Part shown: positions 1 to 64,000 of the stretch, in pieces
How positions within the stretch are numbered: the first letter of the stretch is position 1
How the letters are laid out: the number at the start of each line of letters is the position of its first letter
Source of the DNA: Patescibacteria group bacterium
Lineage (GTDB): Bacteria > Patescibacteriota > Gracilibacteria > Peribacterales > Peribacteraceae
DNA length: 64,000 bases
Direction of reading: 5' to 3'
Assembly (NCBI GenBank): GCA_018814875.1
Contig: JAHIYH010000036.1
Span: 1-64,000 of the forward strand
Translations under genes and position numbers: made by a program
Notes under the pieces: model-generated
Told to the model about the DNA's origin: nothing
Database searches by the model: none
What the model saw: the letters and a program-made list of their open reading frames with translations, nothing else

Positions 1-92
1 CCCTTTCTAATAAATAAAAAAACAAATTTATTCCCCTTTTTAAAAAGCCTGTCAAAATTCCTTATTATAAAGAAAAATATTTTTTGAATTGC

Positions 93-186
93 GGATAACG
101 TTAGGGATATGAGAAGTTGCGACCATCGGGAGCAATTTGGGTGGAGAAGTCTGCAAGACTTCGTAACTTCATATCCCTTGTTATAT
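93..186 (+). repeat. attC-like recombination site A
   Basis: R'' GGATAAC (93-99), spacer GTT, arm AGGGATATGAGAAGTTGCGA (103-122); inner hairpin GAAGTCT-GCA-AGACTTC (146-162); arm TCGTAACTTCATATCCCT (161-178), spacer T, R' GTTATAT (180-186). 5' arm carries extra GA, as extrahelical bases do in attC. Confidence 0.7.
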
Positions 187-304
187 TCCCCGTAGGGCTG
201 AAATTTAGTGCAACGTCCCGAAGGGAAATTTCAGAGTCGTCGTGTCTATCTAAATATTTTGAATTGCCGCCGCCTTTTTTGTTTCTTTTTTCTAAAAAAG
301 AAAA

Positions 305-1669
305 TTAGGGTGCGAGTTTTTTTGTTTTGAAAATTTTATCGTAAAAAATAATCATTAATATTCCTAAAGGAGAAGTTATGGCAAAGGTACTTTCTTTCAA
401 AAAAGGAAATAAAACTAATAGTAGGATTGTTGGTATTAGAATTGAATAAAAACTTGCGTTTGAAGTAGTTTTTCTAGAATAAATTCCTGCAATAATTGGC
501 GGAACAAAAATTAAAGCAAGATAAGTAACAAGTAATGATAAGGTAATAATATTTGGTATTAGAAAGGCAAATAAAAAACCAACTGTTCCAAATATTGCTG
601 TTATAAGTCTGGCATACAACATTTTCTTTTTTGAATCGTGTTTGCTTTTATCAAATAATCCTCTGTAAATAATCGCCGAACCACCAACTAATAAACTATC
701 AATTGAGGACATAATAACTGCCAAAATTGAAGCAAAACCAATCCCAACAAGAGAAGGAGGTAAAATTTTATCCATTAGTAAAAATATTGCAAATTCTTGC
801 TTAATTCCTGAGAGTAAAATTGATGAAACTAGACCTAAAAATAAAACAATAAATCCCAATAGAATTACAAATGGAATAGAAAGATAAAATGATTTTTTTG
901 CAATTTCTTCATTTTCTGCCGAAAAAATTCTTTGCCAATGGGTTGTATTTCCAAGATATATAAATCCACTCAAAACGATAACACCTATCATCCAACCAAT
1001 ACCACCAAAACCAAAAGGATTTAGGTGTCCTTGAGGAACATTAGATAATAAATTTGAAATTCCTCCAACTTCTGAATAACCAATAAAAGCTAATATTAAA
1101 AAAACTATTAAGATAATCCAAAATTGGATAAAATCTGTAATTATATCAATTTTTAAACCGCCAATTGTGGTATATAAAATAACAACAACAGCTGATAAAA
1201 TTAAAGCGAGTTCATATTCTAATCCAACTAAAACAGAAGCCAAAGAAGCAATAGCTATTGCTTGAACCCCTATCCAAATAGTAAGCAAGAAGATTTGTAG
1301 GATTCCTGTTAAGATTTTATTTTTTCTATCAAACCTCTTAGCGAAAAAATCTACAATTGTATGAGCATCATATTCATCTCCTATAGTTTTTATTTTTTTA
1401 GCCATGATACCCAGAATTAACATTCCTGCAACAAATGAGATAGGCAATGCCAAACCATAAGAAATTCCTGAATTATAAACTTCTGAAACTATGGCAACAA
1501 CTCCTCCAGCTCCAACAATTGTAGCAACAGTTGAAAAAGTCATAAACCATAAACTTGTTTTTTTGTTATTCAAAAAATAAGCATTTAACGATTCTTTTCT
1601 TGAGAAATACCAAGCGACTCCAAACATTAATGCAAGATAAACAAATAAGATTATTAGTGTTGTGTTCAT
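305..1669 (-). CDS. Sodium/solute symporter (SSS family)
   Basis: 454 aa, many TM segments, SSS-like motifs (GGLKIDIITDFIQFW, LSSILLSGIKQEF, SSIDSLL). Confidence 0.85.
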   Translation of the reverse strand: MNTTLIILFVYLALMFGVAWYFSRKESLNAYFLNNKKTSLWFMTFSTVATIVGAGGVVAIVSEVYNSGISYGLALPISFVAGMLILGIMAKKIKTIGDEYDAHTIVDFFAKRFDRKNKILTGILQIFLLTIWIGVQAIAIASLASVLVGLEYELALILSAVVVILYTTIGGLKIDIITDFIQFWIILIVFLILAFIGYSEVGGISNLLSNVPQGHLNPFGFGGIGWMIGVIVLSGFIYLGNTTHWQRIFSAENEEIAKKSFYLSIPFVILLGFIVLFLGLVSSILLSGIKQEFAIFLLMDKILPPSLVGIGFASILAVIMSSIDSLLVGGSAIIYRGLFDKSKHDSKKKMLYARLITAIFGTVGFLFAFLIPNIITLSLLVTYLALIFVPPIIAGIYSRKTTSNASFYSILIPTILLLVLFPFLKESTFAITSPLGILMIIFYDKIFKTKKLAP

Positions 1670-1810
1670 GTTATAAATTTAAAGAATAAATGTATTTATT
1701 AAACTTTCTAAAAACTCGCACCCTTTTTATTATATCCTTTGCGATAGCAAAGACAAATTGTGCGAAGCACTAAGGCGGCAATTCAAAATATTAATTTTCA
1801 CGACGATTGA

Positions 1811-1997
1811 ATATAACGTTTGCGGTTTGTGCGATGTTTGCTGGCTGTATAATGGAGCGACTTGTCCACCGTAGACTCCGTAGCGAAGCGGAGGAGCGAA
1901 GGTGGAAGCGACACACAGCCGCAAAATATGGGAGAGGAGGCGTGCATCCATCCTATTCTTAAAGCACCGCCGACGAACCGCACAACCGCTGTTATGT
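1811..1997 (+). repeat. attC-like recombination site B
   Basis: R'' ATATAAC (1811-1817), GTTT, arm GCGGTTTGTGCG; arm' CGCACAACCGC (1979-1989), T, R' GTTATGT (1991-1997). Extra T in 5' arm; nested internal stems (GGCTGT../ACAGCC, CCACC../GGTGG). Confidence 0.75.
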
Positions 1998-2106
1998 AAC
2001 GTCAATTTTTTACCGTATTTCAAGGCACCTGTAGCTTACGTTCTTTTTGGGGCGGGGAAACAAAAACAGCAACACAGGCATTTTTTTTAAATCTCCAGAT
2101 CATATT

Positions 2107-3060
2107 ATGGTAGACTGCTTTGCAATGATCTCAGATCGATTTACCATTGGGCGCACGACAGTGTCCGCTTTACTCGTTACTGTGGTGAGCCTTCTCATAC
2201 CTTCGCTCTTTTCAGTGATTCTCGAGGTCGCCACTCCCCGCTTCTTTCCCGAGCAATTAAGCCTTCCTTCGACTGCACAGGAAGTGGTGAGCAAGCGCTC
2301 GGAGAAGACGGCAACGTTTGAAATTGAGCCGGGAGAGTTCGCGCAGGTGTCGGGGATTGAGTGGGGAATTTCACCGAAGTGTCAGTCGAAGCTCTGCTCG
2401 GCGATTGAGCCGATTCGCAGTCTTTTGCCAAGTGTTTTTGCAACGACTACGGGACCGAATAGTCCGGGGACGATGACGAATGTTGTGCTCGATGGCAGCA
2501 ATGATAATTGGGATACTGTAGACGGAGCAACTGCAGAAGGTGGGTCGGAGTCACACTCTATCCCTGGGCAAGGCGTTGGCCTATATAGCGATTATTTACA
2601 GGCAACGAATTTTGGCTTCTCAATACCAGCTAATTCAACTATTAATGGGATTGCGGTCGAAATAAAACGCTCAGCTGCAAGCTGGGCCGGTATACATGAT
2701 TTGCACGTTAGGATTGTGAAAAGCGGAATAATACAATCGTCTGTTAACAGAGCCAAACTTGATGCGTGGCCAGATACCTCTGCGTACGCTACCTATGGAG
2801 GTGTAGATGATGTATGGGGGGAAAGTTGGACAAATGAAGATATTGATTCGGGATTCGGAGCAGCCGTTGCGGCAATAGACGATTCAGCTTTTGGTGTAGA
2901 CATCTATGTCGACCACGTCCGTATCATTGTCTATTACACTGAAGCCGTCGCAGAAGAGGTCCCCTTCTTCTCATGGTGGTCGATACCGTTTCTCATTGCT
3001 GGACTCTTCCTGATTCTTTGGAAGGAAGACATGTTTACGAATCATCTGACCTCTATATGA
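2107..3060 (+). CDS. Secreted protein with C-terminal TM sorting-like tail (candidate exosortase substrate)
   Basis: N-terminal hydrophobic signal; C-terminus VPFFSWWSIPFLIAGLFLILWKEDMF (motif + TM + charged); ATGA overlap with next gene. Confidence 0.6.
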   Translation: MVDCFAMISDRFTIGRTTVSALLVTVVSLLIPSLFSVILEVATPRFFPEQLSLPSTAQEVVSKRSEKTATFEIEPGEFAQVSGIEWGISPKCQSKLCSAIEPIRSLLPSVFATTTGPNSPGTMTNVVLDGSNDNWDTVDGATAEGGSESHSIPGQGVGLYSDYLQATNFGFSIPANSTINGIAVEIKRSAASWAGIHDLHVRIVKSGIIQSSVNRAKLDAWPDTSAYATYGGVDDVWGESWTNEDIDSGFGAAVAAIDDSAFGVDIYVDHVRIIVYYTEAVAEEVPFFSWWSIPFLIAGLFLILWKEDMFTNHLTSI

Positions 3061-4034
3061 ACAAAGCGACCACAGTTCAGAAGCGACTCCGTATGTGGTA
3101 TTGCTGCCATGTCATGTTCGTGCGGCTGGCCTGCGCTTTCGGGTTTGTACTCATCTCCATCGCTGTCTTGCGCTCGAATATGCTGGAGCAAATGACAGGT
3201 AGTTCATTCGTGGGTCCGAAGGGGATGACTCCCACGCCGTTGATCGTGCTGGCGACACTCCTTACGCTACTTGGTATACGCATGCGCACTACCGACAATC
3301 AGTTTCCGTCAGCAATGGGGCGGCAGCAGATCGGCATCGGCATTGTGCTTCTTGTCTGTGCCATTGGACTATCGTACTGGGCGACGCACCCGTCACTGGA
3401 ACGGTTCATGGCGATGCATGCGATGATCGCGCAAGATCTTGCAACGAACGGCCCGCTCGTTGCCTCGCTTATTTGGCTGGCACTTATCGCACCGCTCTTC
3501 CCGCTGCTAATACTCGCAATCCCGGCGACACTGTGGATGTGTAATTGGAAATTAATTACAGTCGTAATGCTTGTGTATCTGCTCTATCTCGCATCGGGCA
3601 TAGCGGAAGCGCGGTATTACGCATTCACTGGGCCATGGCTCGTACAGAGTGTCATGCATGTACTTTCAGTGCTCCCGGGATCAACAGAGCTGAATTCCCG
3701 ATGGGACGTCGCATTCGGCGAGTTTCGCGCGACGCTCGGTCCACAGTGCTCGGAGTTTTCCGCAGTACTTCTCTTCCTTGCGCTCTTCATGTGGATTTGG
3801 CACCGCATATCACATGGTAAGCTGCATTCGCTTCTCATGGGCGTCACGCTTGCGATCGTGGGAATGGTGGTTCTCTGGTGCGTGAACGTGCTGCGCATTG
3901 CGGCGGTAGTCGTCCTAGGATCATTTGCGCCAACGCTCGCCGTCTTCCTCTTTCACGGGTCGGTTGGTGTTGTTTTTTTCCTGCTCTTCTTTGCTATCTA
4001 TGCGAGAGTGATGCTGTGGGTTGTGAGAAGATGA
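3057..4034 (+). CDS. Exosortase/archaeosortase-family transpeptidase
   Basis: Polytopic membrane protein with GPQCSEF (Cys), VNVLRIAAVV (Arg), FLFHGSVGVVFFLLFF (His) in the order of the exosortase catalytic triad. Confidence 0.8.
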   Translation: MNKATTVQKRLRMWYCCHVMFVRLACAFGFVLISIAVLRSNMLEQMTGSSFVGPKGMTPTPLIVLATLLTLLGIRMRTTDNQFPSAMGRQQIGIGIVLLVCAIGLSYWATHPSLERFMAMHAMIAQDLATNGPLVASLIWLALIAPLFPLLILAIPATLWMCNWKLITVVMLVYLLYLASGIAEARYYAFTGPWLVQSVMHVLSVLPGSTELNSRWDVAFGEFRATLGPQCSEFSAVLLFLALFMWIWHRISHGKLHSLLMGVTLAIVGMVVLWCVNVLRIAAVVVLGSFAPTLAVFLFHGSVGVVFFLLFFAIYARVMLWVVRR

Positions 4035-4200
4035 CGGTTTCATGTAAAGGAATGCTAGATCTTCCTTAGTCATATCGGAGGATGATGATGACAGATGCGA
4101 TTTGCACGCCTAAAAAAACATCACACAGAAACACAAATATGGCGGGACGAAAAACAAAAGCGTAGTTGGTGCCGCAGGAAGAAGGTAAAAAATTTATGTT

Positions 4201-4352
4201 ACATAACGTTTGCGCTTAGCCGAAGTTGGCAGGCTGTATAATTTGCGCTGAAAGCGCTCACAGCCTGACAATTTGGGAGAGCTGCGCCCGACAGTCCATA
4301 ATCTAAAAATTCAAAAAGGAGGGCGTAGCGAACCGGCTAAGCGCTGTTGTAC
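4201..4352 (+). repeat. attC-like recombination site C
   Basis: R'' ACATAAC, GTTT, arm GCGCTTAGCCG (4212-4222); arm' CGGCTAAGCGC (4334-4344), T, R' GTTGTAC (4346-4352). Confidence 0.75.
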
Positions 4353-4475
4353 GATGTAAAACACCATCCTCCTTATTACTTGCCAGTACACGGTTGGGAA
4401 TGACATATACGCCACCAGCGTATGTGTTGTTTGGGTTGGATCGTAACCGTCCGCGGGAGGGGAAAACAACAAACA
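4346..4475 (+). repeat. Left terminal inverted repeat of RM cassette
   Basis: GTTGTACGATGTAAAACACCATC..CTTGCCAGTACAC..GTAACCGTCCGCG..ACAACAAACAA matches reverse complement of 7357-7442; the left copy carries a ~50-bp extra segment. Confidence 0.8.
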
Positions 4476-4564
4476 AAACAATTACAACACATTTTACTGA
4501 AATGCGCTGCACAGACATACTCGAAGGTCTATGCAAATATGGCTTTTTTTGACAAACTGGTAAC

Positions 4565-6412
4565 ATGCCTACAACCGATTCAGAAGTACACGCTTACAGG
4601 TTCATACTAGATGAGTTAACAAAGAAGAAGGGATGGAAGAAATCTCAGGTTTTGACGCAACAGGAGTGTCATAGAATAAAGGCAATAAAAGATGCAATTG
4701 GTGGGAAGAAGCCAGAGAATGTTGTGATGATTAGCGATAAGGTTTGTTATGTCATTGAAGCAAAAAATGAACGCAAAAAGTTGAACGTTGCTGTTAAGGA
4801 GGCAAAAGAAGATTATGCCGATAGAATAAATGAGCAACAGCACCTTGAGGCTGTATTTATTACTGGCATTGCAGGGAATGAAGAAGAGGGATTTGTTGGA
4901 AGGAGTGAATATTACAGAAATGGAAAATGGGAAACGATTGAAGAAAATGGAGTTGAGGTGACAAGCCTTCTTTCTGTAGCGCAAGTTGATCACATTCAGA
5001 GAACAAAGAATGGAAAGATTGAAGATATTGAGATAACCGAAAAAGAGTTCCATGAAGCAGCAAAAGAAATTAATGGAATATTGCATGAAAATGCAATTAA
5101 CAAGGACTACAGAGCGAGATTTATTTCTGCTCTTTTGCTGGCACTTACAGAGGGTTCATCGGAAATTGATTTGAACGAAATGGATACCAGCGTTTTAATT
5201 GCTGCGATAAACAAGAAGGTGGAAACCATATTGAATAGGCATAAGAAGCATGAGTTTGCCAGATTCATAAAAATAGATGAGCCTTCCAATCAGGATAATC
5301 ATGTGAAGGTTAGAGCTGCAATTGTTAATACGATAGAAAAGCTGCTTTCACTCAATATAAGATCAGCAATGAAATCGGGAAGGGACGTACTTGGTGAGTT
5401 TTATGAGGCTTTTCTTAAGTATGGAAATGGCGCAAAAGAGATTGGAGTGGTACTGACACCACGTCATATAACGCGGTTTGCAGCTGAGGTATTAGACGTG
5501 CAAACGAATGACATTGTTCTCGACCCAGCTTGTGGGACAGGGGGATTTCTTGTTGCAGCTCTTGATGCAGCCAGAAAGAGATCGAAGTCTGATAAAGAAT
5601 TAGAAGTATTCAAAGAAGAAGGGATTTATGGAGTTGAAGAACAAGACCCGATCATTGCTCTTGCAATCGTAAACATGATTTTTAGGGGAGACGGTAAAAA
5701 TAATATGATAGAGGGAAATTGTTTTAATAAGTGGCTTACGGTAGACGACTCGAAAAAGAGATTTTCTGCTTGTTATGTAAAAAATGATTTTGATGGACGT
5801 ATTCCGCCAGTCACCAAAGTATTGATGAATCCTCCTTTTTCGCAAAAATCGAGTAAGAGCAAGGAATACCACTTCGTTGAACATGCTGTTGCTCAAATGC
5901 AGGATGAAGGCTTGTTGTTTGCTGTTCTTCCTATTTCAGTTTTGATTGAAAGGGCAACATTGGAATGGAGAAAAGAGTTTTTGAAGAGGAATACTTTGAT
6001 TTCAGTTGTGACATTTCCAGTAGACTTATTCTATCCGACTGGCACTAATACACTCGGTATGTTTGTTAGGAAAGGCGTTCCGCACAAAAAAAACGAACCA
6101 GTGTTATGGCTGAGAACTTTGCACGATGGATTTGTGAAGAAAAAAGGGAAGAGGGTAAGAAGTAAAAAAGAAAAGGATGACATTCAAGATTCACAAGAAC
6201 TTCTTTTTGATTTTGTGAAGGACTCTGATACGAAAGTAAAAAACATTCCTCAATTTCAAAAGAAAGCTCCGATTGACTTCTCAGACGAAAACTTGGAACT
6301 TGTACCAGAAGCATATTTAGATGACAAAGAGTTGACACAGGAAGAGATTGAACAATCAATGGACATGCTTGTGCGTGAAACAGCTTGTTACTTAATACGA
6401 ACAAAACAATGA
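4565..6412 (+). CDS. Type I-like/IIG restriction-modification protein: HSDR_N-like nuclease domain fused to N6-adenine methyltransferase
   Basis: N-term DKVCYVIEAKN (D..ExK nuclease-like), DPACGTGGFLVAAL (SAM motif I), MNPPFSQKS (motif IV NPPF). Confidence 0.85.
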   Translation: MPTTDSEVHAYRFILDELTKKKGWKKSQVLTQQECHRIKAIKDAIGGKKPENVVMISDKVCYVIEAKNERKKLNVAVKEAKEDYADRINEQQHLEAVFITGIAGNEEEGFVGRSEYYRNGKWETIEENGVEVTSLLSVAQVDHIQRTKNGKIEDIEITEKEFHEAAKEINGILHENAINKDYRARFISALLLALTEGSSEIDLNEMDTSVLIAAINKKVETILNRHKKHEFARFIKIDEPSNQDNHVKVRAAIVNTIEKLLSLNIRSAMKSGRDVLGEFYEAFLKYGNGAKEIGVVLTPRHITRFAAEVLDVQTNDIVLDPACGTGGFLVAALDAARKRSKSDKELEVFKEEGIYGVEEQDPIIALAIVNMIFRGDGKNNMIEGNCFNKWLTVDDSKKRFSACYVKNDFDGRIPPVTKVLMNPPFSQKSSKSKEYHFVEHAVAQMQDEGLLFAVLPISVLIERATLEWRKEFLKRNTLISVVTFPVDLFYPTGTNTLGMFVRKGVPHKKNEPVLWLRTLHDGFVKKKGKRVRSKKEKDDIQDSQELLFDFVKDSDTKVKNIPQFQKKAPIDFSDENLELVPEAYLDDKELTQEEIEQSMDMLVRETACYLIRTKQ

Positions 6413-7356
6413 CAGTAGAATCACTATTTACCATTGGCAATGCAAAATCAAAAGGCTTTGAACAGCACGAAAAAGGCGAAATACCATTTGTTACCAATGG
6501 ATTCAAAAACAATGGGATAGTTGGTTTTGTCGAACCACTGCCACGAGAACGTGTTTTTAAGAAACCTGCTATATGTGTCTCAACATTTTGCGAGGCTACA
6601 GTACATGAGCCACCCTTTTTACCGCGTGGAAACGGTGGTAGCGGCTTAATAGTATTAGTGCCAAAAATAGAAATGACACAGGAAGAACTGTACTACTACG
6701 CTGCTCAGATCAATAAACAGGCTTGGCGGTTTTCTTTTGGGAGAATGGTGATAAATGAGCGTATGGCGAATATTGAACTCAAGCCATTTCACGGTTTGCC
6801 AAAATCTCTATCAATCGAGAATCTTGTTCCAGAATTACCAAAGCGGAAGCCTGTATCAATTACAAAAATGAAAAAGGTAAAAATTACGGATTTGTGCAAT
6901 GTGGATAGAAAATATGCGCCATACATGAATCAGGTTGATGAAGTAAAAGTTGGCACACCGTATGTTACTACAACAGAAGAAGACAATGGTGTTTCAATCC
7001 ATTGCAGTACAAAGCCAAATTTTAAGAAGGATTCCATCACTGTCTCACTTGATGGAATTTGTGGAACGACTTTTTATCAATTTTCTGATTTTGTTTCCGG
7101 TGAAAAAACAGCTGTAATAACGTTGAAAGAAGGACATAATGCATATCTACTTTTTTTAATCGCTGCGCTCATTAGAACTATGGCATGGAGGTATCACTAT
7201 GGTAGAAAGTTGTCTATGGGAAGATTGGAAGAGTTTATTTTGCAACTTCCAGTGAAAGACAATGGAGAGATTGACTTGGTAGCAATCGAAAAGGTGGTAA
7301 AGAACAGTTACGGATGGGAAATTGTTGATGCTCATTTATCAAAAACAAACAGCTAA
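6385..7356 (+). CDS. HsdS-like specificity subunit
   Basis: Two TRD-like halves, overlaps the MTase gene; 'FSFGRMVINERM' and 'YHYGRKLSMGRLEEFILQLP' repeat-type motifs. Confidence 0.75.
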   Translation: MLLNTNKTMTVESLFTIGNAKSKGFEQHEKGEIPFVTNGFKNNGIVGFVEPLPRERVFKKPAICVSTFCEATVHEPPFLPRGNGGSGLIVLVPKIEMTQEELYYYAAQINKQAWRFSFGRMVINERMANIELKPFHGLPKSLSIENLVPELPKRKPVSITKMKKVKITDLCNVDRKYAPYMNQVDEVKVGTPYVTTTEEDNGVSIHCSTKPNFKKDSITVSLDGICGTTFYQFSDFVSGEKTAVITLKEGHNAYLLFLIAALIRTMAWRYHYGRKLSMGRLEEFILQLPVKDNGEIDLVAIEKVVKNSYGWEIVDAHLSKTNS

Positions 7357-7442
7357 AATATACAACAAACAAGGGAGGGCGCGGACGGTTACTCGTAGTG
7401 TACTGGCAAGATAGATAATGATGGTGTTTTATTTCGTACAAC
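7357..7442 (-). repeat. Right terminal inverted repeat of RM cassette, ending in R''-like box GTACAAC
   Basis: Reverse complement GTTGTACGAAATAAAACACCATC..CTTGCCAGTACAC..GTAACCGTCCGCG..TTGTTTGTTGT matches 4346-4475. Confidence 0.8.
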
Positions 7443-7497
7443 TCCTCCTTATACGAAGTATTAGCCAAATAACACCAAAATTCAGAATCTTATACGA
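7437..7497 (+). repeat. ~60-bp direct repeat, copy 1 (flanks recombinase region)
   Basis: ACAACTCCTCCTTATACGAAGTATTAGCCAAATAACACCAAAATTCAGAATCTT vs ATAACTCCCTCTCATGCCTAATATTAGGCAAATAATAACCAAATTCAGAATCTT at 8897-8952. Confidence 0.7.
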
Positions 7498-7540
7498 AAT
7501 ATTTGCGCTTGCTGTTAAGTTAACTTAGCATTCCCCTCCT

Positions 7541-8362
7541 ATGTCTAAAGCAGAAGAGTTCCTTGAGAGGCTGGAAAAAGATTTACGCGTCCGTGGGATG
7601 AGCCCGAGGACAGTGAAGAGCTATCAAAGCGCGGTTAAAGAATACTTCAAATGGAGGAAGGAAAATTTGGAGAAATTGGATGAAGAAAGCATCCGCAATT
7701 TCTTGTTGCACAAAGAGGAGTGCGGTTCGGGTGCGGCTACCAGAAACTTGTCACTCAATGCTATTAAATATTTTTATCGGGAAGTTCTTAATAAAGATAA
7801 TCCCATTCAGATTCGTTCGGCAAAAGAGCCCAAGAGTCTTCCGGTTGTCTTATCTCGCAGAGAGATTGAGAGCATGTTGCATGAAACAGAAAATCTGAAA
7901 CATCGTGTCCTTCTTGCGTTGGCATATGGCGCAGGCTTGCGTGTAAGTGAAGTAATTAGTTTACGCATAAGAGATATCGATCTTGATGAGCGTGTTATTC
8001 ATGTGAAGCAGGCGAAAGGCAACAAAGATCGAATTACGATTCTTTCAGAGAAGGTTATTCCCGATCTTCGTACGCTGATATCTGGAAGAAATTCAAATGA
8101 GTTCATATTTATAAGTGAACGTGGCGGGCAACTTACACAAAGGACTGCTCAGAAAGTATTTGAATCTGCTCTGCAAAAAGCTGGTGTTCAAAAGAAGGCA
8201 ACATTCCACTCATTGCGGCATAGCTTTGCCACACATCTTCTCGAAAATGGAGTTGATGTGAGATATGTTCAGGAGCTTCTTGGGCATGCGAATATCCGGA
8301 CAACACAGCGATATACACAGGTTACAAATCCATGTCTGAAGCGGATTATAAGTCCTTTGTGA
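7541..8362 (+). CDS. Tyrosine recombinase, Xer-like (not IntI-type)
   Basis: SAM-like N-term; R..(GAGLRVSE), HSLRHSFATHLL, LGHANIRTTQRYTQV catalytic boxes; no IntI-specific insertion before HSLRH. Confidence 0.9.
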   Translation: MSKAEEFLERLEKDLRVRGMSPRTVKSYQSAVKEYFKWRKENLEKLDEESIRNFLLHKEECGSGAATRNLSLNAIKYFYREVLNKDNPIQIRSAKEPKSLPVVLSRREIESMLHETENLKHRVLLALAYGAGLRVSEVISLRIRDIDLDERVIHVKQAKGNKDRITILSEKVIPDLRTLISGRNSNEFIFISERGGQLTQRTAQKVFESALQKAGVQKKATFHSLRHSFATHLLENGVDVRYVQELLGHANIRTTQRYTQVTNPCLKRIISPL

Positions 8363-8420
8363 AACAAAGCAGCCCATTCGAATCTTCGATATTAGGAGTT
8401 CTTAAATTGCATTACACCAA

Positions 8421-8498
8421 AAGTTTCCTTCGCACCCTTCTCCGCCCCATAACTCCACCAACAATCACAATGGATGCAACCGCTACCATTCCTTATCG
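8421..8498 (-). pseudogene. Remnant of a C-terminal anchor (paralogous to the end of the 8988-10469 protein)
   Basis: Minus-strand reading MVAVASIVIVGGVMGRRRVRRKLLV* resembles TVAASMIIVGSVMGWRRMRRKIIFQ*. Confidence 0.65.
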
Positions 8499-8872
8499 TC
8501 TTTTTTGCATGCTTGAGCAATCTCATGACTAACTTTTCTGACTTTTATGGTTTTATCTCCAAGGCGAACAGCTTTTGTAAACCTATGAACACCATCAAGA
8601 ATAATCCATTTATCTTGGTGAAAATAAAGTTCAATCGGGTATTTCAAATCTACTTTCTCTGTTTGTTCAGCATGACGCTTTTCTTTATCGAAATTCTTGA
8701 TAAGCATTCTTGGAGATAAATTCCAATCGTCAGTTCCCATCTGTTCAAGATAAGGAATATCTAAATTATAATCAATTTCAGAAATATTGATTTCCTCGGC
8801 AGGAATATCTACAGCCCAAAGCTTCGGCTCGTCTATTCTGAATCCAATGTTTAAGATTTCTGGTAATGCCAT
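8483..8872 (-). CDS. ParB/Srx-like domain protein
   Basis: PIELYFHQDKWIILDGVHRFTKAVRLGDKTIKVRKV resembles ParB-N 'DGxHRxxAA' core. Confidence 0.6.
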   Translation of the reverse strand: MALPEILNIGFRIDEPKLWAVDIPAEEINISEIDYNLDIPYLEQMGTDDWNLSPRMLIKNFDKEKRHAEQTEKVDLKYPIELYFHQDKWIILDGVHRFTKAVRLGDKTIKVRKVSHEIAQACKKDDKEW

Positions 8873-8893
8873 ATTTTATAATTTGAATTGTTT

Positions 8894-8955
8894 CATATAA
8901 CTCCCTCTCATGCCTAATATTAGGCAAATAATAACCAAATTCAGAATCTTTATAA
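8894..8955 (+). repeat. ~60-bp direct repeat, copy 2
   Basis: See copy at 7437-7497. Confidence 0.7.
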
Positions 8956-8987
8956 CAGAGAAAGTATGTGGATAGTCCACATAGATC

Positions 8988-10469
8988 TTATTGGAATATG
9001 ATTTTCCTTCGCATCCTTCTCCACCCCATCACAGATCCTACGATGATCATGGAGGCTGCTACAGTTATTGGGCCAGAGTCACTCAAGTCGTCTGCATGAG
9101 GGGGGCTGGTTACTTGAGATGAAGGTGTGTAAGTCGGTGTGGGCTGCATAGTTGATGGAGCAACAACTTGCTGAGTTGCTTCGGGTGGAGGCGGAACTCC
9201 GGGGCCGAGATTTATATTTTCGAATACAACAGGTGAGAATGTTCCATTGATGTGCGCAAAAGAGAGCGCGATTCCAAACGGTCCGGGTGTTACATTAGTA
9301 AGCTCAACACCACCAATATCAGATGTGATAGTTTGTGGATCTCCAAAACTTTTTCCGCCATCACGTGTTTGATTAATGATGTAATAAGCGATCTCGTTAC
9401 GATTCCCCGCTATATCCCATCGGGCAGAAACATCAAAGTATCCATTCGCGAGAACAGTTGCTCCTATCCTAAAGTTCTGGATTCCTTGTAATGGTCCTGT
9501 GTTTTGTGTTGGTTGTGATTGAGAAGGCGAGGTCTTTGCATATGGACTGTTCACATGCGCAACAAAGAAAGCACTGCGATCCATTGGATCAAGCGGTAGA
9601 CCCTCGGGGCTGAATGCCGGCTCACTTATGCTAAATTTATAAATGCGTTCGCGAGTTTGTTCCACTGTTGTTACAACTGCATTATTGCCTTCTACGGCCA
9701 TGTAGGTAATTGCTAACGGATTACCGTTAGCATCAACTATCGAAAACGCTTTTGGTGCGAGGTCTGGCTCTACACTAATAGGTCCAGAGAGCTCTAGAAG
9801 CACTTCGGTTGGCGAGCTTGCAGTTGCCGAGAGAAGGCGAAGTGTTTCAGGTTCCTGAGTAGAGGGTTCTTCATTGGCAGGAATTTCTCGTGGAGGTTCT
9901 TGCCCAGGGATGAGGAGCTTCTCTTCTTTGATGCTCAATATCTCATCTTCTAGAGGCATTGTAGGAAGGGGCTCTCCAGTGATCTCATCTTCAAAAAAGT
10001 CCATGTTAAAATCTTCTTCACCCCAATCATTTTCCGGCAAGTTATCGCCATCAAGAATCACTGATACTTCTTCCACGAACATGTTGATGTCTTCCCCTTT
10101 CGAACTCACTCCAATAACGGCTATGTAGAGCTTTTCTACAGGAGGAGGATCCTTGATAACGTATGCATTGATAGGACCATCTGTTTCTTCGGAACCATCA
10201 AAGAGCCCTTCGTTTTCCAGAATTGATTCAAAGCTATAGAAAACACGGTAGTACGCAACATCGGCATCCGGCTGGCTTGTCCATCCTACGTGGATCTCAC
10301 CATTGATCTCTTCGGCAAGTAAACCAGTTACATAAGGAGGAGGTTCGGCAAGAACGGGGAATGCTGTGATTAGCATTGCAAGGACGGTGCTTATACCAAG
10401 TCTTAATCGCATATGTATGTTTGTGTGAGAATTCCTCTCTATTGTACCAAAAAAGGCGGTTTTTATCAA
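8988..10469 (-). CDS. Secreted multi-domain (FN3-like) surface protein with DSGP-TM-Arg anchor
   Basis: Signal peptide; FN3-like segments; C-term DLSDSGPITVAASMIIVGSVMGWRRMRRK. Confidence 0.65.
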   Translation of the reverse strand: MIKTAFFGTIERNSHTNIHMRLRLGISTVLAMLITAFPVLAEPPPYVTGLLAEEINGEIHVGWTSQPDADVAYYRVFYSFESILENEGLFDGSEETDGPINAYVIKDPPPVEKLYIAVIGVSSKGEDINMFVEEVSVILDGDNLPENDWGEEDFNMDFFEDEITGEPLPTMPLEDEILSIKEEKLLIPGQEPPREIPANEEPSTQEPETLRLLSATASSPTEVLLELSGPISVEPDLAPKAFSIVDANGNPLAITYMAVEGNNAVVTTVEQTRERIYKFSISEPAFSPEGLPLDPMDRSAFFVAHVNSPYAKTSPSQSQPTQNTGPLQGIQNFRIGATVLANGYFDVSARWDIAGNRNEIAYYIINQTRDGGKSFGDPQTITSDIGGVELTNVTPGPFGIALSFAHINGTFSPVVFENINLGPGVPPPPEATQQVVAPSTMQPTPTYTPSSQVTSPPHADDLSDSGPITVAASMIIVGSVMGWRRMRRKIIFQ

Positions 10470-11927
10470 CTATAACAAAGAGCGCTTTAACCCCGTAATC
10501 CACACCAAAATTCCCATAAACAAGATGCTGCAGACAAGTGCGATCACAGTAGCAAGCTCATTTGTGAGGAACGGAGTTACTATCCACAATCCTGCTGCCA
10601 AAAACAGAGAGAATGCTGCCCATTGTAGATAGTTCTTCATAGAGATTGTGAATGGCATTGTCCGTGCGCCTTCTATGAGGAGGGCAATCGCAAGTAATAC
10701 ATGAACCACAATTGATGTGGATGCTGCTCCAACAAAACCATATATTGGAATCAGCCATATGTTCATACTCAATGAGATCAAAACGCCAACAAGGAGAATG
10801 GCGACAAGTCGTTTCCATTTTAGCTTGGTGAGAAGCACATAGAATCCAAACATGACGATTCCATTTAAGAACATCGGGAGTCCAAGAAGTCTGAGTGCTG
10901 TATCCGAACCCGGTCGAGCTGCCGTGCTCAAGTATGAATCAGTTGTGAGGAGTTGAATAAGTGGACGTGACCAGAGAACAGAGAAGAGAAGTGAGATCGA
11001 TCCAAGAATTAAAATGATCAATAAGGTTTTTCCAAGTAGCGATCGTGTATCTTCTCCTTTTGCGTCGCGCTCACTAAGGATTGGGAGTGTCGAATTAAGC
11101 AAAAATGTTGGGATCAGAAATCCCATGTCTGCCATGCGGATTACAAAACCGTAATAAGCATTCTGCAGCTCAAAATCAGGACGAAGTAATGCAATCAGCG
11201 TCACATCAAATTGCCGGTAAAGCGCCATACAAAGGAAGGCAAAGCCAAACGGGGCTGCGGATTTCGCAAGTTGTTTTAAGAGGTCTGTATCCCAGTGTGG
11301 GCGAATCCTCATCAGACGATTTCCGTACGTTAGCGAAAGGAAGAAGAGCAAAAATGCACCAACACCACCAATAAAAAGAAGTAGATGCAGAATGTGCAGG
11401 TCATGGCTTCCGCGAACACCAAGTAGAATAAAAAGTCCTATAAAGATAACGGTAAAAATGCGCTGTGCGACTTCTGCAATAAATATGAAGTGCATTTTGT
11501 AATTAATTTGGAACACCGTTCGGATGATTCCTGCGAGTAAGGTGAAGAATGGAACAAGTGATGCGATTGTCACGCTCAATGGAAGTGGTGTCCCCTTCCA
11601 CATAGGCATGAACCATACAAAGAATAGAGCAACGCTCAAAGAAAGTACGAGCATCAAAGATCGCAATATAATAAGTGCTCCAAGAACTTCTTCTTTCCTG
11701 TCACTTCTACTCACTTCTCGTACTGCAACTGCATACAAACCAAAGTCCGCAAGAATTCCAAATAGTTGTAAGAAGCCGTACGCAGAGTTGTAGTTTCCGG
11801 CTAACTCTTTACTCAGTCCTACTGCTACAAATTTCACCGTGAGAATACTCAGTGCTGCCATAGTCACTTGGCTTCCTAGTTGCCAGAATGTTGAGGTAGC
11901 AATTTTGCGTGTAGACATTGGACGCAT
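10470..11927 (-). CDS. Polysaccharide flippase (MATE/MOP, Wzx-like)
   Basis: 485 aa, ~12-14 TM, Wzx-type N-terminus. Confidence 0.8.
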   Translation of the reverse strand: MRPMSTRKIATSTFWQLGSQVTMAALSILTVKFVAVGLSKELAGNYNSAYGFLQLFGILADFGLYAVAVREVSRSDRKEEVLGALIILRSLMLVLSLSVALFFVWFMPMWKGTPLPLSVTIASLVPFFTLLAGIIRTVFQINYKMHFIFIAEVAQRIFTVIFIGLFILLGVRGSHDLHILHLLLFIGGVGAFLLFFLSLTYGNRLMRIRPHWDTDLLKQLAKSAAPFGFAFLCMALYRQFDVTLIALLRPDFELQNAYYGFVIRMADMGFLIPTFLLNSTLPILSERDAKGEDTRSLLGKTLLIILILGSISLLFSVLWSRPLIQLLTTDSYLSTAARPGSDTALRLLGLPMFLNGIVMFGFYVLLTKLKWKRLVAILLVGVLISLSMNIWLIPIYGFVGAASTSIVVHVLLAIALLIEGARTMPFTISMKNYLQWAAFSLFLAAGLWIVTPFLTNELATVIALVCSILFMGILVWITGLKRSLL

Positions 11928-12027
11928 CTTACCGTTTGCATTCTGTCTGAACCATGATTAAAAGGATTAAAGGATTAACATGATTAATCTTGTTAATACT
12001 TTTAATCATGTGAATCCTAGTTCCAGA

Positions 12028-12055
12028 CAAAAAAAGTCCCCCCTGAGTCTAGGGG
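12028..12055 (-). terminator. Rho-independent terminator (minus strand)
   Basis: Minus strand GTCCCCCCTAGACTCAGGGGGGAC followed by TTTTTTT. Confidence 0.8.
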
Positions 12056-12235
12056 GGACGCGCTCTCATGCGCATGTGGGACGATTAAGGGTAGGTTCGG
12101 GCATCAGCTCCTTCGGATTGCTCCGTGGTGTATCAGACACTCTCGCACTACTTCTTGAAAATTCGTCCCAAACTGGCTTGTTAGGGCGCGCCCATCTTAG
12201 AATGACTCAAGAGGGACTGGGGCATTAAACTCTAG
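12028..12235 (-). ncRNA. Unidentified structured RNA candidate
   Basis: No ORF; terminator at its minus-strand 3' end with no upstream minus-strand gene; long-range stem GGGACGA/TCGTCCC plus GGGCGCGCCC palindrome. Confidence 0.45.
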
Positions 12236-12267
12236 AATTTTTAGATGTCAATTATTTTGAAACATAA

Positions 12268-12440
12268 AATCCCCCTCCAGCAGGGGAAACGGAGCAGTGT
12301 TGCCGCTAGGCACTGCTATTCCGAGTGGAGTGAAATACTCGGCAATCCACGTCTGCTGGAGAGGTGTCCTGACTAGAACAGGAGGAGTGATGGCAGTTAC
12401 TCCTGTTGCTTTGTCAGGAAAACGATCTAAAAAAAGATCG
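12268..12440 (+). ncRNA. Structured leader/ncRNA candidate upstream of pyrB
   Basis: Outer stem CCTCCAGCAG/CTGCTGGAGAGG; inner hairpins GCAGTG/CACTGC, CCGAGT/ACTCGG; second domain TCCTGAC/GTCAGGA with AACAGGAG/CTCCTGTT; then GATCTAAAAAAAGATC. Confidence 0.5.
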
Positions 12441-12534
12441 ATAAAATCACCATAGTTGAAGAATATTGAGCGTCAACAAAACCAAAGGGATTATTGGACA
12501 AATGGCTCATATTTCAATAATCTTCCTCCATAGA

Positions 12535-13452
12535 ATGTCGCTTTCGTTCCAACATCTGACATCAACCAAACAACTCTCACGAGAAGATACGGACGCGATT
12601 TTGAAAATATCAGGAGAAATGGAGGATGTACTCGAAAAAGGAGGGAGTGATCTTTTGGCAGACAAAGTTCTGGCAGCGCTTTTTTACGAGCCAAGTACTC
12701 GTACAAGATTAAGTTTCGAAACTGCGATGCACAGGCTTGGTGGAAAAGTGGTTACGGCAGTCGGAATGCAATTTAGCTCTTTATATAAAGGTGAGACGAT
12801 CGAAGACACAATGAATGTTGTTGGGCGATACGCAGATATCATTGTAATGAGGCACCCCGAACAAGGCAGTGCAGACACTGCAGCTTCTGTGAGTCCGGTT
12901 CCATTTATAAATGGAGGTGACGGTCCTGGGCAGCATCCCACGCAGGCACTTCTTGATTTGTATACAATTCAGAAGGAGCGAAAAAAGATTGATGATATTC
13001 ACATTACTATGGTTGGAGATTTAAAATTCGGACGCACTGTCCACTCGCTCAGTTTCCTACTTGGCTTATACAACAACCTAAGATTTACACTGGTTTCTCC
13101 AAAGGAACTTACAATGCCAGAGAAGGTTACAAGCTTCTTTAAAGAAAAAGGAATTGAATTCACAGAAACGCAGGACTTGGAACAAGGGCTTGATGCAGAT
13201 GTTATTTACATGACGCGTGTGCAGGAGGAGCGGTTTGAGGATAAGAGTGAATTTGAACGCCTAAAGCTAAAATATGTTCTAGAAGCCAAGCATGTGAAGG
13301 GTAAAGACATTACGGTGATGCATCCGCTTCCACGAATTGGTGAGATTTCTGAGGATGTAGACCCCCTTCCTAATGCTGCATACTTCCGCCAAGCGCGTAA
13401 TGGAGTTCCACTGCGTATGGCGCTTCTTGCGATGTTACTAGGTAAAGCATGA
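12535..13452 (+). CDS. pyrB: Aspartate carbamoyltransferase catalytic subunit
   Basis: YEPSTRTRLSFETAMHRLGG, HPTQALLDLYTI, MHPLPRIGEI. Confidence 0.93.
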   Translation: MSLSFQHLTSTKQLSREDTDAILKISGEMEDVLEKGGSDLLADKVLAALFYEPSTRTRLSFETAMHRLGGKVVTAVGMQFSSLYKGETIEDTMNVVGRYADIIVMRHPEQGSADTAASVSPVPFINGGDGPGQHPTQALLDLYTIQKERKKIDDIHITMVGDLKFGRTVHSLSFLLGLYNNLRFTLVSPKELTMPEKVTSFFKEKGIEFTETQDLEQGLDADVIYMTRVQEERFEDKSEFERLKLKYVLEAKHVKGKDITVMHPLPRIGEISEDVDPLPNAAYFRQARNGVPLRMALLAMLLGKA

Positions 13453-13505
13453 TTAGGGTTGGGGCTAGGACTAGGGCTAGGTCTAGGATCAGGTATCATT
13501 AGAAC

Positions 13506-14675
13506 ATGTCCAACAAGATTTCATTACCGGCATTAATAGATTGCCACGTGCATTTCCGCGAGCCAGGGCTTGAGTACAAAGGTGATATGCAATCAGAGTC
13601 TACCGCTGCAAATGCCGGCGGGGTCTTCACGGTGTGCGACATGCCCAATACAAATCCTCCAACTTCTTCAGTAGAAACTTTCAGAGATAAAGTTGCACGA
13701 GCGTCAAAAATTAAAAACTGCGACATTAGATTCTTCTTTGGGATTACGGAGAGTAGTCATTTAGAAGAACTAAAAAAACTTTGGGAAGATGAGGAGCTTA
13801 AGAAGAGATGCTGTGGAGTGAAGGTCTTTTTCGATCATTCAACAGGAGATCAAAAAGCTTCCAAAGATGTAATAGAAGAAGCGTTTAAAGTATGTGCTGA
13901 ACTTCGGATTCCAATTGTTGCGCATTGTGAGGATGCTCAGATTAACGAAGATGCACGCCACATGATTCTAGCAAAAGCAGGCGACAGTAATGCGCTTGAT
14001 GTTTCCTTCCATTCGCTCATGCGCCCATGCGCATCGGAAGCTAAAGCAATCGAAGACGCCATTAATTTGGCTACTAGATACTCTGCACAGCTACATATTG
14101 CACATCTTTCCACTGCCCTAGGAATCAATTTGGTTCGCGAAGCAAAAGAGAAAAATGTGAATGTGACATGCGAAGTTTCTACTCATCATTTGTTCCTAAC
14201 AACGGACGATTACAAAACACTTGGAACATTGGCAAAAATGAATCCCCCGCTCCGCACACCTTCGGAACAACAAGCACTTTGGGACGGTATTGCGGATGGT
14301 ACAGTCGATTGCATTGCTACTGATCATGCGCCGCACACTCTAGAAGAGAAGCAAGTTGATGATCAGCTAAGTGCGCCAAGTGGAGTTACGGGAGTGGAAA
14401 CTATGTTGCCACTTCTTCTGACTGTTGCGTCAGGGGGCTGGCCGCATCCAACATCTTCGCGCCCAAATATTCCAATATTCCAATATTCCAATATTCGAAA
14501 ACTTTGTTTCGAAAATCCAAACAAGATCTTCCAGCTCGGCAAGCCAGACGAGCCACGTATTACAATTGATCCGCAAAAAGAGTGGGTTATATCTGGAGAT
14601 AAGCTTCATTCAAAATGTGGATGGACTCCTTACGAGGGGTGGAAGGTGGTGGGAAAAATAGATGATGTTTTGTAG
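13506..14675 (+). CDS. pyrC: Dihydroorotase
   Basis: DCHVHFREPG, VAHCEDA, ATDHAPHT. Confidence 0.93.
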   Translation: MSNKISLPALIDCHVHFREPGLEYKGDMQSESTAANAGGVFTVCDMPNTNPPTSSVETFRDKVARASKIKNCDIRFFFGITESSHLEELKKLWEDEELKKRCCGVKVFFDHSTGDQKASKDVIEEAFKVCAELRIPIVAHCEDAQINEDARHMILAKAGDSNALDVSFHSLMRPCASEAKAIEDAINLATRYSAQLHIAHLSTALGINLVREAKEKNVNVTCEVSTHHLFLTTDDYKTLGTLAKMNPPLRTPSEQQALWDGIADGTVDCIATDHAPHTLEEKQVDDQLSAPSGVTGVETMLPLLLTVASGGWPHPTSSRPNIPIFQYSNIRKLCFENPNKIFQLGKPDEPRITIDPQKEWVISGDKLHSKCGWTPYEGWKVVGKIDDVL

Positions 14676-14751
14676 TGATATGTAACGTTGCATATATGAA
14701 ATACAGAGCATCGCGTAAGCAATACTCTGTATATTCTCTGACGGCTGACGG

Positions 14752-15063
14752 CTACCGCAACCACATTAGTCGCTTAAATAAATGTGTGAATGTAACTACA
14801 AGCAGAAGAACGATCATCCCCATCAGCTCGTAAGGAACTGACGATTCGACGCTCTCTGCAAGAAAACGTGTGAATGCAATTGCGAATGCAGCCGTAATCG
14901 CACCACATATCGCGTAGTCGCCTGACGGGGAAGCACTCTTCGTACTATGAGTAAGGGCGAAGAGCACAAAAAGAACTAAACTACCAAGCCACAGTAGTGC
15001 TGTGACTACCCACAACAAGATGATGGTAAACATGGTTCTTCTCCTAGTTTGAGTAGCTGCCAC
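14752..15063 (-). CDS. Small membrane protein
   Basis: 103 aa, three hydrophobic segments. Confidence 0.5.
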   Translation of the reverse strand: MAATQTRRRTMFTIILLWVVTALLWLGSLVLFVLFALTHSTKSASPSGDYAICGAITAAFAIAFTRFLAESVESSVPYELMGMIVLLLVVTFTHLFKRLMWLR

Positions 15064-15213
15064 TAAATGTCAGAGATCGATGAGCGTTCTAAGAAACGTT
15101 CGTGATAAGTAGAGTTCAAAATCTGCTCTAAATCAATGAAAAACAGAGTCTTTTGGATAGAACAAGTAAGACGTTCTGTAGAGAGATAGAACGGTTTTTT
15201 TGGCTTATTAAAG

Positions 15214-15700
15214 GGCAATAGAAGCAATAGAGGAAATAAAAGAAATAGAAGATATTTCGTTTAATAATTTTCTCAGTTATTGTTGAATGCTAATGAATCG
15301 CACTTATGAAAAATTAGTGGCATGGAAAGAGGCACATGATCTGTGTCTCTGGGTATATCGTGCCTCAAGAAAATTTCCTTCCGAAGAAAAGTATGGTTTG
15401 ACATCTCAGATGCGTCGTGCTGCCTATAGTGTTCCTATGAATATTGCTGAGGGCAATGCGCGCAGGTCTAGCAAGGAAAAAGCGCGTTTCTTCGAAATAT
15501 CACTGGCTTCGCTAGAGGAGTTGCATTATCAATGCAGACTTGCATGTGATCTTGATTATATTAATAAGGAACAATTCCAGAATGCTCACGATAGAATAAG
15601 CCGCACGAATTATCTAATAACAAAATTGCGCACGGTTTTTCTAAAACATTCATAATCCTATATTTCCTCTATTTCTTTTATTCCCTCTATTTCCTTTTTC
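15214..15700. mobile_element. IVS-like unit: inverted tandem-repeat arms around a four-helix-bundle ORF
   Basis: Left arm 15214-15252 (GAGGAAATAAAAGAAATAGAAG) is complementary to right arm 15661-15700 (CCTCTATTTCTTTTATTCCCTCTATTTCC). Confidence 0.5.
15287..15655 (+). CDS. Four-helix bundle protein (S23/23S-IVP family)
   Basis: YEKLVAWKEAHDLCLWVYRASRKFPSEEKYGLTSQMRRAAYSVPMNIAEGNAR. Confidence 0.88.
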   Translation: MLMNRTYEKLVAWKEAHDLCLWVYRASRKFPSEEKYGLTSQMRRAAYSVPMNIAEGNARRSSKEKARFFEISLASLEELHYQCRLACDLDYINKEQFQNAHDRISRTNYLITKLRTVFLKHS

Positions 15701-15791
15701 TAAACCTCCACAATAATCGGCACCACCATCCTTCGACTCGCCCTTCGGGGGTTCGCTCAGGACGAGAAGTGCAAGTTGTTCTTTAACCGAA

Positions 15792-17657
15792 TTATACCTC
15801 CACAATCAATGGAACAACCATCGGTTTCCTATTCAACTTCCGATCAAAGTATCTAAATAGTGCACCGTTTACTGCGCGCTTTAGTTCTTTAATATCTTTG
15901 TCGCCACGATTTAGTGCTTCGTTATACGCCTTCTTTGCAAGCTGTACGGCTTCCTTTGTAATCTCAGTTTGTTCAGATCCATAGATCAGTCCGCGTGAGA
16001 TAATGTCGGGATCGCCGACAAGTCTTTTGCTGTCTGCATAAGCACGAAGCGAAATAATTATCATGCCATTTGTGCTCATGATTTTCCTATCATCCATTAT
16101 GCGTTGACCTTCACCTGCGCTGCCGTATCCGTCAATAATGACATCTTGCAACGTGAGCTTTTGTTTACTGCGTCTGGCATTTCCCTTCGCATCGAACTCA
16201 AGTATCTCACCATTGGTGAGCTGATGAATTCGGTTATCTGGATATCCCATTTGTTTTGCGAGAGCTGCATGTGCTGCGCGCATGTAAGGTTCGCCGTGTT
16301 CAGGGATAATGTGTTTTGCACGGACTAGACGATGCATCAAAAGCAAGTCGCCTTGATGTCCGTGTCCTGTTGTGTGCAGAGCAAGCTCTGCATTTGTTTT
16401 TACGTAGGCACCCTGAAGGTGGAGATTATTTATTACATTAGAGATTGCTCGCTGATTTCCAACAATAGGATTAGAGCTTAGGATTACAGTGTCCCCCTTC
16501 TTCACACTAATGTGCCGATGAGTTCCCAGCCCGATACGGGCAAGGCCTGCCATCGATTCACCTTGGCTACCTGTTGTTACAATAATAACTTCCTTATCCG
16601 GTAGCTTATCCATCGCAGGACTCGCTTTGCGAATCAGTCCACGAGGAGCTTTTAAATAACCCAAGTTTTGTGCAATTTCTGTATTGGTTTCCATGCTACG
16701 CCCAGAGATAAACACCTTGCGATTGAATTTTTGCGCATGGTCTACAACTTGCTGAATACGATTCAGCAGCGAGCTAAAAGTGGAAATGATCACGCGTCCC
16801 TTCGCATCGCGAATGAGGCCATATAGTGTTTGCGAAATCTCCACTTCACTTTTACTGAACCCGGGCTTTGTAGCATTTGTAGAGTCCGCAATAATTGCGA
16901 GAACTCCATCCTTATGCTGTGCGAGTCTTTGAAAGTCTGCAGGGTCTTCTGTAGTTGGAGTCAAATCAAACTTAAAGTCTCCTGTGTGCAGAATAGTTCC
17001 GTAAGGAGTATGTACAGCAATTGCTGCAGCATCTGGGATGCTATGTGTTACTTTAATAAACTCTACTTCCACTTTCCCAAGCCGAATTCGCTGACCATAA
17101 GTCGCAACATTAAGATTTGCTTTTGCTGTGAGCTTCTCTTCATCAAGGCGCTTTTTTACAAAGGCCATTGTGAGCTTCGTCCCGTAACAGGGAGGAAAAT
17201 GAAGTTTTGGAAGCAAGTGTTGTACTGCTCCGATATGGTCTAAGTGACCATGGGTAAAGAGAATACCTTTAATTCGTTTTTCTTTTCCTCGCAGACACGA
17301 AATGTCTGGGAGCAAGTAGTCGATTCCGAGCATTCCATCTTCTGGGAATTGTAATCCCAAATCAATCAGGTAAATGTCCTGATCAACTTCTATAACAAAG
17401 CAGTTTCGACCAATCTGTTCAAACCCTCCAAGAGGATAAATCCTCAGAGGAAAACCTCCGCCTTGTGGCCTTGGTTGATTTTGTGCTTGCGGCTGCCTTC
17501 GCACCTGATTATTTCCACCTCGAATATGGTTGGTATTTTGAGGCTTACCAGAAGAACGATTCTGAGGTTGCCTCTGCTCCGCGGGCTTTTGCGACGATGT
17601 GTTTCCTTGTCCTTTTTTGGCTCCTTCGTCATTGAGCCACTTCTTCACCGATTTCAT
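15792..17657 (-). CDS. rnj: Ribonuclease J
   Basis: GHLDHIGAV metallo-beta-lactamase/beta-CASP motifs, HTTGHGHQGD; basic low-complexity N-terminus; start placed at MKSVKKW. Confidence 0.92.
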   Translation of the reverse strand: MKSVKKWLNDEGAKKGQGNTSSQKPAEQRQPQNRSSGKPQNTNHIRGGNNQVRRQPQAQNQPRPQGGGFPLRIYPLGGFEQIGRNCFVIEVDQDIYLIDLGLQFPEDGMLGIDYLLPDISCLRGKEKRIKGILFTHGHLDHIGAVQHLLPKLHFPPCYGTKLTMAFVKKRLDEEKLTAKANLNVATYGQRIRLGKVEVEFIKVTHSIPDAAAIAVHTPYGTILHTGDFKFDLTPTTEDPADFQRLAQHKDGVLAIIADSTNATKPGFSKSEVEISQTLYGLIRDAKGRVIISTFSSLLNRIQQVVDHAQKFNRKVFISGRSMETNTEIAQNLGYLKAPRGLIRKASPAMDKLPDKEVIIVTTGSQGESMAGLARIGLGTHRHISVKKGDTVILSSNPIVGNQRAISNVINNLHLQGAYVKTNAELALHTTGHGHQGDLLLMHRLVRAKHIIPEHGEPYMRAAHAALAKQMGYPDNRIHQLTNGEILEFDAKGNARRSKQKLTLQDVIIDGYGSAGEGQRIMDDRKIMSTNGMIIISLRAYADSKRLVGDPDIISRGLIYGSEQTEITKEAVQLAKKAYNEALNRGDKDIKELKRAVNGALFRYFDRKLNRKPMVVPLIVEV

Positions 17658-17955
17658 ACGTTTCTTTGTAAATAAATTAATTAAAACTGACCTTAGTTTA
17701 TAGGAGAGGGAACGGATATGCAAGCAGAATGTGTTAGCGGTATCGAGATTTTGGCTTAAGATAAACAAAAAATATCTAAGAAAAAATGTATTGATCAGAA
17801 TTATCTCTGAAAATCTTCCCCTGTATCGCCAGTCCATTCTTCGTCCCAAGCATCTGGCGGTCCTCCAGATTCTTCAACGAGATCATCAGTTATGCTTTGG
17901 GGGTATTATTATAGTGTTCAATGAACACCTAATTAGTGCATAACAGCAGAAAATC

Positions 17956-19950
17956 TTGCTCTTGCCCCTTCCTCACTGTAGCCTTTTCACCTGTATGGGC
18001 ATATCAGTCCAAACGGGGCACACGAAAACTGCCAGCGGGCTTACGCTGGTTTCAAAAAGCTATAAGTCAAATCAGAAAGAACAGGTGATATTACTTTTGC
18101 ATATTAGTGCCTCTGCGCAGGAAGCAAAGACCCTAGAGAAGGAATGCGAAATGATTATTCAACATTCTTTATTAGAGACAGAGGGTGGTGCGAGCGAACG
18201 TTTGGACGGTACACTCAAAGAAATTAACGGGCTTCTTAAGGGGCTCATCATTTCCAAAACGATTGATGATATTCATGCAATAATTGCTATTGCTGGTAAT
18301 GATGATTCGTTCCATGTTTCACATGCAGGTCGTGCGGAGGCATATGTTATTCGTGGTGGGCAAACAAGCCAGATAACGGAATACTCAAGAGGAAAAGCGA
18401 CTCCGGCATTTGTGCACATTGCGAGTGGCCCTATAGAACCACGGGATGTACTCGTCTTGAGTTCGCAGAGACTTCTTAGAGCTCTCACTCCGGCGCAACT
18501 TGCCAAACATGCACAGCGTGGAGATCAACTTATTGATGAGATCAGTATGGGATTGGAAGCAGAGAAGGAGAAGGCAGCGCTTGCAGTTATTCGTGTAGAT
18601 GGTCGTGGTGTAACTGCACAAAAAAAAGTAAAATCTCTAATACCACGTTCCCAGCGTAGAAAGAAATTTAGTGGACGGATTCCTATGCCGGATCTTTCGA
18701 GAGTTACGGGGCTGTTTACATCAGGATTTGGAAAAGGATTATCGGCGGTGTCTTCTTCCAGATGGGTCACAAAAGCCAAGAGTATTCCCGGCACACTTAT
18801 TTCTGACTTGCGGAATCCTAAAAGGAAGAAGAAGGCGCACCTCTTGATCATCGCGAGCTTTGTAACATTGTTCCTTGTGATCTGGGCGATTGGAAATCTG
18901 ACAACTACCACACAACGCAGTCAGAATCGCGCAGAGCTCGAGTTACTTGTTCAGCAGATAGATGAAGATATTCGCACGGCAGAGAATCGGTATCTAACAG
19001 GTGATGTGGATGCTGCAAACGCAATTCTTGAACGAGCGAGAGATCGCACAATGCAGGTGATGGACAATGAGAGCGGGCTCTTCCGTATAGAGGCATTGGA
19101 TCTCCTAGACCGTATTCGTCTGAAGAATGAAGAGATCAATAACATCATTCGCCAGTCACCGCGTGTGGCAGTAAATCTTGCTGCGAAGAATCAGAACATA
19201 GAAGCCATCGGTATGATTGGATTGTCTGATGGTGAGCTGGTTGTTTACGATCGTCAGGATCTCTACCGTGTCATTCTTAATGCAGTTGATGAACCAGATC
19301 GTCTTGTAGAAGAAGATCTGATTATAGATGGTTCGAATTTTGAACGAATGCAAACGCTACTATTCCAAACCTCGGGCAATAGCATTATCGAAATTATCTC
19401 GGGTCAGGCGACGTCTATGAAAACAGAAGATCCTGCAGGCTGGATTTCGGGTAAAGCAGTGACAACGTATTTGCGATTCCTCTACGTACTCTCCCCCGAG
19501 AATAATAAGATTTATAAGTATGAGCGTTTGAGTAATCGGTATGGCGCTCCTGCTGAATACAATGTGAACGGGGAACTTGCAGGCGGAATAGATATCACTA
19601 TTGATGGCAATGTATATGTTCTAAAAGAAGGAGGGGAAATCGTAAAGCTATTCCGCGGAGAAGTGCGTCCATTTACCATTCGCCATCTTCCAGAAGGCGG
19701 GCTAGAGAATGTATCTAAGATATTCAAAGCACCGGAGGATGGTAACTTCTATCTACTTGATCCTGTTGGCTCTCGTGTGATTGTGGCAACAGACGGAGGA
19801 GGCACGGGTGAGTCGGCTTATGTTCGACAGTATATTCTGGAAGGCGAACAAATTGGGGATTTGGTAGATCTTTATGTTGATCCGGATCAGTTGAGATTGT
19901 ATGTGTTGGATGAGAAGAGGGTGTATGTTGTTGATCTCGTTACTCGCTAG
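17956..19950 (+). CDS. PP2C-like domain + TM + beta-propeller-like extracellular domain protein
   Basis: N-terminal PP2C-like fold segment (HVSHAGRAEAYVIRGG), KKKAHLLIIASFVTLFLVIWAIG TM, repeat-rich C-terminal half. Confidence 0.55.
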   Translation: MLLPLPHCSLFTCMGISVQTGHTKTASGLTLVSKSYKSNQKEQVILLLHISASAQEAKTLEKECEMIIQHSLLETEGGASERLDGTLKEINGLLKGLIISKTIDDIHAIIAIAGNDDSFHVSHAGRAEAYVIRGGQTSQITEYSRGKATPAFVHIASGPIEPRDVLVLSSQRLLRALTPAQLAKHAQRGDQLIDEISMGLEAEKEKAALAVIRVDGRGVTAQKKVKSLIPRSQRRKKFSGRIPMPDLSRVTGLFTSGFGKGLSAVSSSRWVTKAKSIPGTLISDLRNPKRKKKAHLLIIASFVTLFLVIWAIGNLTTTTQRSQNRAELELLVQQIDEDIRTAENRYLTGDVDAANAILERARDRTMQVMDNESGLFRIEALDLLDRIRLKNEEINNIIRQSPRVAVNLAAKNQNIEAIGMIGLSDGELVVYDRQDLYRVILNAVDEPDRLVEEDLIIDGSNFERMQTLLFQTSGNSIIEIISGQATSMKTEDPAGWISGKAVTTYLRFLYVLSPENNKIYKYERLSNRYGAPAEYNVNGELAGGIDITIDGNVYVLKEGGEIVKLFRGEVRPFTIRHLPEGGLENVSKIFKAPEDGNFYLLDPVGSRVIVATDGGGTGESAYVRQYILEGEQIGDLVDLYVDPDQLRLYVLDEKRVYVVDLVTR

Positions 19951-20059
19951 GTTAGGGAGTTTGTGATTGTGCAGAGGGCTTGCGGCTTATTGGCTATTGG
20001 CCAAAAGCTAATAGCCAACTTGCCTTAAGCCCCCTGATGCGAGTATTACTGGTACTACC

Positions 20060-20476
20060 ATGCGAGTCTTAGTATTCGGAACATTCGATAATCTCCACCT
20101 AGGTCATAAATATCTCCTTAACGAAGCGCAGCAGCGTGGAGATCTTTGGATTGTGGTAGGGCTCGACGAAACAGTGAAGCGTTTAAAAGGATTTTATCCT
20201 GTTCAAAGTCAGAACGAACGCAAACAGGCAGTAGAAAAATCTTTTCCACAAACGCATGTTCTTCTTGGCGATAGCGAAGATTATTTTCAGCCTATCAAGA
20301 ATATCAGGCCAGGATTGATTCTTCTTGGATATGATCAGAAACTTCCCCCCGGAGTCACATCCGACAATTTCCCCTGTGCAGTAGAACGTCTAAAGGCCTA
20401 TAAACCAGATGTGCACAAGAGTAGTAGAAACAGGCAAAAACAAGTCGCACAAAAAATTGACATATTAGGAAATTAA
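20060..20476 (+). CDS. Cytidylyltransferase-like nucleotidyltransferase (FAD synthase/TagD-like)
   Basis: VFGTFDNLHLGHKYLL, LGYDQK. Confidence 0.85.
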   Translation: MRVLVFGTFDNLHLGHKYLLNEAQQRGDLWIVVGLDETVKRLKGFYPVQSQNERKQAVEKSFPQTHVLLGDSEDYFQPIKNIRPGLILLGYDQKLPPGVTSDNFPCAVERLKAYKPDVHKSSRNRQKQVAQKIDILGN

Positions 20477-20490
20477 GCCATCATGACTTT

Positions 20491-20943
20491 ATGAATAAAA
20501 TAGTTAATAGACCCATTGATTTACGAATCTCTCAGTATCTTGATGAGAATTTTAAGAATTCAGATCCAGATTCAGATTTAGGCCCAGATCCAGATTCAGA
20601 CGGCACCGTTATTGTAGAGGGAGGAGAAGGATTCATTAGCTATTTGTTTCAGGCATCGGATGGGAAACTGAATATAAGTCATTATTTTGATCTTTTGGGA
20701 TCTGATACACCCGAGGAAGTAATTGCCATTATGAAACAGGCAATCGTTTTTCGAGGGAAGATAGAGGCATTTGGATTTGATGTGCAAACCGTACAAGAGT
20801 GTGAATCTATGGCAGTAATGGGCGAAAAAGAAGTGGTATTTGAAGATTTAGAAAAATTGATAGCACAGTTAAGAGAAAGATGGTCATCTATTGTAAGCGA
20901 GGCAAAGGAACAGTGTCTTTGCATGGAGGAGCCGGAGAATTAA
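20491..20943 (+). CDS. Hypothetical protein
   Basis: Intact 150-aa ORF with in-frame SDPDSD repeats. Confidence 0.5.
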   Translation: MNKIVNRPIDLRISQYLDENFKNSDPDSDLGPDPDSDGTVIVEGGEGFISYLFQASDGKLNISHYFDLLGSDTPEEVIAIMKQAIVFRGKIEAFGFDVQTVQECESMAVMGEKEVVFEDLEKLIAQLRERWSSIVSEAKEQCLCMEEPEN

Positions 20944-20951
20944 GGCTCTGA

Positions 20952-21596
20952 TTGCTATTGAGCGAATTTAAGACCTTTAAAAAAGAGGTCAATTCTGCTA
21001 TACTAATACGAAACATTGACATCAATCTTATGAAAAACTTCCTTCGTTCATCTTTCTTCAAGCAACTTGCTGGTGCTGCCATAGGTGCAACATTGGCGTA
21101 CGGACTTTATCTCGGATACCAAGAGACAGCTCCTCGTCTTGGTGCATACATTGATGTATTCTGGGACGATACGCAGACAGGTGCGCGTTTTGCCACTAAG
21201 GAACCAGATGAATTTGATAGACAGGAGGAGCGTCAAGTTTCACGAAACAAAGAAATCAGAGATCGTTTTGCAGCCCCAACAGATCAGCCCGGGCTCAATG
21301 TACAACCCAGTGTATTTGATGATATAGCAGAGCGTGCAAAACAGTTCGAAGAACAGCTTACCGAGGAAGACATTGCCAATCTTGTTGTAGAGCAGGAAGT
21401 ATTGCCTGTCGAAGTAGATGTAGTCCCCCCTGTGCCAGACCCCAATGTGCAATGGGAACAGGAGTGGGAGCAGATGAATCGTGAAACAGTCGAGAGTGGT
21501 GAGGACTTACCAGACTCCGGAGTAGGTATATGGTTGGCAGTGGTTGCCGCTTTGGGCGGTGCAGCTGTATTAAGGAAGAAGAAGGCTGTCGCGTAA
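20952..21596 (+). CDS. Surface protein with LPDSG-type C-terminal anchor
   Basis: C-term EDLPDSGVGIWLAVVAALGGAAVLRKKKAVA. Confidence 0.6.
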   Translation: MLLSEFKTFKKEVNSAILIRNIDINLMKNFLRSSFFKQLAGAAIGATLAYGLYLGYQETAPRLGAYIDVFWDDTQTGARFATKEPDEFDRQEERQVSRNKEIRDRFAAPTDQPGLNVQPSVFDDIAERAKQFEEQLTEEDIANLVVEQEVLPVEVDVVPPVPDPNVQWEQEWEQMNRETVESGEDLPDSGVGIWLAVVAALGGAAVLRKKKAVA

Positions 21597-21748
21597 GGCA
21601 GTATGATTTTTCTTGGAGGCTTGCTCGCTTGTTAGTGCGCCTAACCTATTGGTCATATAGTCTGCTTGTTTGTTTTACAATGCACAAACAAAAGCGAACC
21701 AGCGAACCAGCGAGCAAGCACGAGTAGTTTCATGCTAAAATCCATCCG

Positions 21749-22495
21749 ATGCAACTCACCGATCCACTAGTAATCTTCTTTTTTGTACTCGGGCTAACAT
21801 TTGGAAGCTTTGGGAATGTTTTAATTCTCCGTCTGCCTAAAGGTAAAAAAATTGTTGGGCGATCTCAGTGTCCCAAATGTAAGAATCAGATTTCAACAAT
21901 CGATTTGATTCCGGTCATAAGTTATATACTTCTCCGTGGGCAGTGCAGGTTCTGTAAAAAGAAAATCTCGATTCAGTATCCTATTGTTGAATTTGTTACG
22001 GGTGTTCTTTTTGTGATTGCAGTTATGCAGACTCCAGAAAGTTCACTAGCGGCCTTGTTACTTGCCGGGCTTTTGTGGCTTCTGTTTCTGATGGCGTTTA
22101 TTGATGCACAGATTCAGGGAATTCCGGATCTTCTTAATATCCCATTCGTACTACTCGCACTCATCTTCGCGTGGTTTACTGGCACATTTACTATTCTGGC
22201 ACCCGTTACAGTTGCAGGGCTCTTTTTAGTACAGTGGTTGGTGAGTTCTGGTGCATGGGTAGGAAGTGGCGACATCATCTTGGCTGCCGGTATAGGGTTG
22301 ATGATGGGAGACTGGGAACGTGCTTTAGTTGCTATCGTTGCAGCCTATATTGTGGGAGCACTAGTTGCTCTGGTCGGTCTTCTTACAGGACAAATATCAC
22401 GCAAAGATCACATCGCCTTTGGGCCATTCTTAGCAATTGGAGCTTTGATAACAATTCTCTGGGGAGAACAACTACTAGGTTTGTTTTTCTTTTAA
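21749..22495 (+). CDS. pilD: Prepilin peptidase (A24)
   Basis: GSFGNVLILRLPKG, CPKCK..C..C zinc motif, GSGDIILAAGIGLMMG. Confidence 0.93.
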   Translation: MQLTDPLVIFFFVLGLTFGSFGNVLILRLPKGKKIVGRSQCPKCKNQISTIDLIPVISYILLRGQCRFCKKKISIQYPIVEFVTGVLFVIAVMQTPESSLAALLLAGLLWLLFLMAFIDAQIQGIPDLLNIPFVLLALIFAWFTGTFTILAPVTVAGLFLVQWLVSSGAWVGSGDIILAAGIGLMMGDWERALVAIVAAYIVGALVALVGLLTGQISRKDHIAFGPFLAIGALITILWGEQLLGLFFF

Positions 22496-22533
22496 CAACA
22501 CAACCTAGCCCCTAGCCCCTAGAACCTAGCCAC

Positions 22534-22668
22534 ACACAAACAGGGCTCTTGCCCGAAATAAAAATGGACTAAAACCCTGATTTGCTAGTGCTGTTCTATT
22601 GCTATATTCATCAGGATTACCTGGTTCCACTCCTTGCGGAAGGAAAGCTAGAACAGCCGCAATATAAT
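22534..22668 (+). ncRNA. Structured RNA candidate, weakly SRP-like
   Basis: Stem GCTGTTCTA/TAGAACAGC enclosing TACCTGGTTCCACTCCTTGCGGAAGGAAAGC. Confidence 0.3.
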
Positions 22669-22763
22669 ACCTTAATAATATCATAAGTCAATGTTAGATT
22701 TCCGCTTTAATAAGCCAAGAATATAAGCCCTAAATGTGGTTTCTGAGTATAATTATACAAATT

Positions 22764-22824
22764 TGGTCGGAAGGTCGGAAGGTCGAAAAGTCAAAAGGTC
22801 GAGAGGTCGAGAGGTCGGTAGTCT
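22764..22824 (+). repeat. 8-bp tandem repeat (GGTCGGAA/GGTCGAGA)
   Basis: Direct reading: ggtcggaa ggtcggaa ggtcgaaa agtcaaaa ggtcgaga ggtcgaga ggtcggta. Confidence 0.9.
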
Positions 22825-22894
22825 GACATTATGACAAAATAGATAACCTCATTAGCAGTGGATCAACATCATCTCATGTACTATTCTCAATACT

Positions 22895-23335
22895 ATGAAA
22901 GTAGTAGCCAAGAATCGGCGCGCTAGGTACGATTATGAGATCACAGATACTGTCGAGGCCGGTATTATGCTCACTGGTCAGGAGGTGAAGTCTTGCCGTG
23001 CGAATCATGTGCATCTTGCAGGTGCGTATGTTTCATTTTTGGGAGGCAAAGCGACACTAAAGAGCATGAAAATTTCTCCTTACTCATACGCTTCCGGTTT
23101 GGAAGACTATGATCCGGGGCAGGATAGAAAGTTACTTCTCAAAAAAAAGGATATACAAAGATTGCAATCAGCTTTGAACGAAAAAGGCATCACTCTTATT
23201 CCGTTGGAAGTACATGCAGGAAAATATATAAAAGTTATTTTAGGTCTTGGAAAAGGTAAAAAGCGTCACGACAAAAGGCAGAGTATTAAAGAGCGTGATC
23301 AGGAGCGTAGGATCAAGCGAGGAGATGATATTTAA
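22895..23335 (+). CDS. smpB: SsrA-binding protein
   Basis: NRRARYDYEITDTVEAGIMLTGQEVKSCR, KRHDKRQSIKERD. Confidence 0.95.
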   Translation: MKVVAKNRRARYDYEITDTVEAGIMLTGQEVKSCRANHVHLAGAYVSFLGGKATLKSMKISPYSYASGLEDYDPGQDRKLLLKKKDIQRLQSALNEKGITLIPLEVHAGKYIKVILGLGKGKKRHDKRQSIKERDQERRIKRGDDI

Positions 23336-24462
23336 ATGTTATTACGGAAAGATCCACGGTTGTTTGTGCAGGCATCAGCAGCAAGAAAAGCTAGACCCAA
23401 TGTTGGGTAATCAGATAAGCAGAGCTTGTGTTTGATCATTGCTTTTTCCCATACAGAAAATATCTGGTAGATTTCCGCTATCTTTGAAGAGGCATCGCCA
23501 TTTGCTTCTAGTACTGTCAAAATTGTGGTTTGCTCAAGAACGAATCTTTTTTCTTCGAAGGCTGCGAGGTCAGAGATTACCTCTGGAGGAAAGTGCTTTT
23601 GCAATATTTCCGATACTGGCATATCCCAGTCTTCCATGTGAGCCCCTGTTTGTTCAGTCGCCTTTTTTGGAAGTGATTTTAACCACTGGTCTGCAATTAA
23701 TTCTATGCACTCATGCCTAGTCTCATTATCAAAGACAGGCTTCGCGTCAACAATTCTCTTTATGTCCCTTCTCAAATCAGTTGCGTAGTGAATCATCATT
23801 CCAGAATCTAGTTCCAAAAGGAAAGGATGAGTGGATCTAAGGATATCGGCAATACGTCCGTCGGGTCCTTTAATGTTTGTATTAGGACCAGCCAGCCAGC
23901 CAGCCAAATTTTTTTCAGGAACAGTAGGTTTTTTGCTCGTTACAAAACGAGCAATAGAACCACCTGATTGAGTGACATTCTCTCCACGGTATTTCCCCCA
24001 AAATGGATGTGCAGGTGTTTCTATTACGTATGAACCTTGTCTCTGTTGCATAACTTGTTGCAAATCTCGTCGAACAATAGTGAGCATTTGTTCTAGTGAA
24101 ATATTTCCTGTATGCAGCGCACATGCATGCTGAACTATTGCATGAGAAATATGTCGCATTAAAATTGTGGTATTGTTCATATTAATTTTTTTAAGAGCGG
24201 ATGTATCTTTCCGAAGCAGTTCAGGAATTGTCCGAAGTAAACTATTACGAACGTCATCAACAAAATCTTCGATTACAAATGGGGAGGAATCAATTTTCGG
24301 TCGTGTATGCCACTGGAGAATCCATGGATTGATATATTTGGTTTGTCGGTCCGCAACTTGCATTGCGGCAACTTGTTGATGTGGTCCATGATTACTAGCA
24401 TGGAGCAAATGTGCATCGTATTCGCTGTGCTTTTCTGGCAGAGGCGGCTTGATTTGTTCCAT
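23332..24462 (-). CDS. Hypothetical protein
   Basis: Intact 376-aa ORF in host codon style. Confidence 0.6.
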   Translation of the reverse strand: MEQIKPPLPEKHSEYDAHLLHASNHGPHQQVAAMQVADRQTKYINPWILQWHTRPKIDSSPFVIEDFVDDVRNSLLRTIPELLRKDTSALKKINMNNTTILMRHISHAIVQHACALHTGNISLEQMLTIVRRDLQQVMQQRQGSYVIETPAHPFWGKYRGENVTQSGGSIARFVTSKKPTVPEKNLAGWLAGPNTNIKGPDGRIADILRSTHPFLLELDSGMMIHYATDLRRDIKRIVDAKPVFDNETRHECIELIADQWLKSLPKKATEQTGAHMEDWDMPVSEILQKHFPPEVISDLAAFEEKRFVLEQTTILTVLEANGDASSKIAEIYQIFSVWEKAMIKHKLCLSDYPTLGLAFLAADACTNNRGSFRNNI

Positions 24463-24536
24463 GGAAAGAAGACCTTACTCATCTCTGCCACTATCTTCAA
24501 CTCAAAAGGTGCAGGTTCTGGTATCCTCTATTTCCC

Positions 24537-25193
24537 ATGTCGCTATTACCTCCACAAATCACCAAAGTTATAGAAGAGTTCAGCAAACTCCCGGGCATTG
24601 GCCCTAAGTCTGCTGAGCGCCTCACATTCCATTTGCTGCGCAGTTCTAAGGCATCTCCCGAAGCGCTTGGAAAATCTTTGCACGAGTTAAAGATAGAACT
24701 TAAGTACTGCCTTAATTGTCAGATGGTGAGTCTTCAAGAAGAATGTTCTATTTGCGCAGACTCAACTCGGGATCGTACAACAATTTTGGTGGTAGAGAAT
24801 CCTTTAGATGTGGTCGCGTTCGAAAAAACTTCTTACAAAGGTTTGTATCATGTTCTCCACGGTGTGCTCTCTCCTATTGATGGAATGGGTCCGGAGCAGC
24901 TCAAGTTAAAAGAGCTAATTGATCGGTGTTCGTCGGGTGAGGGTTCGGGTGCGGGAACGGATTCGGGTTCCCTTCGGCTGCCCTCAGGACAGGCGGGTTC
25001 GATCAAGGAGGTGATTGTCGCAACTAATCCTGATGTGGAAGGAGAAGCAACGGCGAGCTACATTCACGATCAACTTAAAGACAAAGTGGAAGCTGTTACA
25101 CGGCTTGCACATGGGCTCCCTATGGGTGCAGATATAGAATTCGCGGATCAAGTCACACTGAGAGAGGCGGTGGCGGGGCGGCGAGCGTTATAA
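24537..25193 (+). CDS. recR: Recombination protein RecR with in-frame low-complexity insertion
   Basis: LPGIGPKSAERLTFHLL, C..C..C..C zinc finger, TOPRIM VIVATNPDVEGEATA. Confidence 0.95.
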   Translation: MSLLPPQITKVIEEFSKLPGIGPKSAERLTFHLLRSSKASPEALGKSLHELKIELKYCLNCQMVSLQEECSICADSTRDRTTILVVENPLDVVAFEKTSYKGLYHVLHGVLSPIDGMGPEQLKLKELIDRCSSGEGSGAGTDSGSLRLPSGQAGSIKEVIVATNPDVEGEATASYIHDQLKDKVEAVTRLAHGLPMGADIEFADQVTLREAVAGRRAL

Positions 25194-25385
25194 AGTTTTT
25201 AGTTGGCTAGTTTTTAGTTTCTGGTTTTTCAGGTTTTTAAAGTCATCAATATATTCATATAATGAATATATTGATATATCTTTTTAATCAATTAAATCTG
25301 TGATTCAGACAATGGAAGAAGTAAGTCAACAAACTAGCAAACCAGTAACTAAAAACCAGTAAACTATTAATGTTTAAACTCCCTA
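25141..25385 (+). repeat. Direct repeat (recR 3' end + intergenic), copy 1
   Basis: gagagaggcggtggcgggg..gagcgttataaagtttttagttggctag....caacaaactagcaaaccagtaact also at 31979-32195. Confidence 0.9.
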
Positions 25386-25398
25386 ACCCCCGTAAACA

Positions 25399-26160
25399 GT
25401 GACTGAATTACCAATAACTGATAAATGGGTTCAAGTACCATTTGTCATCCTTTTTACTCCAAGAAGCGGATCCACACATCTTGCACTTTTGCTTAATAGC
25501 CACCCATCAATCAAATGTGAATTGGAAGTATTTGCTACCATGGATGACAATGTCGGCCCATTTAGTCGTATGGATCAATTTAGAGAGATCGGAAGCGCTA
25601 AAAACAAATTACAAGATATATATATCGCGGGTGATACTCCAGAGATTTTGGCTGCAGGAGTTAAATTCCAATTCCCAAGGCAATTCTGTTCTTACTTTGA
25701 TATTTTGCATTATTTAAGGAAGAACTCTGATCGAATCCATGTAATATGCCAAACTCGTGAAAATCTTCTGAAGCAGGTTATTTCTTATATGAACCTTGAG
25801 CGTATATGGGGAAATCCTGTTCATTGCAGCGTGCAAACAAAAGCTCAACTAATAAAATTGTATGTAGATACTGATGTGCTGATTTCAAGAATAGAAAAAT
25901 TGGAACGTGAAACAGAGGATCTGCTTTCGTGTGCCAGGAGTTTCCCGAATTTGATCAATATTACATATGAACAACTTATTTATGATAAAACCGCCACTAT
26001 TCAAAAAGTTTTAGCATTTCTAAATGCTGATACTTTTGCTGAACTTTCATCTTCCACTTTTAAGAAAACGCCTGACAATCTGAAAAATGCGATTGCGAAT
26101 TATGATGAGGTTCATAGCGCTCTATGTCCAACCAAATGGAGCCGCTTTCTTATAGATTAG
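25399..26160 (+). CDS. Sulfotransferase family protein
   Basis: FTPRSGSTHLALLLNSHPSI PAPS-binding-like motif. Confidence 0.75.
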   Translation: MTELPITDKWVQVPFVILFTPRSGSTHLALLLNSHPSIKCELEVFATMDDNVGPFSRMDQFREIGSAKNKLQDIYIAGDTPEILAAGVKFQFPRQFCSYFDILHYLRKNSDRIHVICQTRENLLKQVISYMNLERIWGNPVHCSVQTKAQLIKLYVDTDVLISRIEKLERETEDLLSCARSFPNLINITYEQLIYDKTATIQKVLAFLNADTFAELSSSTFKKTPDNLKNAIANYDEVHSALCPTKWSRFLID

Positions 26161-26201
26161 TTAGATAGTAACATCCTAAACAGCAACTTTCTTTACCTCA
26201 T

Positions 26202-26873
26202 ATGCAGTACCGCTTCACCGCCGATTGGTTCAGCAACCAAATTCCCATTTGGGAGGAGCATTTAAGCGAACTAAAAGGAAAGCCCTTCATCCATTTTCTG
26301 GAAATCGGCAGTTTTGAAGGCCGAAGTGCCTGTTGGTTGCTTGATAACATACTCACACATCCGGACAGTTTAATTATATGCATAGATATATTTTCGGAGC
26401 TTAAAAAAGAGCAACTGGAAAAGCACGGAGAGTTTTGGGGAATTAAACCTCCGTACCCACAAAGCGTAAACGTGGAAGAAATATTTGATTACAACATACA
26501 GGCAACCGGAAGCCCTCAAAAAGTAAATAAATTAAAAGGAGAGTCTCAGAGGCTACTTAGAGATCTCCCCTTTAAGCACTTCGATGGGGTTTACATAGAT
26601 GGTTCGCATCTGGCCGCAGATGTTCTTTCTGATGCGATTCTAGCTTGGCCGCTGCTTAAGGTAGATGGAATTTTATTATTCGATGATTGGGGTTTAGATA
26701 TGTATCGTGATCCTAAGAATAATCCGCGCACCGCGATTGAATCATTTATGAAAGTGTTTGATGGAAGTTTTGAAGTTTTGCACAAAGATTGGCAGGTGAT
26801 AATCAGAAAAACCTCCCAACGCCCAGTTGCAGAGTTGGCTGATATTGCATTTGGTTTATCGGCTTCAAATTAA
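26202..26873 (+). CDS. Class I SAM-dependent methyltransferase
   Basis: FLEIGSFEGRSACWLL, FDGVYIDGSHLAADVLSD. Confidence 0.75.
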   Translation: MQYRFTADWFSNQIPIWEEHLSELKGKPFIHFLEIGSFEGRSACWLLDNILTHPDSLIICIDIFSELKKEQLEKHGEFWGIKPPYPQSVNVEEIFDYNIQATGSPQKVNKLKGESQRLLRDLPFKHFDGVYIDGSHLAADVLSDAILAWPLLKVDGILLFDDWGLDMYRDPKNNPRTAIESFMKVFDGSFEVLHKDWQVIIRKTSQRPVAELADIAFGLSASN

Positions 26874-27827
26874 TTTCTTCGAGACCAAAAGTTCTTTATA
26901 AAAACTTTCACGGAATTCAAAAAAGCCTTCTTGAGTCCATGCTGCAGATCTTCCTCCTTGCGAAGGGCAATCCAGATATTCTCCGATATTTAGGCACATC
27001 GGTTTGCCGTTTCCGGATAAGCTGATGGTCATATCGTCCCAAAGGCTCTTGCTCCACATTTCGGAATTATCATCTATGCCCATCAACTTGGTCATCTTAA
27101 AGAAATTATCCAAATGATCTTTTGTGAAAGCGTAAATACGGTTGAGTCCGTCCACCTCTCGGTTAGTCCCATGAATGTTGTAATTAAAACCTCCGTATTC
27201 ATTCAGAACTTGCCCACATATTCCGTGTGGTACATTTGGGTTCTTTATCAGCGCATCACAGATTTTCTGATATTGGTCAGGGAGCAGAAACAAATCATCA
27301 TCAACTGCCAAAAAAAACTCCGAATCAATTCCCTTTGCGGTTCTAAAACGCTCGGCAGTGCTTCTTTCCTTTGGTTGTCGGATTAATTCCACTTGTTCAT
27401 CCTTGAGCTTAAACCATTTGCTCAAATCACATACAGGGTTGTTGTTGGATATGATTACTTTTCCTACCAACGGAGTTGCGAGCAGAGCCTTTACGATTGG
27501 CTCTGTGTTCCACGGGCGCTTGTAGTTCTGGATGATTGCTGTGAAGGGTCCTTCGGCAGAAGATCTTTGGTTGTATTCCCGCTCAACAAGACTCTTCCAT
27601 TTTCTGTATTGCATAAGCCATTTGGTATGACTGCGCCATGTGTCGGAAGGTGTCTTTGTGGCTATTAGATGGGCTATTGCGTTTAATTTCATGGATTGTA
27701 GTATGGGCTCATGTGTGATGAATGCAACATTGTGGCTATTACTTGGGCAAGGAATGAAGAAGATATAATTGAGTCGTTTGTAAGGCATAATGCTCCGTTT
27801 GTAAGCCGCATGATAATTATTTTGCAT
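26865..27827 (-). CDS. Glycosyltransferase-like protein
   Basis: FTAIIQNYKRPWNTEPIVKALL, EFFLAVDDDLFLLPDQ (DxD). Confidence 0.65.
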   Translation of the reverse strand: MQNNYHAAYKRSIMPYKRLNYIFFIPCPSNSHNVAFITHEPILQSMKLNAIAHLIATKTPSDTWRSHTKWLMQYRKWKSLVEREYNQRSSAEGPFTAIIQNYKRPWNTEPIVKALLATPLVGKVIISNNNPVCDLSKWFKLKDEQVELIRQPKERSTAERFRTAKGIDSEFFLAVDDDLFLLPDQYQKICDALIKNPNVPHGICGQVLNEYGGFNYNIHGTNREVDGLNRIYAFTKDHLDNFFKMTKLMGIDDNSEMWSKSLWDDMTISLSGNGKPMCLNIGEYLDCPSQGGRSAAWTQEGFFEFRESFYKELLVSKKLI

Positions 27828-28556
27828 AGAACAGAAGATTCATCGCTTTCAATTCTAAACAGGTTAAAAGAAGAAGGTTTGAATATAGAAATTCGCCAAG
27901 ATCAGTCGGTTGCACACAGACAATCAGGTGCACTCACGGATTTGATGAGGGGGCTGATGGTGGAGGAAAAGCCGGACTGGATTTTGCCTTTGGACGCGGA
28001 TGAGTTTCTTTGTGGTGACTTGGTAGGAGAATTAAAGAAAGTGCCAGCGGGTCAGGTTGTCTTACTGCCATGGAGAACTTATATCCCCACTCCCGATGAT
28101 GATTCTTGTGAGATCAGTGTACTTAATCGTATTGCCCATTGCAGAGCAGAAGAGATTCCACAGTATTACAAGATTTTGATTCCACAAAGCTTAGCTTCCG
28201 ATCCAAATGCGGTGATCCCGCTAGGAAGCCACAGACTATGTGGAGTTGATGCAGATGAATACAAAGAGCATGGATTATCATTGGCGCATTTTCCAGTTAG
28301 GTCAGAAAAACAATTAAGAAATAAAATTCTTAAAGGTTGGGAGAGCCATCTTGCGAATCCAGACAGGAATCCGGGGGAAATTTACCAATGGGAGGAGCTT
28401 GTTGGTAGGTGCAGGGATCCAAAGTCAATTAACAAAGAAGAATTAAGAGATATTGCTTTGAATTATGCTTACAATGGCGAAACGACTAATCTAAAACTTA
28501 ATCCGATATGTGTTGGAAAGCCGTGTTATACGCCTTCGCTTTCAAAATATCATTAA
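27711..28556 (+). CDS. Glycosyltransferase family 2
   Basis: AITWARNEEDIIESFVRHN, WILPLDADEFL. Confidence 0.8.
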   Translation: MCDECNIVAITWARNEEDIIESFVRHNAPFVSRMIIILHRTEDSSLSILNRLKEEGLNIEIRQDQSVAHRQSGALTDLMRGLMVEEKPDWILPLDADEFLCGDLVGELKKVPAGQVVLLPWRTYIPTPDDDSCEISVLNRIAHCRAEEIPQYYKILIPQSLASDPNAVIPLGSHRLCGVDADEYKEHGLSLAHFPVRSEKQLRNKILKGWESHLANPDRNPGEIYQWEELVGRCRDPKSINKEELRDIALNYAYNGETTNLKLNPICVGKPCYTPSLSKYH

Positions 28557-28678
28557 CCACACAGCAGTAGCAATTTCCAATTTTTGGCTTGCATGAAAGC
28601 TTTGGCGCATTAATCGCAGATATGAATTGATCGGACATTTATGCTACCTTGGAATGTAATTGGTATTAGAATCGTCTT

Positions 28679-29881
28679 ATGAAGACATTTAGCATATGTT
28701 CATTGGCTTGCCTTAGAAGAAGAACAGAAAACCAAAGATTATACGATTACATGGTTGCTAATGAGTATGAGCATACAAGTGACTACTCCAAGGCGGATCT
28801 GATATTCATAGATACCTGTGCATATTGCAAGACGGAGGAAGACAACAGTGTAAGGACGATAAAAAGATGTTTTGAGAATAAAAAAAGGGAAGCGAAAATC
28901 GTTGCAATAGGATGCCTGCCAACAATTAATCCTATAGCACTAAGAGAATCGGGAGCTGACCATTGTATTTCGTCAGGGGAATTATTCGAGTTGGATAAAC
29001 TGGTACAACCAGAAAGAAAATATAAATCTATTCCTTGGGGAACAAATGTAATGAATTTTTTCTCGACATTCGAGGAGCGCAAACTTCCGGAGAAAAATAA
29101 AAAAACAGCTGGGGAACAGTCGCTGCATAAATTGCCAGGCAAATACGGTTATGCTGGTGACAATGTATACCATGTAAGGGTGGCAACAGGATGTCTGGGA
29201 GGTTGTAGCTATTGTGCGATTAGATTTGTTTGGGGCTCTCTTAAAAGTAGATCCACAGAAGACATACTAAAAGATGTTGAGAGTGCCGTGCATGACGGTG
29301 CAGACGAAATAAATCTGGAGGCGCAGGATCTGGGAGCTTACGGGCTGGATATAGGAACGAATATAGTGAATTTATTAAGTGGGCTTTTTAAGGTAGCTGG
29401 GAATTGCCAATTGGCTTTAAATGATTTTAACCCGCAATGGCTGATAAAATTTTATCCGGAACTAAAAAGTATTTTTGCGTATAACCAGAACAAGATCAGC
29501 TTTATAAACATACCGATACAATCGGCTAGCAATAGGGTTCTAAAGCTAATGAACAGACCATATCGTATTGAAGAACTTAGGGATGTGCTTATTGATCTTA
29601 AAAAGGCAGCTCCTTCATTGTGGATAGTGAGCGATATTATGGTTGGGTTTCCTGGCGAGACAGAAGAGGATTTTAGAGAGACAAAAGAGTTTGTTAGGTA
29701 CATGAAAGAGCAGAACATTTTGAATTATTGGTTTACTCCATATTCAGACAGACCAAACACGGCTGCTTCTAGGATGGACAATAAAATTGGTGAAAGGATA
29801 ATTGAACAAAGGACATCTGAACTGGTGGAGATTGTTGGTCAAATACCAACAAAGAAACAATCTAAGGTACTTAAGGTTTAA
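28679..29881 (+). CDS. Radical-SAM methylthiotransferase-like protein (UPF0004 + radical SAM, no TRAM)
   Basis: IDTCAYC, AIGCLP, GCLGGCSYCAIRFVWGSLKSRS; ends at QIPTKKQSKVLKV. Confidence 0.85.
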   Translation: MKTFSICSLACLRRRTENQRLYDYMVANEYEHTSDYSKADLIFIDTCAYCKTEEDNSVRTIKRCFENKKREAKIVAIGCLPTINPIALRESGADHCISSGELFELDKLVQPERKYKSIPWGTNVMNFFSTFEERKLPEKNKKTAGEQSLHKLPGKYGYAGDNVYHVRVATGCLGGCSYCAIRFVWGSLKSRSTEDILKDVESAVHDGADEINLEAQDLGAYGLDIGTNIVNLLSGLFKVAGNCQLALNDFNPQWLIKFYPELKSIFAYNQNKISFINIPIQSASNRVLKLMNRPYRIEELRDVLIDLKKAAPSLWIVSDIMVGFPGETEEDFRETKEFVRYMKEQNILNYWFTPYSDRPNTAASRMDNKIGERIIEQRTSELVEIVGQIPTKKQSKVLKV

Positions 29882-30566
29882 TTGCAATTATTCCCGTATC
29901 ATCAATTCTATTAAACACTATTTTAAATTTACCAAAGTATTCATCAGTTGCCTTCTTAGCTCCTGCCCAATATCCATAATCATCTATTATCAGAACTCCA
30001 TTTTGGGGGAGCAAATGATAAAGATGAGTAAGTTCATGCAGTGTGGATTCATACCAGTCAGTGTCCAGTCTGAGGATTGCAATCTTCTCAGGCATTCTTT
30101 TTGGGATAGTTTCTTCAACTTTGCCTTTTACATAAATAATATTTTCCTCGGGATAACCGGTCGAGGTCATATTACTTTTTACTTCATTCATAGGAGCGTA
30201 ACACCAACCGTTATGATTTATTTTTTGATTATTGCTCCATTCATCCCAAGCTTTTGCATTGTCCAATGCGCGGAAATCGCATTCCTTTGGCTCAGTCATC
30301 CCCTCAAATGTATCGTAAAGATAAATTTTTCTGTTGGTAGCGTTTAATTCGATCAAAGTATAAGCCATTATCATAGCGCTACCGCCTTTCCATACTCCGC
30401 ATTCAACAAAGTCACCGGGGACTGAATATTCAATAACTTGTCTTGTAGCCTTATATAAGGCATACATTCTTTCTTTAGATGTCATCGTGAAATTTTTACA
30501 AGATTCGAAGATTTCTAAAAATATTTTGTCTTGGTCAATGGTCTGAATTAATTCACAGGTTTTCAT
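29871..30566 (-). CDS. TylF/MycF-family methyltransferase
   Basis: GDFVECGVWKGGSAMIMA, LRLDTDWYEST. Confidence 0.85.
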   Translation of the reverse strand: MKTCELIQTIDQDKIFLEIFESCKNFTMTSKERMYALYKATRQVIEYSVPGDFVECGVWKGGSAMIMAYTLIELNATNRKIYLYDTFEGMTEPKECDFRALDNAKAWDEWSNNQKINHNGWCYAPMNEVKSNMTSTGYPEENIIYVKGKVEETIPKRMPEKIAILRLDTDWYESTLHELTHLYHLLPQNGVLIIDDYGYWAGAKKATDEYFGKFKIVFNRIDDTGIIAIKP

Positions 30567-30690
30567 AGCTTGATAAATAGATTAAATAACATGAGATGAT
30601 TAAATTATAATTCGTATTTCTTATGTCACAACAACATTCCCGAAATACTAAATACGAAATACGATTTCTCAATGCCTAAACTATCTCATT

Positions 30691-30757
30691 CCAGTAAATA
30701 GCGACTGAATTATCAATAACTGATAAATAGGCTCAAGTACCATTCATCATCCTTTAC
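30691..30757 (+). pseudogene. Duplicated 5' fragment of the sulfotransferase gene
   Basis: gactgaattatcaataactgataaataggctcaagtaccattcatcatcc matches 25399-25455. Confidence 0.8.
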
Positions 30758-30932
30758 CAACTAGTGGAATTTATTTTCATTTAAAACCAGCACCCCTTTC
30801 GGGGTGCCGGATTGGTCATTTTATTCGCTACGATGTCTGATGGCAGCGTGGCTTGCGGTTAGTTATGAGCGCTTTATGTGGAATATTTCTACGAGGTTGT
30901 AGATATAGCTCCACTAGCAGAATCTCAAAGTT

Positions 30933-31727
30933 TCAATTGTGGCTTGGGAGGTTCCAAGTGATTGGTCTTGCATGAGTTTGCCCTGGAGCAGGAGTCCTGA
31001 TCCCTCTTTTTACTAAATCATGAAATCTTTCATCGAGTTCTCCATCTAACCATTTGTCAATTGAACACCAACAAGTTCTGGTATTCGGGCTGAGGCACAT
31101 GAAGCTGAACAATATGTCGAATATTTCCGATCCATTGTTACAGCACCAAGCATAGTGTCCTGGCCAAGAATCATTCATATGCAAGAATCCAGAATGATTA
31201 AAGAAAAGATTCTCCATAACCGGAGCAATTCCATCTCTTTTTACATTCCATTCCTCTTTGCCGCAGGCTGCTCGCCCCCAGTTAACATAAGCATTACAAC
31301 TAGATGAAATGATTGCCCTGAAGTTACATCTTTTGCTATTGACCACATCGTCTAGTTGGTAGCTCCATAGACTGCTTCTATTTGGCAATTGCATAAAGTG
31401 ATGGTTGTTACTGTTCCCACCATGCCCTGTGAACAGGAACACAAACGCGTCATTTCTGTTCACATTATGCTCTCGGATTGCCGCAAATATCGTAGACTGC
31501 GTTGCTCCCTTGTCCTGAATAACTGTGAAGCAGTATTGCTCACTGGGGACAAGATAGGCGAAAACGAACCTCGCATTATCTACATCCCTCTGACAGTACG
31601 TGGCAATGTTGTTGTCTTTGCTGGTGTTTGCAACCATCAAAACGTGGATCTTCTGAGCAAGTATCGCTTCCTGCGTACAGAAAACGACCAACAGTCCAAC
31701 AACCAAACTCAATGCGAAACTTTTCAT
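30933..31727 (-). CDS. Secreted caspase-like (C14) peptidase
   Basis: Signal peptide; FVFLFTGHGGNSN (His) and RAIISSSCNAYVNWG (Cys). Confidence 0.7.
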   Translation of the reverse strand: MKSFALSLVVGLLVVFCTQEAILAQKIHVLMVANTSKDNNIATYCQRDVDNARFVFAYLVPSEQYCFTVIQDKGATQSTIFAAIREHNVNRNDAFVFLFTGHGGNSNNHHFMQLPNRSSLWSYQLDDVVNSKRCNFRAIISSSCNAYVNWGRAACGKEEWNVKRDGIAPVMENLFFNHSGFLHMNDSWPGHYAWCCNNGSEIFDILFSFMCLSPNTRTCWCSIDKWLDGELDERFHDLVKRGIRTPAPGQTHARPITWNLPSHN

Positions 31728-31978
31728 CGAACTCTCCTTTAAAACAATGTTTACTAAAAACCAAACCTTAAGCTACACAGCTAAGGCTACAACCTCATTA
31801 CACCAAAAACTTCTTTGATTTTCCTCTTACTAACCACTGTTGTAAATGACCGATTCCCTCTGCATGTGGTTGAGTGTATTAAGCACGTCTACACATTACT
31901 TAGAGATATTCAACTCTAGTGCGGGATTAGGTAATGTCAACGAGTTACAGAAGATATCACAGATCAAAACCACGTCTT

Positions 31979-32195
31979 CGCGGATTAGGTTGCGTTGAGA
32001 GAGGCGGTGGCGGGGAGACGAGCGTTATAAAGTTTTTAGTTGGCTAGTTCCTAGTTTATAGTTTTTCAAGTTTCGAAGTTCTGAATATATTGATATATCT
32101 TTTTAATCAATTAAATCCGTGATTCAGACAATGGATGAAGTAAGTCAACAAACTAGCAAACCAGTAACTAGAAACCAGTAAACTATTAATGTCTG
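31979..32195 (+). repeat. Direct repeat (recR 3' end + intergenic), copy 2
   Basis: See 25141-25385. Confidence 0.9.
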
Positions 32196-33697
32196 AATCC
32201 GCGGACACCAGTGAAGACCATCGGTATCTTCAATTCATTCGCCTTCGCAATCACTTCTTCATCTCTTATAGATCCCCCTGGCTGAATGATCGCGGCAATC
32301 CCATGCTTTGCGGCTTCTTCTATGGAGTCTGGAAATGGGAAGAAGGCATCACTTGCCATCACTGCACCTTTTGCGCGTTCCCCTGCTCTGCGTGCAGCAA
32401 TAATTGTTGAATCCACACGGCTGGTTTGTCCACATCCAATACCAACGGTTGCTTGATCTTTGGAAAATACAATGGCATTTGATTTTGCATGCTTCACAAT
32501 CTTCCAACAAAAGAGTAGGTCGGCAATTTGTTCTTTGGTCGGTTTCACCTCTGTGGCTACGGTCAAATCTTCTTCGGTTACTATGCGCTTATCTAGATTT
32601 TGAACTAGCATTCCACCAAGCATTGAGCGGAAACTTGGAATGTCAGCTTCTTCCGAGCAATGATGCTCTATCACACGGATCTTTGGGCGCTTTTTGAGTG
32701 CTTCTATAGCATCAGGTTCGTAACTTGGGGCAATGATTATCTCTACAAAGATTTTCTGTTCAACAATCTTCTCTATTATCCCTTTTGTGCATGGCCTATT
32801 AAGCGCAATGATCACACCAAATGCAGAAAGACGATCAGCGTCGTAACTTCTCTGAAAAGCTTCGGTAATATCATCATGACATGCCACGCCAGAAGGGTTT
32901 GCATGTTTGATACATGCGGCACACGGCTCCTCAAATTCACATACAAGGTTCCATGCACCATCAGCGTCCAGAATATTGAGGTAACTCATTTTCTTTTCTT
33001 CTTGTAGCACTGTCCACCCTGGAGGCCGACCGTAAAATTCGTAGAATGCTCCCCACTGGTGTGGGTTTTCTCCGTAACGCATATCCATTTTATTCGTTAG
33101 CAACATTCCATTATGGAATCCGCCGGAAAGTTTTTGTGCAATGCATGTGTCGTACGCCGCAGTGCGCAAATAAACTTTGGTAGCGAGTTCAGTTCTTAGT
33201 TCGGTGGATGTGTCACCATCTTTTTTGAGTTGTTCAATTACACGATCGTAATCTGTGGTGTCACAAATAACGGTAACGTGATCTGCGTTCTTCGCGGCTG
33301 CCCTAAGCAAGCTAGGTCCGCCAATATCTATCTGTTCTATTAGCTCTGTACGTCCATTTTTTTCGTTCTTTGCGGCTTCCTCGAATGGGTAGAGGTTGAC
33401 AACTACAATATCTATGGGCTGGATGCCAAGTTTCTCAGCTTGCTCAACATGCTCAGTATCCCCTCGTTTAAAAAGGAGCCCTCCGAAGATTAGGGGGTGC
33501 AAAGTCTTCACTCTTCCAGAAAAACATTCTGGAAACCCAGTCACTTCTTCTACAGGAATTACGCTTATATTAGCCTTTTCTAGGACTTTTTGGGTACCTC
33601 CTGTGGAGAGTATTTCGTACCCTAAATCTATTAGTGAACTGGCAAATTCAGTGACGCCAGATTTATCGGAGACAGAGATGAGAGCGCGTTTTTTCAT
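32186..33697 (-). CDS. purH: Bifunctional AICAR transformylase/IMP cyclohydrolase
   Basis: ALISVSDKSGVTEFA, LKTLHPLIFGG-type, RYGENPHQ, KHANPSGVA. Confidence 0.95.
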   Translation of the reverse strand: MKKRALISVSDKSGVTEFASSLIDLGYEILSTGGTQKVLEKANISVIPVEEVTGFPECFSGRVKTLHPLIFGGLLFKRGDTEHVEQAEKLGIQPIDIVVVNLYPFEEAAKNEKNGRTELIEQIDIGGPSLLRAAAKNADHVTVICDTTDYDRVIEQLKKDGDTSTELRTELATKVYLRTAAYDTCIAQKLSGGFHNGMLLTNKMDMRYGENPHQWGAFYEFYGRPPGWTVLQEEKKMSYLNILDADGAWNLVCEFEEPCAACIKHANPSGVACHDDITEAFQRSYDADRLSAFGVIIALNRPCTKGIIEKIVEQKIFVEIIIAPSYEPDAIEALKKRPKIRVIEHHCSEEADIPSFRSMLGGMLVQNLDKRIVTEEDLTVATEVKPTKEQIADLLFCWKIVKHAKSNAIVFSKDQATVGIGCGQTSRVDSTIIAARRAGERAKGAVMASDAFFPFPDSIEEAAKHGIAAIIQPGGSIRDEEVIAKANELKIPMVFTGVRGFRH

Positions 33698-33797
33698 AAA
33701 AAATGATTTAAGTGGATGCTGAACGAGTGTAGCTGCTTAAGCGCATTGCCTCAATGCATGTTTTCTGCTAAAATTAGAGGATTAATTTGGGTCAATC

Positions 33798-34370
33798 ATG
33801 CCAAAAAGCCAAACATCCAAAGACGTGCCGGCAGAGGAAGAGAAGAAGCCCGAAAAGGTTTCCAAAGAAGTAAAAGAATCCAAAGAAAAGGTTCCTAAAG
33901 AGGAAAAGAAACCTTCTGTCTCTGCTGACGAGGCTACGGGAGACAAGGAGAAAAAAGTTCCTAAGGAGGAAGCCTCTACTAAAGAAGTCCCAAAGGAAAA
34001 GCCTCCCAGTACCAAGGGATGCCTTTTAATTGCAGAAGATGAGCGACCATTAGCACATGCATTGGAACTTAAGTTTTCTCACGAAGGATACGAGACGCAC
34101 ATAGTTCAGGATGGAGTTGAAGCATTTGAGATGATAAAAAAGTGCAATCCCAGAGCAATTCTTCTCGATCTCATTATGCCTAGGATGGATGGTTTTGCAC
34201 TTTTGGAGAAGCTCAAGGAAGAAGGAATAAATATTCCAGTCATTGTTCTATCGAATCTTGGTCAAGACGAAGATCAGGAACGAGCTAAGGCTCTTGGGGC
34301 TAAGGGCTACTTTGTTAAATCCAATACTCCCATTGTGGAAATTGTTAAATACGTTAAGTCTGTACTTTAA
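33798..34370 (+). CDS. Response regulator (receiver domain) with KE-rich N-terminus
   Basis: LIAEDERPLAHALELKF, ILLDLIMPRMDG, VLSNLGQ..AKGYFVKS. Confidence 0.9.
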   Translation: MPKSQTSKDVPAEEEKKPEKVSKEVKESKEKVPKEEKKPSVSADEATGDKEKKVPKEEASTKEVPKEKPPSTKGCLLIAEDERPLAHALELKFSHEGYETHIVQDGVEAFEMIKKCNPRAILLDLIMPRMDGFALLEKLKEEGINIPVIVLSNLGQDEDQERAKALGAKGYFVKSNTPIVEIVKYVKSVL

Positions 34371-34408
34371 TCTTGCACATGATTACTTCAATTCAATCGT
34401 TGGCCCTA

Positions 34409-34495
34409 AGAAGAAATAAAAGAAATAGAAAAAATAAAGGATGTATATCCTCTATTTCTTTTATTTCTTCTATTACATCTATTTCTTTTTTCTTG
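34409..34495. repeat. Inverted tandem-repeat hairpin (no enclosed gene)
   Basis: AAGAAATAAAAGAAATAGAA... / ...CTCTATTTCTTTTATTTCTTC. Confidence 0.85.
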
Positions 34496-34515
34496 TGCAA
34501 TAACAACACAAAACT

Positions 34516-36606
34516 ATGGCTCTAACTGACGCAGACATTGGCAAATTACTCCTCGATCAGAATTATCTCTCTGAGGAAGAATTACAGAAGATTGGTGAAC
34601 AGGCTAAGGAACTTAAGGTTTCGCTTCTTAATCTTTTGATCGATCAGGGTCTGTTCACACGTCAGCTATACGAAAGTGCGCTCGCTGAGCACTATAAGCT
34701 CGATTTTTATGATCTAGCATCCAATCCTCCATCTTCAGAAGTTGTATCGCTCATTCCAGAAGAGGTTGCCCGTTCGTACTCTGCCCTTGTTGTGAAACAG
34801 GAAGGAGACACTGTAACTGTCGCGACATCTGATCCTAGCAATGAAAAGTTAGAGGAAGCAATTCGTATGAACTTTGGGCAGGGGATAGCGGTTATGCCGA
34901 AGACTTCCGAGAAGGAGGAATCCATCTCCGCCTCAGCCGCCGCTAAAGCTATGGCCGACAAGAAGGCTACGGCGGACAAGAAGGAGGAAAAAGATGGAAA
35001 GGAAGAAAAGGAGGAAAAAGAAACAAAAGAGGAAAAGGATTCAAAAGATTCTAAGGATGAGGGTGCGGAGGCGAACAAGGGTGCCGAAGGCGACGACAAA
35101 ACTCAGGAAAAAGAAAAGTTATCCACTCAGGAGCACCCGTCCACGGGTGCGGATGAGAAACTAAAGAAAGATGAAAAAGAGGAAAAAGAAGAGAAGAAAG
35201 TAAAAAAGAAGTCTACATTCTCATTTAGTTTTAGGAAGAAGAAGACAGAGGAAGTACGCAAGGAATTTAAGGGGAAGGTCGTCTTCGTCTTTGCACCTAA
35301 ATCTAGTATCGAGGCAGCCTTTTTCCACTATCAGAAGCCTTTGGCCACGCGCTTCCAAAAGATTATCGAAGCACAGAAGAAAGTAGCACCGGAAATTTTG
35401 GAAGAGATCCTAGATGATGCCATTCAGCTTCGCGCATCCGATATCCACTTTGAGCCACAAGAAAAGATTGTTGTTGTGCGCTTCCGTGTGGATGGCGTGA
35501 TGCACGAGGCAGGACGAATTCCTAAAGAGCATTACGAAGGAGTACTCAACCGTATCAAAATTGATGCAAATATGCGTATTGATGAACACTTCGCTCCGCA
35601 AGATGGAGCAATCCGTCATAAGACTAATTCCGGAGGAATCGACATTCGTGTATCAGTTGTTCCAGTGGTAGACGGAGAAAAAGTAGTGATGCGTTTGCTC
35701 TCCGAATACGTGCGCCATCTTACACTTGGCGATCTGGGATTCTGCCAAGAATATCAGGAAACTTTGAAGAGAGCTGCACACAAGCCGTTTGGTATGATTT
35801 TAACAACTGGTCCTACAGGATCTGGTAAATCAACAACACTCTATGCACTTCTTAAGATGCGCAATTCACCAGATGTGAATATTTCCACGATTGAGGATCC
35901 TGTCGAATATAAAATCGCTGGTATCAATCACATTCAAGTAAACAACAAAGCAGAACTTACATTTGCGACTGGTCTGCGTGCTCTCGTTCGACAAGATCCA
36001 GATATCCTTCTGGTAGGAGAAATACGCGACGGAGAGACGGCAGACATTTCGGTTAATGCAGCACTTACTGGTCACCTACTCTTCTCGACACTACATGCGA
36101 ATGATGCAGCCACTGCAGTTCCGCGTCTTTTAGAGATGGGAGTGGAGCCTTTCTTGCTTGCATCAACACTAGAAGTGATTATTGGTCAGCGCCTTGTGCG
36201 ACGTATTTGTCCTCAGTGTCGGCGCAGTTATTCGGTAGAAAAAGGAGAAGCAATTGCACTATTCCCTGGGGCGGATAAATTCTTCACAAACGAAGGTCCT
36301 GTTACACTATATCGTGGGAAAGGATGCGAGGGATGTGGCAATACGGGCTATCGTGGACGAGTAGGAATATATGAACTTCTGGAAATCACATCAGAAATTG
36401 AGGAGCTAATAATTGCACGTTCAACGAGTGCGGCAATTAACAAGGCCGCATGTAAAGGTGGTATGAGATTGATGTTTGAAGATGGATTTGAAAAAGTACG
36501 AACCGGTATGACAACGATCGAAGAGCTTCTTCGCGTTGCAGCACCGCCAGAAGTTGTTTCCCCTCCTCCTGATGCCAAATCCAAACCAGAACAATCCGGA
36601 GAATGA
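34516..36606 (+). CDS. pilB: Type IV pilus assembly ATPase
   Basis: GPTGSGKSTTLYALL, Asp/His boxes, CPQCRR..C..C zinc; KE-rich inserted linker. Confidence 0.95.
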   Translation: MALTDADIGKLLLDQNYLSEEELQKIGEQAKELKVSLLNLLIDQGLFTRQLYESALAEHYKLDFYDLASNPPSSEVVSLIPEEVARSYSALVVKQEGDTVTVATSDPSNEKLEEAIRMNFGQGIAVMPKTSEKEESISASAAAKAMADKKATADKKEEKDGKEEKEEKETKEEKDSKDSKDEGAEANKGAEGDDKTQEKEKLSTQEHPSTGADEKLKKDEKEEKEEKKVKKKSTFSFSFRKKKTEEVRKEFKGKVVFVFAPKSSIEAAFFHYQKPLATRFQKIIEAQKKVAPEILEEILDDAIQLRASDIHFEPQEKIVVVRFRVDGVMHEAGRIPKEHYEGVLNRIKIDANMRIDEHFAPQDGAIRHKTNSGGIDIRVSVVPVVDGEKVVMRLLSEYVRHLTLGDLGFCQEYQETLKRAAHKPFGMILTTGPTGSGKSTTLYALLKMRNSPDVNISTIEDPVEYKIAGINHIQVNNKAELTFATGLRALVRQDPDILLVGEIRDGETADISVNAALTGHLLFSTLHANDAATAVPRLLEMGVEPFLLASTLEVIIGQRLVRRICPQCRRSYSVEKGEAIALFPGADKFFTNEGPVTLYRGKGCEGCGNTGYRGRVGIYELLEITSEIEELIIARSTSAAINKAACKGGMRLMFEDGFEKVRTGMTTIEELLRVAAPPEVVSPPPDAKSKPEQSGE

Positions 36607-38089
36607 AGTTCCAAAAGAGAAGGCAGAGCAGACACCTGTGGAAGGTGAGGGGGGTTTGGGAAAGGAGATAAAAGATGAAAAAGATGAAAAACAGGACAAA
36701 CAAGAAAAGGAGAAAAAGGAGGTAAATGATGAAAAGGAAGGTGATAACAAAGTTCAGGAAATAGAAAAGCAATCCACTCAGGAGCAGGTGTCCCCACCTG
36801 CGGAGTCAGAGGTAAATGTTCCAAAAGAGGTAAAGGAGGCAAAAGAAGTAAAAGAGGCAAAGGAAGGTGAAGTGGCTTTGGAAAAGGAAATCAAAGAAAT
36901 CAAGGAAGACGAAAAGGAGAAAGAAGAAAAAGTTCCTTTCTGGAAAAAGCTTGGTAAAAGAAAAAAGAAAGAAGCACTAGGGGCAGTAAAGCCAGGAAAA
37001 GAATCTCCAATGCGTGCATTTTTATCTGGGGTTAATAATCTCGGCATGGGTAAGCAGGTGAATCTTTTTGTTCAGAGTACTGCGACTATGCTTACAGCAG
37101 GGCTTCCTCTTTTGGATGTTATGCGTGTTTTTCAGATGGAAACAAGAAGCAAGCCTATGAAGAAAATGGTTGGGCGCATCATTTATGAGGTAGAGAATGG
37201 AACGCCATTCTGGCGTGCTATGGATCAGCAACACTTGTTCACACCCTATGATATTGCAATGGTTCATATCGGAGAGGAGGCAGGGAACTTAGCACGTAAT
37301 ATTCAGTACTTAGCGGAGCAGCGCGAGAAAGATCGTGCTCTTAAGCAGCAAGTGAAGATGGCTATGATCTATCCGGCGATTGTCACAGTCATGATGTTTG
37401 TAATTGTGATGGGGTTGGGGCTCTTTGTATTGCCAAATCTTGTTCAGGTTCTCTTCTCGCTCAATGTTGATTTGCCACTTGCTACACGCATTGTGATTTA
37501 CGTGACAAAAGTATTCAGCGAACACGGGAAAACATTTGTTCCATTGCTTCTTGTAGGAATGATTATGTTTTTCCTTCTCGCTAAGTTTACTCGATTCAGA
37601 GTGGTATCGCAGTGGATAACATTTCATATCCCTGGCATTGGTCGTCTTGCAAGGGAAGCAACCATCGCTCGTTTTGGTGTGATCCTTGGAGGGCTCTTAC
37701 AAGCAGGAGTTCCTTTTATAGAAGCACTGGAATCACTAGTGGAGGTCACACAAGTTGCCTCATACAAAAATTTCTATGGCCAGATTCTGGAGCATATAAA
37801 AGTAGGAGACACATTTAGTAAGGGATTTAATCAAATCAAAGGTAGCGAAAAAATCCTTCCGGTTTCTGTCCAGCAATTGATTGTGGCTGGAGAACGCTCG
37901 GGGTCACTTTCGAAGAGTTTGCTCCAAATCTCTACTATCTATGAAAAGAAGGCATCAGAGACTGCTCAGGCATTGCCTGTTATTCTGGAGCCAATCCTCC
38001 TTCTAGTCATTGGTGCACTGGTAGGAGCTATTGCATTTGCTATCATTGTTCCAATTTATAGTGTCGTCGGTAACGTGGGTAACGCGTAA
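36572..38089 (+). CDS. pilC: Type IV pilus inner-membrane protein
   Basis: T2SSF repeats; KE-rich N-terminal extension. Confidence 0.93.
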   Translation: MPNPNQNNPENEVPKEKAEQTPVEGEGGLGKEIKDEKDEKQDKQEKEKKEVNDEKEGDNKVQEIEKQSTQEQVSPPAESEVNVPKEVKEAKEVKEAKEGEVALEKEIKEIKEDEKEKEEKVPFWKKLGKRKKKEALGAVKPGKESPMRAFLSGVNNLGMGKQVNLFVQSTATMLTAGLPLLDVMRVFQMETRSKPMKKMVGRIIYEVENGTPFWRAMDQQHLFTPYDIAMVHIGEEAGNLARNIQYLAEQREKDRALKQQVKMAMIYPAIVTVMMFVIVMGLGLFVLPNLVQVLFSLNVDLPLATRIVIYVTKVFSEHGKTFVPLLLVGMIMFFLLAKFTRFRVVSQWITFHIPGIGRLAREATIARFGVILGGLLQAGVPFIEALESLVEVTQVASYKNFYGQILEHIKVGDTFSKGFNQIKGSEKILPVSVQQLIVAGERSGSLSKSLLQISTIYEKKASETAQALPVILEPILLLVIGALVGAIAFAIIVPIYSVVGNVGNA

Positions 38090-38128
38090 TGCGATTCTGT
38101 ATAACCCAACCCTTTCCCCATTTTCATC

Positions 38129-41080
38129 ATGGCGCGCAAATCATTTACTGCTATTGAGACTCTAATTACGATCGGCATCATTGGCGTAACTGCAGGAATT
38201 TCTGTTCCTATGTTCCGCGACTTCCAGATCCGAAATGATTTGGATCTTGCAACGGAGCAAACTATTCAGGCATTGCGTAGTGCACAGATTAGATCGCAAG
38301 CCGGACAGAATGATGAGGAGTGGGGAATCTTTATTCAAGAAGGAATCCTCTTTCAAGGTGAAACATATATGTTGCGTGATCCTGATCAGGATGAGGTCTA
38401 CCCAATTCCTTCTACAATAAATACATCTGGCTTGGAGGAAGTCGTTTTTTCTCGTGTTGATGGTGACCCATATCAGACGGGGGATATTAGATTAGAAGCA
38501 CTCAACGGAGATTATCGAATCATAACAATTAGTGGTGAAGGAGTTCTGTCTTCAACTGACATAGAAGAATCGCAAGGAGGTCAAAGTGGCGATGGAGATG
38601 GGGATGACGATGAAGATGATGATAGCGATAGTGATAGTGATGGTGATGGTATTTCAGATGGTGATGAAGGAACTGGAGACAGTGATGGCGATGGGGTCCC
38701 TAATTACCTTGATGATGATAGTGATGGTGATGGAATTCCTGATGAAGAAGAAGGTGATGATGATACGGATGGTGATGGTGTTCCAGATTACCTTGATGAT
38801 GATAGTGATGGTGATGGAATTCCTGATTCAGATGACCCTAGTCCCGATCCAGATGGTGACGATGGATCAGGAGGAGATCAGGGACAGGGAGAAGAATGCG
38901 AAAATCGTTTTGCTGTTTCTGGAGACGGGACTATCGAGACTACTGGTTCTGTTGATGTAACTTTCAAAGCTTTAGGAGCTTCTATTACTTATGGTGCAGG
39001 TGGCCCTGAGATTGCGGTTACAGTAAGAGCAAGTACAAATGGTGGTCAGACATGGATTGATCTCTTTGGTGGCGAAGATATTGATGGAGGAGAGCAGCAG
39101 ACAATTTCAAATCTTCCATCGGGATCCAATATTCTCCTTGAGATTAATGGTCGATATCGTTGGTTCTTCAACAAGAATTACATGTCCAACGATCAAAGTG
39201 GTCACATTGAAGTCTTGCGCAATGGTGATGATCCGCCAGCTTACGCACCATTTAGTGATCAAGCTGGCTTAGAGTCGTTCCTTCGGGAGATTCTAGATGG
39301 CCAAGGGAAGATCAGTATTGGAGAATACGATGCAATCATTCTGGGCGAGCTTGGAACGCTTAGTAGCGCATCTTCTGATTTTCAGGATGCGGTTATTTTA
39401 GTTCAATTTGCACAACAGCCAGGAAGTTGTGCGGGAACAACTGATCCACGTTTCAAGGTAGTCTTTGATCGTCTAGAAAACACACAAGCAGGAGACAGTG
39501 AGCGTGCGGTATATGTAGGGAGTAATAGCATTCGCTTTGCTGAGTCTCAGTGGATTCCATTGGCAGTTAATGGTGTTGAGATCACAGATACAGGACTCAT
39601 AGAAGCGGTACCAGGCCTTGCAGCCGAAAGACTTGGTGGGAATGCTGTACGCATTCTCTTGCACGGTTCACACAGCATCAATAATTCTAAGGAAATAGTA
39701 GATGCGCGTATTATTTTTGATAATGTTACTGTTCTTGGAATTGACAATGATACAGGAGATAACGTAACGGAAAATCCGTTTGATGGAATTTTGAATGATG
39801 GATCTGGTGGAGATGAAGTGAGTATGACGAGTACGGAAGTACTTTTCCAAACACGTGTTACAGTCAAAGACGATGCGATTCTAATAAACTGGCAGTCGGG
39901 AGCTCCTTCTAACCCCGATGCCGGCGAGGATGATGATACGACCTATGAAGATGATACAACGGATGAAGATGATACAACGGATAATGATGAGTCTGACGGA
40001 GAAGAAGTGGATCCGTGTATGGCAGCATTTACTCTCGAGAATGGTCGTATCACTCTTGGGGAACTTGCGAATGTTACTTTCAAAGTCCTTGGGTCTCATG
40101 CACAGCATGGTGGAGAAGGTGGAGCAGAAGTACAGGTACGGCTCTCTGCCAGTTTAGATGGAGGTGTTCTGTGGAAAACGCTATACAACTTCCGAGATGT
40201 GGATGGTGGGGAGAGTGAATCATTTACAGATGTCCCCGCAGGAAGCCAAATTCTTCTTAAGGCAGAAGGTCGTTATGGGTGGGTCTTCAAACAGGACAGT
40301 CACTCTGGTGATGGTGCTGGTCGTGTGAAGATTCTACGTTCTGGTGATGTTCTTCCATCTACTTCGACTCTATTAGATCCTACTCGTCTTAAATCATTTA
40401 TGCGCAATGCAATTCGCAACGGTAAGGCATATCCAGGAGGACGAAGAGTTCTGGCACTTGTGGAAACACAAGAGTTGGATGACAACTCGGACTTCCAAGA
40501 TGCAGTGGTAGCCATTTATCTGGAGCGTCCAGCTTGTGGATCTTCAGTTGATGAAGACGACGAACTTGATTATGAAGATATTGAAGAAGGAGAGGGCGAA
40601 GAAGAAAGCAAAGTGACTATTTGCCATTATCCTCCAGGGAATAGTGGGAATGCTCAAACACTTCAAATTAGTACATCAGCTTGGCCAGCACATAGATTGC
40701 GAGGTGATCGAGTTGGCTCTTGTGAAGATGATAAAGACGGCGATGGTGTTCCAAATTCAATGGACCTTTGTCCGAATACATATATGCCAGAATCAGTTCC
40801 TCTCGAGCAAATGCTATTCAATAGATATGCTCTTACATCCGATGGTGATGCTTTCCGAAATGGGCCACGCAAGAAAATAGGCGAGTATAGTATTAGTGAT
40901 ACAAAAGGATGTAGTTGTGAACAGCTTATTGATGTTGCAGAAGGTGAGAGGTCATATTACTTCGAACAATATCCAATTTTGTATCGCAATATGCGTTCCC
41001 TCTTTCCGCACTATACAGAGGGTGCGCGCAACAATGGATGTCCGAAGGCTGTGCTTAGGATGGTGGAAAGAGGAACGTGA
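38129..41080 (+). CDS. Giant pseudopilin-type protein with TSP3-like Ca-binding repeats and duplicated C-terminal domain
   Basis: N-term KSFTAIETLITIGIIGV; DSDGDGIPDxxxDDDxDGDGVPDYLDD repeats; two paralogous VTFKxLG...YRWFF/YGWVF domains. Confidence 0.8.
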   Translation: MARKSFTAIETLITIGIIGVTAGISVPMFRDFQIRNDLDLATEQTIQALRSAQIRSQAGQNDEEWGIFIQEGILFQGETYMLRDPDQDEVYPIPSTINTSGLEEVVFSRVDGDPYQTGDIRLEALNGDYRIITISGEGVLSSTDIEESQGGQSGDGDGDDDEDDDSDSDSDGDGISDGDEGTGDSDGDGVPNYLDDDSDGDGIPDEEEGDDDTDGDGVPDYLDDDSDGDGIPDSDDPSPDPDGDDGSGGDQGQGEECENRFAVSGDGTIETTGSVDVTFKALGASITYGAGGPEIAVTVRASTNGGQTWIDLFGGEDIDGGEQQTISNLPSGSNILLEINGRYRWFFNKNYMSNDQSGHIEVLRNGDDPPAYAPFSDQAGLESFLREILDGQGKISIGEYDAIILGELGTLSSASSDFQDAVILVQFAQQPGSCAGTTDPRFKVVFDRLENTQAGDSERAVYVGSNSIRFAESQWIPLAVNGVEITDTGLIEAVPGLAAERLGGNAVRILLHGSHSINNSKEIVDARIIFDNVTVLGIDNDTGDNVTENPFDGILNDGSGGDEVSMTSTEVLFQTRVTVKDDAILINWQSGAPSNPDAGEDDDTTYEDDTTDEDDTTDNDESDGEEVDPCMAAFTLENGRITLGELANVTFKVLGSHAQHGGEGGAEVQVRLSASLDGGVLWKTLYNFRDVDGGESESFTDVPAGSQILLKAEGRYGWVFKQDSHSGDGAGRVKILRSGDVLPSTSTLLDPTRLKSFMRNAIRNGKAYPGGRRVLALVETQELDDNSDFQDAVVAIYLERPACGSSVDEDDELDYEDIEEGEGEEESKVTICHYPPGNSGNAQTLQISTSAWPAHRLRGDRVGSCEDDKDGDGVPNSMDLCPNTYMPESVPLEQMLFNRYALTSDGDAFRNGPRKKIGEYSISDTKGCSCEQLIDVAEGERSYYFEQYPILYRNMRSLFPHYTEGARNNGCPKAVLRMVERGT

Positions 41081-41085
41081 ACCCT

Positions 41086-41690
41086 TATTAGCTGATTGGC
41101 TGATTAGCTGATTAGCTGGTTGGCTGATTAGCTGGTTGGCTGATTAGGGGCGTTCTATTGCGCGATGGAACGTATTTATTGGCTTTTATATGCTAAAAAC
41201 TGACGATGTAGAAAATGAATTTTTCAAAAGACTCTTGATCCTTAGTAAGAGGCACATATAGTAGAAATCATGATGATTCATTCTTATTGTGATCTCATTG
41301 TATGGCAAAAGTCATCAGATCTTGTTGAGGCAGTGTACGAACTGGTCTCCCATTTTCCACAGTCGGAGCTCTATGAGTTATCGGCTCAAATGAGAAGATC
41401 TGCAGTGTCGATTCCATCCAATATTGCAGAAGGAAGGAGAAAGAAGACAAGAAAAGATTATTGTAACTTTCTTCAGATTGCCTATGGTTCGGGTGGAGAA
41501 TTGGAGGCACAAATTATCTTGGCCAAGCGCCTCCCGTTTGGAAGGAATTTAGACTATTCAAAAGTTGATGATCTATTGAATCAGGTTATGCGCATGCTTA
41601 ACAAGATGCTATGTAGTTTAAGGCAGCCAGCGAAATCTAATAAGCCAATCAGTTAATCAGCTAATCAGTTAATCAGCTAATCAGCTGGTA
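41086..41690. mobile_element. IVS-like unit: inverted tandem-repeat arms around a four-helix-bundle ORF
   Basis: Left arm 41086-41147 (TTAGCTGATTGGCTGATTAGCTGATTAGC) is complementary to right arm 41641-41688 (CAATCAGTTAATCAGCTAATCAGTTAATCAGC). Confidence 0.5.
41270..41656 (+). CDS. Four-helix bundle protein (S23/23S-IVP family)
   Basis: LIVWQKSSDLVEAVYELVSHFPQSELYELSAQMRRSAVSIPSNIAEGRRKK. Confidence 0.88.
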   Translation: MMIHSYCDLIVWQKSSDLVEAVYELVSHFPQSELYELSAQMRRSAVSIPSNIAEGRRKKTRKDYCNFLQIAYGSGGELEAQIILAKRLPFGRNLDYSKVDDLLNQVMRMLNKMLCSLRQPAKSNKPIS

Positions 41691-41741
41691 AGTGCATTAA
41701 TGGGTTAACGTCTCTAGCTCAAAGCACTAGTCATTGCTACG

Positions 41742-43208
41742 ATGAAGCACATAGTGTCCCCTTTTTGTCTCCATCAACGTGCTCGTCCCGGCTTCTTTCT
41801 TCTTGATGTTCTCTTGGGAGTGACAATATTTTCAATCTTTGTAGGATTTGCAGGATCTTCGCTTTTATTCAGTCAACAAACAGTCATCAAGAGTGGAGAT
41901 CGCATTCGAGGGTCATCACTTTCTCAAAAAGCCATCGAAGCAACGCGTAGTATTAGTTACGAGGATTTTGATTCTGTGCAAGCGGGGACTTTCGGAATCC
42001 AAATAGGGGCAGACGGCAAGTGGGAATTTGCCGGAATTGAAACAGTCTCAAGTGATGGTTTTACTACATGGGTGGATATCACATTGCCAGGAGATGATCG
42101 TATCGAAGTTGTAGCAACTACGAGTTGGTCTTTTGGACAGCAGCGCTTTGGTATGTCTTCGATTGCTACAACTCTTGCGAACTGGCATCAGGTAAAAGAG
42201 ACGGGCAACTGGTCTATGATTTCCGAAGAGGGTAGCTTTGTGGACGAAACAGTTCCTCTTTTTAATGATATTGCTACCGATGGCAATTATGCTTTTGTTA
42301 CCAGTGAAGATTCAACTGGTGGAGCAGGACTTTATGTATTCGATATGTCGAATCTTTCCTTCCCAACGCGCATAGCAGATGGCTTTGCGCTTGGAGCTGC
42401 TGGCTATCAATTGGTTGTAAGTGGAAATGTTCTTTACATTCTCACATCTATGCCAGGGAGCGAGCTAATGGCATATGACATCACATCACCAGATACATTC
42501 TCCGCTGCAAATCTACTAGGCACCTTCAATCTTCCGGGATCTGCGCGTGGTCAGTCGCTTGCGATCTTTGGTGATACTCTCTTTGTAGGAGCTGTTTTTG
42601 ATGGAGTAGAGGATGAACTCTATGCACTCGATGTATATGACCTTTCAGACATTCAACTTCTAGATTCTATTGGGGGTGATGGGAACTTCTTAGGATTAAG
42701 TTTGCATGATGGATATGCTTACATTGCGAGTAGTGAAGATGTATCTGAATTGACGGTGATGGATGTTTTTGACCCAAACGATTTACAAGTTGCTCCAGGT
42801 GCAGGATATAATTTAACCGATGTTTTGGATGGAACTGCTGTAACGACATTTGGATCGTTTGTTCTTCTTGGTCGTGATGTAGGCGACGTCACTCAGGAGC
42901 TAGTACTATTCGAAATTGAAGAGAGTCCTATTCCTACTCCCCCTCCCGGTCCGTGGTATCACACGATGGGGGCTAAAGTGAATGCTCTAGATCGCGATCC
43001 AACAGGATCATATGCCTTTGTTGCGTCGGAATATGAGGGTGGAGAGTTCCAAGTGATGGACATGACTCTCTTTCAAGCAGGACAACTACCACGTGTTGCC
43101 ATTGGAGATACGGAAACAGGAAATGGACGAGGTGTTTATTACGACCCTCAGATCGATCGTGTCTTTTTTACAACTAATACAGCTTTGATTATTTATAAGC
43201 CATCATGA
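41742..43208 (+). CDS. Pseudopilin-like N-terminus fused to LVIVD/beta-propeller repeats
   Basis: GFFLLDVLLGVTIFSIFVGFAG; repeats NYAFVTS.., DGYAYIASSEDVSELTVMDVFDP. Confidence 0.75.
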   Translation: MKHIVSPFCLHQRARPGFFLLDVLLGVTIFSIFVGFAGSSLLFSQQTVIKSGDRIRGSSLSQKAIEATRSISYEDFDSVQAGTFGIQIGADGKWEFAGIETVSSDGFTTWVDITLPGDDRIEVVATTSWSFGQQRFGMSSIATTLANWHQVKETGNWSMISEEGSFVDETVPLFNDIATDGNYAFVTSEDSTGGAGLYVFDMSNLSFPTRIADGFALGAAGYQLVVSGNVLYILTSMPGSELMAYDITSPDTFSAANLLGTFNLPGSARGQSLAIFGDTLFVGAVFDGVEDELYALDVYDLSDIQLLDSIGGDGNFLGLSLHDGYAYIASSEDVSELTVMDVFDPNDLQVAPGAGYNLTDVLDGTAVTTFGSFVLLGRDVGDVTQELVLFEIEESPIPTPPPGPWYHTMGAKVNALDRDPTGSYAFVASEYEGGEFQVMDMTLFQAGQLPRVAIGDTETGNGRGVYYDPQIDRVFFTTNTALIIYKPS

Positions 43209-43441
43209 TAATGCAATTATTTAGAAATCGGCGGGGAAGGACTTCGGGGTTCCCTCCTTCGCCAAGGCTTCGGTGGGCAGGCGGGGTTAGGACTTCCCTC
43301 CTTCGCCCAGCCGTCGCTAAAGCTATGGCCGGCAAGCAAGGCTTCGGTGGGCAGGCGGGGTTAGGACTTAGGACTTCGGACTTCGGGTTATCCTATGTCC
43401 TAAGTCCTATGTCCTATGTCCTTTCTGATAAAAAGAACTTC

Positions 43442-43855
43442 ATGAACAAGGTTCGAAGCGGTTATACCTTCCTCCTCAGTGTTCTCTTTGTTGGGGCAAT
43501 TGCTATTGCTGTAACTGGAACCATGCTCCTTTTGGGATGGCTTACACTTAGAAATGCGCAAATTGTTGAGCAATCAGGAAGATCGTTTGAACTTGCGATG
43601 ACTTGTGCAGAGCATGGGCTTATTGAACTCTTTGAAGATGGGAACTATATGGGTGGCGAAGAACTAACAGCGTCTGATGGGGCTTGCAACATACTTCGTA
43701 CAGGAGGTTCGGGTAACGAAAATCGTACACTTTGCACAGAAGGGATGAGTGGTGGGTCAACGCGCCGTTTTGAAATTATTATTGAACGCATCCTTCCATC
43801 AATAAGCATCTTTGCATGGCAGGAAGTTGAACTCTTTACCTCTTGTGAATACTGA
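43442..43855 (+). CDS. PilX-like pseudopilin
   Basis: SGYTFLLSVLFVGAIAIAVTGTMLLLG; start placed at M80 because the upstream part of the ORF is repeat DNA. Confidence 0.6.
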   Translation: MNKVRSGYTFLLSVLFVGAIAIAVTGTMLLLGWLTLRNAQIVEQSGRSFELAMTCAEHGLIELFEDGNYMGGEELTASDGACNILRTGGSGNENRTLCTEGMSGGSTRRFEIIIERILPSISIFAWQEVELFTSCEY

Positions 43856-44490
43856 TGATTTTCAAACTCCATTCACGTCGGCTAGGTACAAGTCTCGTGG
43901 AACTCATTATGTTTCTGGCCTTTTTTGCGCTGTGCTCAGGAGTTCTGATTGGTGTTTTGTCTTCCTCCAGTGAACAGCGCGTGCGACAACAGACGATTGC
44001 TACAGTTGAACAAGAGGGAATGCAATTATTGCAAATGCTAACGCGACGTATACGTCGTGCAGAGCAAATCACTTATCCTTTAGCTGGAGCTTCCGGTTCT
44101 GCATTGGTATTACAATTAGCAGATGAGGGGCAAGATCCTACAATCATTGCATTGGAAACAGGATCTATCAAAGTAGCGGAAGGTAACACAATCAGAATCT
44201 TAAGTTCAGAAGGTCTTTCCATTTCTAACCTGCAGTTCCAAAACACATCTGTATCAGCAGATGCACAGAGCACAACAATCTCATTTGATATCATCAAGGT
44301 AATCCCACTTCCTACTGCTGGTACATACAGTCGATCGTTTGAATCGATTGTGCTTCTTTTTCCAGATCATCAACGAACAGGGAATGGATGCGGATGCAGT
44401 ACGCCAAGTTGTACAGATGATGTTTTGAGTTGGGGTGTGTGTGATGGGGAGACGTGTGGAGATGCAGTAGGGTCGTTGCCGTGTGGGTGA
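43855..44490 (+). CDS. PilW/GspJ-like pseudopilin
   Basis: LGTSLVELIMFLAFFALCSGVLIGVL. Confidence 0.65.
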   Translation: MIFKLHSRRLGTSLVELIMFLAFFALCSGVLIGVLSSSSEQRVRQQTIATVEQEGMQLLQMLTRRIRRAEQITYPLAGASGSALVLQLADEGQDPTIIALETGSIKVAEGNTIRILSSEGLSISNLQFQNTSVSADAQSTTISFDIIKVIPLPTAGTYSRSFESIVLLFPDHQRTGNGCGCSTPSCTDDVLSWGVCDGETCGDAVGSLPCG

Positions 44491-44950
44491 TGTTCCTTTA
44501 TATAAAGGAAACCAAGGAATCCAAGGAAACCTAAGAATGGTGATGTTTTTATCGACATGAAGCTCCGCTAGCTTACGCAGGCGGCGTCTTTCCACTCGCC
44601 TTCGGCGTCGCACGCGAAATCCGCCGTAGCAGTATCGCCACCAACAAAGAACGCATTCATCCTCCAGTTTACGCTGGAGGTTTTATGCGAAGGCGGATAA
44701 ATCTTGATAGATGTTTAACAGCAGCCCTTTGGTTTCCTTGGTTTCTTTGGTTTCCTTGGATTCCTTGGTTTCTTTGGATTCCTCGATTTCCTTGCCACCA
44801 TCAAGAAGCGCAAGCAGGCAATAAGCATTTATGAAAGGATAAACAATAAGGTCAATTCGAAGATTTTTATTGAACTTTTTTTTTGTTATACTTCTCGGAA
44901 AGACCGCGCATTAATGCGGCTTTTGTCTACTTTCTTTCCCCTTTCTTCTT

Positions 44951-45418
44951 ATGAAACGCAGAGCCTTTACGCTCATCGAGCTTCTGTTGGTCATTGGTAT
45001 CATTGCTATCTTGGCGTCTATCGTCATTGTGGCTATCAATCCAACCAAGCAGCTTGGTGACGCACGTAATGCACAGCGCCGCAGCGACGTTAATACCGTC
45101 CTAAATGCGGTGTATCAGTATGCCATTGACACCAATGGCACGCTCCCAGGTAATATCCCAACAGGGACTGCCAAACTTATTTGTGAGTCCACTGTTACGG
45201 GTACGGCTTGTACCAATGCCCCAACAGATACACCTGTTGGAGTAGAAGGTGTAGATCTTTCTGCCCTTGTTGGTACGTATGTCGTCGATGTTCCAGAAGA
45301 TCCACAAGATGAAGTAACTGGTACTGTTGGATACACCATCATTCAGGATGCGAATGGTCGTGTAACAACTGCGGCACCAGGCGCAGAGCAGAGTGCAGTA
45401 ATTACTGTTACTCGATAA
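44951..45418 (+). CDS. Type IV major pilin-like protein
   Basis: RRAFTLIELLLVIGIIAILASIVIVAINP. Confidence 0.92.
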   Translation: MKRRAFTLIELLLVIGIIAILASIVIVAINPTKQLGDARNAQRRSDVNTVLNAVYQYAIDTNGTLPGNIPTGTAKLICESTVTGTACTNAPTDTPVGVEGVDLSALVGTYVVDVPEDPQDEVTGTVGYTIIQDANGRVTTAAPGAEQSAVITVTR

Positions 45419-45437
45419 GTGTAAATTTATAGAAAAT

Positions 45438-45462
45438 ACCCTGGCGGAAGCTGGGGTTTTTT
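45438..45462 (+). terminator. Rho-independent terminator of pilin gene
   Basis: ACCCTGGC-GGAA-GCTGGGGTTTTTT. Confidence 0.75.
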
Positions 45463-45767
45463 CTTGTGCCTCCATCCCCCGACCCCTTCCTCCACCAGCC
45501 TTCGCCAAGGCTACGGCGCGGCAGGCAGGAGGAAGGGGAGCTTCGTTATTGAAGTGAAAATCATTGCCCTCTTTTAATAAAGGCTCCCCTCATTATCGTG
45601 TCGTAGCTTTGCAAAGGCTGGTGTAGGAGGGGCTAGGGGCTAGGATTCTCTTAGATTCATTGTATGTTTAAGCTAATCCCTAGCTGCCTAGCCCCTAGAC
45701 CCTTATAGAGAGAATAGACAAATATGTAAATTACTGGTATAATTAGACAAAAGACAAACCACATCTT

Positions 45768-48014
45768 ATGGCTCTAAGAAAGGCAAAAACGGCACTTACG
45801 CCACGCACGTCAATCCTCGCTCGTGCCGTTCGTCAGTATGTGCTCTTCGCAACATTCATTGTTCTAACTCTCTCTATCATCTCTTTCATTATTGCGCGCG
45901 GCTTTTTGGAACAACGTGTTCTTGCGCAACTCTCTTCTATTGTCGCAGCGAAAGAGGATTTGGTCGAACAGGCATTGCAGAATGATCGTGTGAGAGTTGC
46001 ATTGCTGGCAACACGGGAAGAGTTGCGAGAAGTGATTGCAGGGAAAAGAGACGATGAGATTATGGATGATCTACTTGCACATATGCGTTTAGAACATATC
46101 CCTGTTTTGGGGATGGCAGTGTTCACGCTTGATGGAGAGAAGATTGCGGAAACTAAGCTTCCATTGAACACGCTTCCCTCTTTATCACAGGGCACAACAC
46201 TTAATACCATAGTGAACGAATTCGGATGGCAGGAACATGAAATCTTTTCTCCGATCAAATCTCTGGGCGGTGAGAGTTTGGGGATCTTGGGTGTGCGATA
46301 CGACTCACACCCGTTACTAGACACTCTTATCTCTGTTGCATCTATCGGAGAAACAGGAGAAGTTTTGCTTGGTGCAGAACAAGATGGAGAACTTGTTCTT
46401 CTTCATCACCGCTATCAGCCTGAGGGGCGCGTCCTAGTTCTTGGTAATCTAGAAGAACAATATCAGTATGGGTCTCCGCTTGCGCAGGCAGTTTCTGGTG
46501 AAGAAGATTTGCGTAGAGCAGAAGACTATGCGGGGCATGATGTATATGCGGCGTATCGCTCTCTTCCTAGTTTGGGTTGGGGGCTAGTTGTAAAAATGGC
46601 AAGAAACGAAGCGTTGTATGGAACACTTAGGCTTGCAATATTCTTGGGTATTTCAGGAATAGCTCTCATCGTAGGTGCAGGGCTTATAGCCTTTATGTTA
46701 GCTAAAAGATTAACACAGCCGATTGTTGGTTTAAGTAAGAGAATGACCAATCTTGGCCCAGGGCATTGGAGTTTTGATAAGTCGGTTCATAGTGGAGATG
46801 AAGTAGAAGTTCTGGAGCAGGTGGTGGCAGATATGGCAGCGCGCTTGAAGCAAATCTATGATCATCTGGAAGAGGAAGTTACCAAGCGTACCGAAGAATT
46901 AAGAGATCAATATGCAAAGGATCGCGCGGTTCTGGAGAACATTCAGCACGGTGTCATCATGACGAATCCTGAGGGTGTGATTGTAGATGCAAATAAGTCT
47001 GCATCTTTACTTCTTGGACGTACTATCGGAGAGCTAAAAGGAACGAATGTTCAAGATAGTGTTGTGTTTGGAGAGCGTAAGAAGCTCTTTGAGGGGGAAT
47101 ATCATCCAGTTACGCTGGCACTAACTACCAAGAAGATTCAACATGCGAACACCAACGAGCATATGAATATTGTTTGCAAAGATGACACGCTCGTTCCGGT
47201 TAATTATGTGATTACTCCTTTATTGGAAGATGACAAGATTCTGGGGGCAGTTATTGTTATGCAAGATGTAACTGAAGAACGCAGAGTGGATTACATCAAG
47301 TCTGAATTCATCTCACTGGCATCGCACCAACTACGTACTCCCCTATCCACATTCCAGTGGTACTTGGAACTCTTCGCAACCGATGATGGCGCCAAAGACT
47401 TCACGATGGTACAAAATGAATCTATCAAGGAGATGGAACGTGCTTCTAAACGTATGACTAATCTGATCGAGACATTGCTACATGCCGCCAAGCTGGAAGG
47501 CGGATCTATCAGCCCTAAGATTGAGAAGCTAGAGGTCGCAATCTATTTGAATGACATTGCGTCAGAGTTACGGTCCTTGGCTAAGGATTCCAAGATCCCG
47601 TGCAAAATTAACATTCCTCAGGAGCCTTTAGAAATCATGACAGACCCCATTCTTCTTCATGTGGTACTTCAGAATCTCTTTTCCAATGCGGTGAAATATA
47701 CCAAAGAGGGTGGGGAAGTTTCTATTTCGCTTAAGAAGAATAAAGACACGGTTGATATTGTGGTCGAGGATTCAGGAATTGGTATTCCTAAAGATGAGCA
47801 ACCTCGCATCTTTGAGCGTCTCTTCCGTGCTCGTAATGTACAAATAGTGGATACCGATGGAAGTGGATTGGGACTCTATATTTCCAAGATGGTTGCCGAA
47901 AATATGGGAGGAAAACTCAGTTTTGAGAGTGAAGAAGGAAAGGGAACGAAGTTTGTGTTGTCGCTTCCTATGGGGAATAGTGACGAGGGGGAGAAGAGGG
48001 AATCGGTAATATGA
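45768..48014 (+). CDS. Sensor histidine kinase (extracytoplasmic sensor, HAMP, PAS)
   Basis: SLASHQLRTPLSTFQWYLE H-box, NLFSNAVKYT, GIGIPKDEQ, GSGLGLYISK. Confidence 0.92.
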   Translation: MALRKAKTALTPRTSILARAVRQYVLFATFIVLTLSIISFIIARGFLEQRVLAQLSSIVAAKEDLVEQALQNDRVRVALLATREELREVIAGKRDDEIMDDLLAHMRLEHIPVLGMAVFTLDGEKIAETKLPLNTLPSLSQGTTLNTIVNEFGWQEHEIFSPIKSLGGESLGILGVRYDSHPLLDTLISVASIGETGEVLLGAEQDGELVLLHHRYQPEGRVLVLGNLEEQYQYGSPLAQAVSGEEDLRRAEDYAGHDVYAAYRSLPSLGWGLVVKMARNEALYGTLRLAIFLGISGIALIVGAGLIAFMLAKRLTQPIVGLSKRMTNLGPGHWSFDKSVHSGDEVEVLEQVVADMAARLKQIYDHLEEEVTKRTEELRDQYAKDRAVLENIQHGVIMTNPEGVIVDANKSASLLLGRTIGELKGTNVQDSVVFGERKKLFEGEYHPVTLALTTKKIQHANTNEHMNIVCKDDTLVPVNYVITPLLEDDKILGAVIVMQDVTEERRVDYIKSEFISLASHQLRTPLSTFQWYLELFATDDGAKDFTMVQNESIKEMERASKRMTNLIETLLHAAKLEGGSISPKIEKLEVAIYLNDIASELRSLAKDSKIPCKINIPQEPLEIMTDPILLHVVLQNLFSNAVKYTKEGGEVSISLKKNKDTVDIVVEDSGIGIPKDEQPRIFERLFRARNVQIVDTDGSGLGLYISKMVAENMGGKLSFESEEGKGTKFVLSLPMGNSDEGEKRESVI

Positions 48015-48118
48015 GGAATCTACATTTTAGGCATTAAACAAGGTTTTCTGTTTACAAACTTGACTAATTCATGATATTATATCCGTATATCATGAAAAAA
48101 GATTCACGTCTTTTTTAG

Positions 48119-48145
48119 AACCCGAGTCATCACTCGGGTTTTTTT
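48119..48145 (+). terminator. Rho-independent terminator
   Basis: ACCCGAGT-CATC-ACTCGGGTTTTTTT. Confidence 0.85.
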
Positions 48146-48159
48146 GATACTATCAATAT

Positions 48160-48831
48160 ATGAAAAGTGTGTTTTTTATAGACGGTTTCAATATGTACCA
48201 CGCACTGGATAATTGCGACGATTATCATAAATACAAATGGCTTGATTTGAAGCTGTTAGCTGAGAACATCATTTCAAATGATGAAAGCATAGAAGAGGTA
48301 TTATATTTCACTGCCTATTGTACGTGGGACAGAGGAAAGAAAATGAGACACAAGCAATATGTGGAGGCGCTTACGGCGAGGGGTGTTCAAACTGTTATGG
48401 GCAAGTTCTCACCTGTAACCAAAAAATTTAATAAGAATGTAATGCCGATTATTGATATGGCACCTGTGGTCACTGATTTTTCTATAATTCCGGATGAGAT
48501 TGTATATAAAACTAACGAAGAAAAGCGGACTGATGTAAATATGGCAACAAAGATTGTCGATTATGCATATCAAAATAAATATGATCATGCTTACATAGTT
48601 ACAGCAGATGGTGATATCGCTCCTGCGATAGAAACTGCCAGAAAACGATTTCCTGAGAAGAAATTTACTGCTGTGCTTCCGATTGGTCTTTCGGGGCAAT
48701 ATATGTGCAAGATTTGTGACTTTAATGTTGTGAAGATAGACGAAGATCATTTGAAAAAATCGCAATTACCAGATCTGGTGGTTATAAGTACAAATAGGAA
48801 GTTAAGTAGGCCGCCCTCATGGAGTAGCTAG
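48160..48831 (+). CDS. NYN-domain (LabA/DUF88-like) protein
   Basis: SVFFIDGFNMYHAL, KRTDVNMATKIVDYAY, DHAYIVTADGDIAPAIE. Confidence 0.88.
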   Translation: MKSVFFIDGFNMYHALDNCDDYHKYKWLDLKLLAENIISNDESIEEVLYFTAYCTWDRGKKMRHKQYVEALTARGVQTVMGKFSPVTKKFNKNVMPIIDMAPVVTDFSIIPDEIVYKTNEEKRTDVNMATKIVDYAYQNKYDHAYIVTADGDIAPAIETARKRFPEKKFTAVLPIGLSGQYMCKICDFNVVKIDEDHLKKSQLPDLVVISTNRKLSRPPSWSS

Positions 48832-48849
48832 GTGTTGTCTTTTTATTAC

Positions 48850-48877
48850 CAAAAAACCAGAATCTAATTCTGGTCTC
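48850..48877 (-). terminator. Terminator of rnpB
   Basis: Minus strand ACCAGAAT-TAG-ATTCTGGTTTTTTGG. Confidence 0.85.
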
Positions 48878-48880
48878 TTG

Positions 48881-49333
48881 GTCCTGCTCTTCTGTAAGCC
48901 GGGTCTTGTCGAGCCCTTCGCAAAGCTCAGGGCAAGAGCGATCATCTATCTAGGACAACGGTTACCCGAAGTCTCAAGCGGAGGAGTAGTCAGTATGACG
49001 GAACCATCACAGATTCTGACCACCCAAATCCTCCTTACATCACCTAGAGTTTACCAGCATCGCTAATTGGTAGCGGGGCCCTCGGTACTCCGAGGCGTTT
49101 CACACCCCACCAAAGGGGCTCGTCTCTGTGGCACTGGTCCTTACCTATCTTTACCGAATATATGATAGGCAGATGGATGTTATCCACTAGGCGTTCCGGT
49201 GACCTGTCGACCGTAGCGCGGAGCTATGATCTAAGATCACCCTTCGCAAGCGCGAAGGTTGATGCCCGGACTTTCCTCCCACCTTCGTCCGCCTCAGGCG
49301 GACTACGGCGGGCGATCACTTAAAGAGCAGGAC
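48881..49333 (-). ncRNA. rnpB: RNase P RNA
   Basis: Minus strand: P1 GTCCTGCTCTT/AAGAGCAGGAC; GAGGAAAGTCCGGGC; GTGCCACAGAGACGAG; GACCCGGCTTACAG. Confidence 0.95.
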
Positions 49334-49451
49334 TATTATTATCTCGCAGAAGCGGTCTTGAATCAAGGCACTAACCCTTATCTTGCTTAAAAATTGCAGC
49401 TTATTGACTTTTAGCTAAAAGCTAAAAGCTATAAGCTAGAAGCTAGCAGAT

Positions 49452-49528
49452 GCCACCTTAGCTCAGTTGGTCAGAGCAGCTCACTTGTAATGAGCAGGTC
49501 CGGGGTTCGAATCCCCGAGGTGGCTCCA
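49452..49528 (+). tRNA. tRNA-Thr(TGT), CCA encoded
   Basis: GCCACCT...GCTCA-CTTGTAA-TGAGC...GGTTCGAATCC...AGGTGGCTCCA. Confidence 0.95.
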
Positions 49529-49701
49529 GCCGCTTCGCTACGGCTGGCAGATCCGCTTCGGCAAAAACATACCTGACGATACCGCTACACCGCAACGTCG
49601 CGTTATGTCCTATGGATCGTATATTTATCATTCAGTAAAACCACACTTTTATTCGGCATCTGGCAGTTGATTGTTGAAGGTTGATGATAGATAGTTAACA
49701 A

Positions 49702-51093
49702 GTGAAACGCTCAGAAATCTTCTTCGGCGTCCTGCGCCTCCCTATGGATGCGTTTGGCGTCCTTGCGGCACTTCTCTTGAGTTACAGACTACGAGAGGCA
49801 AATATTGACCTGATTCCGCGCATACAATTACTAGATCCGTCGCCCACACTTCCTCCCCTTGATGCATACTTAACTACATTTGTACTTCCGGGGATATTCG
49901 TCTTCCTGTTGGCAGCAGCAGCTCTTGGGCTCTATGCGCTTTATACTACTGCAAGTAGTTGGAATGAGATGGGGAAGATTATCGTGGCAGGGTTACTTTG
50001 GGTTGTGGTAATCATGGCGTGGTACTTTCTTGTGATGAAGCAGCTTTTCTATTCGCGCGTGCTTCTTGTCCATTCTACATTCTTCATTATTTTCTTTGTG
50101 GCAATGGGCAGGACTGCAGTAGTAATTTTGCAGCGTGCATTTTTGAGGATGGGAGTAGGCGTTCGTTTGGTTGCTTCTATGGGGAGACATCCTATTGCAC
50201 GAAATGCGCGGGATACGCTGGCACGAGACATGCACTATGAGTATTTGGGGCACATGACAGATTTGCATTCGCTTAAAATGCTCGAAAACAAATGCCATCC
50301 TGATTTGGTACTACAAACTGATCCTGATCCAACAAGTAAAGAGACTGTTGCACTCATTGATTTTTGCAGAAGCCATCACATCGGTTATGCATTCCTCCCG
50401 CCAGTATTTGCAGACGTTCCACATCAACTTTTGGTCGGTCATTTAGGGCTTATACCGATGCTTCAGTTCCAACCAACACCTCTGGATGGTTGGGGAAGAG
50501 TCTTCAAGCGCATTTTTGATCTGATTGGAAGTATTATTTTGATAGTTCTACTGTCCCCTGTTTTGATTGCTATATCAATTGCTATCCTCATCGATTCAGG
50601 AATGCCTTTGCTCTACACATCGCGTCGTATCGGGGAACACGGGAGGAATGATATACATGTCCTAAAATTCCGTTCAATGATCAAAGATGCTGATAAGAAA
50701 AAGAAAGATCTGGCTACTCAAAACGTCAGACAGGATGGTCCGCTCTTCAAAATGCAGAATGATCCTCGTGTTACCGCGGTCGGGAAGGTTTTACGTCGCT
50801 TCGATCTTGATGAATTTCCGCAGCTATTTAATGTTCTTTGGGGTGATATGTCTTTGGTCGGACCACGTCCACATTTGCCTGAAGAGGTAAGTAAGTACAC
50901 GTCGTTTCAGCGTCGTGTATTTGCCGTTAAGCCGGGGATGACGGGGCTTGCTCAGGTTTCTGGGAGGTCAGCACTTAAATTTGACGAAGAAGTACGATTG
51001 GATTTGAAGTATGTGGAAGAGTGGTCGCTGCGGATGGATCTTTGGATATTGTGGAGAACTATTTCTGTAGTTCTTAGCGGAGGAGGGAGCTAA
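49702..51093 (+). CDS. Polyprenyl-phosphate sugar transferase
   Basis: KRIFDLIGSIILIVLLSPVLI, VLKFRSM, VGPRPHLPEEV, KPGMTGLAQVSGRS. Confidence 0.93.
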   Translation: MKRSEIFFGVLRLPMDAFGVLAALLLSYRLREANIDLIPRIQLLDPSPTLPPLDAYLTTFVLPGIFVFLLAAAALGLYALYTTASSWNEMGKIIVAGLLWVVVIMAWYFLVMKQLFYSRVLLVHSTFFIIFFVAMGRTAVVILQRAFLRMGVGVRLVASMGRHPIARNARDTLARDMHYEYLGHMTDLHSLKMLENKCHPDLVLQTDPDPTSKETVALIDFCRSHHIGYAFLPPVFADVPHQLLVGHLGLIPMLQFQPTPLDGWGRVFKRIFDLIGSIILIVLLSPVLIAISIAILIDSGMPLLYTSRRIGEHGRNDIHVLKFRSMIKDADKKKKDLATQNVRQDGPLFKMQNDPRVTAVGKVLRRFDLDEFPQLFNVLWGDMSLVGPRPHLPEEVSKYTSFQRRVFAVKPGMTGLAQVSGRSALKFDEEVRLDLKYVEEWSLRMDLWILWRTISVVLSGGGS

Positions 51094-51286
51094 TTAATGA
51101 CAGCAAGCAGTGTAAAAAGTAATCAACTAGTTGCGCAAATAGTTGTATATGGAAAAAGTCTGAATCGCGGATGAAATGGATTAGACGGATTTCACGGATT
51201 ACATAAAATTGGTAATGTCTTCATTAATGAGCATCCGTGTAATCCGCTTAATCAGCGTAATCTGTGATTCAGACAACATTCAAAAC

Positions 51287-53611
51287 TTAAAACAACGTCA
51301 GCTGATCCTCCGAAATCACCTTGGTAGTCTTCTTTGGTTTTGTATTTCTCTTTTTTGGAGCTGGCATCTCATTTTTCTTCTGGGCGAAGTTTTCTAGATA
51401 GCTTTTTACACGTTCACCATATCTCTTTTCCGTGAGACGTTTGTCGAGCACAGTTACTCCACCGTCCGAAGTGCGATGGCGACAGTAGGTGCGTAACAAT
51501 CGGAAGAGCCGATGCTCCAAGCGGGGAAGTCCGTAATCAATAAATCCGTTTTTGTAGTGATTAGATCGTTTCGCGAATGTCATATTATGTGGGTGATCAA
51601 ATGGAAGACTCTGCAAGACCAAATGATCGACCATTTCCGGATTCAGGCTCACGCCTTCGTATGTCCATGGAGTTAGTATCCATACACATGGAGCAGGAGC
51701 TGCAGCGAATTCCGCCTGCATACGTTCCAATCCTCCACTGAGGCTTTGGCAGATCAGGGTGATACCTTTCTGTTCCAATTCTTCGGTGTATTTAACAAAG
51801 CTCTCTTCTATCAGTCGGCGGCTTGGAAGTAGAATAACAGTCTTGTCTCCAAGCGGTTTTCTCAGGAATGATTCGATAGACTTCTCTTCGAATGTAATAG
51901 GGATGTGATCGAGCTCAGTTTCACTCGATTCCAATACGGTAGTTTCCTGAGATTTGGGGAGAATTTCTGTTAGTGTAGATTCGGATTTATGTGGAATGAG
52001 CAGGGTGGTTGCAAATTTGCTGTACAGATTCTCTTTGAGAATTTCGCTGATTCTCTCGGGCACTGAATGCATGTATTGCGTGCCATCTTGGCGTTCTTCG
52101 ATCCAGACAATGCGTCCTCCACATTTCTCACTGTCCAATATTTTTTGAAGGTCTAGTAATTGTTCCAATAGTGGAGCAGACAAGTCGCCGCTTTCCAGTA
52201 CGGTAGATAGACGTTCCTGAAGTCCTTTGGCCTCGGGTTTGGATAGATCTTCTTTATGTAGTTCATAGATGTCTTTCTCCTGGCGAGTTTTCTCTATCCA
52301 TATCTGTAACGTATCCGTAAAGCTCATTAGTGAATCGTTACCCTCCGATCCAGCACGAATGTAATCAATGGAACTAAACCAGCCATAGGCTTTGGTTGCA
52401 GTATCCTCCAGCATAGAAGCATCATCGATTATAATGTGCGAACGTTCGTCAAGTGCACATTGTGCACTGTGGTTGGGATTGGCAAGGAATCCAAGAAATT
52501 GTTTGTGATCAAGGAGAATGACTGTAGGAAGATTTTTAAATTGATTTGTGTAGTTTTCAGATGCGTTTGTGCAGGCAAGTTTTCCGTTCCAAACGGAATA
52601 CTCTTCTCCGTGCGCGCGAATTTCGCGTAGATTCTCTGGCTCGAACCACGCAAGTTTAAGTGCGAGAGTTGCTTCATCTGATGTAAAAATTTCTTGTGTT
52701 GCAAAAAGTGTAGCCGCTTCTATATCTATCAGAAGATTTGGTGGATAAAGTACACGTACGCCTTGTGGAACAGTTAATCGCCGCAACGTTGCTTCCAGAT
52801 TCTTAACTACAATCCAATGCACAGTACTTTCGTCATTTGCTGCAGCATCCAAGAGTTGTTGAAGAGTTGTGGGGGCGAGTGGTTCTTCTACTAATGTGAC
52901 AGATCCTTCTGCTGGTTTTTTAAAAATGGATTCCGCAAGAGGAGACACGTGTACTTTGGCAGAAACTTTTGGTGAAGATATTTTCATCCACTTGGGTTGG
53001 TTCTTTTTCTTGGCTTCCCCAAGGGCTTCGAAGAGCATCTGATATCCGGGCGCACTCTTACTCATGATGAGTTTAGAGATATCTTGAAGTTCCTCAGGCA
53101 ACTCCAGCATTCTGTTCCAGCACTTACTCAAGAGTTCCAGTGTTGCATTCACATCGCCCATCGCTCGGTGAACCGGTTCATGTTTCAGTTTGAGTACAGT
53201 ACTCACATAGCCCAAAGAAAAACTTGCAAGTTCTGGGTATACAAGTGAGGCGATCATCGATGTGTCGATCCATGGATGATTGCTCAGATCGATCCCCTCT
53301 CCTTTGAGCATGCGTATATCAAAGCCCACGTTCTGTCCGATGATGAGAGTATCAGGTCCGATAAAGTTCTCGATTGTTTCTTGTACATCTTCAAATGTAG
53401 GTTTATTTGCTAAGGCATCTTGTTTGATTCGTGTAAGAACTTGAATAGTTTGAGGGATCTCTGTGGGGATGGAAAACAACTGCTCATATTCCGAAACGAT
53501 CTTGCCGTTTTCTATGCGTACGCCGGCAAATTCGATCACGCGGTTTGCCTTCGGGACAAATCCCGTGGTTTCTGTGTCTAGGACTACGAAGGAGAGCGGA
53601 GGGAGTTTCAC
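51287..53611 (-). CDS. DnaQ-like 3'-5' exonuclease fused to degenerate DinG-like helicase C-terminal domain
   Basis: LDTETTGF, NVGFDIRML, HRAMGDVNATLEL (DEDDh); C-term LTPWTYEGVSL; no GxxGxGK[ST] found. Confidence 0.8.
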   Translation of the reverse strand: MKLPPLSFVVLDTETTGFVPKANRVIEFAGVRIENGKIVSEYEQLFSIPTEIPQTIQVLTRIKQDALANKPTFEDVQETIENFIGPDTLIIGQNVGFDIRMLKGEGIDLSNHPWIDTSMIASLVYPELASFSLGYVSTVLKLKHEPVHRAMGDVNATLELLSKCWNRMLELPEELQDISKLIMSKSAPGYQMLFEALGEAKKKNQPKWMKISSPKVSAKVHVSPLAESIFKKPAEGSVTLVEEPLAPTTLQQLLDAAANDESTVHWIVVKNLEATLRRLTVPQGVRVLYPPNLLIDIEAATLFATQEIFTSDEATLALKLAWFEPENLREIRAHGEEYSVWNGKLACTNASENYTNQFKNLPTVILLDHKQFLGFLANPNHSAQCALDERSHIIIDDASMLEDTATKAYGWFSSIDYIRAGSEGNDSLMSFTDTLQIWIEKTRQEKDIYELHKEDLSKPEAKGLQERLSTVLESGDLSAPLLEQLLDLQKILDSEKCGGRIVWIEERQDGTQYMHSVPERISEILKENLYSKFATTLLIPHKSESTLTEILPKSQETTVLESSETELDHIPITFEEKSIESFLRKPLGDKTVILLPSRRLIEESFVKYTEELEQKGITLICQSLSGGLERMQAEFAAAPAPCVWILTPWTYEGVSLNPEMVDHLVLQSLPFDHPHNMTFAKRSNHYKNGFIDYGLPRLEHRLFRLLRTYCRHRTSDGGVTVLDKRLTEKRYGERVKSYLENFAQKKNEMPAPKKRNTKPKKTTKVISEDQLTLF

Positions 53612-53806
53612 TTCTATAGCTTATAGCTTTTGAGAAGATTATTCAGCTTCCTTTTCCTTTTCTTTTTCTTCTTTTGCAGTTTCGGGTTCGGGCTGGGGTT
53701 CGGGTTCGGGTTCGGTAGGAGCTGGAGCTTTTTCTTTTGGAGCATCCTCTTTTACCTCTGGCTACGCACCCGAAGACCCTTCGATTCGACTCAGGACAGG
53801 CGGGTT

Positions 53807-55153
53807 CTACTGAGCGGATGGATTTTCTTCCTCCTTGGCTTCTTTGATTTCCTTGGCTTCTTTGGTTTCTTTTTTCTCCTTTTTCTCTTTTATATCCTCT
53901 TTTTCCTTAAGCACCTTCTTCGTAGCACCACCACCATCAGCTTTAGGTGCTTCTTCCTGAGTTTCTTCGGCAATCATTTCCTCTCCTGTTTCGATCTCCT
54001 CTTCGGTCTGGCCGCGCAGCTCCGCAAGTTTTGCTTTAAAGGCAGGGAGTTCCTCATAGTTGTACATGTCCAGTTCGTATCCTGTGAGTTCTGTAGCCAA
54101 GCGAATGTTCTGACCTTTCTTCCCAATTGCCATTGGGCGCTGTGCTTCTTCTACGAAGACGGCAGCGCGTTTTTTCACTTTGCGACCTTCCTCATCCACA
54201 GACTCCAAGTCATTTACAATAATAACTGCGGAGATCGATGCTGGTTGCAGTGCAGTCGAAATCAATTTGATTGGATCTTCGGACCATTCGATCATATCTA
54301 CGCGCTCACCATTGATCTCTTCCATTACAGCTTGAATACGTACTCCCTTCTGGCCAACACAAGCTCCGATAGGATCAATACGTGGGTCAGAACTACTAAC
54401 TGCCACCTTGCTGCGGAATCCTGCGTCACGTGCGATGCCTTTAATTTCTACATCCTCGTTACGTACTTCAGGAATTTCCAGTTCCAGAAGCTTCTTGACG
54501 AGATTTGAGTGTGTGCGAGAGATCCTAAGTTGAGGTCCCTTGCCGGTCAACTCTACTTTGTCTAGGTACACACGAAGACGCTTGCCGGTGTAGTAGTGCT
54601 CTCCAGGGATTTGTTCTCTCCATGGAAGCGACACAGTCATACCTTCGATTTCCAATGTTACCCAGTTGGGTTCAACTTTTGTGACAGTTGCAGTCAAAAG
54701 TTCTGCCTCACGATCTTTGAACATGTCATACAAGCTCTGCTTTTCTGCTTCCTGAAGTTTTTGTAAGATCACTTGCTTAGCAGATTGTGCTGCAATGCGT
54801 CCGTATTCCATCGGAGTAACATCGATCGTAATCTCATCACCCGAATCCGCATCGGACTTGATCTTCTTGGCATCAGCAATACTGATCTCGAAGTTATCGT
54901 TCTCCACATCATCTACCACTTCTTTTACGAGCAGAATCGTAGGCATATCACGTCCCTCTTCCAATTCCACGCGAATTTCCTGCTCTTTATTCCCGTAGTC
55001 TTTGCGATAAGCCGTGGCAATTGCTTGCTTCACAGCGTCCAGAACCTGTGCAGGGTTCACGTTTTTCTCCGAACAAATCTGGTTGATGGCGGCGATAAAT
55101 GAGGCTCTCATGTCAGGAAAAGGGAAAGTGGAAAGTGGAAATTTAAAATTCAA
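53807..55153 (-). CDS. nusA: Transcription termination/antitermination factor NusA with KE-rich tail
   Basis: S1 and KH domains; DPIGACVGQKGVRIQAV, AIGKKGQNIRLA. Confidence 0.95.
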   Translation of the reverse strand: MNFKFPLSTFPFPDMRASFIAAINQICSEKNVNPAQVLDAVKQAIATAYRKDYGNKEQEIRVELEEGRDMPTILLVKEVVDDVENDNFEISIADAKKIKSDADSGDEITIDVTPMEYGRIAAQSAKQVILQKLQEAEKQSLYDMFKDREAELLTATVTKVEPNWVTLEIEGMTVSLPWREQIPGEHYYTGKRLRVYLDKVELTGKGPQLRISRTHSNLVKKLLELEIPEVRNEDVEIKGIARDAGFRSKVAVSSSDPRIDPIGACVGQKGVRIQAVMEEINGERVDMIEWSEDPIKLISTALQPASISAVIIVNDLESVDEEGRKVKKRAAVFVEEAQRPMAIGKKGQNIRLATELTGYELDMYNYEELPAFKAKLAELRGQTEEEIETGEEMIAEETQEEAPKADGGGATKKVLKEKEDIKEKKEKKETKEAKEIKEAKEEENPSAQ

Positions 55154-55270
55154 AATGTAGAATTAAGTAGTAAGGGTTGAGAAAAACCACCGTTCTTCCA
55201 TATAAGAACAGTGTCAACTAATCATTCATACTTCGACCTCATTGTACACTTTATTTGGCGTGGGGCAAGC

Positions 55271-55582
55271 TCAATCATCTGATTGTTGATCTTTGAGCTC
55301 CTGCCGTGCTTCGTCCCTTTCTCGTCTGGTAGCCTCTAAGTCAAACATAAGATATTTCATATCGAGTCTCAATTGGGTTAGGGCATCTTGGACAAGACTC
55401 AATATTCTTCTGCGACGTTTTGTCGCATCAATGACAGAATCCACGGCAATTTCGAATATACTTAGATTATCAGCAGAAGGATCTTTTTTGACTAATTTAA
55501 AAGCTTCGATCAGGCGTTGGATTTCTAATGGCATTTCAGGATCTTTTCTAGCCCCTTCGGTTGGTGTCGGCGTTTCATCCAT
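55271..55582 (-). CDS. Hypothetical coiled-coil protein
   Basis: Intact 103-aa ORF. Confidence 0.5.
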   Translation of the reverse strand: MDETPTPTEGARKDPEMPLEIQRLIEAFKLVKKDPSADNLSIFEIAVDSVIDATKRRRRILSLVQDALTQLRLDMKYLMFDLEATRRERDEARQELKDQQSDD

Positions 55583-55652
55583 ATATTACAAGGATACATC
55601 AATATATTTTGGTCAAGAAACGAAAAACAATCTTTTTTGCTACTATACTTTT

Positions 55653-56084
55653 ATGAAAACTATGTGGATCACGGTGGGGCTGGGTATTTTAGCTGGTGTT
55701 GGAACATCGTTCCTCGCGGATATATTCTTAGTCGAGCGTTTTGTAATTGTTGGATCTTTTGTCGGTTTGGAATATTCACTTAACGAAGGCATCGCATTTG
55801 GCGTGCGCATTCCAGGGGCATTTCAATTTATTCTTATTTTGGCCGCACTCTTTTTTGTAGCGTGCTACGCACGGAAAGAAGCAGATACAAAACTTTCTCA
55901 AGTTGGATTTGGGCTTATTCTTGGTGGGGGGATAGCGAACATTATCGATCGACTCATTGATGGATTTGTAACAGATATGATTCAGGTGGGATCATTCCCA
56001 GTTTTTAATGTGGCAGATAGCTGCATTACTGTTGGCATAGCGATTTTGTTTTTTGAGATGGTGGTACGTGCAAGAGAGGCATAA
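55653..56084 (+). CDS. lspA: Lipoprotein signal peptidase
   Basis: LNEGIAFG, GGGIANIIDRLIDGFVTDMI, FPVFNVADSCITVG. Confidence 0.92.
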   Translation: MKTMWITVGLGILAGVGTSFLADIFLVERFVIVGSFVGLEYSLNEGIAFGVRIPGAFQFILILAALFFVACYARKEADTKLSQVGFGLILGGGIANIIDRLIDGFVTDMIQVGSFPVFNVADSCITVGIAILFFEMVVRAREA

Positions 56085-56327
56085 ATCCCAAAACCCAAAA
56101 CCCAAATCCCAAATCCCATGTACGAAATCTATGTCTGACTGGCAGGTAGGCCAAAACCCAACAGCCTTCGCCTCCCCACTTCACCTCTTGGTTACGAGGG
56201 GGCAGGCTGGGCTACGGCCGTCAAGAAACCCAAAACGGCACCATTTGAGGCGTAGGGCCTGTGATTTGGGTTTTGTGATTTGGGTTTTTTGCCCCAATTC
56301 CTTTAGCATTCAACAAAATCAGCTACA

Positions 56328-57629
56328 ATGCCCTCCTCATGCTTCATATTCTCAGCACAAGTGGATATTAGATATCGAATCGAAGGCGGAGTAGCACTGC
56401 GCGGTGACGTTACCGTTAGTGGCTCCAAGAACGCAGCACTCCCGCTGATTGCGAGCAGCCTGCTTTGCAGTGGAGAGACGGTGCTTAATAATGTTCCATT
56501 TCTAAGAGATGTAAAAGCGTTGCTGGAGATCTTGGAATTCTTGGGGGCGGAAACTTCTTTTCAGGATGGTACAGTTCGTATCCGTACAAATAATGTTCAA
56601 AGCAAACCAATTCCTGCTGAATATGTTGGGAAGCTACGTGGTTCAATTGTTCTCTTGGGTCCACTTCTTGCACGCTTTGGCGTGGTCGAGATGGCGTACC
56701 CTGGGGGATGTGTACTTGGCAAGCGTCCGATAGAAGCGCACAGAGCAGCTTTGCGTCAGCTTGGGGCAGAAGATATGAGTCATGATGAGGTGTTGCACTT
56801 TCAGGGCAAGTTAAGAGCGGGGCGTGTGGTGCTTCCGGAGTTTTCGGTCACTGCGACAGAGAATGCAGTTATGGCAGCAGCACTTTTACCAGGTGAAACT
56901 CAAATTGATCTGGCTGCAGCCGAGCCACACGTACAGGAAGTGTGCAAAATGATGCAGGCAATGGGTGCACAGGTAGAAGGTATTGGAACACACACTATAA
57001 AAGTTTGTGGTCGACCAGATTTAAAGTGTCCAATTCACAGAGTTCCTTCTGATTATCTAGAAATTGGAGCGCTTGCGGTGGCAGCAATGGTAACCGGAGG
57101 TAAAGTTCGACTTCATGATGTGGATTATGATCACATGATTTCCTTCTTGAATGCGCTTACACGTATGGGAGTAGTTTGGAAGTACGAGGAGGGAGAAAAA
57201 GTCCTCTTTATAGATGGAGAACTCACCTCTTTGCGTCCAACTCATATTCAAACGAACATTTTTCCAGGATTTCCTACAGACTTACTTCCGCCTCTTGGAG
57301 TTGCGATGACGCAAGCCAACGGTGTTAGCCGAATTTTCGAGATGCTATTCGAAGGGCGCATGGCTTACCTCTATGAATTGGAAAAAATGGGAGCCCACAT
57401 CGAAATCCTCAACTCGCATCAGGCTCTTGTTATAGGACCTACAAAATTGAGAGGCCATACAGTTGCCAGTAACGATATTCGTGCAGGAGTAGCGATGGTA
57501 ATTGCAGGGCTTTGTGCAGAAGGCGAGACCACGGTGACAGATGTACGTTACATTGAGCGTGGGTATGATCATCTGGATACTAAGTTAAGAAACCTCGGAG
57601 CGAGGATAGAAAAAATTGAATCTGAGTAG
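56328..57629 (+). CDS. murA: UDP-N-acetylglucosamine 1-carboxyvinyltransferase
   Basis: VSGSKNAALPLIASSLL, PGGCVLGKRPIEAH, ERGYDHLDTKLRNLGA. Confidence 0.95.
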   Translation: MPSSCFIFSAQVDIRYRIEGGVALRGDVTVSGSKNAALPLIASSLLCSGETVLNNVPFLRDVKALLEILEFLGAETSFQDGTVRIRTNNVQSKPIPAEYVGKLRGSIVLLGPLLARFGVVEMAYPGGCVLGKRPIEAHRAALRQLGAEDMSHDEVLHFQGKLRAGRVVLPEFSVTATENAVMAAALLPGETQIDLAAAEPHVQEVCKMMQAMGAQVEGIGTHTIKVCGRPDLKCPIHRVPSDYLEIGALAVAAMVTGGKVRLHDVDYDHMISFLNALTRMGVVWKYEEGEKVLFIDGELTSLRPTHIQTNIFPGFPTDLLPPLGVAMTQANGVSRIFEMLFEGRMAYLYELEKMGAHIEILNSHQALVIGPTKLRGHTVASNDIRAGVAMVIAGLCAEGETTVTDVRYIERGYDHLDTKLRNLGARIEKIESE

Positions 57630-57761
57630 CTTATAGCTTTTAGCTGCTAGCTTCTAGAATAAGTAGAACAGGTATTTAGAGAGCTCAGAATGATTTCATA
57701 GGTCTTAGATTTTACAAATAACAACTCATCTAGAAGCTAGAAGCTAAAAGCTAGCAAGGAG

Positions 57762-58343
57762 TTGTGTCTAAGCCAAATATTCACTATCATCACCGCAATG
57801 CTCACATTTACCTCACTCGGCGGAAAAACTATCCATTGCGTCAATGGAGGTAAGGCACTCGTTGTATTTCCAGATAAGCCAGAAGGCAAAGATGTTATTT
57901 CTCTTTTGTCTAATCCCGAAAAAGAGCCAACGGAAGGAGTTATTTCTTGGCCTGGTGAGTATGACTACGATGGAGTCGCGGTGCGTGGTATTTGGCACGA
58001 TGAAAGTGAAAAAGTTTCCTATGCTATCGAAATCAACGAAATCCGTGTCGCGTTTCTCTCTTCTCCGCTAAAAGAATGGACAGACTATGAACTGGAACTG
58101 CTTGGTGATATAGACATTCTATTCATGCCAGCTGATGATGTGAAAATTGCGCAGAAGCTGATCGACCTAATTGACCCGCGCACACTAATTCCACTTCTTA
58201 CGAAAGATGAAGAAACATTCGAGGAGTTGCTTGATAAATGTGGAGCCAAAGGCAAGGAGCCAGAGAATGAATACAAGGTTAAGGGGAAGTCATCTTTGCC
58301 TGCCGAAGGGCGGGAGGTTGTGATTTTGAAGGCAAAGAAGTAA
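57762..58343 (+). CDS. Metallo-beta-lactamase-fold-like protein
   Basis: LTFTSLGGKTIHCVNGGKALVVFPDKP, WPGEYDYDGVAV. Confidence 0.6.
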   Translation: MCLSQIFTIITAMLTFTSLGGKTIHCVNGGKALVVFPDKPEGKDVISLLSNPEKEPTEGVISWPGEYDYDGVAVRGIWHDESEKVSYAIEINEIRVAFLSSPLKEWTDYELELLGDIDILFMPADDVKIAQKLIDLIDPRTLIPLLTKDEETFEELLDKCGAKGKEPENEYKVKGKSSLPAEGREVVILKAKK

Positions 58344-58467
58344 TGAAAAATGAATAATGAAAAATGCTCCTCTTTTCCCTGGTTGCCTAAATTATTCATT
58401 ATTCATTCTCAATTTTTGTAATAAAGAAGTATGGCGAACATCGTATATATTCTAAGATATTCTCGTT

Positions 58468-59004
58468 ATGAAGCTAGTTGAACCAGATTTGTGTTACGAA
58501 GAGAGTCTTATGAGTTCTTTGAAAGAGAAGGACGTGTCAGGTGCTGGAGGATTTGGAATGATCGGGCAAAATTATAAGGATCTTGGTTCACCCAAGGCTC
58601 TAAAAGATTATATACAAATTAGGAAGGATCATTCACAAGGTCTGAATCTTAGAAAAGATTGGGTGCCAGCTTCAACGTTTTGGTTGATCGATAATAATCA
58701 ATTCATTGGAGAAGTTACAATTCGTCATGAGCTTACAGAATACTTGCGCAATGTTGGTGGTCACATTGGCTACTGGATTCGTCCTTCGGAAAGGAAAAAG
58801 GGTTATGGGACTGTGATTTTGAAGTTAGCACTCGAGAAGGCTAAGGAGATTGGGCTCAAGAAAATTCTAGTTACATGTGATGAAACTAATATTGGTTCCA
58901 AGAAAATTATTGAGGCAAATGGTGGTGCGTTAGATAGCACCCGAAAAATGGGTGACAGCAATCCAGATAAAATTCTATATTGGATTATTAATGCTGATTC
59001 TTAG
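58468..59004 (+). CDS. GNAT acetyltransferase
   Basis: GEVTIRHELTEYLRNVGGHIGYWIRPSERKKGYG. Confidence 0.9.
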   Translation: MKLVEPDLCYEESLMSSLKEKDVSGAGGFGMIGQNYKDLGSPKALKDYIQIRKDHSQGLNLRKDWVPASTFWLIDNNQFIGEVTIRHELTEYLRNVGGHIGYWIRPSERKKGYGTVILKLALEKAKEIGLKKILVTCDETNIGSKKIIEANGGALDSTRKMGDSNPDKILYWIINADS

Positions 59005-59298
59005 TGGCTTGCCATGAGCGAGTCCTGCGAAGCGGGACGAGTCGAATGGTCAGCTAAATGGTTCGTTTGAGTATATTCTGATGTTTTGGACTACGAGGGG
59101 CAAACCAGTTGATTCTCTTAAGTATTTTTACACTCCAGTACGACCAATTTCCTTAAAGAAAGCCTCTAGACTAATGGTTAGGCTGTGACCAGAGCGTTTC
59201 TATTTATTGGACGTTGGTTTTTGTCTTACCAAAGAGCAAAAACAACTAGTAGACCCTTTTGTGGTGTAAATATATAGATTATCATAGAATACACCTCT

Positions 59299-60660
59299 AT
59301 GGCAGATGCAAATCCAAAACAAGACTTTCCAGGAGGCATAGGTGTGCCACCTGATGCTGTTGATTACTTTGAGCATAAAAAATCAACACGAACGTATGTC
59401 AGCAAGCGCATTACAACAACTCCAAGAATTCCAGGTGAAGAACCAAAAAGACTGAGAATTGTCAGCAAAGTAATTGATAGTGATGAAAGTTGGGCAGAAG
59501 CGATTCAGAAAGGTGAATTAGTCTTAAGGATTACGTCAGGAGGTCGACAAGAGATTAAGGCAACGGTAAACGAGGACACACGTGGCATCTCAGTATTAAC
59601 AATACAGCGTTACAGTAAGCGCGAGGGGCAACCTGACAAGCCTATCAGGGAAAATTTTTCATTCATTGGAGGTGAAATAAAAAAGCTGAAGGATTTCATT
59701 GATTCTATTCAGTATGTCGATTTCCCTGATGGAAAGAAACGTGTAGAGGATTCAGAACTAAAACGTGTAAGGGAGTTTCTTTCAGAGAATCCAGATGTTG
59801 ATTTGCTTATAGAAATGGCACAACAAAATATTACCAAGGCAGATGTCGTTACAATTGCATACAGGAAGGAACAGTTGGAGATTTTTAGTAAACTACTGAA
59901 TGATGATGATTTCTTTAATAGAAAGAAGGTGGAATGGAAACAGGCTAGGGACGAAGATGTGTGGCAGTACTTCTTTGAACAGAATCACTGGATTTTTGGT
60001 TACGGACTTAGCTACATCTTCAATACACCCTTAGAAGGGAAGAAGCTTGAGCAAGTGGTGCGAGGTTCAGATGTTACACATGCAGGCAAAAGAGCTGATG
60101 GAGTTCTTAAAACACGAGGGATTATTAATTCTTTGTGTTTAGCAGAAATAAAAACACACAAAACCACACTACTAAAACAGATTTCAAAGGCTTATCGCAC
60201 AGAGTGTTGGCAGGTATCAGATGAGCTGAATGGAGGAATTATACAGTCCCATAAAACTGCTCAGAGCACCCTAGAGAATATTGGCTCAATGTTGCCAACA
60301 ACAACTGAGGATGGAACACCCACAGGAGAAACAGTATTTGCCTATCAGCCACGTTCCATTCTGATTGTCGGCTGCTTGGAAGAATTTATGTCAGACAATG
60401 GTGTGAACAAGGAGAAGTTTTCTTCATTTGAATTATTTAGGAAAAATATTACTAATCCTGAAATTATCACTTTCGATGAGTTATATGAGCGTGCAATATT
60501 TATTGTACAAAACAACGAAGAGAGTCAGATTATGGCAGCACATGAATCCGAAGAGGGTGACAGTGTCACACTAGATGTGACATCTAATTCACCTATTGAA
60601 AATGACATCGTAAAAGTTGCTTATGGTAGTGATGTAAAAGCTGAAGACCTACCATTCTAA
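59299..60660 (+). CDS. Shedu-family (DUF4263) defence nuclease-like protein
   Basis: EDVWQYFFEQNHWIFGYGL...KRADGVLKTRGIINSLCLAEIKTHKTTLL (D..ExK core). Confidence 0.8.
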   Translation: MADANPKQDFPGGIGVPPDAVDYFEHKKSTRTYVSKRITTTPRIPGEEPKRLRIVSKVIDSDESWAEAIQKGELVLRITSGGRQEIKATVNEDTRGISVLTIQRYSKREGQPDKPIRENFSFIGGEIKKLKDFIDSIQYVDFPDGKKRVEDSELKRVREFLSENPDVDLLIEMAQQNITKADVVTIAYRKEQLEIFSKLLNDDDFFNRKKVEWKQARDEDVWQYFFEQNHWIFGYGLSYIFNTPLEGKKLEQVVRGSDVTHAGKRADGVLKTRGIINSLCLAEIKTHKTTLLKQISKAYRTECWQVSDELNGGIIQSHKTAQSTLENIGSMLPTTTEDGTPTGETVFAYQPRSILIVGCLEEFMSDNGVNKEKFSSFELFRKNITNPEIITFDELYERAIFIVQNNEESQIMAAHESEEGDSVTLDVTSNSPIENDIVKVAYGSDVKAEDLPF

Positions 60661-60729
60661 GTTATCACTGCTAAAACGAAATCCTTTAATGGTCACAAAA
60701 GTTGAAATCATTCGTTCCAGTGAAGGGTT

Positions 60730-61503
60730 TTGCATTCCGAATCTCATAACACCTATCTTGCCCAATTACTGCTAATCAGACATGCTATTAATATGATGCA
60801 AATGACTGTTAATGCCGAGCTCCTGCGCTACTACAAAATTCTTAAATCCAGCAATTGCGTACAAATTGCACGAGAGATGATGAGACTGCAAAAAGATGAA
60901 TATCTACTTCGTTTTGAAGGTGGAAAAACTTGTACAACACGAACAAAAGATGCACTACGAAAACTGACTGACACGCCATCAGACGAGCAGTATTATTACA
61001 AAGAAGTTCAGGCGTATGTTCAAAAAAACATCATCGATTTTTACGACTTACCTTACGATGCAACATGGGTGCTTAGTTGCATATTCTACGGCTATCAATT
61101 CGTACCAGAACCCTTCACTGTACATCCGCCCCGAAAAAATGAAGAGGGCAATCTTACCATTTCAGTTGAAGTTGCCCAGAGACTCAGTGCCGACTCCAAG
61201 CGTGAATTATTAAAGCAAGTAGGGAAAGCGGTAGAAGAAGGAATAAATCTACTTGCTAAGCGCAAGCCAGATGTGGAGTACAACAAAATCAAACCCATTA
61301 AAAATCTTGATGAAAAATATGCTCTGGCAAAAGAGTACCCACGTCTACTGAAATTATCTTCAACAGAGCGTAAGTCAGAAGAAGATGATTTTGTAAAAAG
61401 GGCTTTCATTGCATTTAATAAAAAGGGTACATACACTTTTGCTGATGTCAGAATCGACTTAAAAGATTTTAAAAAAATGTTTGGAAAAGAGAATATTCGC
61501 TAA
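60730..61503 (+). CDS. Hypothetical protein
   Basis: Intact 257-aa ORF. Confidence 0.55.
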   Translation: MHSESHNTYLAQLLLIRHAINMMQMTVNAELLRYYKILKSSNCVQIAREMMRLQKDEYLLRFEGGKTCTTRTKDALRKLTDTPSDEQYYYKEVQAYVQKNIIDFYDLPYDATWVLSCIFYGYQFVPEPFTVHPPRKNEEGNLTISVEVAQRLSADSKRELLKQVGKAVEEGINLLAKRKPDVEYNKIKPIKNLDEKYALAKEYPRLLKLSSTERKSEEDDFVKRAFIAFNKKGTYTFADVRIDLKDFKKMFGKENIR

Positions 61504-61589
61504 TCAAAGCCAAAATCACATGTGGAGAATACCGAAACGGTTAAGCCCCATCGAAAGAGTGAGTGTTTCGGGTTTCAATACCCTTTGCA

Positions 61590-61739
61590 ATGGGGCGCAA
61601 AGAGTATTCACCAAAACTTCGGCTGACAATTGAATTCTGCGACAACGATGAGGAATCGATGGATGCGTTTGTGAATGCAATTAAGACAGTCATTAACGCA
61701 GAAGAAAATGTTGTTTCTATTAACAATCAAACAACATGA
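61590..61739 (+). CDS. Small hypothetical protein (49 aa), ATGA-coupled to next gene
   Basis: MGRKEYSPKLRLTIEFCDNDEESMDAFVNAIKTVINAEENVVSINNQTT; stop overlaps ATG at 61736. Confidence 0.5.
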   Translation: MGRKEYSPKLRLTIEFCDNDEESMDAFVNAIKTVINAEENVVSINNQTT

Positions 61740-62374
61740 GAGAGGCTTCGCTGACACACAGGCATTCTGCTCCCGAATTGCTTACCAATAGCAACAGGTT
61801 TGGTCAGCAACATGCAAAGAATGTCCGTTACTTGAATGAAAATACATTGCGTAAATATTCACCTGTCATTCGTAACAAGATTCTTCAGGGAGTATTCATA
61901 GACAAGACAGTTGGTACATCAGATGACCCAGAAGAAAATTCTCTGACCAAAGAGGAGTTAGCAGTATTGCTGGAACTTAAAGCACTTAGAGGATTCAATA
62001 AAAACCTTGAGAAAATAAATGAGAGCAGGGTCAGTACAAAAGAACTTTTAGCAATGACTCAGAGTGCGAAGGTGTTGCATCTTATTTCTCAGTTAAGCAA
62101 TCAAAGCACTGACAAGAAGACCGAGATGCAGAGAGGAATCTACAAGTACAACAATGGCATGTACTTAGCCAGAAGCTATAAGCTAGTCGGCAACAATTAC
62201 TTTAAATTAGAGATTACCAAGGCACTCATTGGAAAGGCTACAAGCATGGACAGAAGGGCGACGGCACTAGGTTCTATGAAGCTAATGAAAGTCCTGTTAA
62301 ATGGAATAGAGGAGTTCGTTTTGCCTTACTGGTTGCATAACAAAGACTTCACTCCGCTCTACGCTAACCTTTAG
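61736..62374 (+). CDS. Hypothetical protein
   Basis: Intact 212-aa ORF. Confidence 0.55.
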   Translation: MREASLTHRHSAPELLTNSNRFGQQHAKNVRYLNENTLRKYSPVIRNKILQGVFIDKTVGTSDDPEENSLTKEELAVLLELKALRGFNKNLEKINESRVSTKELLAMTQSAKVLHLISQLSNQSTDKKTEMQRGIYKYNNGMYLARSYKLVGNNYFKLEITKALIGKATSMDRRATALGSMKLMKVLLNGIEEFVLPYWLHNKDFTPLYANL

Positions 62375-62688
62375 TCAGCCTCGGAGTGGTATTGCATATT
62401 ATTGGCTTAAATAAGCGAAATACTGCCTAACATCAGTATAGAAGTACCAACACAGAAATAAAAACTTATATGAGTTTTGATTCTTTTATTTCAACTTGGT
62501 CTCTTATGATTTTGAAACTTATTCATCACTGTCATTTATGATTTGCCTTGGTCAGAAACTAAATTGTACTTTTACAAGTTTTCAAACTTCTAAAAATTTT
62601 ATGAGGAAGTTAGCAAGACCAAGTTCATTCTTTTGTCATAAATCAAAAGTATACTGGGGTCTGTACTTGGCTTACTCTTAATATTTTC

Positions 62689-63261
62689 ATGTCAGAAACT
62701 GCTCTCCAATTGTCCAGAGGAAGAACTCCTGGAATTCAATTATCTAAGAACAAACAACGTAACGAATTTATAGTAGGAATGTTTGTTGCAGGCTACACAG
62801 CAACTACGATTCTAAAGAACGTGAACAGGCTTGCCCAAGATTCTGATTGGGGAGAGTTGGCTACAGAAAGAAGCGTGAAGCGGATTATTTCAGAACACTT
62901 TCAAGGGCATCCAATGTCAGCGGCCGAAGCTAAGGCTTACGATTTTGGTCGTCGTGAAGCCGCACTGGCACAACAACAAAAGCTCTATGAAGACCTCGCA
63001 CTACACTTACGCAAGAGAGAAAAGGCAGGCGACCTTTCGCCGTATGAATTTCAGTACACGAAACGCATCATGGCAAATATGCTTCAGAAAATTATAGAAA
63101 ACAACGGCTGGAATGCCAGTAAGAAAAATTGTGGCAAATATAATCAAGGCGAAACACAAATGGAAATCTTTGAACGCAATAGAGAAGAATTAATCCAGAA
63201 TGAAGAAGGCAGACAAAAGGTAATCGACTATATAGATTCTTTTTTGGGAGATGATGAATAG
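62689..63261 (+). CDS. Hypothetical protein (phage/mobile-element flavour)
   Basis: Intact 190-aa helical ORF. Confidence 0.55.
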   Translation: MSETALQLSRGRTPGIQLSKNKQRNEFIVGMFVAGYTATTILKNVNRLAQDSDWGELATERSVKRIISEHFQGHPMSAAEAKAYDFGRREAALAQQQKLYEDLALHLRKREKAGDLSPYEFQYTKRIMANMLQKIIENNGWNASKKNCGKYNQGETQMEIFERNREELIQNEEGRQKVIDYIDSFLGDDE

Positions 63262-63386
63262 TGCGTAAGTGAGCCAAAATTTCCTTTATCAGTATTCAAA
63301 AAATCATTAAACTTATAAAAGTTACAAAAGTTTATTTAAGGCGCGTTCCCGAAATCAAGGGCTTAGCGTCTATTCGTCATAGGTAA

Positions 63387-63623
63387 ATGTCAGACACTCC
63401 TAAGCGCACCGAAAAAGAAAACCAACTGTTAGACCAGATGAGAAAATGCAAGGCAGAAATTGACAGGCTTGAATATGAGTCGGACTTATTAAGGATTCAG
63501 GACAAACAGGAAGCATCTTATAGAAAAGCCCACTCCGCCGAGCTTGGTAGACAGCACTTCAAAAAGCTTTCAGCGGAGTATAGAAGAATCTGGCTCAAGT
63601 GTAGAAGACTTTCAGACTTATAA
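63387..63623 (+). CDS. Small coiled-coil protein
   Basis: Intact 78-aa ORF. Confidence 0.5.
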   Translation: MSDTPKRTEKENQLLDQMRKCKAEIDRLEYESDLLRIQDKQEASYRKAHSAELGRQHFKKLSAEYRRIWLKCRRLSDL

Positions 63624-63709
63624 CGCATTATAACTCCTAACCCCCTTTACCTCTATGACTGAATCCACATCACAGGCTCATTATTCTTATTTATTTACCC
63701 ATTCTTATA

Positions 63710-64000
63710 ATGTCTAATCCACATCCTATTTTCCAAAATAAAAATACACAGACCAAGCAACCGACACCTTTATTACAAGGTGGTCTAAGCAAAAATGCGG
63801 ACACCCCCTTCGCAAAAATGCGTATACCCCCTAGTCAATCAACTAACGACAGAGAGAAGTACGCCAAGAAGAAAGTCCAAGAGGCATTCAGAAAAGCACT
63901 TCTGGTCTGGCACAAAAATCCCAAGTTCCAAGGAAAAGATTTTCAGGTATGCAAAAAGGTCGTGTCAGAGATGTTTCCAAATCTTCCAGTTGAAGAGTTC
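63710..64000 (+). CDS. Partial ORF running off window
   Basis: MSNPHPIFQNKNTQTKQPTPLLQGGLSKNADTPFAKMRIPPS... open to window end. Confidence 0.5.
   Translation, partial: MSNPHPIFQNKNTQTKQPTPLLQGGLSKNADTPFAKMRIPPSQSTNDREKYAKKKVQEAFRKALLVWHKNPKFQGKDFQVCKKVVSEMFPNLPVEEF

What the first reader, a model, noticed from the sequence alone, without database searches (positions are those of the whole stretch)
2107..4034. Exosortase-like enzyme and its likely substrate as one translationally coupled cassette
The upstream gene ends in VPFFSWWSIPFLIAGLFLILWKEDM, a motif-TM-charged tail reminiscent of IPTL/PEP-CTERM-type signals. Its stop overlaps (ATGA, 3057-3060) the start of a polytopic protein with exosortase Cys/Arg/His landmarks. 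Genomes normally have one exosortase for many substrates; a dedicated pair on a 2.4-kb mobile cassette would be a portable surface-display module.
Basis: partly seen in the sequence, partly recalled or inferred. Interest (0 to 1): 0.75.

Follow-up and report, generated by a model that had tools for sequence, protein, structure and literature searches.

The report
Surface-protein sorting pair on mobile cassette
A tiny uncultured bacterium (Candidatus Peribacteria) carries, on one movable DNA cassette, a gene for a would-be surface protein and, overlapping it, the gene for the enzyme that probably cuts and anchors that protein through a new C-terminal tag, so a cell could acquire substrate and enzyme together.

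Summary
Window 2125-3060 encodes a 311-aa protein with an N-terminal hydrophobic segment and the tail VPFFSWW-TM-KED. Its stop overlaps (ATGA, 3057-3060) the start of a polytopic protein with the exosortase Cys231/Arg280/His300. The enzyme matches TIGR04178 at the cut-off; relatives score clearly above it. In five other genomes of the same GTDB family (one named: Candidatus Peribacteria) such an enzyme is coupled with, or near, a protein with the same kind of tail on partly unrelated bodies. Among 59 relatives the tail occurs only in the six with the enzyme (0 of 53 others; p about 2e-8), and once in this genome. Enzyme relatives not used to define the tail also sit beside P-E-F-tailed proteins. 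So it is a dedicated exosortase/substrate system with an undescribed PxFS(WW) signal resembling PEF-CTERM. The pair fills a 2390-bp cassette (1818-4207) in an integron-like array (attC-like hairpins, attI-like site, tyrosine recombinase 7541-8362). The neighbouring cassette recurs at 79% identity in another array, with a base-precise junction. The recombinase lacks the IntI-specific domain, so 'integron' is by analogy. Activity, anchor and mobility of this particular cassette are inferred.

The parts
1818..4207 (.). Integron-like cassette 2 (2390 bp): attC-like hairpin 1818-1990 followed by a body with the gene pair; GC 0.50 against 0.30 and 0.39 in the neighbouring cassettes
   Evidence: Core GTTATGT (1991) against ACATAAC (4201-4207) is a 7/7 match within terminal inverted repeats of about 29 nt; junction rule AAC|; GC
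2125..3060 (+). Candidate exosortase substrate, 311 aa (start may be 2107): hydrophobic N-terminal segment aa 15-33, body module aa ~100-275 shared with large proteins of relatives, tail VPFFSWW + TM (aa 279-300)
2959..3057 (+). C-terminal sorting-type tail VPFFSWWSIPFLIAGLFLILWKEDMFTNHLTSI
   Evidence: Profile A4 hits it at 1.7e-17; only such site in the genome
3057..4034 (+). Exosortase-family protein, 325 aa, Cys231/Arg280/His300; start overlaps the substrate stop (ATGA)
   Evidence: TIGR04178; alignment A1; tree
1811..1997 (.). attC-like site 1 (hairpin; -10-like TATAAT inside)
4201..4352 (.). attC-like site 2 (hairpin; -10-like TATAAT inside)
93..186 (.). attC-like site 0; with about 50 bp of cassette body 95% identical to a site in G254, another genus
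100..1817 (.). Cassette 1: sodium/solute symporter gene on the minus strand (305-1669), GC 0.30
4208..7442 (.). Cassette 3: N6 DNA methylase (4565-6412) and type I specificity subunit (6409-7356); orthologous cassette in the G293 array
7443..7540 (.). attI-like site: conserved AAC|TCCTCCTTATACGAA... beside the recombinase; direct repeat at 7448 and 7489
7541..8362 (+). Tyrosine recombinase, 273 aa, XerA-like, without the IntI-specific insert

Best explanation
The two genes are a dedicated exosortase system. The substrate is exported through its N-terminal signal and held in the membrane by its C-terminal VPFFSWW-TM tail. The exosortase from the overlapping gene uses Cys231, with Arg280 and His300, to cut at or near P-x-F-S and pass the new C-terminus to an envelope acceptor (lipid or glycan), leaving the protein at the cell surface. 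Co-translation keeps the enzyme with its only substrate. The pair is carried as one cassette of an integron-like array, in which a XerA-like tyrosine recombinase joins cassettes at AAC|GTT between attC-like hairpins and an attI-like site. Shown: gene anatomy, family signature, catalytic residues, tail conservation and co-occurrence, cassette boundaries. Inferred: export, cleavage, anchoring, and mobility of this particular cassette.
For: Exosortase signature in the window protein and all six aligned relatives, with C/R/H invariant. Coupled or adjacent tail protein in G136 (ATGA overlap again), G167, G294 and G308, and one gene further on in G207. Same tail on partly unrelated bodies: NHL propeller, Ser/Cys-rich, P0001-like. 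Tail in 6/6 enzyme-positive and 0/53 enzyme-negative genomes. Out of sample: PEF-type tails beside the enzyme in G341, G487, G350, G490, G527 and G441, and VPFFPFW in G335. Tail type follows the enzyme tree in part. Cassette: matching cores and hairpins, attI conserved in about ten genomes, HsdM/S cassette shared with G293 and ending exactly at AAC|, attC motif enriched in recombinase-positive genomes (10/18 against 2/41).
Against: The window enzyme is borderline for TIGR04178 (22.5 against 23). Its substrate's charged C-terminus (WKEDMFTNHLTSI) is not a clear basic cluster. Structure models are poor (pLDDT 61 and 40) and the PDB fold search was uninformative. The related pairs in other genomes have no attC nearby, so movement of this pair is not directly seen. 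The recombinase lacks the IntI-specific domain. The tail profile was built from the six positive genomes, so only the absences and the out-of-sample cases are independent.
Confidence: 0.82

Rival explanations
1. The enzyme is an exosortase-like intramembrane protease that releases the substrate from the membrane (shedding) rather than anchoring it; the tail is only a cleavable TM anchor.
For: Nothing in the sequence distinguishes transfer from hydrolysis; no anchor-lipid or glycan gene sits in the cassette.
Against: The exosortase/archaeosortase signature and C/R/H triad belong to a family whose studied archaeal member is modelled as a transpeptidase (PMC7157517).
Confidence: 0.12
2. A general exosortase system with many substrates of which the neighbour is just one.
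For: Some relatives have two tail proteins (G487, G527) or one unlinked (G335).
Against: One tail site in this genome by profile and by pattern and a single exosortase.
Confidence: 0.05
3. The repeats around the pair are MITE- or transposon-type repeats, not integron-like recombination sites.
For: The cassette ends are unusually long inverted repeats (about 29 nt) and the recombinase lacks the IntI domain.
Against: Cores match pairwise 7/7 in three of three cassettes, hairpins lie between cassettes, attI is conserved beside the recombinase, the shared cassette ends exactly at AAC|, and attC co-occurs with the recombinase.
Confidence: 0.07
4. Unrelated membrane protein beside a TM-anchored protein by chance.
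For: Borderline HMM score in the window.
Against: Conserved pair and perfect co-occurrence in relatives, out-of-sample tails.
Confidence: 0.01

Closest known systems
Exosortase/archaeosortase family (TIGR04178; PF09721 EpsH), nearest named subfamilies by weak hits XrtX and archaeosortase C
   Same: Signature region with Cys, NxxR and FHxxxG; polytopic; partner tail of motif + TM
   Different: The window protein hits no named subfamily (E up to 1); relatives hit subfamily models only weakly
PEF-CTERM (TIGR03024) and PEP-CTERM (TIGR02595) sorting tails
   Same: Short P-E-F or P-x-F motif, then TM, at the extreme C-terminus; relatives carry VPEFS
   Different: Window signal is VPFFSWW with a weakly basic end; no model hits it
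Dedicated sorting systems (rhombosortase with a single GlyGly-CTERM target; dedicated Gram-negative sortase with adjacent LPXTG target; PMC3237569)
   Same: One enzyme, one target, adjacent genes
   Different: Different enzyme family from both examples; here carried on an integron-like cassette and found in Peribacteria
Integrons with gene cassettes (bacterial; archaeal, PMC9668308)
   Same: attC-like hairpins, attI-like site, tyrosine recombinase, exchangeable cassettes
   Different: Recombinase lacks the IntI-specific domain; genes of cassettes 2 and 3 read towards attI; -10-like box inside attC

Membership tests
Exosortase/archaeosortase | TIGR04178 signature score at or above cut-off | tested here: inconclusive
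   22.5 bits against 23 as a protein, 26.0 in the genome search; relatives in five genomes over the cut-off
Exosortase/archaeosortase | Catalytic Cys, Arg, His | tested here: met
   C231, R280, H300 invariant in seven sequences
Exosortase/archaeosortase | About eight transmembrane helices | tested here: inconclusive
   Six clear segments by hydropathy; low-confidence model with more helices
Exosortase/archaeosortase | Co-distribution with a C-terminal sorting tail | tested here: met
   6/6 against 0/53; out of sample
Exosortase/archaeosortase | Peptidase/transfer activity | not testable with these tools
   Needs an experiment
Tripartite CTERM sorting signal | Motif then TM at the C-terminus | tested here: met
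Tripartite CTERM sorting signal | Basic cluster after the TM | tested here: inconclusive
   WKEDMFTNHLTSI in the window; clearer K/R in several relatives
Tripartite CTERM sorting signal | N-terminal signal peptide | tested here: inconclusive
   Hydrophobic segment aa 15-33; no signal-peptide predictor available
Tripartite CTERM sorting signal | Same tail on unrelated bodies | tested here: met
Dedicated sorting system | One enzyme, one target, adjacent | tested here: met
Integron | attC sites with paired R and L boxes | tested here: met
   Hairpin sites with matching cores in the window and in relatives' arrays; 19 aligned
Integron | attI next to the integrase | tested here: met
Integron | IntI with the IntI-specific additional domain | tested here: not met
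   Insert of IntI1 absent in the window protein and six orthologues; TIGR02249 211.9 bits against 265
Integron | Exchange of cassettes between arrays | tested here: met
   HsdM/S cassette also in G293, homology ending at the same base

The most novel reading that the evidence does not exclude
Peribacteria carry a distinct integron-like system, run by a XerA-type recombinase without the IntI domain and with cassettes that bring their own promoter inside attC, and it shuttles complete surface-display modules (enzyme plus its only substrate) between species.
Probability: 0.45. Interest if true: 0.78.

Novelty: new variant of a known kind. Interest (0 to 1): 0.64.

Why it matters
Patescibacteria mostly live on other cells, and how they decorate their surface is largely open. 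A self-contained enzyme plus substrate would let a reduced genome gain a new anchored surface protein in one step, and the single-substrate pair makes the enzyme-signal match directly testable. No paper in the held library has both exosortase and integron in its text. Searches for integron with CPR, Patescibacteria or Peribacteria terms listed no paper whose title or abstract start reports integrons in Peribacteria, but that library lacks most subscription journals and the hits were not read in full.

Tried and rejected
P0001 has no Pfam, NCBIfam, PHROGs or PDB match. The enzyme has no tblastn match in plasmids and the pair no blastn match in phages. AlphaFold models were too weak for fold inference and the PDB fold search gave nothing usable. 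A promoter scan of the cassette gave no more sites than shuffles. The genome-contig scan returned only the G308 genome. A first, stricter hairpin scan missed true sites and was replaced (against 48). FSWW-pattern hits in G188, G310, G356 and G360: G188 and G310 had no profile support and no tail-ending ORF at the hit; the other two were not examined.

Full report
Observation. The 311-aa ORF (2125-3060; an upstream ATG at 2107 is also possible) ends in VPFFSWWSIPFLIAGLFLILWKEDMFTNHLTSI, and its stop overlaps the start of the 325-aa ORF 3057-4034 as ATGA.

Enzyme. The 325-aa protein matches TIGR04178 at 22.5 bits against a cut-off of 23 and at 26.0 bits in the genome search. It is the only such match in the genome. 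Relatives at 22-31% identity occur in five of 58 other genomes at E below 1e-8 (G136, G167, G207, G294, G308, the last with a second copy), at 33-46 bits. One of these is named: G308 is Candidatus Peribacteria LaPlata_bin-3506. Cys231, Arg280 and His300 are invariant, with NxxR and FHxxxG around them. All seven sequences match TIGR04178; named subfamilies match only some of them and weakly. The conserved Cys as active-site residue and a transpeptidase-like model come from haloarchaeal ArtA (PMC7157517). In 291 genomes of the class a profile of the seven finds 17 positive genomes.

Tail and pairing. In G167, G136, G294 and G308 the gene just upstream of the enzyme encodes a protein that ends in P[FV]FSWW plus TM; in G136 the ATGA overlap is repeated. 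In G207 the tail is VPEFSALGL...KKK, on a protein one gene further on. The bodies differ: an NHL propeller in G308, a Ser/Cys-rich protein in G294, P0001-like modules in the others; one body hits a 'choice-of-anchor' family. A profile of six tails finds strong hits in exactly the six enzyme-positive genomes and none in 53 others (best 0.004); Fisher p = 2.2e-8. Because the profile was made from those six, independent tests matter. Of twelve further enzyme loci, six have a neighbouring gene product with a P-E-F tail (G341, G350, G441, G487, G490, G527), and G335 has VPFFPFWALP... on an unlinked protein that was found by its body, not by its tail. The regular expression used also hits a few short spurious frames, so the case rests on the long genes. 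In the enzyme tree the four PEF sequences of the family form one supported clade, while the FSWW enzymes are unresolved.

Own genome. The tail occurs once by pattern and once by profile, so the system is dedicated in the sense of PMC3237569.

Cassette. Three attC-like hairpins (93-186, 1811-1997, 4201-4352) separate cassettes of different GC (0.30, 0.50, 0.39). Each cassette's two 7-base cores match perfectly. Upstream of the recombinase (7541-8362) lies AAC|TCCTCCTTATACGAA, a form of which is conserved in about ten relatives while the cassette side varies. The HsdM/HsdS cassette 4208-7442 recurs at 79% identity in an array of G293 (same genus); homology stops exactly at window 7442, where the window continues with attI and G293 with attC. 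Site 0 and 50 bp of cassette body are 95% identical in G254, another genus. A degenerate attC pattern is found in 10 of 18 genomes with the recombinase and 2 of 41 without; the reversed-pattern control gave 1 hit in 59 genomes. By these rules the exosortase cassette is 1818-4207.

Limits of 'integron'. The recombinase and its orthologues lack the insert that defines IntI (definition in PMC9668308), and the NCBI equivalog model it passes is XerA. I therefore call the array integron-like.

Mechanism. Shown: coupling, signature, residues, tail conservation, co-occurrence, cassette borders. Inferred: Sec export, cleavage at P-x-F-S, transfer to an unknown acceptor, and movement of this pair. No attC was found beside the related pairs in other genomes, so the pair may have been captured once from a chromosomal locus.

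Verdict. The closest known kind is a dedicated exosortase system with a PEF-like tail; what appears new is the signal variant, its presence in Peribacteria, and its transport on an integron-like cassette.

Noticed in passing
L134 (G293:C56), L082 (G254), L090 (G280), L091 (G325), L083 (G322), L056 and L037 (own genome): Integron-like arrays are spread over this family and other families of the class, with 19 attC-like sites aligned and a XerA-like recombinase without the IntI domain.
   Followed up: partly
window 1848-1853 and 4237-4242, and the matching place in other attC sites: A -10-like TA[TC]AAT sits about 36 nt into most attC sites (2.5% expected in shuffles), so cassettes may carry their own promoter.
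   Followed up: partly
window 8890-8965: A second stretch resembles the attI-like site at 7437 (AACTCCCTCTCAT...ATTCAGAATCTT), downstream of the recombinase.
   Followed up: no
G308:C118:4400-4462 (L034): A 39-aa open frame with a second copy of the tail lies upstream of the substrate gene, perhaps a remnant of a replaced substrate.
   Followed up: no
window 4208-7442: Methylase and specificity subunits of a type I system without a restriction subunit in the cassette.
   Followed up: no
G000:C29:64438-64923 (L052): A second tyrosine recombinase of another type lies just past the window end.
   Followed up: no
L173 (G335:C19): A 610-aa protein ends in VPFFPFWALPLVLIGGVWVLKREG, unlinked to that genome's exosortase.
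   Followed up: partly
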